Below are positions 1 through 40,086 of a stretch of DNA of 40,086 nt, piece after piece (the stretch's first letter is position 1; each line of letters begins with the position of its first letter). Location of the stretch: contig WBXH01000005.1 in NCBI GenBank assembly GCA_008933015.1, forward strand, positions 1 through 40,086, read 5' to 3'. A program made the position numbers and the translations under genes. The DNA comes from Verrucomicrobiota bacterium (GTDB taxonomy: Bacteria; Verrucomicrobiota; Verrucomicrobiia; Chthoniobacterales; UBA6821). Below the pieces are notes generated by a model. The model did no database searches. It was given only the letters and a program-made list of their open reading frames with translations, and was not told where the DNA came from.

Positions 1-1
1 A

Positions 2-154
2 CATTGGCCGCTGGATGTGCTGACAGGCATGTTTCTCGGTGTGGCGGGTGGATGGATAGCCGTAAGACTTGTCGAATCGTTTTGGAAAAGCTTCGGGCGC
101 CGTCTCTTTCCCAAATTGGCGGAACTCCACCCAGAGATCAGCAAATCAGTGTAG
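2..154 (+). CDS. PAP2-superfamily phosphatase, C-terminal fragment (5' end outside window)
   Basis: Frame 2 reads HWPLDVLTGMFLGVAGGWIAVRLVESFWKSFGRRLFPKLAELHPEISKSV*, which matches the C-terminal PAP2 signature 'HWPxDVLxG'. Stop TAG at 152-154. Confidence 0.75.
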   Translation, partial: HWPLDVLTGMFLGVAGGWIAVRLVESFWKSFGRRLFPKLAELHPEISKSV

Positions 155-156
155 CC

Positions 157-1563
157 ATGAGTGTCAGAAAACCTAGAAAACCAACCTCCTCTTCAAGCCC
201 TCTTGGGTTACCCCTACTGCCATTGATGCTAATCTGTGCGGTGCTTGCACTGAGTTTCCTACATCTTTCCGTGGCCCTCTCCGGGAATCTGAATCCATCC
301 GAAGCCGTTCTCTCTGCCTGTGCAAGCCACCCTGCAGGAGGTTATCCGGAGGGGCCGGCAGGAGTCCCATTGCTGATCGCGATGGAGTGGATCTTTACTG
401 GTTCAGGCATTGGGCCACTCCGTTGGATTTCCTCCGTGGCCCTGCTGGTTCTCTCCTTATGCGTCTGGTGGATCGGCCGGCACTTGGCTCCCCATCGGCA
501 GGCTGTGGCCCTTTGGGCCGTGCTGGCATTCAATCTTCTTCCTCAGGTCACGATAGCTTCCCTCGTGATGAATGGATCGATGGTGACGGCCTCGGCCATC
601 TTTCTCTCGTTCGTGGCGGGATGGCGGGCGGTCAGAAGTTCCGGCGGCGGTACGCTGAGTGCTTGGAGTCTTTTCGGAATCGTGATGGGGGTGGCCACGC
701 TCTTCTTCTATCCGGTGGCCTGGTTACTGCCTGCCGCCCTGGCCGCGCGATTCTACTTTCAGGGAGTAAAGTCCTTTCCATGGAAGGGGGGGCTTCTTGC
801 CCTTGGCTTCCTCCTTCTCGGATGGGTCATCCCCCTTTCATGGAATGCTCGTCACGATTGGATCCAGTGGAGCAGTGTCGCTCCTGCTTTTGATTCCATC
901 CATGTTGGCGGATTCACAGCATCCCTGGGAATCGTACTGGCCTTGAGCGCCCTGCTGACACCCATCCTGATGCTACTTGCGTTTCAGAGACTCTGGGTTC
1001 GCCTAATCCTCCTTGCCGTGGGATTGACTGCCGCTGGTCTGAGTGCCCTCCTCCTGCTTTCTCCATCGCTGATTCCGGAAGGATTTCCCTCTCCTATTGG
1101 CGTTGGGGGAATCAGGGTGCTCGCTGACTCGGTGTCATCACTCCGTGACGAGAGACCTGATGCCAAGGGGGAGAAGGCCATTGTGATTGCCGGAACCCCC
1201 GGCCTCGCCGCCCTTCTTGGCAACTCACTCCCGATTGATTATCCGGAGCGCCCGGGTTCCCCCTCGGTCTTCATGGCAGAGTCCCCCAGTCTGAATAGCT
1301 CCTTCGCCCTCTGGCCTGGGTATGCTGATGCCGTTGCCGCGAGTGTTAAGGATCCCCTCTACACGGAGGAGAAATCGGTCAGCCCTTTCCTAGGCAGGAA
1401 TGCACTCTATATCACGACCGAGTCCAAGGAGGAGCTACCCCAGACCATCACCGGAGCGTTCAACGCGGTGGCGCTGCTCCAAGAAGTCCCGATTACGGTG
1501 AACGGGAAGCAGCAGATCCTTCGCATTTACCAGTGTGAGGCATATCGTTCCCTTTCTCTCTAA
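157..1563 (+). CDS. Multi-pass membrane protein, possibly glycosyltransferase-39/ArnT-like
   Basis: ORF track gives 4..1563, but codons 1-51 overlap the PAP2 tail in another frame. ATG at 157 (MSVRKPRKPTSSSS...) follows the PAP2 stop by 2 nt. Many hydrophobic helices. Confidence 0.65.
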   Translation: MSVRKPRKPTSSSSPLGLPLLPLMLICAVLALSFLHLSVALSGNLNPSEAVLSACASHPAGGYPEGPAGVPLLIAMEWIFTGSGIGPLRWISSVALLVLSLCVWWIGRHLAPHRQAVALWAVLAFNLLPQVTIASLVMNGSMVTASAIFLSFVAGWRAVRSSGGGTLSAWSLFGIVMGVATLFFYPVAWLLPAALAARFYFQGVKSFPWKGGLLALGFLLLGWVIPLSWNARHDWIQWSSVAPAFDSIHVGGFTASLGIVLALSALLTPILMLLAFQRLWVRLILLAVGLTAAGLSALLLLSPSLIPEGFPSPIGVGGIRVLADSVSSLRDERPDAKGEKAIVIAGTPGLAALLGNSLPIDYPERPGSPSVFMAESPSLNSSFALWPGYADAVAASVKDPLYTEEKSVSPFLGRNALYITTESKEELPQTITGAFNAVALLQEVPITVNGKQQILRIYQCEAYRSLSL

Positions 1564-1689
1564 GAGGAGGTAGCGGCTTTGGATGTTGGAGTGGGGCTCC
1601 GAACGCGAGTGCCTCTGATGTCTACTACAAGGCAATCAATCATCAAATCACTGAACAGCTTTTAATCTGCAGTCTCAACCGTTAAAAGC

Positions 1690-2145
1690 CTACTCCCGCC
1701 GCTTGATCGTGATGCGCTTGATCTTATCCATCCCTTCCGGACTTGTGGTCATCAGATCCTGATCGTCGCGGTAGGCATTATGAACCAGGCGTCGGTCGTA
1801 GGAGTTCAGGGGTTCCGTTTCGACAGGCCGCCCGTTTTCACGGACGGCATTGGCAAGAAGGGAAATACGCTCGAGGAAACTCCTGTCCCTTATGCTTCTG
1901 TGGTACTCGACATCGACGATGACTCGGGGGGCTTTCTGATCTGATGGGCTCTGGGCGAGTAGGATCCGGTTGAGCATGAACTGGAGGCTCTCCAGATTCT
2001 CGTCCCGACGTCCGATCAGACGCTCGGGCTCATTCGTCCTGATCTGGAGAATAAGGTGGCCGTCGCGTAACTCTTCCTCGATCTCGACAAAGAAACCGAG
2101 ATGACCAAGGAGTGTTTCGAGGATTTCGCGAGGGGATTGGCTCAT
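1690..2145 (-). CDS. jag: Jag/KhpB-like KH-R3H RNA-binding protein
   Basis: KH-like segment 'LIGRRDENLESLQFMLNRI' and R3H-like C-terminus 'NSYDRRLVHNAYRDD'. Located directly downstream of yidC. Confidence 0.85.
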   Translation of the reverse strand: MSQSPREILETLLGHLGFFVEIEEELRDGHLILQIRTNEPERLIGRRDENLESLQFMLNRILLAQSPSDQKAPRVIVDVEYHRSIRDRSFLERISLLANAVRENGRPVETEPLNSYDRRLVHNAYRDDQDLMTTSPEGMDKIKRITIKRRE

Positions 2146-2180
2146 CGTTCGGTGGGGTGGGGGGAGGTTGAGTTGAAGTA

Positions 2181-4061
2181 TCAGCTTTTCTTCGTGAAGT
2201 TGGATCCGCCGTTTCCTTTTTTCTTCGGTGCGGCCTTTGGCTTGATGACCTGAAGCTTCGGAGCCTCCTGATTGCGTGTCCAGTAGAGTTGTACGATCGA
2301 GAAGATATTCTGAGTTGTCCAGTAGAGGGCGAGTCCCGAGGCGTAGTTGTAGGCAAAGGTGAGGAAGATCACCGGCATGAAGTACATCATCCGCTGTTGG
2401 GTCGCGTCACCACTTTTCGGCGAGATCATCATCTGCCAGACCATGGTGCCCGCCATGATGAGCGGCAGTAAGTTGATCGGAAATCCCATGACGTGCGTGA
2501 GCGTATCGGGTTGGGAGAGATCGTGAATCCAGAGGAAGTGGCTGTTGCGAAGCTCGATCGCGCTTCCCAGCATCGAGTAGAAACCGAAGAAGATCGGGAT
2601 CTGGACCAGCATCGGAAGGCATCCGCCGAAGGGATTCACACCATACTGTTTATAGAGCTTCATCAGCTCCTCGTTCATCTTGGTCGGATCATCCTTATAC
2701 TTTTCCCGCAACTCGGTCATCTTGGGGGAGAGTTGCTGCATCCGCTTCATGGAGGTGGTGGCCTTATTCTGAAGGGGCCAGAGGGCTGACTTGATGAGGA
2801 TGGTCAGGATGATGATTGCTGCGGCGAAGCTGTGGGTGACCTTATCGATCGCGTTCATTGCCCAGAGGAGGAACTCGGAGACAAGATGGAACATTCCGAA
2901 ATTCATGATCTTCTGCTGGTCCTCGCCAAGCTTCCCGAGTGAGTAGAAGTCCTTCGGGCCTGCATAGATCGAGTAGCTGCGGGTAACTGTTTCTCCAGGA
3001 GCCAGGGTGATCGATCCGGTGCCGAGACCGCCTGTGATCCCGTAGACCGGTTGACTGTTGGAAGATTCCACAGCATCCCGGGCAAGGTAGCGCCGCGACC
3101 AGACCCCGCTGCCCGGTTGGTCCTTGGGAGCTGTGACGATCGTGCAGAAGTACTGACTCGTCACCGCCGCCCACCAGACGACTGCATCCGCCTCCGTGTA
3201 AAGGTCACGAGCCGGATGCGTCTCGATCCCGACAAGAGGGATCTTTCCAGCCTCAAACCAGTTCACATCGATGGGGGATGGCATTTTGGCGCCATCGATC
3301 TTCCCATCGACGATTTTCCCATCCTTGTACCAGTCGAAGCTGGTGTAGGTCGGGAGATCCTTAATGTGAACCGGAGCCTCGCCGCCCGCAGCCACGCTGA
3401 ATCCCGGTAAGGAGAGTGGGTTAGAGCCCTTGTTGATAAAGGTCAGATCCATCTTGACCACATACTCCTCCGGTGAACCAACGGTCCGTGGGAGTGTGAA
3501 GGCTTTGGTGATAGCGAGGCCGCTCGGAGCCGTTAGGCTAAAGCTGGTGATTCCCTTCCCCTTGTCGGCATCCATGGTGAAGCCGCCGATCGGTGTGCCG
3601 CTGGCGTCGCAGAGGGCGCCGATGGGAAGGCCTGAGTCCTTGTTCAGGAAGAGGCTCTGCTCATTGGCTCCCAGATGAAGGAAGAGAGTGACGCTCTCGA
3701 TACCGCCGGTGTTATTGGCGAAGAGGTACTCGGCACGGCTCGTATCGAGTGTGGCGCGCTTGGCTGAAATTTCCGGGATGACCGGGCTATTGGTCACCGG
3801 GGTGCTTCCTAATACTCCTGCCGGGCTCTGGGAGGGTGTTGCCTGTGCGGTGAGTGCCGAGATCGGGAGGACTGTGGCGCTTGGTGTCGGGGAGGGGAGG
3901 GGCTTGGCCGATTGCGTATTGAGTTTGGCCAAGCGCTGCTCCCGCTGCATTTCGGCCTGCTGGGCGATATAGGGGGCGTATGTCTTAGAGTAATAGTACT
4001 GCCACCCGACGAGTCCGGCGACGGAGAGGGCAATAGCGATCCAGGTAGTTCGGTCAAACAT
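2181..4061 (-). CDS. yidC: Membrane protein insertase YidC
   Basis: 626 aa. N-terminal TM, periplasmic domain, then 'LLWAMNAIDKVTHSFAAAIIILTILIKSALWPLQNKATTSMKRMQQLSPKMTELREKYKDDPTKMNEELMKLYKQYGVNPFGGCLPMLVQIPIFFGFYSML', typical of YidC. Confidence 0.97.
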   Translation of the reverse strand: MFDRTTWIAIALSVAGLVGWQYYYSKTYAPYIAQQAEMQREQRLAKLNTQSAKPLPSPTPSATVLPISALTAQATPSQSPAGVLGSTPVTNSPVIPEISAKRATLDTSRAEYLFANNTGGIESVTLFLHLGANEQSLFLNKDSGLPIGALCDASGTPIGGFTMDADKGKGITSFSLTAPSGLAITKAFTLPRTVGSPEEYVVKMDLTFINKGSNPLSLPGFSVAAGGEAPVHIKDLPTYTSFDWYKDGKIVDGKIDGAKMPSPIDVNWFEAGKIPLVGIETHPARDLYTEADAVVWWAAVTSQYFCTIVTAPKDQPGSGVWSRRYLARDAVESSNSQPVYGITGGLGTGSITLAPGETVTRSYSIYAGPKDFYSLGKLGEDQQKIMNFGMFHLVSEFLLWAMNAIDKVTHSFAAAIIILTILIKSALWPLQNKATTSMKRMQQLSPKMTELREKYKDDPTKMNEELMKLYKQYGVNPFGGCLPMLVQIPIFFGFYSMLGSAIELRNSHFLWIHDLSQPDTLTHVMGFPINLLPLIMAGTMVWQMMISPKSGDATQQRMMYFMPVIFLTFAYNYASGLALYWTTQNIFSIVQLYWTRNQEAPKLQVIKPKAAPKKKGNGGSNFTKKS

Positions 4062-4100
4062 AAGTCAGATAAGAAAGAGTAAAAATAAGGAAGCTGAAGG

Positions 4101-4403
4101 CTAAAGGTTGCAAGCCGGAGGGCGAGCATGATTTCTCAAGGATCTCATCGAGTCACGGCTGGGAACCGGATCAAATCCTCCTCCGCCCCACGGGTGACAG
4201 TTGGCGATCCGCTTTACGGAAAGAAGGGAACCACGGAGAACTCCATGATCCTGCAGAGCCTGCAATGCGTAGGCAGAGCAACTGGGGTGAAACCTGCAGC
4301 CACACCCCATGCCACTGCCAGAAGTGCTCCCGGCAAGGGCATGCAGAAACGGAGAGAGAATCCAGCGGTAGAGATGAATCGGAATGCGGAGCAAGAAGGC
4401 CAT
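4101..4403 (-). CDS. yidD: Membrane protein insertion efficiency factor YidD
   Basis: 'CRFHPSCSAYALQALQDHGVLRGSLLSVKRIANCHPWGGGGFDPVP' is the YidD signature. Lies between rnpA and yidC. Confidence 0.95.
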   Translation of the reverse strand: MAFLLRIPIHLYRWILSPFLHALAGSTSGSGMGCGCRFHPSCSAYALQALQDHGVLRGSLLSVKRIANCHPWGGGGFDPVPSRDSMRSLRNHARPPACNL

Positions 4404-4416
4404 CGGATGGTGACAG

Positions 4417-4830
4417 TCAGGACTCCAAGAAAATAGAGAGACGCTCTCCGAGACGCAACCATTCCGAGCGCAAGATCTCGATCGATGCGGTTGCCGCGGA
4501 GGGCTTGGCCGTCACTACCAGCCAAAGTCCCGGCTTGAGGCTTGGGAGTGCGTGGCGATAGATCTCACGAAGACGGCGCTTCACCTTATTGCGGACCACG
4601 GCTGGTCCTACGCGACGGGAGACAACAACCGCTCCCTGGGTGGAGGTGGACTGATTTTCCAACAACCCCATCCTCATTAGGCTCCCATGAAACAAAAGGC
4701 CCGCAGAGTGGACCTTTGCATGCTGGTATCCTGACCGCAGTCGCGACGAACGCGACAGCAGGATCCTAGGCCTGGGTGTGGCGTGCGTAATGGATCTCAA
4801 CGCCCTTCGGCAGGAGACGCTTGCGCCCAC
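4417..4830 (-). CDS. rnpA: Ribonuclease P protein component (start codon uncertain; GTG 4830 or TTG 4800)
   Basis: '[29 protein letters not shown]' is the RnpA core motif. Overlaps the rpmH frame. Confidence 0.9.
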
Positions 4831-4939
4831 GCTGACGACGACGGCTCAGGATGGCGCGACCGCTTTTGGTTTGCATGCGTGCACGGAAGCCGAACTGGCG
4901 TTTACGCGTGCGCTTGGAAGGTTGGTAGGTGCGCTTCAT
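4766..4939 (-). CDS. rpmH: 50S ribosomal protein L34 (not in ORF track, 57 aa)
   Basis: Translation [57 protein letters not shown] is an unmistakable L34. Confidence 0.97.
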
Positions 4940-5114
4940 GTCTTAAAAATCTTTTGGAATCGGTCGGAAAGAATGGACGCAGGCGGGTGTGGTGTCAATG
5001 GATGATTTAGGGGGATGTTCATTTTTGTGGAATCATGTTGCCCGTTCTGCGGATTCCACCTACCTTCATTCCTCAATCTGAGATGCGCCTTGCGGGTCTT
5101 CTGATGAAACGCTT

Positions 5115-5190
5115 GGGGTCATAGCTCAGTTGGTAGAGCGCCTCAATGGCATTGAGGAGGTCTGGGGTTCGAATCCCCATGGCTCCACCA
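5115..5190 (+). tRNA. tRNA-Ala (anticodon GGC), CCA encoded
   Basis: Acceptor GGGGTCA pairs with TGGCTCC; D-arm AGCTCAGTTGGTAGAGC; anticodon stem-loop CCTCA-ATGGCAT-TGAGG; T-arm GGGGTTCGAATCCCC; then A + CCA. Confidence 0.97.
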
Positions 5191-5209
5191 AGCGTTTATA
5201 AAGCGATCC

Positions 5210-5743
5210 ATGCAAAACCAGACCGGTACTCTACTCGTCGCTTTTGCAGTAAGCTATTTCTCCGTTATGCCCGCCCGAGGGCAGGATGCGGGACTCAGCC
5301 TCAATAAGCCTTTTCAATTAGCGAAGACTTATAATGAGATGGCCTATGCAAGTGTTCGGATCGACGGAGGCAAGACTCGGGAACTGATCCCTGATCTCAC
5401 TGGCTCCCTCCCGAGCATGCGAATCCCGGTGGAGGCCAAGCTCTCCATCAAGATGATCTACCCGCATGGAAAACCGGGTGAGGAAGTAAGGATCGAGGCT
5501 GAAGAAGTGGCGAAATCCCACGGTGAGCAAATCGTCGCGCTGGGCAAACTGGATGCCCGCCGGTCTCTCTCTTTCCAGGTAGAGACGACGCCAAGCCGTC
5601 TGCATGCTCGCCACAAGTGGGACTCGACCCCACTTCATTTTAGGTTCAGGACGACCCATGGATCGAAGCTGATCCGGATCATCCTCCAGAAGGGGAATGA
5701 CGAAAAAATCCTTCTCTTATGGACTAATCCTCCCGCGGAGTGA
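5210..5743 (+). CDS. Hypothetical secreted protein
   Basis: N-terminal hydrophobic signal-like segment ending 'ARGQDA'. Uninterrupted 177 aa. No family recognised. Confidence 0.65.
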   Translation: MQNQTGTLLVAFAVSYFSVMPARGQDAGLSLNKPFQLAKTYNEMAYASVRIDGGKTRELIPDLTGSLPSMRIPVEAKLSIKMIYPHGKPGEEVRIEAEEVAKSHGEQIVALGKLDARRSLSFQVETTPSRLHARHKWDSTPLHFRFRTTHGSKLIRIILQKGNDEKILLLWTNPPAE

Positions 5744-5848
5744 TCTGCTGGATCGACTTCATGAATCAGTCGATGAGAGTCGGTTGTCTCCATGCCTACG
5801 CCCTGATGAAAATATGTCCCGATCGGAATGTGGTTCGTGGTAGGCTGA

Positions 5849-6514
5849 ATGACTGATGACAAATTTTCTCCCTCAGCGATTGCCGTGAAGATCGCATCAG
5901 CTCTCTTCCAGGGTAGCTCTCCCGATCTGGCATCCTGTCCGAAATCGTCCCTTCCGGAATTTGCACTCATCGGCCGGTCGAACGTCGGAAAGTCGTCGCT
6001 CATCAACATGCTGACCCGCTCGGAGGGACTGGCAAAGGTCTCGCAGGTCCCGGGCAAAACGCAGTTGATCAATTTCTTCACGATCAACAATGCCTGGAAT
6101 CTCGTCGACCTTCCCGGCTATGGCTACGCGAAGGTGGGTAAGAGCGAACGGAGCAGCTTTAGCGCCTTCGTCTCAGACTACCTTGAGCACCGGAGCAATC
6201 TCCTCGGGACATTCGTTCTGATTGACTCCCGACTCAGCCCCCAGAGCCTCGATCTCGAATTTCTCAACTGGATGGTCGAAAGCGGCTTGGCCTTCATCCT
6301 CGCCTTCACGAAGACGGACACTCTCTCCAAAAAGGCGGTCCAGAAAAACATCGAGACCTTCCTGACCTGTATGCGTGAGATCACTGAGGAGGCTCCGGCC
6401 TATGTCCTGAGCTCTTCGATCGAGGGGCACGGGCGCTCCGAAATTCTGGGACTGATCGAATCCGCGCTCTTGGAGAGCGGAGGGGGATCCCAAAAAGTCT
6501 CTTCGCCTCGATGA
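5849..6514 (+). CDS. engB: Ribosome biogenesis GTP-binding protein EngB/YsxC/YihA
   Basis: 'ALIGRSNVGKSSLINMLTR', 'PGKTQLINFF', 'LVDLPGYGYAKV' and 'FTKTD' G-motifs. Confidence 0.95.
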   Translation: MTDDKFSPSAIAVKIASALFQGSSPDLASCPKSSLPEFALIGRSNVGKSSLINMLTRSEGLAKVSQVPGKTQLINFFTINNAWNLVDLPGYGYAKVGKSERSSFSAFVSDYLEHRSNLLGTFVLIDSRLSPQSLDLEFLNWMVESGLAFILAFTKTDTLSKKAVQKNIETFLTCMREITEEAPAYVLSSSIEGHGRSEILGLIESALLESGGGSQKVSSPR

Positions 6515-7602
6515 CTCTGGAAGAGCTTGGTTGGAATGAGGGATTTGCAGAGGATTTTTCTGCCTATCTCGAGAAAGGGTGGAAGCCAGCGCGTCTGATC
6601 CGTGACAATAAAATCACCTACGGGGCCTTATTAGGAGATGGCCGGGAGCTGGAAGTGGTGATGAGCGGCAAGGTCTACCATGACGCTGAAACAGATGCTG
6701 ATCTTCCCGCCGTTGGAGATTGGGTGGCTCTTGAGATCGGTGATGAGAATAAGGAGCATGTCATCCGGGCCAGGCTCCGCAGACAAACTTGCTTCTCCAG
6801 AAAAATGTCCGGCAGGAGCACAGAGGAGCAGGTGATCGCCACCAATGTGCAAATCGTGGTCGTGGTCACCGATGCCGGCCCTGATTTCAATCTCCGCCGG
6901 ATGGAACGATATTTTGCGATCATCGGTCGTAGCCGTGCTAAGGCCGTGGTGCTGGTCAACAAGGCCGATCTCTTTGCCGAGGAGGAGAACCGGGTGGCCG
7001 CGGAATCGATCCGAACCTTGAATCCCGAGGCGGCAGTGCATGTCACCAGTCTTAAAAAAAAGAGCAGCCTGCAGGCGCTGAAGGGATATCTGAAGCCGGG
7101 TGTCTCCATCACCTTCATCGGCTCCAGCGGCACGGGAAAATCGACCGTGATCAATTACCTGCTCGGCGGTGAATACCAGTGGACCGATGAGGTCAACGAG
7201 GTCACCGGCAAAGGACGCCACACCACCACAGCCCGTGAACTGATGGTGCTCCGGGGAGGGGGAATCATCATCGATAATCCCGGCATCCGTGAAGTGCATA
7301 TGTGGACCGATGAGACGACGATCCGGGAGCAGTTTGCCGACATCGAGGAGTTGGCGCGCAACTGCCGCTTCGACAACTGCCGGCATGGTCCCCACGCGGG
7401 CTGTGCGATTAGGGATGCCATGGCCGAGGGAAAGCTGGAGCTCTCGCGCTACGAGGGGTTTCTGAAGCTCGAAGAGGAAGTCGCAAAGCTGCGGCTCAGT
7501 CGGAAGAAGCGCCAGATGACGATCGAACGCAGGGACCGACGGGATCTAAAGATCAAATCACGCAAATACGACGCCAAGCGCAACAGTAGTGGCGAGGATT
7601 AG
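6511..7602 (+). CDS. rsgA: Ribosome small subunit-dependent GTPase A
   Basis: Circularly permuted GTPase motifs 'VLVNKADL', 'FIGSSGTGKSTVINYLLG', 'IIDNPGIREV', plus zinc-binding 'CRFDNCRHGPHAGCAI'. ATGA overlap with engB. Confidence 0.96.
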   Translation: MTLEELGWNEGFAEDFSAYLEKGWKPARLIRDNKITYGALLGDGRELEVVMSGKVYHDAETDADLPAVGDWVALEIGDENKEHVIRARLRRQTCFSRKMSGRSTEEQVIATNVQIVVVVTDAGPDFNLRRMERYFAIIGRSRAKAVVLVNKADLFAEEENRVAAESIRTLNPEAAVHVTSLKKKSSLQALKGYLKPGVSITFIGSSGTGKSTVINYLLGGEYQWTDEVNEVTGKGRHTTTARELMVLRGGGIIIDNPGIREVHMWTDETTIREQFADIEELARNCRFDNCRHGPHAGCAIRDAMAEGKLELSRYEGFLKLEEEVAKLRLSRKKRQMTIERRDRRDLKIKSRKYDAKRNSSGED

Positions 7603-7698
7603 AGGCTCCGAGGAGTAACAGGGACAAGGGATAGAATAGGTCCAATCTAAGCATTCCCACAGGTTGATCCGTTGAGGAGGTGACGGTATCTTACTTTC

Positions 7699-7896
7699 AT
7701 GAGGGAGCCGATCCATAAAATCTTCTTCAGTTTCAGAATTGATCCCAAGATCAAGGAGGCGGCTAAGAGGGCGGCCATTGCAGCCAAGTTGACGATCTCC
7801 CGCTATGTGGAGGAACTGATTAGGTTGGATCTCTGGAGGAAACGATTACTGGGGCCCAAAGTGCAATCTCCGTCCAACGCTTCTAAGATTCTTTGA
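7699..7896 (+). CDS. Small ribbon-helix-helix-like protein
   Basis: 'HKIFFSFRIDPKIKEAAKRAAIAAKLTISRYVEELIRLDL' resembles an Arc/CopG-type RHH pattern. No toxin gene adjacent. Confidence 0.5.
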   Translation: MREPIHKIFFSFRIDPKIKEAAKRAAIAAKLTISRYVEELIRLDLWRKRLLGPKVQSPSNASKIL

Positions 7897-7937
7897 GATT
7901 GGCTCTTTGTGGGGATGGATTCCCTTCTGGTGGGCGA

Positions 7938-8834
7938 TTACTCGGGCGTGATGATCCCCGTGAAGCCATGGCTATTGGTTGAGTCACGATACCATCCGGC
8001 GATCCGGTTCCCTGAAATGGCATTGATGGAGGTTCCGATGGTTGCGAGGGGGTGGTCGATCGTGGTGAACTCCTGACCATTGTAGAGGAAGCCGTGGGAG
8101 ATTCCCAGGTCGTCATAGTAGTTGCCGACGATATTGGTTCCGGAGATCCCGTTGGCTAGTGTGCCGTAGGCGGCCTTGGGGTTGATAACGGTTTTGAAGG
8201 TGGCGCCGTCGTAGAGAAAACTGCTCCACTGATTCGTTCCTGATTTGCAGACGCCCACGACATTCTTTCCATCAACGGCCAAGAGGTAGATGGTCTCCCC
8301 GGAAGCTGGTGAGTCGATGGTCGTGTAGTTCGCGCCGTCGTAGAGGAAGCCGTGGGTTTGAGGAGATCCGTCGTAGTAATTGCCGACGATGGTCTTCCCT
8401 GAAATACCGGTGACCATCGTTCCCTCGGTTCCTTTCGGGTGGTCGATGTGGGTGAATGTCGATCCGTTGTAGAGGAAGCCGTGGGTCTTGAGCTGTCGGT
8501 CGTAGTAGATGCCCACCACATTCGTGTCGGAGATGCCTCGGGCGTAGGTTCCCTTCTTGCCGACCGGCACCTGCAAAGGGATCCACTGCGCGCTGTCATA
8601 GAGGAATCCCCGTGTCCTGCCGCCGTTATCATAGCTCCCCACGACCTGATTCTCCGAGAGACCGTAGGGGCAGATGAAGATGGAGAAGGGAACGTCAGGT
8701 GGTGTGGGAAGCGAGGTGAAGGTCACCCCGGCATGAAGCGACGCCGAGTTGATCCACGCGGATGCAACGACAAGCAGAGCACCGCGCAACAGGTTCCTGA
8801 TTATGCCGATAGCAGCGGCCGAGCGGCTGAACAT
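7938..8834 (-). CDS. Secreted HAF-family extracellular repeat protein (ORF track starts at 8927; MFSRS... at 8834 looks like the true signal peptide)
   Basis: Repeated units of the type 'GISGTNIVGNYYDDLGISHGFLYNGQEFTTIDHP'. Signal-like 'MFSRSAAAIGIIRNLLRGALLVVASAWINSASLHAG'. Confidence 0.75.
   Translation of the reverse strand: MFSRSAAAIGIIRNLLRGALLVVASAWINSASLHAGVTFTSLPTPPDVPFSIFICPYGLSENQVVGSYDNGGRTRGFLYDSAQWIPLQVPVGKKGTYARGISDTNVVGIYYDRQLKTHGFLYNGSTFTHIDHPKGTEGTMVTGISGKTIVGNYYDGSPQTHGFLYDGANYTTIDSPASGETIYLLAVDGKNVVGVCKSGTNQWSSFLYDGATFKTVINPKAAYGTLANGISGTNIVGNYYDDLGISHGFLYNGQEFTTIDHPLATIGTSINAISGNRIAGWYRDSTNSHGFTGIITPE
8082..8615 (-). repeat. 129-nt (43-aa) in-gene tandem repeat of the HAF-like protein
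   Basis: The motif GTAGAGGAAGCCGTGGG (+ strand) or a close variant begins at 8082, 8211, 8340, 8469 and 8598, exactly 129 nt apart. Confidence 0.9.
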
Positions 8835-8914
8835 CCCAATGGTGGGATGGGGATCAGTAATCGGAACGGGAAGGGAAAAATTCCCGTTCATCTTGGGTCC
8901 GATGCGCTGCTCTC

Positions 8915-10177
8915 CTACTGCACCCAAAGGATGGGCTGGGTGATCGCGATGTTGCGTTGGATCTCCTCGTCCGAAGGGTCGGGGCGGAGCTTTGTCCAGA
9001 GTTCGATATAGGTGGGATCACCGTAAGCAATCCCGCCCATGAGGAGTGCTGGCTGGCGGGTCGGCCATCCCGCCCAGGCTTGGACATCAGGCTTGAGGGG
9101 CCAGCTCGATTTATCCGCGAGGTAGGGTTCGAGGTAGGCGATCCCTTTCTTGATGCTACGGCCGTCCGGGAGCTCGAAAGCCCAGAGATTCTCATCGGGC
9201 GTGGAGAGGACCCTGCAGAGTGTGGTCATGTTATCGAGCTGGAAGATGGAGTAGGCGTAGGGTTTGGTCCTCTTGAGTTCGAGCGGGAAGCTTCCGTTCG
9301 GCGCCATCTGTTTGGGGATGAAGACTTCCTTGAACTGCCTGCGACACTCGGCAAGGCGCTCCTGGTTCCCCGTGAAGGCGGCAAAGACTGCGGCCTGTAA
9401 CCAGAAGGCCACGGAGTGATTATTCTTGGTCGCCGCCTCGTCTTGTCCGTTTTTACTGGTAATCATCCAGTCAAGGTAGTCGTGGAACCAAGATTTGAGT
9501 CCTGTCACTGTCTCAGTGGGGAAGGCGGGGGACTTCTGCATGGCTGCGATGGCCACAGGCACCTCGATTAAGTGAAGGGTGTCGATGATGCCGATGCCAC
9601 GACCGTTCGGGAAGGCTCCGGCGACGGTCTGAGCGTGCTGGAGATTCGGATTCATCTTGGTGTCAGGATCCAGGAAGAAAACGCGCAGCATTTCAGCGGC
9701 CTTGGCCGCGTACTTGTCCTCCCCAGTGATCACGTAGGCGGCTCCGAGGGCTGCCACGGCGTCCCTCAGCTTGCGGAGTGCCACCCGGTGATCGGAGAAG
9801 TTGGCCGGATTACTCTGTCCATCGCGCTGGATGTAAGGAAGCCCATCCGGCTTGGAGGGATCCGGCCACCAGTAGTCGCCGTTGGAATAATAATCATGGA
9901 TTCCGGCCGGACTCGCTGGAGCCTTGGTCTGCGTGATGCTTAGCGGCGCAAGGAGAAGGGCGGCATCTGCAGCCTTCAGGATCCTAGCCCGGTCGATCGC
10001 CGCCACATCGGGAGCCTTATTACCCGGGTGGGGGATCGAAGCGAGGAATGAGGCGTTCGTTGTGGTTGGTATGGCTTGGGCAGATGTGACAGCCGTCGGG
10101 GAGGAATCTGCTGCGGATGCCCGAGCAGTCCCCAATAGGAGGAGCGTCAGCAGCGTAAGGGAGGTGTGCTTGATCAT
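8915..10177 (-). CDS. Alginate-lyase-domain (PF05426-like) secreted polysaccharide lyase
   Basis: Signal peptide, then 'HDYYSNGDYWWPDPSKPDGLPYIQRDGQSNP', 'NGRGIGIIDTLHL', 'KNNHSVAFWLQAAVFA', which are characteristic of the alginate_lyase fold. Confidence 0.85.
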   Translation of the reverse strand: MIKHTSLTLLTLLLLGTARASAADSSPTAVTSAQAIPTTTNASFLASIPHPGNKAPDVAAIDRARILKAADAALLLAPLSITQTKAPASPAGIHDYYSNGDYWWPDPSKPDGLPYIQRDGQSNPANFSDHRVALRKLRDAVAALGAAYVITGEDKYAAKAAEMLRVFFLDPDTKMNPNLQHAQTVAGAFPNGRGIGIIDTLHLIEVPVAIAAMQKSPAFPTETVTGLKSWFHDYLDWMITSKNGQDEAATKNNHSVAFWLQAAVFAAFTGNQERLAECRRQFKEVFIPKQMAPNGSFPLELKRTKPYAYSIFQLDNMTTLCRVLSTPDENLWAFELPDGRSIKKGIAYLEPYLADKSSWPLKPDVQAWAGWPTRQPALLMGGIAYGDPTYIELWTKLRPDPSDEEIQRNIAITQPILWVQ

Positions 10178-10195
10178 GTTCCTAGGGCTTCTGGG

Positions 10196-12670
10196 TTATT
10201 TCTGGCTGTTAATGGGAAGAAAGACGGTCGGAAGGCCCGGGCTTGAGACGCTGGCCACCGAGTCCGCTCCGTTTGTCTGAATGCTGATGAGGGCACGCCC
10301 GTTGTACATCTGAACCGATCTGGATCCGGTCGAGGTTCCGAGATTGTCGATCAGGGTTCCGTCGCCCGTGAGGCCGAAGCGTACAGGCGTTGACGCATCA
10401 AGGCACTGGACTCCACTCTTGTCGAGGACCTGCGCCTCAATGGTCACCACAGCCCCGTCACGGGAGACCTCCTTCAGTGTGAGTTGAGAGGGTTTATCCC
10501 AAGGGGTGCTTTGGTATTTCTGATGGATCTCGTCGGTGAAGGACTTGCCATCCTTCTGGCCGATGGCCTTGAGGGTGTTCTCTCCATCATTCAATTTCAC
10601 GGACCAGTTCAGGCCGGAGGCTGGGAACTCACCGAGCTTGCGCTCTTTGACTCCTGCCGAGACCCCGTTCACGAAGAGTTCCACCTTGTCGCAGTTGGAG
10701 AAGATCTTCACCTGCTTCTCCTCACCCGGTTTGCCCCAACGCACGGGCCACGTGTGGCCATAGATGTGGATCATCGGCTTATCGCTCCAGTAGCTCTGGA
10801 AGACGTAGTAGCTCTCTTTAGGGGTGCCATCACGCTCCTCGACCCCCTTCTGGTTCACGCGGGGAACCGGGTTTTCGGGACGGAGCGGGGTCGCGAAGTC
10901 CTTGAAGATCCAGGCGGCGGAGCCGGTGAGGTTGGTCATCTGCTCCTGTTCCTTGAGGTGCCAGTCAAACAAGTTGACCATGTAGCTCTCGGACCAGTCT
11001 CCATCCTTGGAGGGGCGGGCGGGGCCTCCCTTGGCCTTGTAAGCGCTTCCGACTTCAGCTGTTCCCTGTCCGGTGGAGACATCGCCAAGGAACTTCTCGG
11101 GTTCCTCGGAGTGACGTCGTGCATCGCTGTCCCCTCCGTACTCAGCGTGGAAGAAGTGGGGAACCTGCTTGATCCACTTGTCGAGGGCCTTGGTGTACTC
11201 GGTGTAGCGTCCGCTGTACCAGCCGGCCCAGATGCTGGGCGAGTAGACATCGACGATGTCCTTGCAGAAATCACAGCGCCTGATCGTGGTTTTCCGAGAG
11301 GGATCGAGCTTATGGGCAAGGTCGTTCTGCGCGGTCATGAAGGCACGGACTCCAGCCTTGTCATAGACGGGGAAGTCTCCCTCCCAGTCGTTTTCGTTAC
11401 CAAGTCCCCAAAGGATGATGGAAGGATGGTTGTAGTGTTGGTCGATCATGTTGCCGAGCATGTCGCGGCACTGTTGCTTGTAGCCTTCTCCGCCGATGCC
11501 ACCACGGCACCACGGTTCCTCTTCCCAAGCAAGGATGCCGAGTTCATCGCAGAGATCTAGGACCAGGGGAGCCTGCTGGTAGTGACCTAGGCGCACGAAG
11601 TTAACGCCCATCTCCTTCATCGACTGGAGTGTCTTTCGGACGACATCGTCAGGTACTGCCGCCGCGACGCCGGCATGATCTTCATGGTAGTGGGTGCCAC
11701 GTAGAAGAAGGCGCTCGCCATTCAATTTGAAGGGGCCGTGCTCGACCCACTCGAAAGAGCGGACGCCGAATCGCCCCGCGACCTCCTCGTCTCCCTGAGG
11801 TGATTTCAGGGTCACCGAGCAATTGTATAGGGCGGGAGATTTGGGTGACCAGAGTTGGGGGGACTTTATACTGAAGGAGGCGATCTCCTTCTCTCCCTGC
11901 CATGGTTCGCTCTGGATATCGGAGGTTTCTACGACCTTGCCAGACTGATCGGTGACTTTCAGGGCGATGTTGAGTTTCTCTTTTGAATCGGTCGGATTGT
12001 AGAGCCTGGCCCGGACTTTGATCTTGGCTTGGCCGGAGGCTTCCAGGGTCGGTTCGACATGGATCCGCTCGACGGAAACGGCGGGTACATAATCAAGATA
12101 GACATGGCGATAGATGCCACCGTAGCGGTTGAAATCGCTCAGATCCGAAGGGACCACTTCTGCATCGCGGGAGTTATCACATTTTACAGCAACAGGGACT
12201 TCACCCTTGTAAGCGGGATTGGCGAGAGCCTTTGTAGCCGCATCAGTGATATCGACAGTCCACTCATCGTAGCCCCCGACATGAGAGCCTACCTTATCAA
12301 GGCCGACGAAGACCTCGGATTTCTGACCGGCTCCGTTGAAGTGGAGAAGGGTACGTCCCCCTGCGTAGGGGTTGGCCACCTTGAGATGGGTGCGATACCA
12401 TCCGGGACCTTGGTAGTAACGGACATCGGGATCAACGGCATCACGACCATTGAAGCAATGTGGGAGGATTACCTGCTTCCACTGTACGTTGTCAGTGGCT
12501 TTGTCGCCACGCCAGATCTCCCAGATGCTCCCCAAGGAACCCTGATAGTACTCCCAGTCTTGGTCGAGGGCTTGACGGGTCTGGGCCTGTGACTGAGAGG
12601 TTGCAGTAAGTGCCAAAACGGCTCCTAAAATTAGGAGCCGTGGTGAGAGAAGGGAGGTGGTTTTTTTCAT
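10196..12670 (-). CDS. Glycoside hydrolase family 2 (beta-galactosidase/beta-glucuronidase-like), secreted
   Basis: 'LLLRGTHYHEDHAG', acid/base 'WGLGNENDWEGDF', nucleophile region 'FFHAEYGGD'. N-terminal jelly-roll with 'LHFNGAGQKSEVFVGLDKVGSHVGGYDEWTVDIT'. Confidence 0.92.
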   Translation of the reverse strand: MKKTTSLLSPRLLILGAVLALTATSQSQAQTRQALDQDWEYYQGSLGSIWEIWRGDKATDNVQWKQVILPHCFNGRDAVDPDVRYYQGPGWYRTHLKVANPYAGGRTLLHFNGAGQKSEVFVGLDKVGSHVGGYDEWTVDITDAATKALANPAYKGEVPVAVKCDNSRDAEVVPSDLSDFNRYGGIYRHVYLDYVPAVSVERIHVEPTLEASGQAKIKVRARLYNPTDSKEKLNIALKVTDQSGKVVETSDIQSEPWQGEKEIASFSIKSPQLWSPKSPALYNCSVTLKSPQGDEEVAGRFGVRSFEWVEHGPFKLNGERLLLRGTHYHEDHAGVAAAVPDDVVRKTLQSMKEMGVNFVRLGHYQQAPLVLDLCDELGILAWEEEPWCRGGIGGEGYKQQCRDMLGNMIDQHYNHPSIILWGLGNENDWEGDFPVYDKAGVRAFMTAQNDLAHKLDPSRKTTIRRCDFCKDIVDVYSPSIWAGWYSGRYTEYTKALDKWIKQVPHFFHAEYGGDSDARRHSEEPEKFLGDVSTGQGTAEVGSAYKAKGGPARPSKDGDWSESYMVNLFDWHLKEQEQMTNLTGSAAWIFKDFATPLRPENPVPRVNQKGVEERDGTPKESYYVFQSYWSDKPMIHIYGHTWPVRWGKPGEEKQVKIFSNCDKVELFVNGVSAGVKERKLGEFPASGLNWSVKLNDGENTLKAIGQKDGKSFTDEIHQKYQSTPWDKPSQLTLKEVSRDGAVVTIEAQVLDKSGVQCLDASTPVRFGLTGDGTLIDNLGTSTGSRSVQMYNGRALISIQTNGADSVASVSSPGLPTVFLPINSQK
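12618..12641 (-). terminator. Perfect 11-bp stem hairpin with short U-tract, inside GH2 signal-peptide codons
   Basis: + strand ACGGCTCCTAA-AA-TTAGGAGCCGT. On the minus strand the stem is followed by TTT after the closing T. Lies 26 nt past the upstream sulfatase stop codon. Confidence 0.45.
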
Positions 12671-14358
12671 GAAGCGGAAGAAGGAACCTTAGCAGGAGGC
12701 TTCGCCCCTTGCCATCCCTTGTTCCACTGATCCATGAGTTTTTTTACCAGGTCGGCATTTTCGGCTTTCTTGGCAATATTGGTGTTTTCCTGAGGGTCGG
12801 TCTGGTGATCATAGAGCTCGATGGCATTGATCTTGGAGTGATCATCACGAGCGACCCAGACCGTAAAGCGGTAGCGGTCGGTCCTCATGGAGTAGCCCAT
12901 CAGAGGAACATCGGTGCCTTTTCCCTTAGGTCTGGGATACTGACTGAAGACGGCCGTCTTCCATGGTTGATCGGGATGATCAAGCAACGGAGCGAAGCTT
13001 GTTCCCTCAAGCTGGGTGGGGAGAGGCAGTCCGGCCAACTCGGAGAGGGTGGGATAGATGTCCACATGCTCCACCAGAGCCTTGCTGTGTCCGCCGGCAT
13101 TCTTCATGTTGGGCACGGAAATGATGAGCGGTGCATTCACGTCGTTCTCGACATTGGTGTGCTTGCCCCATGTGGAGTGCTCGCCAAGCTTCCACCCATG
13201 GTCACCCCAGAGGATGACGATGGTATTCTTATCGAGGCCGAGGTTTTTAAGTTCATCAAGCACCCTGCCGATTTGGGCGTCCGTGTAGCTGATACCCGCG
13301 AAATAGGCCTGCTTCAGCTTGTGCTGGACTTCGTCAGGAACACGTCCCGTTGGAGGAACTCCCTTATAGGCACGGAACTCTCCATCCTGAGGATTAACGG
13401 CATATTCAGGAGCGTCAACGGGAAGGAATTGATTCGGAGCCAGATCAATTTTGGCCGGATCATACATGTCCCAGTATTTTTTTGGGGAGACCCAAGGGAG
13501 GTGGGGCTTAATGAAGCCGACGGCGAGGAAGAAGGGTTGATCCTTCTTGGCTAGTTCCTGAAGGGTCTTCACAGCAAGGTCGGCAACCTTGCCATCCGTG
13601 AATGTGTTATCCGGAACGTCCGCGCATTCGTAAATCGGGCCTCGGATATTATACTTACCCCCCTCATCGCCCCCGCCAGCAGTGGCATCGCCGGCTTTCC
13701 CCTTTTTCTTTTTTCCCTTCTTATCGGTAGCCGGAGGAGTTGTCGTGGCGACGGCATTGGAATCGACTCCCGGAGTGGAGTAGGTGCTTGGCTCGGCGCC
13801 AGCGTTGTTACCTTTCGTGCCGTCGGGTTCTCCTTGAACATTCTCATTCTTTCCTACACGGGCGGCATCCTCAGGGAGGGCGTAGACTTCAGCCTTGGGT
13901 ACCTGCCAAGGAACCGACCAGGAGGCCTCATCATTGAGACTGCCATGGAAGATTTTCCCCATGCCCTGAACAAAATAACCGTTGTCTTTGAAGTTTTGCA
14001 TCAAGGTCGTGACATTCGGAAGCGTGGTCCGGAAATGGGTCACCAGATCCCATACTTTGGTCGTGTCGGGGCGGGTTCCCGTAATGAGTGAGGTGCGGGA
14101 GGGGGAACAAACTGCTTGCTGAACGTAGGCGCGGTCAAAGACCATTCCCTTTTTTGCAAGATCGTCAATGTTCGGGCTGTGGATGTAGTCCTTGCCGTAG
14201 CAACCCAGTTCGGGGCGCATGTCATCACAAGCAATGAAAAGAACGTTCGGTTTCTTCGAAATGCCGGTCGTGGTTGCGGCTTTTGTGTCCGCCTTCACGG
14301 AGGCAGTCAGTGAGAGCAGCAGTGAAGCTGCTACGAAGGATGCATTTTTTATGTTCAT
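12667..14358 (-). CDS. Sulfatase, iduronate-2-sulfatase-like (type I, formylglycine-dependent)
   Basis: 'VLFIACDDMRPELGCYGKDYIHSPNID', FGly motif 'CSPSR', 'GDHGWKLGEH'. Signal peptide. ATGA overlap with GH2 start. Confidence 0.93.
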   Translation of the reverse strand: MNIKNASFVAASLLLSLTASVKADTKAATTTGISKKPNVLFIACDDMRPELGCYGKDYIHSPNIDDLAKKGMVFDRAYVQQAVCSPSRTSLITGTRPDTTKVWDLVTHFRTTLPNVTTLMQNFKDNGYFVQGMGKIFHGSLNDEASWSVPWQVPKAEVYALPEDAARVGKNENVQGEPDGTKGNNAGAEPSTYSTPGVDSNAVATTTPPATDKKGKKKKGKAGDATAGGGDEGGKYNIRGPIYECADVPDNTFTDGKVADLAVKTLQELAKKDQPFFLAVGFIKPHLPWVSPKKYWDMYDPAKIDLAPNQFLPVDAPEYAVNPQDGEFRAYKGVPPTGRVPDEVQHKLKQAYFAGISYTDAQIGRVLDELKNLGLDKNTIVILWGDHGWKLGEHSTWGKHTNVENDVNAPLIISVPNMKNAGGHSKALVEHVDIYPTLSELAGLPLPTQLEGTSFAPLLDHPDQPWKTAVFSQYPRPKGKGTDVPLMGYSMRTDRYRFTVWVARDDHSKINAIELYDHQTDPQENTNIAKKAENADLVKKLMDQWNKGWQGAKPPAKVPSSAS

Positions 14359-14403
14359 GAGATTCTTTTCAGGGGTTGAACTATCAGGAGGACTTTTTAG
14401 CGA

Positions 14404-15984
14404 TCAGGATTGAGGTGATGTGGACGTAGTCGGAGGCTTGTTTCCCTGCCATCCTTTATTGTATTGGTCCATCAATGTTTTCACGAGTTCCGCGTTGGCA
14501 GGGTCCTTGGCGATGTTGGTATTCTCCTGAGGGTCTGTCTTGTGATCATAGAGTTCAAGGGAGTCGATCTTGGTGTGATCGTCCTTGTTGCACCAGACCG
14601 TGAAACGGTAGCGGTCGGTTCTCATGGAATAGCCCATGATCTCGTTCCTCGGGTACTGGTTAAAGGCAGCCGTCTTCCAGGGAAGCGAGATATTGATCAA
14701 CAACGGCTTGAAACTTGTGCCCTCCAAAGTCGCTGGCAATGGGAGTCCGGCCAGGTCTGCGAGCGTGGGATAGATATCAACGAATTCCACCAGGGAGTCC
14801 GTCTTGGATCCCGCGCTCTTCATGCCGGGAGCAGAGATGATCAGGGGTGCGTTGGCGTCATTCTCGACGTTGCTGTGCTTACCCCATGCTCCATGCTCGC
14901 CAAGTTTCCAACCGTGGTCCCCCCAGAGGATGACCACAGTGTTCTTGTCGAGGCCTAGAGCCTTGAGTTCTGCCATCACGCGACCGACCTGTGCGTCCGT
15001 GTAACTGACACTCGCAAAGTAGGCGTGCTTGAGTTTGTGGGCGAGTTCATCAGGAACCGGTGTTCCCTTGGGGGACATCCCCAAATACTGATAGATTTCG
15101 CCATCATACTTGCGGATCGCATAATCAGGGGCGTCCTTGGGATAGAAGGGGTTGGGAGCCAACTTGATCGACTGTTCATCATAGATGTCCCAGTATTTTT
15201 TCGGGGAAACCCAGGGGAGGTGAGGCTTGATGAAGCCGACAGCAAGGAAGAAAGGCTGATCTTTCTTGGAGAGTTCCTTCAGCGTCTGGATCGCAAGGTC
15301 AGCGACCTTTCCGTCCTGATAGGTGTTATCAGGAACATCGGCACACTCGTAGACCATGCCGCGTCCTGCTCCTCCGCCCTCTTCATTGTCGCCACCAGCA
15401 GATTTCTTCCCTTTCTTTTTACCCTTTTTGCCTTCCTTGGCTGTCGGGGGACTATCTGGTTCGCCCTCCACATTGGCCGTATTCTTGGCCTCTGACTGAG
15501 CAAGTGCATACTTGGGAGCAGAGGGAACAACCCATGGAACGGACCATGAGGGCTCGTCATTCAGGCTACCGTGGAAGATTTTACCCATCCCCTGGGTGAA
15601 GTAGCCGTTATTCTTGAAGAGTTGTGGAAGTGTCTGCGCGTCGGGAAGGGCCTTCCGGAAATGGGTGACCAAGTCCCAGACCTTTGTGGTGTCTGGACGC
15701 ATTCCTGTCAGCAGGCTTGAGCGTGAGGGGGAGCAGACGGCTTGCTGGCAGTAGGCACGTGTGAAGACGATGCCGTTGCTGGCTAATGCATCAATATTTG
15801 GGCTCTTGATGTAATCCTTACCGTAGCAGCCTAATTCGGGCCGGAGGTCATCGATGGCAATGAACAAAACGTTCGGCTTCTTCTGGGCGTTCGTTGGACT
15901 TTGCGCTGAAGCGTTCTGGCAGAAAGAAGGTAGAGCGGAGATCAGCAGAGATGCTGCCAAGATGGCGTTGTGTCGTTTATTCAT
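14404..15984 (-). CDS. Sulfatase, iduronate-2-sulfatase-like (tandem paralog)
   Basis: FGly motif 'CSPSR'; 'LFIAIDDLRPELGCYGKDYIKSPNID'; 'ILWGDHGWKLGEHGAWGKHSNVENDANAPLIIS'. Confidence 0.93.
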   Translation of the reverse strand: MNKRHNAILAASLLISALPSFCQNASAQSPTNAQKKPNVLFIAIDDLRPELGCYGKDYIKSPNIDALASNGIVFTRAYCQQAVCSPSRSSLLTGMRPDTTKVWDLVTHFRKALPDAQTLPQLFKNNGYFTQGMGKIFHGSLNDEPSWSVPWVVPSAPKYALAQSEAKNTANVEGEPDSPPTAKEGKKGKKKGKKSAGGDNEEGGGAGRGMVYECADVPDNTYQDGKVADLAIQTLKELSKKDQPFFLAVGFIKPHLPWVSPKKYWDIYDEQSIKLAPNPFYPKDAPDYAIRKYDGEIYQYLGMSPKGTPVPDELAHKLKHAYFASVSYTDAQVGRVMAELKALGLDKNTVVILWGDHGWKLGEHGAWGKHSNVENDANAPLIISAPGMKSAGSKTDSLVEFVDIYPTLADLAGLPLPATLEGTSFKPLLINISLPWKTAAFNQYPRNEIMGYSMRTDRYRFTVWCNKDDHTKIDSLELYDHKTDPQENTNIAKDPANAELVKTLMDQYNKGWQGNKPPTTSTSPQS

Positions 15985-16050
15985 GGAAGTGGAAGTGTGT
16001 CGAAGATTGAGTGAATGCAGAGGGAGGTAGTTGATCGGAAAGCAGGTTGA

Positions 16051-17622
16051 TCAGGATGCAGGTGATGATGTTGAAGTCATGGGGGGCTTATTTCCCTGCC
16101 ATCCCTTCTGCCACTGGGCCATCAATGTCTTTACAAGGTTCTCATTGGCTGGATCCTTGGCGACATTGGTGTTCTCCTGCGGATCGGTTTTCTCGTCATA
16201 GAGTTCGATGGCATCCACCTTGGAGTGATCGTCCTCATGGACCCAGACGGTGAAACGGTAGCGGTCGGTGCGCATCGAATATCCCATCAGATCTGCTCCA
16301 TGCGTGGCCTCATGACTGCGAGGATATTGGCTGAATGCGGCGGACTTCCAAGGAAGGTTCAAGTTTTCCAAAAGAGGCTTCGTGCTGACCCCCTCAAGGT
16401 GACTGGGGAGAGGAAGCCCTGCCAATTCCGAGAGGGTGGGGTAGATGTCCACAAACTCGACCAGTGACTTGGTATGCTGACCCGCGTTCTTCATTCCGGG
16501 AACGGAAATGATCAGAGGGGCGTTCACGTCGTTCTCCACATTGCTATGCTTGGCCCAGGCATCGTGTTCACCGAGTTTCCAGCCGTGATCCCCCAAAATG
16601 ATCACGATGGTGTCCTTCTCGAGGCCCAAGGTTTTGAGTTCACCGAGAAGCTTGCCGACTTGGGCGTCCGTATAACTGATGGCGGCGTAGTAGGCATGCT
16701 TCAGTGTACGGGCCAGATCATCAGGGAGATGTCCGTCGGGAATGGCATGATACATGCGGAGCTCATCGCCGGGGATAATCGAATATTCGGGCGCATCCTT
16801 GGGACGAAACGGATTGGGAGCCAGCTTGATTGTGGCGGGATCATAGAGATCCCAGTATTTTTTTGGAGAAACGAAGGGGAGGTGTGGTTTTACAAAGCCA
16901 ACGGCGAGGAAGAAGGGCTCTTTTTTCGCCGCAAGCTTCCGCATGGCCTCAAGGGCAAGGTCACATACCTTTCCATCCGTGTAGGTATTGTCCGGCACAT
17001 CGGCGCACTCGAAAGCGGGTCCGCGTGTGCGGAGACGATTCGGGGCAATTTCCCCCGCAGCGTAAGGCTCTTTTTCTCCGGGAATTGCTTTCTTGCTCTC
17101 ACCGTCACCATCAGGTTCGCCTGCTGGTTTATGATTGTTCAATTCGACATTTTCGGGAATGGCGTAGACTGGAGACTTGGGGTTGACCCATGGCACGGAC
17201 CAAGAGGCCGGATCATTGAATCCGCCGTGAAAAACCTTACCCATCCCTTGAACAAAATAACCGTTGTTCTTGAAGTTTTGGAGCAGGGTCACGACGTCGG
17301 GAATTGCTTTCCTGAAATGGGTCTTGAGATCCCAGACCTTGGTCGTGTCTGGTCGGGTGCCGGTGAGTAAACTTGATCGGGTGGGTGAGCAAACGGCCTG
17401 CTGGACGTACGCCCTGTCAAAGACCACCCCATTGGAGGCAATTCTGTCAATATTCGGGCTGTGGATATAGTCCTTGCCATAGCAACCGAGTTCCGGTCTC
17501 AGGTCATCCACAATAATGAAAAGGACATTCGGCTTCTTCGCCTGATCTTCCGCGTTGACGGTGTGAGCAGTGACTGACAACAGCAAAGCAGAAAGAAGGA
17601 ATCGGGGAAGGGAAGTTCTCAT
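16051..17622 (-). CDS. Sulfatase, iduronate-2-sulfatase-like (tandem paralog)
   Basis: FGly motif 'CSPTR'; 'LFIIVDDLRPELGCYGKDYIHSPNID'; 'ILGDHGWKLGEHDAWAKHSNVENDVNAPLIIS'. Confidence 0.93.
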   Translation of the reverse strand: MRTSLPRFLLSALLLSVTAHTVNAEDQAKKPNVLFIIVDDLRPELGCYGKDYIHSPNIDRIASNGVVFDRAYVQQAVCSPTRSSLLTGTRPDTTKVWDLKTHFRKAIPDVVTLLQNFKNNGYFVQGMGKVFHGGFNDPASWSVPWVNPKSPVYAIPENVELNNHKPAGEPDGDGESKKAIPGEKEPYAAGEIAPNRLRTRGPAFECADVPDNTYTDGKVCDLALEAMRKLAAKKEPFFLAVGFVKPHLPFVSPKKYWDLYDPATIKLAPNPFRPKDAPEYSIIPGDELRMYHAIPDGHLPDDLARTLKHAYYAAISYTDAQVGKLLGELKTLGLEKDTIVIILGDHGWKLGEHDAWAKHSNVENDVNAPLIISVPGMKNAGQHTKSLVEFVDIYPTLSELAGLPLPSHLEGVSTKPLLENLNLPWKSAAFSQYPRSHEATHGADLMGYSMRTDRYRFTVWVHEDDHSKVDAIELYDEKTDPQENTNVAKDPANENLVKTLMAQWQKGWQGNKPPMTSTSSPAS

Positions 17623-17663
17623 GATGTTATTGGGGGTAAAAAAACGGCTTAAGAGGGTTTCTC

Positions 17664-19085
17664 TTATTCGCCCGGAGTATTAGCGTTTTCACTGCTCATC
17701 GAATTAGTCTCAGGAGTCGCCTTCTTGCCGGCAGCTTTCTCAGCTTTCTTTTTCTTCTTGGCATCTCTGTTGGCATGACGTCCGGATCCGTCCCCATCAT
17801 CTACGATGCCACCTGCAGGATTGAGTTGATCAAGGACGCCCTGCAGATACTTCCGCTCGTTGATGGCCACCTCGTCCTTGGTATCACCCGGGACTTTTGT
17901 TTCCGCGTAGGGAGCATTCCTCATGTCAAAGAGTTCACTGGCCTCGTTAAGCTTCCAGTTCATGTCACGGTTGTACCAGTGCCTGCCTAATTCAACGAAG
18001 ATCCAGGAGCGGGGCCAACCATCCTCTTTGCCCTTGAGTTGGGGAGCAAAATCTTTTCCGTCCACCACGACTCCTTGTGGGAGTGTCGCCCCGGCCACAT
18101 CGGCCAGCGTCGGTAAAAAGTCCGTGATGTTGAGGAGATTCTTCGAAACCTTGTCAGCCGGTACGACTCCGGGCCAACTGGCGATGCAGGGAACCAAGGC
18201 TCCGCATTCCAACATTGTGCCTTTTTGACCTATCACGGGTTTGCCATGAACCGTAGACCGGGCGGCATCACCAGCGGCAGTTCCATTGTCTCCCGCAAAA
18301 ACAATGAGTGTGTTGTCACGGAGGTGGAGCCTGTCCAATTCGGCGATCAACTGGCCGACGATTTTATCCATGTAGGCGATATTATCAGCGTAGAGGTCCT
18401 TGCTATCGGGGGCACTGTCTGGAGTCGGGAGAATCTCCGCATGGACGTGCGAGATGGCATAATAGAGATAAAATGGCTTCTCCTTATTCGTATTGATGAA
18501 GTTGAAGGCAAACTTCTGCATCGTGTCGGGAAGATATTCCTTGTCCTTAAGTGGCACTTCCTGGCCATTGAGTGTGTAGGTTTTATTGCCGTCCTGGGTA
18601 TTCCAGTATTTGCCACTGCCGTTAAAGCGCAGGTACTCGTCGAATCCCCAGTCGCTCGGTTGGAGGGGAAGTTGGCTCCATTTGCCGCACATGGCCGTTG
18701 CATAGCCGGCCGTCTTCAAGATCTTGGGCATCATGATTTCATTGGCCGGTTTGAGAAGTTTGCCGCTGTCATTACCTGTCATGCCGGTGTGGTAGGCATA
18801 CCTTCCAGTCATGAGGCAGGCCCTCGAGGGACCGCATAGCGGAGAAGCGTAGCAGTGCTCAAAAAGCGTTCCACTCTTTGCAAGGGCATCAATGTTGGGC
18901 GTCTTGAACAGATCGGCCCCGTAGCAGCTCAAGTTTCCGATGCCCAGATCATCTGCGAGGATGAAAATAATGTTGGGCTTCTGCTTGTTCGATTCCTCCG
19001 CTGCTGAAAGGAGAGGGTCGGTGGAAAAGAGGGCTGTCAACGAAAGAGCGGCGACGGCGATCCCGTGGGAAATCTTATTTGTCAT
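17664..19085 (-). CDS. Arylsulfatase-type sulfatase with lysine-rich C-terminal tail
   Basis: 'NIIFILADDLGIGNLSCYGADLFKTPNIDALA', FGly motif 'CGPSR', 'VFAGDNGT'. Signal peptide. Tail 'RDAKKKKKAEKAAGKKATPE'. Confidence 0.92.
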   Translation of the reverse strand: MTNKISHGIAVAALSLTALFSTDPLLSAAEESNKQKPNIIFILADDLGIGNLSCYGADLFKTPNIDALAKSGTLFEHCYASPLCGPSRACLMTGRYAYHTGMTGNDSGKLLKPANEIMMPKILKTAGYATAMCGKWSQLPLQPSDWGFDEYLRFNGSGKYWNTQDGNKTYTLNGQEVPLKDKEYLPDTMQKFAFNFINTNKEKPFYLYYAISHVHAEILPTPDSAPDSKDLYADNIAYMDKIVGQLIAELDRLHLRDNTLIVFAGDNGTAAGDAARSTVHGKPVIGQKGTMLECGALVPCIASWPGVVPADKVSKNLLNITDFLPTLADVAGATLPQGVVVDGKDFAPQLKGKEDGWPRSWIFVELGRHWYNRDMNWKLNEASELFDMRNAPYAETKVPGDTKDEVAINERKYLQGVLDQLNPAGGIVDDGDGSGRHANRDAKKKKKAEKAAGKKATPETNSMSSENANTPGE

Positions 19086-19153
19086 GTGTGGGGGTGGGGT
19101 TGGATTGTGAAGATGGCAAAAAATCGTCTTGAGAGTAAACTAAAACACCTACC

Positions 19154-19183
19154 TTCTTGAAAGGTTGCAGCATTTTTCAAGAA
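19154..19183. promoter_or_regulatory. Inverted repeat TTCTTGAAA-N12-TTTCAAGAA in sulfatase upstream region (possible operator or hairpin)
   Basis: Perfect 9-bp arms at 19154-19162 and 19175-19183, in the 135-nt gap between the beta-helix gene and the downstream sulfatase. Confidence 0.4.
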
Positions 19184-19220
19184 ATCATCGACCTGCCTCA
19201 AGTGAGTAATCAGCTCAATC

Positions 19221-21344
19221 TTAACGTGGTATCATCAACGTCAGTTCTCCTTGTGCCTCTGTCAGGGTCGCTCGGCAGGTCGGAGTAATGGCCATGGCCT
19301 TTTCAAGTGCGCCGTGATTGGCTTTCTGATCGTCGGTTGATGACTGAACGGGTACGGCGATGGTGATCGTCGCGTTGGTCACGTTTACCTTGCAGTCGAG
19401 TTGTTTGCCAACGATCCAAGGGGTAACGCCGCCCTCTCCCGGCGCTGCATTCTTTTGAGGGCACTGGGTGGCGTAGGTGGCCATCAGTTGAAGGACCGAT
19501 CGCAGGAGAACATAGTCATTTTTGATCATGACTGGAGTGGCGGTGTTCTGACCAGTCACTTGAAAGTCGATGGGAACGCCCCACCCCAACTCTTCTTTGC
19601 TCATCAGTCCCTTCACATCTGTTAAGAGATCATTGAGGGGGAAGTTTTCTTCAATGATGTCAGCAGAGGCGGCGGTCGGATGAACAGGGAATGGGAGTTC
19701 CTGCTTTTTCAGGTTTTCCCACTCGGCTTGAGTTGCCTTTACCCAATTCGGGAGTCTGCCAAGACGTAGCTCTAGTTGAGCCTCGTAAAGTGATTCAGGT
19801 GACACAAGCGTACCCGGTGACTCATTGCCCAGTACGGAAGCTTCATTTAGTGTCATGGTTTTTCCATGCAGCCCGACAAATAAGGGTTTCACGAACTTGG
19901 CAGATCCCCCTTTGTTGAGATCCCAGAAATCGACGGGCATCTTGTCATTCCCTTGATAGAGGAAGTTCCAGTAGACCATCCAGCGAAGGTGGTTGGGAAA
20001 GGCTACAATCGGACCTCCGCTATGGGTCATTGTTCCCCCATCAACCCTGTCGATAAGAGTTGTGTAAGGTCCATTGCCGTGGGAATCGATCGATTGGTTG
20101 GGTAGCAAAGTCCAGCGCCAGACAGTGGTGCCCGAGGAGCGGTTGCCAGTAGAGGCAGCATGGAGTTGTCCTTCCTGCTCATCGGTCAAACCCAAGAGAT
20201 TAAAGGAACTATCCGAGCGAGCGGCTACGTCATAATGTGCCGGATTACCCGAAAAACGAATCTCCATGATCGAGCAAGTGGTCGATTTCCTGAGGTAGAC
20301 CCCGGAATTCATATTGAAAAAGGAGCACCGACGTACCCATCCATCCGCCACTCCGTTAAAGAGGATTGCATCCCAACCCTCATCATCCAAAGCGCTGCGA
20401 TGATGAACAAAGGATTCTCTCCAAGCCCCTTCGAAAGCAATGTCCTCTATCCCGTCATGTTCGATCATTGATTCCTTCGAGAGTGTTGCGCCACTGTTTT
20501 TGCCCAAATTCACCAAGAGTGGTTCAGCAAGGGTCAGCATTGTCCCATGAATGCTGCTAATCTTGTGGATTTCATTGATGCTAAGACCCTCAACCGCCCG
20601 TTTCCACCGAGCGTCGGGCTGGAGTCCCGCCAAGAGTTCCTGGGTTAATTCCTTGGATGAAGCCCTGATGGAAACATGGTCACCCGGGTGCAGTCCCTCG
20701 GTGGAGGTCAGGGGAACATCGCAGGATGAACGCCTGACCTCCCCACTCACGGCGATGACCTTGCGTGGGGTCTCAGGGGCCTCAAATGAAAAAATGTAAT
20801 TGATGGCAGCGAATTCCTTTCCATCTTTTGGAACTTTGTAAGGGCCGGTTCCATATCCCGAGTGAACGGCACGGATGACTGTGCCGGCTTTCCCCGATCC
20901 AGATCCCCTGATCACGATCCCGGAGGAGTGAATCCTTATCGGCTCAACTTTGCTTCTATCCGTCCACACAAGGAACCTGCCAGGGGGGAAGAGGACAACA
21001 CCACCGCCGGCTTTTTCAGCCGCACTCACGGCTTTGCGAATAGCATCTTCAGAAGAGCGGGCATCATTCGGGATGGCGCCATAATCGGTCACCCTGAAGA
21101 GAGGTCCGGAGAGATTGGGGATCTGTTGTTCACTGTGATCGTATCCAGCGTAGGAGTAATCCGCCAGGATCTCGGGCGAGGATCGATCCTTGGAATCCTT
21201 GAACTGCTGCCAGCTTAAGGGGGTGGTTGCAACGGTTGCCGTCGAGGTTCCAATTCCTAGTATTCCCAAACAAGCGATTGGGAGGAGTGGTCGGAGCGTC
21301 ACTGATAATGAAAACTTCAAGTTGCAGAGGATTGATTCGGTCAT
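19221..21344 (-). CDS. Secreted right-handed beta-helix / pectate-lyase-like protein
   Basis: 'FRVTDYGAIPNDARSSEDAIRKAVSAAEKAGGGVVLFPPGRFLV' is the pectate_lyase_3-type N-terminal motif. 'IEDIAFEGAWRESFVHHRS...GWVRRCSFFNMNSGVYLRKS' is beta-helix-like. Confidence 0.75.
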   Translation of the reverse strand: MTESILCNLKFSLSVTLRPLLPIACLGILGIGTSTATVATTPLSWQQFKDSKDRSSPEILADYSYAGYDHSEQQIPNLSGPLFRVTDYGAIPNDARSSEDAIRKAVSAAEKAGGGVVLFPPGRFLVWTDRSKVEPIRIHSSGIVIRGSGSGKAGTVIRAVHSGYGTGPYKVPKDGKEFAAINYIFSFEAPETPRKVIAVSGEVRRSSCDVPLTSTEGLHPGDHVSIRASSKELTQELLAGLQPDARWKRAVEGLSINEIHKISSIHGTMLTLAEPLLVNLGKNSGATLSKESMIEHDGIEDIAFEGAWRESFVHHRSALDDEGWDAILFNGVADGWVRRCSFFNMNSGVYLRKSTTCSIMEIRFSGNPAHYDVAARSDSSFNLLGLTDEQEGQLHAASTGNRSSGTTVWRWTLLPNQSIDSHGNGPYTTLIDRVDGGTMTHSGGPIVAFPNHLRWMVYWNFLYQGNDKMPVDFWDLNKGGSAKFVKPLFVGLHGKTMTLNEASVLGNESPGTLVSPESLYEAQLELRLGRLPNWVKATQAEWENLKKQELPFPVHPTAASADIIEENFPLNDLLTDVKGLMSKEELGWGVPIDFQVTGQNTATPVMIKNDYVLLRSVLQLMATYATQCPQKNAAPGEGGVTPWIVGKQLDCKVNVTNATITIAVPVQSSTDDQKANHGALEKAMAITPTCRATLTEAQGELTLMIPR

Positions 21345-21504
21345 GATTGAGAAAATGGTCAGGTGTTGGCCTGCACGGTCGATGGATGGAGAGAATTTGA
21401 TTTCCTAATCCCAGAAATCTGAATGTCGAGGGGAATTGGATCAATGGGGGTGCCGGATAGTAAAAAATCGACAATTGGTCAGTTCTGGCGTTTTGATTGA
21501 TTTT

Positions 21505-22554
21505 ATGAAATCCCCCCTCTTCTTGATTCCCTTTGTTCTGTTGACCCTTCTCTCATTAGGTGCCCAGCAACCGGTTCTACCTGACACGGAAAAGCGGGGC
21601 GGCACGCTGACCACAAATGGGGGGGCAACGAATGCCGAGGTTGTTTCGGTGAAGGCCCCTCAAGCAGCTTCAACGGAATCCCCCCAAGCCACACCTCGTC
21701 CCTTCGAGCCAACCCCGTTGGCTCTTCCTGGTAGCACCCCGATTGTCTTCCGGAAAACCGGAGGGACGGAACTCCTGCTTCATGTGGTCAATCCTGCAGG
21801 ATGGACGGCGTCGGATAAGCTTCCCTGTCTGATTTCCTTCTTTGGCGGTGGCTGGGTCAACGGAACTCCAGCGCACTCCATCGAGTGGGCTCGCTGGGCG
21901 GCGGAACACGGGATCGTGGGGGTGGCTCCTGACTACAGGACACGATCCCGCCACAACAGCCAGCCTGAGGATTCGGTTTCCGATGCCAGAGCCGCCGTGC
22001 GATGGGTTCAGGATCATGCCACCGAGTTGGGTGTGGATCCAACCCGCATCGTCTGTGCCGGAGGTTCTGCCGGAGGTCATGTGGCGGCCTGGACCGCAAT
22101 CCCCACCAAGGGACCTGGAGCAGATGATCTTGGCGCGCCGTCCCCGCTTCCTGTGGCACTGATCCTTTTTAATCCTGTAACCGACACCAAGGACTCCGGG
22201 TACGGAGGAACAAAGCGCTTTGGAGGTTCATCCCAGAGGGCATTGGCCTGTTCCGTGCCTGACCAGATGCCGGCCAAGATGCCGCCGACTCTTGTCTTCC
22301 ATGCAAAAGCTGACAAGACGGTTTCCATTAAAAATTCCACTGATTTTCGTGACAAGCTTGTCTCTGCTGGAAACCGTTGCGAATTAATCTCCTTTGAGGG
22401 GTTGGGTCACAGCTATTACTCCACCAAGTATGGAGCGGAGGGTGCTGCAGCAAAAGTCACAACCAAGCAGGAGATGGAGAAATTTCTCGTGAGTTTGGGG
22501 CTGATCAAGGCGCCTGCAACTCCAGCTGCTTTTGTCTCCCCGACGAAGCGGTGA
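21505..22554 (+). CDS. Secreted alpha/beta-hydrolase (BD-FAE / acetyl esterase-like); ORF track starts at 21436
   Basis: Signal-like MKSPLFLIPFVLLTLLSLGAQ from ATG 21505; 'ISFFGGGWVNG'; nucleophile elbow 'GGSAGGH'; 'HAKADKTV'; 'GLGHSYY'. Confidence 0.85.
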   Translation: MKSPLFLIPFVLLTLLSLGAQQPVLPDTEKRGGTLTTNGGATNAEVVSVKAPQAASTESPQATPRPFEPTPLALPGSTPIVFRKTGGTELLLHVVNPAGWTASDKLPCLISFFGGGWVNGTPAHSIEWARWAAEHGIVGVAPDYRTRSRHNSQPEDSVSDARAAVRWVQDHATELGVDPTRIVCAGGSAGGHVAAWTAIPTKGPGADDLGAPSPLPVALILFNPVTDTKDSGYGGTKRFGGSSQRALACSVPDQMPAKMPPTLVFHAKADKTVSIKNSTDFRDKLVSAGNRCELISFEGLGHSYYSTKYGAEGAAAKVTTKQEMEKFLVSLGLIKAPATPAAFVSPTKR

Positions 22555-22584
22555 TTGCTTCTCCGAGATCTTAGGGATGCTTCT

Positions 22585-23820
22585 CTAAGAATGTGGTCCT
22601 GATTGATGCTCCAAAGGAATCCAAGCATTTCCTGTCATGACAAGGAGTGAGAGCAGGCTGATCGTGTCTTCAAAATACTCCTCCCGTTTATTGGAGCAGT
22701 AGGCAAAGACGCCATTTACCCATGCCTGATTCCCAAGGGCTGACGCGGCGACTCCCGTTGGAGCGATAAAGCAGGCGGTGTCGAAATCGTTTCCTTTGGC
22801 ATCCGATCCATCAAGGCGGTAGCCGGCTAGGAAAGCGTCGGGCTTCTGGATGTTGGAGTTAGCCCATGCCATGAAGGGCTTTAAAGCAGTCTCTGCGCGC
22901 GGGTCACTGAGCGTTGAGGCAGCCCATCCGATACGCCATGGAACCCGGCAGGCGTTGTAGTAGAACTCCCCGTCATGGGGGCTCTCTAGAAACTTTGCTT
23001 TGGCTGGTATCCAACCCCCGTTTTCTTCAATGGAAAAATCAGGCACCAGTCCCGAATGTGAGGAGGATTGCGTCTGGAGTTGGTTCAGGACTCCATAGGA
23101 TGCTCTCTCAACTTTTGTCCATAGTTCATCGCCTGTGGCATCCCGGAAAGCCCGGAAGTGTGTCGGCATGATGTCGGATGGGCGAGTCTGGCCTGATTCC
23201 TCATTCCAGTCCCCAAGCCTCAATGAGCCATCGGGCCTCACCAGTGTGATGCCGATTTCATGGATCAGTGACCTTGCCTCCTCCAGATAACGGGGATCGC
23301 CCCACTGACCATGCGCGAGTAGAAGGGCGAAGGCGATATCGAGATCCCCGTCGGTCGCACTATCGCTTCTGATAGGTTTTTCATCTTTCGGGATCTGCCA
23401 GTTCATGAAGGCAGGATTAATCTTGGAGGGGAAGCGTTTGCGGAAGGCGTTCAGGCCATCGAAGAGACGTTTTGCCTCCGGGTCCGAGCCTGCCATGTAG
23501 GCCGTGAGTATCAATCCGTATCCCATCGCTTCAGAGACGGTGCGACCCTTGTGGTCATACTTGACCTTGTAATCACAAGGAACTCGGACCGATGAGACAA
23601 TATATTTGGCTTTCCAATAAGAGTAGAAATCCCGGACGATTTTGTTCACTTGCTCCTGAGATGCGCTATCTGGAACGACTCCTTTCATGGGGAAATTTCC
23701 CGCTTGTGGAAATGGTCTTAGAACTTTTCCTTGGGAAGTCGGAGGAACATCTTCCGCTCGAACCATGTTCAAAAAAGCAAGCGAGCAGGCTAGGGATGCG
23801 AAGACGATACGAAATGCCAT
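22585..23820 (-). CDS. Glycoside hydrolase family 8 (endoglucanase-like), secreted
   Basis: 'TVSEAMGYGLILTAYMAGSD' and 'SATDGDLDIAFALLLAHGQWG' are GH8 catalytic signatures. Signal peptide. Confidence 0.9.
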   Translation of the reverse strand: MAFRIVFASLACSLAFLNMVRAEDVPPTSQGKVLRPFPQAGNFPMKGVVPDSASQEQVNKIVRDFYSYWKAKYIVSSVRVPCDYKVKYDHKGRTVSEAMGYGLILTAYMAGSDPEAKRLFDGLNAFRKRFPSKINPAFMNWQIPKDEKPIRSDSATDGDLDIAFALLLAHGQWGDPRYLEEARSLIHEIGITLVRPDGSLRLGDWNEESGQTRPSDIMPTHFRAFRDATGDELWTKVERASYGVLNQLQTQSSSHSGLVPDFSIEENGGWIPAKAKFLESPHDGEFYYNACRVPWRIGWAASTLSDPRAETALKPFMAWANSNIQKPDAFLAGYRLDGSDAKGNDFDTACFIAPTGVAASALGNQAWVNGVFAYCSNKREEYFEDTISLLSLLVMTGNAWIPLEHQSGPHS

Positions 23821-23985
23821 GCGAAGAAGAGGGCGGGGGATTTGCTCAGTGGCGAACTAATTCGAAATGGAATGCCTCATGATAACCATGAGGGTCTTCA
23901 TAATGAAGTTTTTCGTCGTGATTTCGTAAGCCTTGTCATGGAGTAATAGCTTTGGTTACTTAATAACAACTTCCCTGACACGTCC

Positions 23986-24264
23986 ATGAGCTCTCTTCTA
24001 TTATTTCCAAAGATGTTTCTGGCCGGAGGAGTGTTTTTGGGAGCTTTTCAGAAACCAGCCCCCGTTGAAGTCTTGAATCACACGCTTCCCGGAATAGAAA
24101 TCAGCTCCTCCCAAGTAGTCTGCCGCTCTCGGTGGGGAACTCCAATGCCACCCGATGGCAAGGCCGGTTACAGTCTGATCGCACCGATCAGGAAAAAACT
24201 CATTGAGCAAAGCCTCTGGATTCCTCCTGTTTCCGGAACTCGTCCGGTTGCCTCCTCTCAATAA
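23986..24264 (+). CDS. Hypothetical small protein (doubtful)
   Basis: 92-aa ORF with hydrophobic N-terminus filling a gap between GH8 and pilB. An overlapping antisense ORF of similar size exists (24001..24267). Confidence 0.3.
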   Translation: MSSLLLFPKMFLAGGVFLGAFQKPAPVEVLNHTLPGIEISSSQVVCRSRWGTPMPPDGKAGYSLIAPIRKKLIEQSLWIPPVSGTRPVASSQ

Positions 24265-24339
24265 CAAGCTAGGGCAGGCAAGGCGGCATACACGAGTTTG
24301 TGTTGGGAGTCCTGGTCGAACTTTTTTTTACGACCGGTA

Positions 24340-26028
24340 TCAGGTATACTTGAGTACCTCGTCGATCGTCGTGATCCCCTCGAAGATACAGCGCAGGCCA
24401 TCCGCCCGGAGTGTGCTCATGCCGAGTTCCATGGCCTTCTGCCTCATCACTACATTCGGTGCGCGCTCATTGATCAGGGCCCGGATGGGATCGGAGATTT
24501 TCAGGAGTTCGTAGAGTCCTTTTCTCCCCTTGTAACCGGTGTGATTGCACTCTGGGCAACCTTTGCCGAAGTAGAAGGTCTTGTCGCCGATGTCGTAAGG
24601 AGAGAGTCCGAGTTGAGAGAGAAGGGCTTCGTCGGGTTCGTAGGAGACCTTGCACTTCGAGCAAATTCTTCTCACCAACCGCTGTGCAAGCACTCCTTCC
24701 AGGGAGGCGGAAATCATGAAGGGTTCGACCCCCATGTCGACCAGTCGAGAGATCGCCCCAGTCGAGTCATTGGTATGTAGCGTGGTGAAGACCAGGTGTC
24801 CCGTAAGAGAGGCTTGGATGGCAATCTGGGCCGTCTCCAGATCGCGGGTCTCACCGATCATGATCCGGTCTGGATCCTGTCGGAGGAAGGCCCTGAGAAC
24901 CCTTGAGAAGGTCAGACCGATGGCTTCGTTGATCGGGACCTGCATGATGCCATCGATCTCATATTCCACAGGATCCTCGGCAGTCAGCAGTTTGGAGTCG
25001 ATGGTGTTGATCTTGTTGAGGCAGGCGTAGAGGGTCGTGGTCTTGCCGGATCCCGTCGGTCCCGTGACGATGAATATCCCATTGGGTTTCTCAATAGCCT
25101 CCAGGATGTACTCATGGACGTCAGGAGGCATCTGGAGGGTCTCCAGATCAAGTTGGACGGCACTGCGGTCGAGAACGCGTAGCACGACGCTCTCGCCGAA
25201 CTGGGTCGGTAGGGTCGAGACACGAAGGTCAACTGTCTTTCCCTGGATCTGACGTTGGATGCGACCATCCTGCGGCACACGCCTTTCGGCGATATTCAGG
25301 TTGGCCATGACCTTGACACGGGAGATGACGGGGAGAGCCAAGTGGCGCGGAGGCGGCTCCATTTCATAGAGTGCGCCGTCCACGCGGTAACGAATCTTGA
25401 ACTCCTTTTCAAAGGGCTCGAAATGGATATCGCTGGCCTGAGCCTGCACAGCTCGATCCAGGATCAGGTCCACATACCTGATGATGGGTGTGGAGTTGGC
25501 CTCGGCTACCGCGGCCGCCGCATTGAACTCCTCCTCGGACTCTAATGTAATGACGCCCGTATTCCTGAGTTGGCCCAGAACGTCCTCCATGGAGGTGTCC
25601 TCGGAGCCGTAATGTTTTTTGATCAGTTCCTCAACCTGCTTCCTGGCTGCCACCACTTGGAGGATTTCTCGATTCAGAGAGAAGCGGATGTCTTCTAGAG
25701 CCTGAATATCAAGAGGATTGGCAAGAGCCACGGTGAGATGGTTGCCCGCGGCGGAAACCGGGATAACCTCGTGAAGACGGGCCATTCCCGCCGGAATCAA
25801 TTGGAGTAGCGCAGGCGTCGGCTCAAACCCTGCCAGATCCATGGCATCGACACCGAGTTCCGAGGCCATGATCCTGGCGAAGGAGAGGTGGTCTGCGATC
25901 CCCTGTTCCTCCATGATCTCGTCGATCTGTCTTCCAGTGTTGGTCGCTTCTGTCAGCAACTCCTCACCCGTGACTTCGCTAAGGGCTCCCGAGCGTTTGA
26001 AAATATCAATGACTTGTTGCGGATTCAT
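24340..26028 (-). CDS. Type IV pilus / type II secretion assembly ATPase (PilB/GspE family)
   Basis: Walker A 'GPTGSGKTTTLYA', Asp box 'AEDPVEYE', Walker B 'LRQDPDRIMIGETRD', His box 'TGHLVFTTLHTND', tetracysteine 'CSKC...CPEC'. Confidence 0.95.
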   Translation of the reverse strand: MNPQQVIDIFKRSGALSEVTGEELLTEATNTGRQIDEIMEEQGIADHLSFARIMASELGVDAMDLAGFEPTPALLQLIPAGMARLHEVIPVSAAGNHLTVALANPLDIQALEDIRFSLNREILQVVAARKQVEELIKKHYGSEDTSMEDVLGQLRNTGVITLESEEEFNAAAAVAEANSTPIIRYVDLILDRAVQAQASDIHFEPFEKEFKIRYRVDGALYEMEPPPRHLALPVISRVKVMANLNIAERRVPQDGRIQRQIQGKTVDLRVSTLPTQFGESVVLRVLDRSAVQLDLETLQMPPDVHEYILEAIEKPNGIFIVTGPTGSGKTTTLYACLNKINTIDSKLLTAEDPVEYEIDGIMQVPINEAIGLTFSRVLRAFLRQDPDRIMIGETRDLETAQIAIQASLTGHLVFTTLHTNDSTGAISRLVDMGVEPFMISASLEGVLAQRLVRRICSKCKVSYEPDEALLSQLGLSPYDIGDKTFYFGKGCPECNHTGYKGRKGLYELLKISDPIRALINERAPNVVMRQKAMELGMSTLRADGLRCIFEGITTIDEVLKYT

Positions 26029-26035
26029 GACTTTC

Positions 26036-27691
26036 TCAATGTGTGTCGCCCATGGTGCTTGAAATGACCTCTTCCGCAGTGGTCAGACCGGCCAGCACCT
26101 TCCGGATCCCATCCTCGCGTAATGTCCTCATTCCGAGTTCCCTGGTCCTGTGGCGGATTTGGAGGGTCGTGGCACTCCTGTTAATCATCTGTCGTATCTC
26201 ATCATCAACGACAAAGATTTCGAAGATACCCATCCTACCGCGGAACCCTTGGCCCCTGCACTTCTGGCATCCAACGGAAGTCATCGGTGTTGCTTTGGAA
26301 AGTTGGCCTGCATCCAGATTGAGCGATCTGATCTCGTAGTCAGTGAGTTCGCAGGGCTTCTTGCAATGGGGGCAGAGTTTGCGGACAAGTCGCTGTGCCA
26401 TGACCGCTCTGAGGGCGCTGGAGACAAGGAAGGGTTGGACACCGATATCAACGAGTCGGGCCACTGCCGAGGGGGCGTCGTTGGTGTGAAGGGTGGAGAG
26501 AACAAGGTGTCCTGTCAGGGAGGCATTGATGGCGATCTGGGCCGTTTCCTTATCACGGATCTCGCCAACCATGATGATGTTGGGGGCTTGTCGGAGCATC
26601 GATCTGAGAGCTGCGGGAAAGGTCATGCCGACCTCAGAATTCACCTGGACCTGATTGATTCCGGTCATCTGGTACTCGACAGGCTCCTCAACAGTGATGA
26701 TTTTCCGATCGGGCCTGTTCATGTAATTGAGGCAGGCGTAGAGCGTGGTGGTTTTTCCTGATCCTGTTGGCCCCGTCACCAGGATAATACCATCTGGAAG
26801 TTTCACGAGGCGCTCGAACATGGCCTGGTCATCGCTTAGGAAACCGAGTTCCGGAAGTCCCAGCATCAGCGATGATTTGTCCAGGATACGCATCACGACA
26901 CTCTCCCCGTGGACGGTCGGGACGGTCGACACACGTAGATCCACTGTCTTGTCCCCGATTTTCACCTGGATGCGACCATCCTGAGGGACGCGTTTTTCTG
27001 CGATGCTCATCGAGCCGGTCATGATCTTGAGACGGCTGATGATGGCCCCTTGGAGTTTTTTCGGCGGGCTTTGGACCTCCTGAAGGTTTCCGTCGATCCT
27101 GAAGCGGACCCGTAGAGATTTCTCAAGTGGCTCGATGTGGATATCACTGGCCCTGTTGTTCTGAGCCTCGAAGAGCAGACTGGAGACAAGCTGGATAATA
27201 GGGGCATCGTCCTCGGTTTCATCACCCGCATCCAATGCAAAGCCGCTTCCCAAACCATCCAGTTCCTGTGGGTAGAGTCGTTCCAGCTTTTCTGTAATCT
27301 GTGAGGGGACGGCGCAGACAAACTCCACGGGACGGTTGAGCAAGAATCCCAGGCTGTCAAAAGCCTCGAAATCAAGAGGGTCCGAGATGGCTAGCACCAG
27401 GGATCCATCGTGTTCCGAGACGGGGATCGTTTTGTACCTGCGGGCCGTCTCCGATGGAAGTTGGGCGAGCAGTTCAGGTGGCTGGGTTACTTGGGAGAGG
27501 TCGACGAACGACATCCCGTTTTGCAGGGCGAGAGTGCGGGCCACATCTTCAGCCGAGACGGTTTTCTCACGGACGAGAAAATCGACCACACTGGTTCCGC
27601 CGCACCGATTTGATGCATCCGCCACCTGATCGGCTGTTACCAGACCTGCGTCCTTGAGGATCTCCAGAGTGTATTCGTCGTTTGCTGGCAC
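26036..27691 (-). CDS. Second PilB/GspE-family ATPase (tandem paralog)
   Basis: Walker A 'GPTGSGKTTTLYA', 'VEEPVEYQ', 'LRQAPNIIMVGEIRD', 'TGHLVLSTLHTND', 'CPHC...CQKC'. 7-nt gap to the downstream paralog. Confidence 0.95.
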   Translation of the reverse strand: MPANDEYTLEILKDAGLVTADQVADASNRCGGTSVVDFLVREKTVSAEDVARTLALQNGMSFVDLSQVTQPPELLAQLPSETARRYKTIPVSEHDGSLVLAISDPLDFEAFDSLGFLLNRPVEFVCAVPSQITEKLERLYPQELDGLGSGFALDAGDETEDDAPIIQLVSSLLFEAQNNRASDIHIEPLEKSLRVRFRIDGNLQEVQSPPKKLQGAIISRLKIMTGSMSIAEKRVPQDGRIQVKIGDKTVDLRVSTVPTVHGESVVMRILDKSSLMLGLPELGFLSDDQAMFERLVKLPDGIILVTGPTGSGKTTTLYACLNYMNRPDRKIITVEEPVEYQMTGINQVQVNSEVGMTFPAALRSMLRQAPNIIMVGEIRDKETAQIAINASLTGHLVLSTLHTNDAPSAVARLVDIGVQPFLVSSALRAVMAQRLVRKLCPHCKKPCELTDYEIRSLNLDAGQLSKATPMTSVGCQKCRGQGFRGRMGIFEIFVVDDEIRQMINRSATTLQIRHRTRELGMRTLREDGIRKVLAGLTTAEEVISSTMGDTH

Positions 27692-27809
27692 GTTGGTTGG
27701 ATGAATGTGAAAAGCGATATATCGGCTTCCTGAGGCGGAATGTCAACGGGGGTGACATTGAACGATGCAATTGATTTCAGTCCACGGCCTGACATATCGT
27801 TTCAAGGAC

Positions 27810-28415
27810 ATGGCTCGTTATCGCACAATTCTTATCTTCGGAGCACCGGGGAGTGGCAAGGGAACCCAAGGCAAGATCCTAGGCAAGATCCCCGGCTTCT
27901 ATCATTGCGCCTGCGGTGATGTTTTTCGCTCACTCGATCCAGCAAGCGAATTGGGTGGAGCCTTTCTGGAATATTCGAGCAAGGGCCAGCTCGTGCCAGA
28001 TGAGATGACCGTGCGTCTCTGGCACGAGTCGATCCGCAAGACCGAGGAATCGGGCAAGTTCAAGCCGGGCCGCGACTATCTGATCTTGGATGGCATCCCG
28101 AGGAATGTGGCCCAGTGCGAGTTGATGGAGGAGTTGATCGAAGTCCGCCGGGTTTTTCATCTCTCCTGCCCTGATCGTGACAAGTTGGTAGAAAGGCTCA
28201 AAAAACGGGCCCTGCGTGACAATAGGCTCGATGATGCCAACGAAGAGGTCATCCGGAGCAGGTTGGCCACTTATGACTCTGAATCAAAACCGATGCTTCA
28301 CCATTATTCGACCATCAAGCGGCATGATATCGACGCCTCCATGACGCCGCTCGAGGTCATGTATGAGATCCTTAAAGGTCTGCTTGAGGAGACCGGGGCT
28401 TCGTTGCCACGGTAA
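27810..28415 (+). CDS. adk: Adenylate kinase-family nucleoside monophosphate kinase (ORF track starts 27765)
   Basis: 'ILIFGAPGSGKGTQGKIL', 'CGDVFRS', 'GQLVPDEMTVRL', 'LILDGIPRNVAQ', 'RALRDNRLDDANEEVIRSRL'. ATG 27810 (MARYRTI). Confidence 0.88.
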   Translation: MARYRTILIFGAPGSGKGTQGKILGKIPGFYHCACGDVFRSLDPASELGGAFLEYSSKGQLVPDEMTVRLWHESIRKTEESGKFKPGRDYLILDGIPRNVAQCELMEELIEVRRVFHLSCPDRDKLVERLKKRALRDNRLDDANEEVIRSRLATYDSESKPMLHHYSTIKRHDIDASMTPLEVMYEILKGLLEETGASLPR

Positions 28416-28424
28416 CGTTGGGCA

Positions 28425-28670
28425 ATGAGCCAGTTTGAGAGTTTCAGGGCTTCCTCACTCTTTTGCCGAAAATGTGACAAGCCCATGTCCGTAAGGGAAC
28501 AACTTCTCCTGATTCTTCCAGACAGGGAGATTCACGATTATCTTTGTTCAGGATGTGGCACCTCACTTGGTCAGCGTGAAGTGATGGCCGGGGAAGCCAT
28601 TACATCGGTCTCGTCGGGGCGCGGTTCCGGAATCGGGGGCGCCGTAAAACGCTTTTTCCGGGGGAAATAG
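28425..28670 (+). CDS. Small hypothetical protein with two CxxC (zinc-ribbon-like)
   Basis: 'FCRKCDKP...YLCSGCGTSLG'. Tight spacing between adk and fmt. Confidence 0.6.
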   Translation: MSQFESFRASSLFCRKCDKPMSVREQLLLILPDREIHDYLCSGCGTSLGQREVMAGEAITSVSSGRGSGIGGAVKRFFRGK

Positions 28671-28687
28671 CTATCCATCATCACGGC

Positions 28688-29632
28688 ATGCGCATTCTCT
28701 TTGCCGGCACCGGTGACATCGGTATACCCACGCTCCGGTTCCTTGCCGACAGCCACGAACTTGTCGGCATACTGACCCAGCCGGATCGTCCAGCCGGACG
28801 CCATCGCGATCTGAAGCCGCCAGCCATTAAGGAAGAGGCAGGCAGGATTGCCCTAGGAATCCCGCTTCTTCAGCCCGAGTCACCAAGACTTCCCGAGGTT
28901 CTTCCTTGGATACAGGCGCTCAATCCCGAGGTGATGGTGACGATGGCTTACGGACGTATCCTTCCGCGGAAAATCCTGGAACTTCCCACATTGGCCTGCC
29001 TGAACATCCACGCCTCCCTTCTGCCTCGACACCGCGGGGCCTCTCCGCTCCAATCATCGATTGCTTCTGGGGAGGGGGAGAGCGGTGTTTCCGTCATGTA
29101 CATGGCGGAGGGCCTTGATACTGGTGATGTTCTGCTTGAGAGACGGATACGGCTTAAACGCCGGGAAACTGCAGGAACCCTGTCCTCGCGGATCGCCGAT
29201 CTCGCCGCCCTCTCGCTGAGGGATGCTCTTGAACTCCTTCGGCAGGGTACTGCTCCACGAATCCCGCAGGACCATGCCCTGGCTACAGTTTGCGGTAAGA
29301 TCACCCGGGAGAACTGCAGGCTCGACTGGAGCCTTCCTGCGCGGGAATTGGAACAAAAAATCCGCTCCCTCCAGCCAAGGCCCGCCGCCTTTACAACATT
29401 ACAACTGGCCTCGGGAGCGAGTGTCGTGCTGAAGGTTCATTCCGCCATCCTTGCAATGCGCTCTTCCGGAGTGGCTGGGTCACTCCTTCGAGCCGATGAC
29501 CGTGGCCTTTTAGTAGCCTGCGGGGAGGGGAGTCTTCTGCTTGGAAAAATTCAACCCGAGGGAAAAGGTGTCATGCATTCTTCGGCATTTATCCGGGGAC
29601 ACGCATTGGAGATTGGCTCCCATCTGGGGTAG
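28688..29632 (+). CDS. fmt: Methionyl-tRNA formyltransferase
   Basis: '[18 protein letters not shown]', '[10 protein letters not shown]', '[21 protein letters not shown]', '[17 protein letters not shown]'. Confidence 0.96.
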
Positions 29633-29715
29633 TTCCCCGATTTCGCGATTTTGATGAGAGGGGCGCGTGTGTTTTGACTTTGCGTGCATGCGATACTGGG
29701 GTTTCATGGTCACAC

Positions 29716-30465
29716 ATGGGAGATTCAGCATCACAACCACCGAAGTACGGCCGTATCGTTCTTAAAATCAGCGGCGAGGCCCTCAAGGAGCAGGGGAGTT
29801 CAGATAGCGTTTCTCCGCAGATCGTTCAGCGAGTGGCGGCCTCAATTGCGGTGGTACGGAGTATGGGGGTTGAAGTTGCCGTTGTCGTTGGTGGCGGAAA
29901 TATCTGGAGGGGATTGGCGGCCAGTCATCGCGGCATGAACCGGGCAACAGCCGACTACATGGGTATGCTGGCGACGGTCATCAACGGCATGGCCCTCATG
30001 AGCGCCCTCGAAGATCTCGGACACTCCACCCGCGTCCAGACGGCAATCCAGATGAACAACGTTGCCGAACCCTTCATCGTGCGCCGTGCGATCCGCCACC
30101 TCGAAAACGGGCACATCGTGATTTTTGTCGCAGGGACGGGCAATCCGTTTTTCTCCACCGATACCACGGCAGCCCTGAGGGCTAACGAGATCGGAGCGGA
30201 GGTCATTATGAAGGCAACAAAGGTGGACGGCATCTACGACAGCGACCCGAAGAAGAACCCCGGCGCCGTGCGCTTCGACCGCCTAACGTACTCGGAAGCC
30301 CTTTCCCGTCGCCTTGAGGTCATGGACTCCACGGCCTTCTCACTCTGCATGGACAACGCCATGCCGATCATCGTTTTTGACATGTCGGATCCCGCGAATA
30401 TCCTCCGTGCAGTACGAGGTGAGCCCGTCGGAACACTTGTATCGGATGATCAACTAGCCAAATAA
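29716..30465 (+). CDS. pyrH: UMP kinase (ORF track starts 29674)
   Basis: '[15 protein letters not shown]', '[11 protein letters not shown]', '[15 protein letters not shown]', '[45 protein letters not shown]'. Confidence 0.97.
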
Positions 30466-30476
30466 CCAACACAACA

Positions 30477-31037
30477 ATGAGCGCCGAAGAAGTACTTTTT
30501 GAAGCAGAAGCAGGAATGGAGAAAGCCTCCGAATTCATGATGCATGAATTCAATGCGATTCGGACCGGGAAAGCATCCCCGGCCCTCGTTGAGAACATCG
30601 ACGTGATGGCTTATGGAAGCAGTATGAAACTCAAGCAGCTTGCCCTGATCACCTCTCCCGAGCCGCGCTTGCTCGTTATCCAGCCCTTCGACGCAGGGAC
30701 AGTGCAGGACATCGAGCGGGCCATTCAGGAGAGCAAGGTTGGGATTAACCCGGCCGTCGACGGTAAGTTGATCCGTCTGCGTATCCCCGAACTTTCGGAG
30801 GAGCGCCGCAAAGATCTGGTTAAGACAATCAACAAGATCTCCGAAGAGACCCGTGTTCGCATCCGCGCCTGCCGTCGCGAGGCGATGGAAGGCGCCAAGA
30901 AACTTCAAAAAGAGGGAGTCATCACCGAGGATGATCTGGAGCGAGCCGAAAAGGAGATCCAGAAGCTCACCGACAAGCAGGTAGAGTCGATCGAGAAGCA
31001 CGTTTCACACAAGGAAGCGGAATTGATGACCGTATAG
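30477..31037 (+). CDS. frr: Ribosome recycling factor
   Basis: 'MEKASEFMMHEFNAIRTGKASPALVENI', 'IRLRIPELSEERRKDLVKTINKISEETRVRIRACRREA'. Confidence 0.97.
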   Translation: MSAEEVLFEAEAGMEKASEFMMHEFNAIRTGKASPALVENIDVMAYGSSMKLKQLALITSPEPRLLVIQPFDAGTVQDIERAIQESKVGINPAVDGKLIRLRIPELSEERRKDLVKTINKISEETRVRIRACRREAMEGAKKLQKEGVITEDDLERAEKEIQKLTDKQVESIEKHVSHKEAELMTV

Positions 31038-31078
31038 TTCTTCCTCGCGACACGTCACCTCACGGAGCCTGTTTTTTA

Positions 31079-31594
31079 ATGTACGTTTTCCACCGATTCC
31101 GAAGCGCCATTGCCATTCTTGCAGTGGCCGGCTTTTTGATGCTGGAATCCCGAATCCACGCAGCAGTGACATCTTCCGCTGCCATTGTCGCTCCCGATTT
31201 CACCGGCGGATCCGAGGCTGGCCGATCGATCAAGCTCTCATCCCTAAGAGGTAAGCCGGTCCTGCTCGTGATCGCTCCAACTCCCAAGGATCGTGCGTTT
31301 AGATCGCAGATGTCGAATCTACGTGGGAGTTTCGAGCATATGGCCGCTCAGGGTTTTATCTGTTTTGCAGCCTTCACCGTTGAAGGGGGACGCGTCCCTT
31401 CAAACATCCCGTTTATTCTGGTGAATGATCCTGCTTCCGCTGCGGCGAATTATGACGTGGGGAATGGATTTGCTGTGGTGGTCATTGGACGAGATGGCAA
31501 TCTCGACTGCCTCAGCACCAAACCCCTTCCCGGACAGCGTATTCTCGATCTTGCAATAAACAATGCTGGCATGCAGGCACTTTTAAGACGCTGA
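31079..31594 (+). CDS. Secreted thioredoxin-fold-like hypothetical (DUF4174-like)
   Basis: Signal peptide, 'APDFTGGSEAGRSIKLSSLRGKPVLLVIAPTPKDRAFRSQ', 'FAVVVIGRDGNLDC'. No CxxC. Confidence 0.6.
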   Translation: MYVFHRFRSAIAILAVAGFLMLESRIHAAVTSSAAIVAPDFTGGSEAGRSIKLSSLRGKPVLLVIAPTPKDRAFRSQMSNLRGSFEHMAAQGFICFAAFTVEGGRVPSNIPFILVNDPASAAANYDVGNGFAVVVIGRDGNLDCLSTKPLPGQRILDLAINNAGMQALLRR

Positions 31595-31654
31595 CAAACA
31601 CCCCCCGAGCAAGAACCAAATCACTAAACAGAAGACCAAAATCACCGAACTACC

Positions 31655-32215
31655 ATGAATCCCACGATGAAAGCTCTCCACATTGCACTCCTCTCCGTCT
31701 GTTTCTCAATAGTACTACCTACGAAAGCCCAAGCGGAAACAGCCAAGGAACTCCGTGTCCGCTCCGAGAAGGCTCTCCATCATCTCTACAGCAATAATCA
31801 CAAGGCCCGAGAAATTGGGGACAAGGCTGTGGCAATCCTAGTTTTCCCCACCGTTTATAAAGCGGGTTTCATGGTTGGTGCCCAGACTGGAAACGGTGTG
31901 CTTTTCAGGAATGGGAAGGCTGCCGGTTATTATAATACCACAGCTGCTTCCTATGGCTTGCAGGCGGGAATCCAGAAGTTCTCTTACGCACTTTTTTTCA
32001 TGGACGAGCACTCCCTGCACTACCTGAACAAGAGTGGCGGATTTGAAGTCGGTGGTGCTCCCAGTCTTGTGGTGGCGGATGAGGGATTCTCCTCATCGCT
32101 CTCCACCACGACGCTGCAGAAGGGAATCTACGCCTTTTTCTTCGGGCAAAAGGGGCTGATGGCCGGCCTTGGCCTCCAAGGAACCAAGATTTCCGGATAC
32201 ACTCCTAGCGAGTAG
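31655..32215 (+). CDS. SYLF/YSC84-domain lipid-binding-like protein, secreted
   Basis: 'AVAILVFPTVYKAGFMVGAQTGNGVLFRNGKAAGYYNTTAASYGLQAGIQKFSYALFFM...GLMAGLGLQGTKISGY' is a SYLF (DUF500) pattern. Confidence 0.85.
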   Translation: MNPTMKALHIALLSVCFSIVLPTKAQAETAKELRVRSEKALHHLYSNNHKAREIGDKAVAILVFPTVYKAGFMVGAQTGNGVLFRNGKAAGYYNTTAASYGLQAGIQKFSYALFFMDEHSLHYLNKSGGFEVGGAPSLVVADEGFSSSLSTTTLQKGIYAFFFGQKGLMAGLGLQGTKISGYTPSE

Positions 32216-32225
32216 GAACGAGTTT

Positions 32226-32636
32226 CTATAGTGGATCGGAGGCCACTCCGTATCCAAAGTTAGCGTCAGGACCCCACGCACTGTAGTCGGCGTTGTCCAT
32301 GTTTACCTGGGCATCCAGAAGTTTCTCATCCGCCTGCTGTTCCTGGAACTTAAGGGTTTTGTATTTCTTGAACTGAAGGGAACCACCAACCATGAGGGAG
32401 TTCTTTGCCGGGTCGGCGAAGACGTAGACCGGGCCGTTTTCACCTGAATGTATGGTTATTTTCCCCGCTTTCATGGCGTGGAGTGCCGCCAATTGGGTGG
32501 GAGTCGTTGCGGGTAGGGTCTTGAATCCTGCAGCGGCCAGTAAGTTGCGCTTTTCGGGTAGATTGGAGCAGGAGGCCAGGGCATTCAGCATGATCAGCAA
32601 TCCCAGCAGCGTTCCGATCTTTTGTGTTCTCATCAT
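32226..32636 (-). CDS. Small lipoprotein, member 1 of a tandem paralogous family
   Basis: Lipobox 'LNALASC'. Shares 'LLAAAGFKTLPATTPTQLAALHAMKAGKI...VYVFADPAKNSLMVGG' with its neighbours. ATGA overlap with the upstream paralog. Confidence 0.8.
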   Translation of the reverse strand: MMRTQKIGTLLGLLIMLNALASCSNLPEKRNLLAAAGFKTLPATTPTQLAALHAMKAGKITIHSGENGPVYVFADPAKNSLMVGGSLQFKKYKTLKFQEQQADEKLLDAQVNMDNADYSAWGPDANFGYGVASDPL

Positions 32637-33055
32637 GGGGTGGGGTTGTTGAAGTCGGGGCCCCAATAGGGGGCCTCCAGTCCTCCCCAGTCACTCCAAT
32701 CGCTTGCCGCATCAACGTTCAGCGATTTTGTGGCCATGGCATCGCGGGAGATGTTTTTTTTCAGACGCAGTTGCTGATAGGTCTGATACTCTGCCTGATT
32801 TCCGACAAGCAAGAGGTGATGCGTCGAGTCGGGAAACAGGAAGATGGTTTTTCCATTCTTTACGAGGGAAGTGATGTGCCCTTGGGGGAGTTTTATGAGC
32901 AGGGATGTCTGCCGTGGAGAGACTGGCTTTACGCTCCTGAATCCAGCTTGCATGAGTAACTTCTCCTTAGACTGAATCGATTGGCAGCCGATACCCAAGA
33001 GAAAGGCGAATGAACAAAATAAGCCGATTATTAAACGTCCCTTCACTGTTGTCAT
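32633..33055 (-). CDS. Small lipoprotein, member 2 of the tandem paralogous family (ORF track starts 33139)
   Basis: MTTVKGRLIIGLFCSFAFLLGIGC lipobox. 'LLMQAGFRSVKPVSPRQTSLLIKLPQGHI...GKTIFLFPDSTHHLLLVGNQAEYQTYQQL'. Confidence 0.8.
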   Translation of the reverse strand: MTTVKGRLIIGLFCSFAFLLGIGCQSIQSKEKLLMQAGFRSVKPVSPRQTSLLIKLPQGHITSLVKNGKTIFLFPDSTHHLLLVGNQAEYQTYQQLRLKKNISRDAMATKSLNVDAASDWSDWGGLEAPYWGPDFNNPTP

Positions 33056-33095
33056 GCTCGTTAAGGGGCTTTGGTAAATTTTACTACCTGAACTC

Positions 33096-33491
33096 TTAAT
33101 ACATTCCGGGGTAAAATCCTGGCCCCCAGAAGCCACCACCCCAACAATCCATGTAATCGGCGTTCAAGTCAGCAGCCTCAACCTTGTCTTCCTGAAGTTT
33201 GTACTGACGGACGTACTGCTGGTAGGTCGTGTATTGCTGCTGGTTGCCGATAAGAAGCGTTTTGTTTCTTGCATCAGCAAAGAGGAAGAATGTTTTCCCT
33301 TTTTTAGTGATCGGAATGATCTTCCCCTGCGGAAGAGTCTGAAGCTGGGAGATCTGGGTGGGCGACGAGGGGATGATCGTGCGGAAACCGGCGGCGCTCA
33401 TCAGCGTCTCCTTGTTCTGCCCAGAACTGCATCCGACGAAAGTCAAAACCGGCAGCAGGATAAGGGAGCGAAGAGATTTCATAGTCATCAT
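33096..33491 (-). CDS. Small lipoprotein, member 3 of the tandem paralogous family
   Basis: Lipobox 'LTFVGC'. 'LMSAAGFRTIIPSSPTQISQLQTLPQGKI...GKTFFLFADARNKTLLIGNQQQYTTYQQY'. Confidence 0.8.
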   Translation of the reverse strand: MMTMKSLRSLILLPVLTFVGCSSGQNKETLMSAAGFRTIIPSSPTQISQLQTLPQGKIIPITKKGKTFFLFADARNKTLLIGNQQQYTTYQQYVRQYKLQEDKVEAADLNADYMDCWGGGFWGPGFYPGMY

Positions 33492-33498
33492 CTAGCCC

Positions 33499-34362
33499 TT
33501 ACAGCCCCATCGATGCGAGGAAGAAAACCACGCCGGAAAATGCAAGACAGTAGTAACCGAACCATGCCCAATGTCCTTTCTCCAGCCAACTCGAGAGGAG
33601 TCTGAGCGCCAAGAGTCCGGCAAAGAAGGCGGCAACCATGCCGATCAGGCCCGGCCCAACCTGATCAAGAAGTTGATGGGGCGAGGCTGAAGCCTCGTGC
33701 GACTTCAAAAGACGCTTTAACTCAAGCGCCACCACTCCAGGAGTGATGACCACGGCCAGCGCAAAGCTAAACTCTTCCACCCGCAGCCGGGTGATTCCGA
33801 GGAGCATGCCGACCGAGATTGTAGCTCCCGAACGGGAGAGTCCCCTGAATGGCATGCAGATTCCCTGCGAGAGCCCTATCCAAATTGCCGAGGGAAGCCC
33901 TACCGATGGGATTGCGCCCCTACTGCCCAGAGATCCGGCCACAAGGATCAACACTCCGGCTGCAAGGAGAGCTGAGGCGATGACATGGAGATTTCCAAAG
34001 AGATGCTCCACCTCCGTTGCCTGATGAGATCCGTGCAGCAGTAACTTCTCGATGAGAGTCTTTAGGGCCAAGCCGATCACGATGGTTGCCGCCGTAGCCG
34101 CCCCGACATTCACAATCGTGCTCTTGAGGCTTGCGGCACTGGAAAAGAAGGTGCGGCTCCAAGCTTTCCAGAAATAGGTGATCACGGCGATCATTGTGCC
34201 GGTGTGAAGCATCACCAGAAGGAAGGTCATGGAGGGACTCGAGGGGTCGAATCCCATGAGTTTCTCGGCCACGATGACATGAGCCGAACTGGAGACGGGA
34301 AGGAGTTCTGCCGCTCCTTGGATCAGACCAAGCAGGAGGATTTGGAGAAGTGTAGGTTCCAT
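33499..34362 (-). CDS. uppP: Undecaprenyl-diphosphatase UppP/BacA
   Basis: 'LGLIQGAAELLPVSSSAHVIV', 'GLSQGICMPFRGLSRSGATISVGMLLGI'. Confidence 0.96.
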   Translation of the reverse strand: MEPTLLQILLLGLIQGAAELLPVSSSAHVIVAEKLMGFDPSSPSMTFLLVMLHTGTMIAVITYFWKAWSRTFFSSAASLKSTIVNVGAATAATIVIGLALKTLIEKLLLHGSHQATEVEHLFGNLHVIASALLAAGVLILVAGSLGSRGAIPSVGLPSAIWIGLSQGICMPFRGLSRSGATISVGMLLGITRLRVEEFSFALAVVITPGVVALELKRLLKSHEASASPHQLLDQVGPGLIGMVAAFFAGLLALRLLSSWLEKGHWAWFGYYCLAFSGVVFFLASMGL

Positions 34363-34480
34363 GGGATCAAAGGATTTGGATTAAGTTGCTGGGGATTCAA
34401 GAGATTCATGGCCTCAATTGCAATCCTCCGAGGGTTAGTTTGAGAAGAAAAGGACCCTGAAGCTGGTTTTGAATCAGGAC

Positions 34481-35185
34481 TCAGGATCGTCTGGAGAGCG
34501 TTGTAAAGACAAGAACCCAGAAGCTTTGTGCAACAATGAAGAAGGGAACGCCAAGCGCCGGAGGGAGCGAGTAGATGATACAGACCAGTGGAATCCAGAC
34601 CATCCAGTTAGCCATCAGTACGGGAAAGATGCTCAGAGCGTAAAAGTTTACGGGAGTATGACCGTGGAATCCCGTCAGGGTGAATCGGTGATCTCTCCAA
34701 AGGAAGACGCAGACAGCCTGAGGAATGGCAAGTAGCGGGCAGTAGAGGAAGGCATCGACAAGGACCTTCTTTCCGATGACAGCGACGGAGTCCGAGGGGC
34801 CGAAGAGAAAATACTGAAGGCGGTAGAAGAGATCTACCTGCATTCCGATGAGTCCCCAGAAAGGAATTCCAAAGAGGAGGCGGGAGAGCAGTCCCGGCGA
34901 TTCCCTCTTACCTTTCCGGGATGCTGGCAGGATCAACCGGATGAGTTCCGGAAAAATGGCGGAGGCAACCGAGGTGCCGACAAAGGAGAAGAGCAGACCC
35001 CAGTGTGAGCGGAGAATGGCGAGTTGTTCAAAGGCGTGTCGTGCCTTCGGAAAAAACAGATACGCGCCTCCCATCCCTGCCATAAGGGATTGGAGGAGGA
35101 GGCCCGGCAGAAGATTGGCACGGAGGGCAGCAAGGGATTTTTCCCAAGAGCGCCTGAGAATTGCGAAATGGTGTTGCCGGTTCAC
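34481..35185 (-). CDS. Multi-TM membrane protein with Mpv17/PMP22-like C-terminal features
   Basis: 'GKKVLVDAFLYCPLLAIP' and 'VNFYALSIFPVLMANWMVWIPLVCIIYSLPPALGVPFFIVAQSFWVLVFTTLSRR' recall the Mpv17 K-LVDQ..xxP and NWxxWPxxQ..N pattern. Confidence 0.5.
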   Translation of the reverse strand: MNRQHHFAILRRSWEKSLAALRANLLPGLLLQSLMAGMGGAYLFFPKARHAFEQLAILRSHWGLLFSFVGTSVASAIFPELIRLILPASRKGKRESPGLLSRLLFGIPFWGLIGMQVDLFYRLQYFLFGPSDSVAVIGKKVLVDAFLYCPLLAIPQAVCVFLWRDHRFTLTGFHGHTPVNFYALSIFPVLMANWMVWIPLVCIIYSLPPALGVPFFIVAQSFWVLVFTTLSRRS

Positions 35186-35799
35186 TGCGTGCTGATTCCG
35201 TTGCAGGCTGCGCGGATCATGTTATCAAAGGCCTTAGTTGACTTCCTTACGAGCGTTTCGGGACCGGTCATCTTGATATAGACATCACCCTGGGGGCTTT
35301 GAAGAATTGCCCCCCGAAGGCCCGAGAGTGCCTGCGTTGTCGACGCTGATCGACCCATGCCACTGGAGAAGAGTCCAGTTGCGGTAACGATGGTGACGGG
35401 GATCGAATTAAAGACTTTGGATTCTGTCACAGCCTTTATAGGCGAGCCGTCTGTATTGGCAAACTGTGCGGCCCATCGTTCTACATTCGCCTGGACACTT
35501 CCTCCTTCACCACGGCCAAAGCAGAAGAAAGTGACTGTTGCCGGATTCCCCCCCTGTTCAGGTGAGGGAATGCTTAGCTCTGCCTTGCGGATTGCTGATG
35601 TGGGGGTAACCCAAGACCATCCTTCCGGTCTCGGAAAAGAGAACGATCCCACCTTGAAAAGAACGGGAGATGGGACCACTGGGTCGATGCTCTCTCCCAA
35701 GCAGGGTACTTGTCCGCCAGTTAGTAAAAGTGAAAGCAGCGAACAAGAAAAAAGCCTCCTGCGAAGGAGGCTTTTGACTGAAAGAGATGCAATCTCCAT
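35182..35799 (-). CDS. Hypothetical secreted protein
   Basis: Signal-like 'MEIASLSVKSLLRRRLFSCSLLSLLLTGGQVPCLGES'. 205 aa. 4-nt overlap with the downstream membrane protein gene. Confidence 0.65.
   Translation of the reverse strand: MEIASLSVKSLLRRRLFSCSLLSLLLTGGQVPCLGESIDPVVPSPVLFKVGSFSFPRPEGWSWVTPTSAIRKAELSIPSPEQGGNPATVTFFCFGRGEGGSVQANVERWAAQFANTDGSPIKAVTESKVFNSIPVTIVTATGLFSSGMGRSASTTQALSGLRGAILQSPQGDVYIKMTGPETLVRKSTKAFDNMIRAACNGISTQ
35748..35775 (-). terminator. Rho-independent terminator downstream of rpsI
   Basis: 11-bp perfect stem (AAAAGCCTCCT/AGGAGGCTTTT) with 4-nt loop; minus-strand T6 tract. 49 nt beyond the rpsI stop. Confidence 0.8.
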
Positions 35800-35823
35800 T
35801 CCCGGTGAATGGAAATCTTGAAA

Positions 35824-36216
35824 TTAACGCTTTGAGAATTGGAAGCGCTTGCGAGCTCCAGGACGTCCCGGTTTTTTGCGCTCACGCATACGAGGGTCGC
35901 GGGTCAGCAGGCCATCGGCCTTGAGGAGAGGGCGATTTGCCTCGTTGAACTCATTGAGAGCTCGGGCAATGGCAAGGCTTAGGGCGCCTGCTTGGCCCTG
36001 AAGACCACCGCCGGAAGTCTTTGCTTCCACATCGTAGTTTTTGACAGCATTCAGGACCTCAAGAGGCTTGAGAACGGTATTCTGCATGGAAACCGTTGTG
36101 AAATACTCGTCAAAGCTCTTCCCATTGACACTGATTTTTCCGGTGCCTGGGGCGATTTGAATTCTTGCGACTGCAGTCTTGCGTCGCCCTGTGGTGGCTG
36201 TTTTTTCTGTTGCCAT
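35824..36216 (-). CDS. rpsI: 30S ribosomal protein S9
   Basis: 'GRRKTAVARIQIAPGTGKISVNGKSFDEYF', 'GGGLQGQAGALSLAIARAL', 'LLTRDPRMRERKKPGRPGARKRFQFSKR'. Confidence 0.98.
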   Translation of the reverse strand: MATEKTATTGRRKTAVARIQIAPGTGKISVNGKSFDEYFTTVSMQNTVLKPLEVLNAVKNYDVEAKTSGGGLQGQAGALSLAIARALNEFNEANRPLLKADGLLTRDPRMRERKKPGRPGARKRFQFSKR

Positions 36217-36258
36217 GAGTTAAAAGGTTAAAAAAAAGGTGAAAAGTTATCGTGGGCC

Positions 36259-36684
36259 TTACTTGACCGGTTGCGGGTTCTGGGCTGTGTGAGGATGCTC
36301 GGGGCCACGATAGACCTTAAGCTTGCCGTAGATCGTACTTCCGAGGCGATTGTGTGGGATCATCCCCTTCACGGCACGCTCAATGAGAAGTTCAGGGCGG
36401 CGGGCACGACGCTGACGGAAAGTCTCGGACTTGTGTCCTCCGACGAACCCGGAGAAGCTCATGTATGTTTTCTGGGTTTCCTTTTTTCCACCGATCTGGA
36501 CGTCGGCTGCATTGATCACAACAACAAAGTCACCCGTGTCTACGTGCGCCGTGTAGATGGCCTTGTGCTTACCACGAAGGAGATTGGCGGCTTGAACGGC
36601 AACGTGGCCAAGATGCTGATTTTTGGCATCAATGACCCACCAGCTACGTTTGACTTCGGGGGCTTTGGCGGAAAAGGTCTTCAT
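36259..36684 (-). CDS. rplM: 50S ribosomal protein L13
   Basis: 'WWVIDAKNQHLGHVAVQAANLLRGKHKAIYTAHVDTGDFVVVINA', 'RAVKGMIPHNRLGSTIYGKLKVYRGPEHPHTAQNP'. Confidence 0.98.
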   Translation of the reverse strand: MKTFSAKAPEVKRSWWVIDAKNQHLGHVAVQAANLLRGKHKAIYTAHVDTGDFVVVINAADVQIGGKKETQKTYMSFSGFVGGHKSETFRQRRARRPELLIERAVKGMIPHNRLGSTIYGKLKVYRGPEHPHTAQNPQPVK

Positions 36685-36832
36685 ACGGATTTAGGAAAGG
36701 TTGTTGAAGGTAGGAAAACATCCTCCTGATGTCAAAGGAGAAAAGAGTTTTTTTCAAAAGGGATGTTTTTTGCGATTTCACGTCGTGAGTCTTTTTCTTT
36801 CTCTTCAACCTGTTTGTAACCAGTCTCTCCTC

Positions 36833-37618
36833 ATGCCCTCACTCAGCTTCATTGGAACAGGCTCGGGATTTCCTTCCGCCGAGAGATTTTTTTCGAGTAC
36901 GCTCGTCCATCTTGGGTCCATACACCTTCTTGTCGATGCTGGTGAACCCTGCGTACACCTCCTCAGAGACCGCGGCAACATGATCGGGGAGATCGATGCC
37001 ATCCTGATCACTCACGGTCATGTGGATCATATTGGCGGGATACCCGCCTTTTTACAGGGGGCCATGCTTATCGAGCGCAAAAAGCCACTCGCGATTCACC
37101 TCCCCCGGGAGATGATCTCTCCTCTGAAGGCTTGGATCGCTGCTCTCTATCTCACCGAAATTGGGTTGGGCTTTTCCGTAAGCTGGATCCCCTGGAATCC
37201 CGATGCTCCTGCTCTACTAGAAGGAGGCGTCTCGATAACATCTCATGCGAACAAGCATCTCGTCGATTGTTACAGGGTATTACCCGGAGCAGATCCTTCC
37301 AAGGAGTGCCAGTCGTACTCCCTGGATATCAAGGCGGGAAATTTCAGGACTCTTTTCAGTGGGGATCTTGCAAGTGCTTCGGAGTTGCTTTCTCTGGTCG
37401 TAAATCCTGCAACGGTCCTCGTGAGTGAACTCTCCCATGTGACGATCGAGGAGTTGGTCTCAGTGCTTGCAGAAGCCGACCTCGGCACCCTGTGCCTCGT
37501 CCACCTTTCGGAAGATATGGTCGGCGATCGGAGTGAGTTACAGGGTAGAATGGAAGAACTTCTGCCGGCGATCAAGGACGTCATCGTTCCTGAAGACGGA
37601 ACAATTCTCGACTTTTAA
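36833..37618 (+). CDS. MBL-fold metallo-hydrolase (RNase Z-like); ORF track starts 36701
   Basis: ATG 36833 MPSLSFIGTGSGFPSAERFFSSTLVHLGSIHLLVDAGEP; 'LITHGHVDHIGGIPAFL' (HxHxDH); 'LFSGDLAS'. Confidence 0.85.
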   Translation: MPSLSFIGTGSGFPSAERFFSSTLVHLGSIHLLVDAGEPCVHLLRDRGNMIGEIDAILITHGHVDHIGGIPAFLQGAMLIERKKPLAIHLPREMISPLKAWIAALYLTEIGLGFSVSWIPWNPDAPALLEGGVSITSHANKHLVDCYRVLPGADPSKECQSYSLDIKAGNFRTLFSGDLASASELLSLVVNPATVLVSELSHVTIEELVSVLAEADLGTLCLVHLSEDMVGDRSELQGRMEELLPAIKDVIVPEDGTILDF

Positions 37619-37659
37619 GAAGAGAAGAAATTGCCCTGCTAACTGGAGTCAGCGCTGAG

Positions 37660-38079
37660 TTATGACTGAGGGAGTTCCCCGGGAGCCTCCACCTGGATCA
37701 CGGAAAGAGGGATCCTTAACCTGAGTTCCTCATCGAGTAGGATCTCGACATGGTAGGTGCCATATTTCTGAAACTGGACTCCTCCGAAGAAATGAACATT
37801 CGTGGCATGTGCATTCATATCGCCTAGACTGAAAGGCACTTCGGCTTGGGCGATGGCCTGATCCTCCTCTGGATCGTAGATCAGGCATTTTTGGATGAAA
37901 TCACCACTCCCGCCGCACCAGCGGGTCCAGAGACAGAGTTTGAAAAATCCTATCGGGAGACTTGGTGCCGGGATCGCACCAATCACCCCCACCAGTGTCT
38001 GTTGGCCGCTGATTTCGGCTCGCACATCCTCGCAGAGGATGGCTGCCTGTAGGTCTGGGAGGATGGAATCGGAAGTCAT
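37660..38079 (-). CDS. Hypothetical protein (DUF6941-like)
   Basis: 139 aa uninterrupted; 'ILCEDVRAEISGQQTLVGVIGAI...FGGVQFQKYGTYHVEILLDEEL'. Tentative family resemblance only. Confidence 0.6.
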   Translation of the reverse strand: MTSDSILPDLQAAILCEDVRAEISGQQTLVGVIGAIPAPSLPIGFFKLCLWTRWCGGSGDFIQKCLIYDPEEDQAIAQAEVPFSLGDMNAHATNVHFFGGVQFQKYGTYHVEILLDEELRLRIPLSVIQVEAPGELPQS

Positions 38080-38180
38080 GTCTGAGTCTTAGGTGCTAGG
38101 GCCAATCATTCAGTTTGGCAAGGAGAGGCTGTATTGGAATCGGGTTGGCGCGACCTCCCAGTTGACAATAGGATGGTGTA

Positions 38181-39287
38181 ATGGATTCGTTGTGCTGCTT
38201 TGCTCCCGGTCGGGTCGAACTTTTGGGAAACCACACCGATTACAATGGTGGATATGTGCTTTCAGCGGCGATCCCCCAAGGGGTTCGGGCCTCGGGTTCC
38301 GGTCGAAGCGATGGATTGATCCGACTTTCAACGCTCATCGGTGAGGAGACTCTTCTCAGGAAAGTCAGTGCCGACGAGACCTTCCCCTTCGTGAAGACGG
38401 GGGAGTGGAGTGATTATCCGCTGGCGGTTGTTCAGGCGCTGAGGGATGAAGGACACCGTCTCGGCGCCTTCGATGCATCCTACCGATCCGATCTTCCCTC
38501 CGGTGCCGGACTTTCCAGTTCGGCCGCGCTCGAGGTCTCGACCATTTTACTCCTCTCGAAACTCTTCGGCATCTCACTCTCGGGGATGGATCTGGCAAGA
38601 CTCTGCAGGCATGCCGAAAATCAGTTTGTGGGTGTTCGATGCGGGATCCTTGATCAGGTCTCCAGTCTTTTTGGAAAACGTGATCACGCCATCTTCCTTG
38701 ATTGCCTAAAGGAGGAGGTGAAGTTGGTCTCTTTTCCGCATGACGTGTCACTTCTGATTGTCCAGTGCGGCATCCCGCATGCCCTCGTCGGGGGTGAGTA
38801 CAATGCCCGTCGTTTTCAGTGCAGTGAGGCCGCGAGGCGACTCGGGGTCAACTTCCTAAGGGAATCAAACATGGCCCAGTTGGAAAAATCGCTCTTGCCC
38901 GATCTCGAGCGCCGCCGTGCTGCCCATATCATCGGGGAGAACGAACGGGTACTGCGCGGAGTGGAGTTCTTGGAATCAGGAAATGTGGCTGACTTCGGAA
39001 GACTGATGACGGCTTCCCACGAAAGCTCCCGGGTGAATTTCGAAAACAGCACGCCCGAACTTGATCTTCTGGTGAGTATTGCCAAATCGACCTCGGGTGT
39101 TTTGGGAGCACGTCTGACTGGCGGAGGCTTCGGTGGCGCAATTGTCGTTCTGTTATCCCGAGAGGATCGGCATCAAGCAGGGAGTCTCATCGCCTCGGAG
39201 TACGAACGCCGATCAGGCCACCGGGCCCATGTGATGGAATGCGATCTTGCCGACGGGGCGCTGATTGCGAATGGTTTTGTTTCCTGA
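38181..39287 (+). CDS. galK: Galactokinase
   Basis: 'FAPGRVELLGNHTDYNGGYVLSAAI', 'SDLPSGAGLSSSAALEVST', 'GILDQVSSLFG', 'GARLTGGGFGGAIVVLL'. Confidence 0.95.
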   Translation: MDSLCCFAPGRVELLGNHTDYNGGYVLSAAIPQGVRASGSGRSDGLIRLSTLIGEETLLRKVSADETFPFVKTGEWSDYPLAVVQALRDEGHRLGAFDASYRSDLPSGAGLSSSAALEVSTILLLSKLFGISLSGMDLARLCRHAENQFVGVRCGILDQVSSLFGKRDHAIFLDCLKEEVKLVSFPHDVSLLIVQCGIPHALVGGEYNARRFQCSEAARRLGVNFLRESNMAQLEKSLLPDLERRRAAHIIGENERVLRGVEFLESGNVADFGRLMTASHESSRVNFENSTPELDLLVSIAKSTSGVLGARLTGGGFGGAIVVLLSREDRHQAGSLIASEYERRSGHRAHVMECDLADGALIANGFVS

Positions 39288-39317
39288 AGATCCTTTTTTA
39301 ACTGCAACGTCACCCGG

Positions 39318-40086
39318 ATGATTTATCTCGATTACAATGCCACCACCCCACTCTGCCCCTCGGCAAGAGAGGCGATGATTCCCTGGTTGGGTGAACTGAT
39401 TGGCAATCCCTCCAGCATCCATGCTCCCGGACGGCGTGCGCGTGGAGCTGTGGATGATTCCCGTGACCGGATCGCTTCGCTGCTGGGAGCCAAGCCGCAC
39501 GAGATCATCTTCACCTCCGGCGGAACCGAGAGCTGTAACCTCGCCATCCTGGGCCTTGCACGCCGTCACCGGACCCCGGAAAAGAAGCACCTCGTTACGG
39601 TATCCACGGAGCACCATGCGGTCCTGCATGCGATGCGATCGCTTGCCGCCGGGGAGGGGTTTGAACTCACCGAACTGCCCGTGAACTCCCAAGGACTTGT
39701 TGATCCTACATGCCTTGAGGCTTCCCTCCGTCCTGACACGATCCTTGCCTCGGTCATGTTTGCTAACAATGAGACCGGAGTGATTCAACCTGTGGCTGAA
39801 ATCGCCGCCATCTGCCATGCCCGTGGGGTCCTATTCCATACGGATGCCGTGCAGGCTTTCGGCAAGATCCCCTGCAGTCCTAGTGAACTCGGCGTTGATG
39901 CTCTCTCCGCGACCTCCCACAAGTTTTACGGGCCACATGGTGCCGGATTTCTTTGGCTCCGCTCCGGGGTCTCAATCCAAGCCATCCAGCACGGGGGATT
40001 TCATGAAAACGAGCGCAGGCCCGGCACCGAGAATGTGACCGCCATTGTCGGGATGACCGCCGCTGCGGTTTCGGCTTTGGGTGGGA
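39318..40086 (+). CDS. Cysteine desulfurase (NifS/IscS family), truncated by window end
   Basis: Translation from ATG 39318: MIYLDYNATTPLCPSAREAM...IIFTSGGTESCNLAILG...VMFANNETGVIQPV...FHTDAVQAFGKIP...SATSHKFYGPHGAGFLW. Not in ORF track because it is open-ended. Confidence 0.95.
   Translation, partial: MIYLDYNATTPLCPSAREAMIPWLGELIGNPSSIHAPGRRARGAVDDSRDRIASLLGAKPHEIIFTSGGTESCNLAILGLARRHRTPEKKHLVTVSTEHHAVLHAMRSLAAGEGFELTELPVNSQGLVDPTCLEASLRPDTILASVMFANNETGVIQPVAEIAAICHARGVLFHTDAVQAFGKIPCSPSELGVDALSATSHKFYGPHGAGFLWLRSGVSIQAIQHGGFHENERRPGTENVTAIVGMTAAAVSALGG

Follow-up and report, generated by a model that had tools for sequence, protein, structure and literature searches.

The window analysed here, a stretch of 40,086 nucleotides, carries three tandem open reading frames on the minus strand directly behind uppP (Table 1), as the original prediction had it. 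Their products are related and share a common core: a search with member 2 retrieved the other two (E 1.8e-25 and 5.4e-11), and the alignment of the three proteins contains 26 invariant columns. No family copies beyond these three were found in the window's own genome, which is 84.7% complete. Members 2 and 1 do overlap as proposed (ATGA, 32636-32633), which is also the case in both relatives with a middle copy, while uppP and member 3 are 7 nt apart (33492-33498) instead of the 8 nt first given. The lipoproteins probably share a transcript with uppP. Scans of the region for promoter-like and terminator-like sites found no excess over shuffled sequence. The convergent SYLF-domain gene is a conserved flank of the lipoproteins within the genus, as judged from synteny; against NCBIfam, its product matched NF049970 below the cut-off. 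The predicted membrane protein of 234 aa encoded upstream of uppP is likewise conserved in the genus (59–89% identity), and its comparison with Pfam gave no match above the cut-off (Mpv17_PMP22, E 0.023).

Table 1. Genes at the lipoprotein locus and related features of the window.
Feature	Position	Strand	Description
Family member 3 (line A, uppP-proximal)	33096..33491	-	131 aa small lipoprotein (predicted); with lipobox TFVGC, a core and a Trp/Gly tail; WGGGFWGPGFYPGMY
Family member 2 (line B, middle)	32633..33055	-	140 aa; lipobox of atypical form, LLGIGC
Family member 1 (line C, distal)	32226..32636	-	136 aa; lipobox ALASC; start overlaps member 2 stop (ATGA)
uppP/bacA, undecaprenyl-diphosphate phosphatase	33499..34362	-	287 aa; Pfam BacA PF02673, E 5.3e-52; upstream neighbour
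Predicted membrane protein	34481..35185	-	234 aa; upstream of uppP
SYLF-domain protein (Ysc84-like)	31655..32215	+	Convergent; Pfam PF04366, E 2.8e-7; outside the lipoprotein family
DUF6941 gene	37660..38079	-	Pfam E 1.6e-19; away from uppP

The description of the locus as triplicated is misleading. In a tree of 73 family members, the window copies fall in three separate lines, each of them an old orthologous line in the genus, and a recent triplication is thereby ruled out. The deeper branches are unsure, because the tree is based on few columns (135). Line A, the proximal line of member 3, comprises 13 sequences (support 84/92) and is represented at 13 of the 15 uppP loci in the genus. Line C, the distal line of member 1, forms a clade with 12 sequences, all from the genus (support 100/100). 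The middle line B (member 2) has orthologues in only two genomes, G005 and G009 (support 100/98), and groups with second-locus paralogues unlinked to uppP and with two further uppP-locus copies (support 98/94). Judging from this tree, the copies are old paralogues that were differentially gained or retained. All three lipoprotein genes are under purifying selection, with dN/dS values of about 0.08–0.2. Comparison of the window with its two nearest orthologues gave 0.085–0.10 for member 3 and 0.09–0.17 for member 1; with the two nearest relatives, it gave 0.145–0.17 for member 2 and 0.05–0.08 for uppP.

A Cys stands at the end of the signal peptide in all 72 members checked, and 59 of these, including all three window copies, match the strict PROSITE lipobox PS00013. 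We infer lipid attachment at this Cys, and the lipobox by itself makes a cell-envelope location likely. In members 3 and 1, the predicted lipoboxes fit well. The motif of the middle member (LLGIGC) fits PS00013 too, but those of its orthologues (LLNAGC and LTETGC) fail. Because of these degenerate orthologue lipoboxes, we are less sure that the middle line is lipidated. Asp at position +2 was found in none of the 72 members. By the enterobacterial Lol rule, its absence suggests that the mature lipoproteins probably go to the outer membrane.

Conservation was read from an alignment of 66 members. Only C21, G35, F36 and G82 are invariant, with L31, A34, D73, Y90 and W117 nearly so. A Trp/Gly-rich C-terminus was found in all three window copies and in nearly all other members: 69 of 71 members have Trp among their last 25 residues. 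Trp makes up 10.3% of the tail but 0.1% of the core, and Gly 16% and 6%, respectively. AlphaFold2 was run twice, on alignments of 66 and 69 sequences, and both runs returned an identical order of secondary-structure elements (alpha-beta-alpha-beta-beta-beta-alpha), with pLDDT values of mostly 80–94 in the core and low confidence in the C-terminal tail. The mature protein is thus predicted to consist of a small alpha-beta-alpha-beta3-alpha domain, as modelled, followed by a flexible tail whose Trp/Gly richness is read from the sequences. Foldseek comparison of the two models with the PDB gave nothing reaching E 0.001. The best matches (E 0.27–0.36, TM below 0.35) were rejected. Since the pTM was only 0.53–0.54 and no PDB fold match reached this threshold, the fold is left unplaced.

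The family had been called apparently undescribed. This holds for the curated databases, as no scanned member passed the curated cut-off of any Pfam or NCBIfam family; it does not hold for the sequence collections, where the family is already widespread in the form of 'hypothetical protein' entries. A sequence search of the PDB likewise gave no accepted match for the family. FlgP and another flagellar-type lipoprotein, retrieved in that search at E 0.3–0.5, were rejected, the alignment beginning in the signal peptide. Weak matches to the NCBIfam models of YgdI/YgdR, LptM, OsmB and Lpp (E 0.01–0.06), which are small lipoproteins like the family, stayed below every cut-off and are probably due to the signal peptide and lipobox, whereas the core and tail of the family are not common to them. 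Two distant members weakly matched, in their beta-strand region, the profile of Arm-DNA-bind_1 (PF09003), the arm-binding domain of lambda integrase (E 0.0011 and 0.0067). These matches are below the curated cut-off, the window proteins have none, and DNA binding is improbable for a secreted lipoprotein; we regard them as chance or as local beta-sheet resemblance.

The nearest named relatives are metagenome-assembled genomes of Spartobacteria/Chthoniobacterales. A match to the family is present in 93 of the 213 genomes of this order and in 19 of its 45 genera, and in 7 of 289 genomes in an even draw across the phylum. Homologues in Proteobacteria were sought in a plasmid collection alone, to which our view of the proteobacterial spread is therefore confined. 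There, tblastn found homologues on chromids and plasmids of Agrobacterium, Rhizobium, Polymorphobacter, Acetobacter, Komagataeibacter, Aristophania and Paraburkholderia; these alpha- and betaproteobacterial sequences are annotated as 'hypothetical protein' or have no listed gene. The family profile matched four of the plasmid loci over its full length, including the W..WGP tail (hmmsearch, E 1e-29 to 1e-31), and a comparison by hhalign agreed (probability 99.4, E 5.9e-21). WP_211387382.1 of Agrobacterium tumefaciens and BEI71988.1 of Paraburkholderia largidicola are homologous over the full length, and share with the family the signal peptide with its Cys, a KExxLxAAGF-type motif, YADP..LYVG, YxxYQ, the long helix and the W..WGP tail. 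Because of such full-length homologues in Proteobacteria, the family is no verrucomicrobial oddity. By homology, the window proteins are members of a widespread and uncurated family of small AGF/WGP lipoproteins of about 125–145 aa. A family that spans Verrucomicrobiota and Proteobacteria and has no Pfam or NCBIfam model merits a curated entry, and if an envelope role were found for it, many 'hypothetical proteins' would be annotated at once.

In contrast to the window members, the four proteobacterial members that were read have a C-x-C motif before LYVG/LYIG, in the ADP..CxCLYVG loop. This is a candidate metal or disulfide site. Distant family members at five loci lie beside or near genes for arylsulfatases, HAD phosphatases, DUF308/HdeD-like and bestrophin-like proteins, which is a raw recurrence.

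How might these proteins function? Our preferred reading, to which we assign a probability of about one half, is that they are non-enzymatic lipoproteins that bind a component of the envelope, and that the window copies are ancient paralogues of a widespread family. A binding rather than a catalytic role is suggested because almost no polar residue is invariant. The signal peptide of the precursor would end at the Cys, where the lipid would be added, and by the enterobacterial Lol rule the lipoprotein would then travel to the outer membrane. There, the predicted domain and the tail would hold a partner protein or an envelope polymer in an accessory role. In the genus, one to three paralogues would share the uppP transcript, as a derived arrangement. 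Outside the genus, no consistent partner gene was found; the neighbourhoods are mixed.

An alternative explanation, which we consider unlikely, is that the proteins are general envelope-stress lipoproteins that guard the envelope and are carried in islands together with secreted and periplasmic proteins. The proposed set consists of arylsulfatases, a sulfatase-modifying enzyme, an HAD phosphatase, and DUF308/HdeD-like, bestrophin-like and LolA-like DUF2092 proteins. Sulfatase was indeed the commonest neighbour family in two samples made up mostly of neighbour genes, with 5 of 110 and 3 of 58 proteins, but these are raw counts, and sulfatases are abundant in the phylum Verrucomicrobiota anyway. 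The same samples contained two FGE proteins, and the flanking genes of distant members include HAD, Zn-peptidase, DUF308 and bestrophin-like genes. DUF2092 also lies by a second family locus in five same-genus genomes. However, the neighbours differ between families.

The original prediction favoured a role tied to undecaprenyl phosphate, in which the lipoproteins, co-transcribed with uppP, would assist UppP or the undecaprenyl phosphate cycle by aiding polymer export or recycling of the lipid carrier. The linkage itself is tight within the genus. The junction of uppP and a lipoprotein gene was present in all 15 informative same-genus genomes (14 others plus the window), with a gap of 6–19 nt and one to three family copies directly behind uppP, even though uppP identity has dropped to about 70%; one further genome, whose contig breaks at uppP, was outside the informative set. 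Yet the flanks are conserved in the genus as well, with rplM, rpsI and mem234 on one side and usually the SYLF-domain gene, then frr and pyrH, on the other. Because the block rplM-rpsI-uppP-lipoproteins-frr-pyrH keeps its gene order as a whole within the genus, adjacency to uppP is not independent evidence of a functional link, and shared gene order can explain the constancy of the junction.

Outside the genus, at the level of order and class, the picture differs. We found uppP in 40 of 43 genomes. In the 38 other-genus genomes with both genes, none of the listed family positions adjoined uppP, although some genomes hold copies beyond these positions and contig breaks could hide a rare adjacency. 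The two genes were on different contigs or, in one genome (G304), 2.6 Mb apart. In the remaining two of the 40 genomes (G019 and G398), the surroundings of uppP contained no family member. The family was missing from 11 uppP neighbourhoods of other genera, and the proteobacterial members, on their chromids and plasmids, lie beside other genes. In the sister genus, the order is uppP-DUF6941-rplM-rpsI, and a lipoprotein gene is missing. The pairing of uppP with a lipoprotein gene is therefore most likely a derived state of one genus, since it was not seen in the other genera examined and the sister genus has DUF6941 in its place. Most likely, on this comparison of gene orders, the arrangement is lineage-specific and not the defining context of the family.

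Across genomes, then, the comparison of uppP neighbourhoods showed family genes largely scattered without linkage to uppP, the outcome that the original prediction had itself named as speaking against it. In addition, most same-genus genomes have a second, uppP-free family locus with one or two copies. A role in assisting UppP is weakened by these loci, by the positions in other genera and by DUF6941 behind the uppP of the sister genus, and we regard it as quite improbable. Our literature search found no paper linking lipoproteins to uppP in the phylum. The uppP neighbourhood says little about lipoprotein function, and the locus may serve as a worked case of a tempting functional link, the tight coupling to uppP, that turns out to be a genus-level arrangement.

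The neighbours of the second locus include an RNA-methylase-like gene, DUF2092, a gene for a Gly-rich small protein and an FMN-reductase-like gene; DUF2092 was assigned by Pfam, the others were read from the sequence. In five same-genus genomes, this locus combines DUF2092, a small lipoprotein-like gene rich in Gly, Ser and Tyr, and two family members. DUF2092 has been related to LolA (PMC4520260). The DUF2092 protein might therefore be a dedicated carrier of the LolA type, with the lipoproteins as its cargo or partners. The co-occurrence in five genomes is in line with this idea, but no DUF2092 gene adjoins the uppP-linked copies and none was seen beside most other members, which leaves it hardly probable. 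We find it very improbable that a cross-phylum family with a fold absent from solved structures, its Trp/Gly tail binding a specific envelope component, was recruited in one genus, in the form of diverged paralogues, to the transcription unit of uppP for undecaprenyl phosphate-dependent envelope assembly.

The adjacency of uppP and DUF6941 recurs in several other genera of the order (nine loci, including the sister genus). This linkage spans more genera than that of uppP with the lipoproteins.
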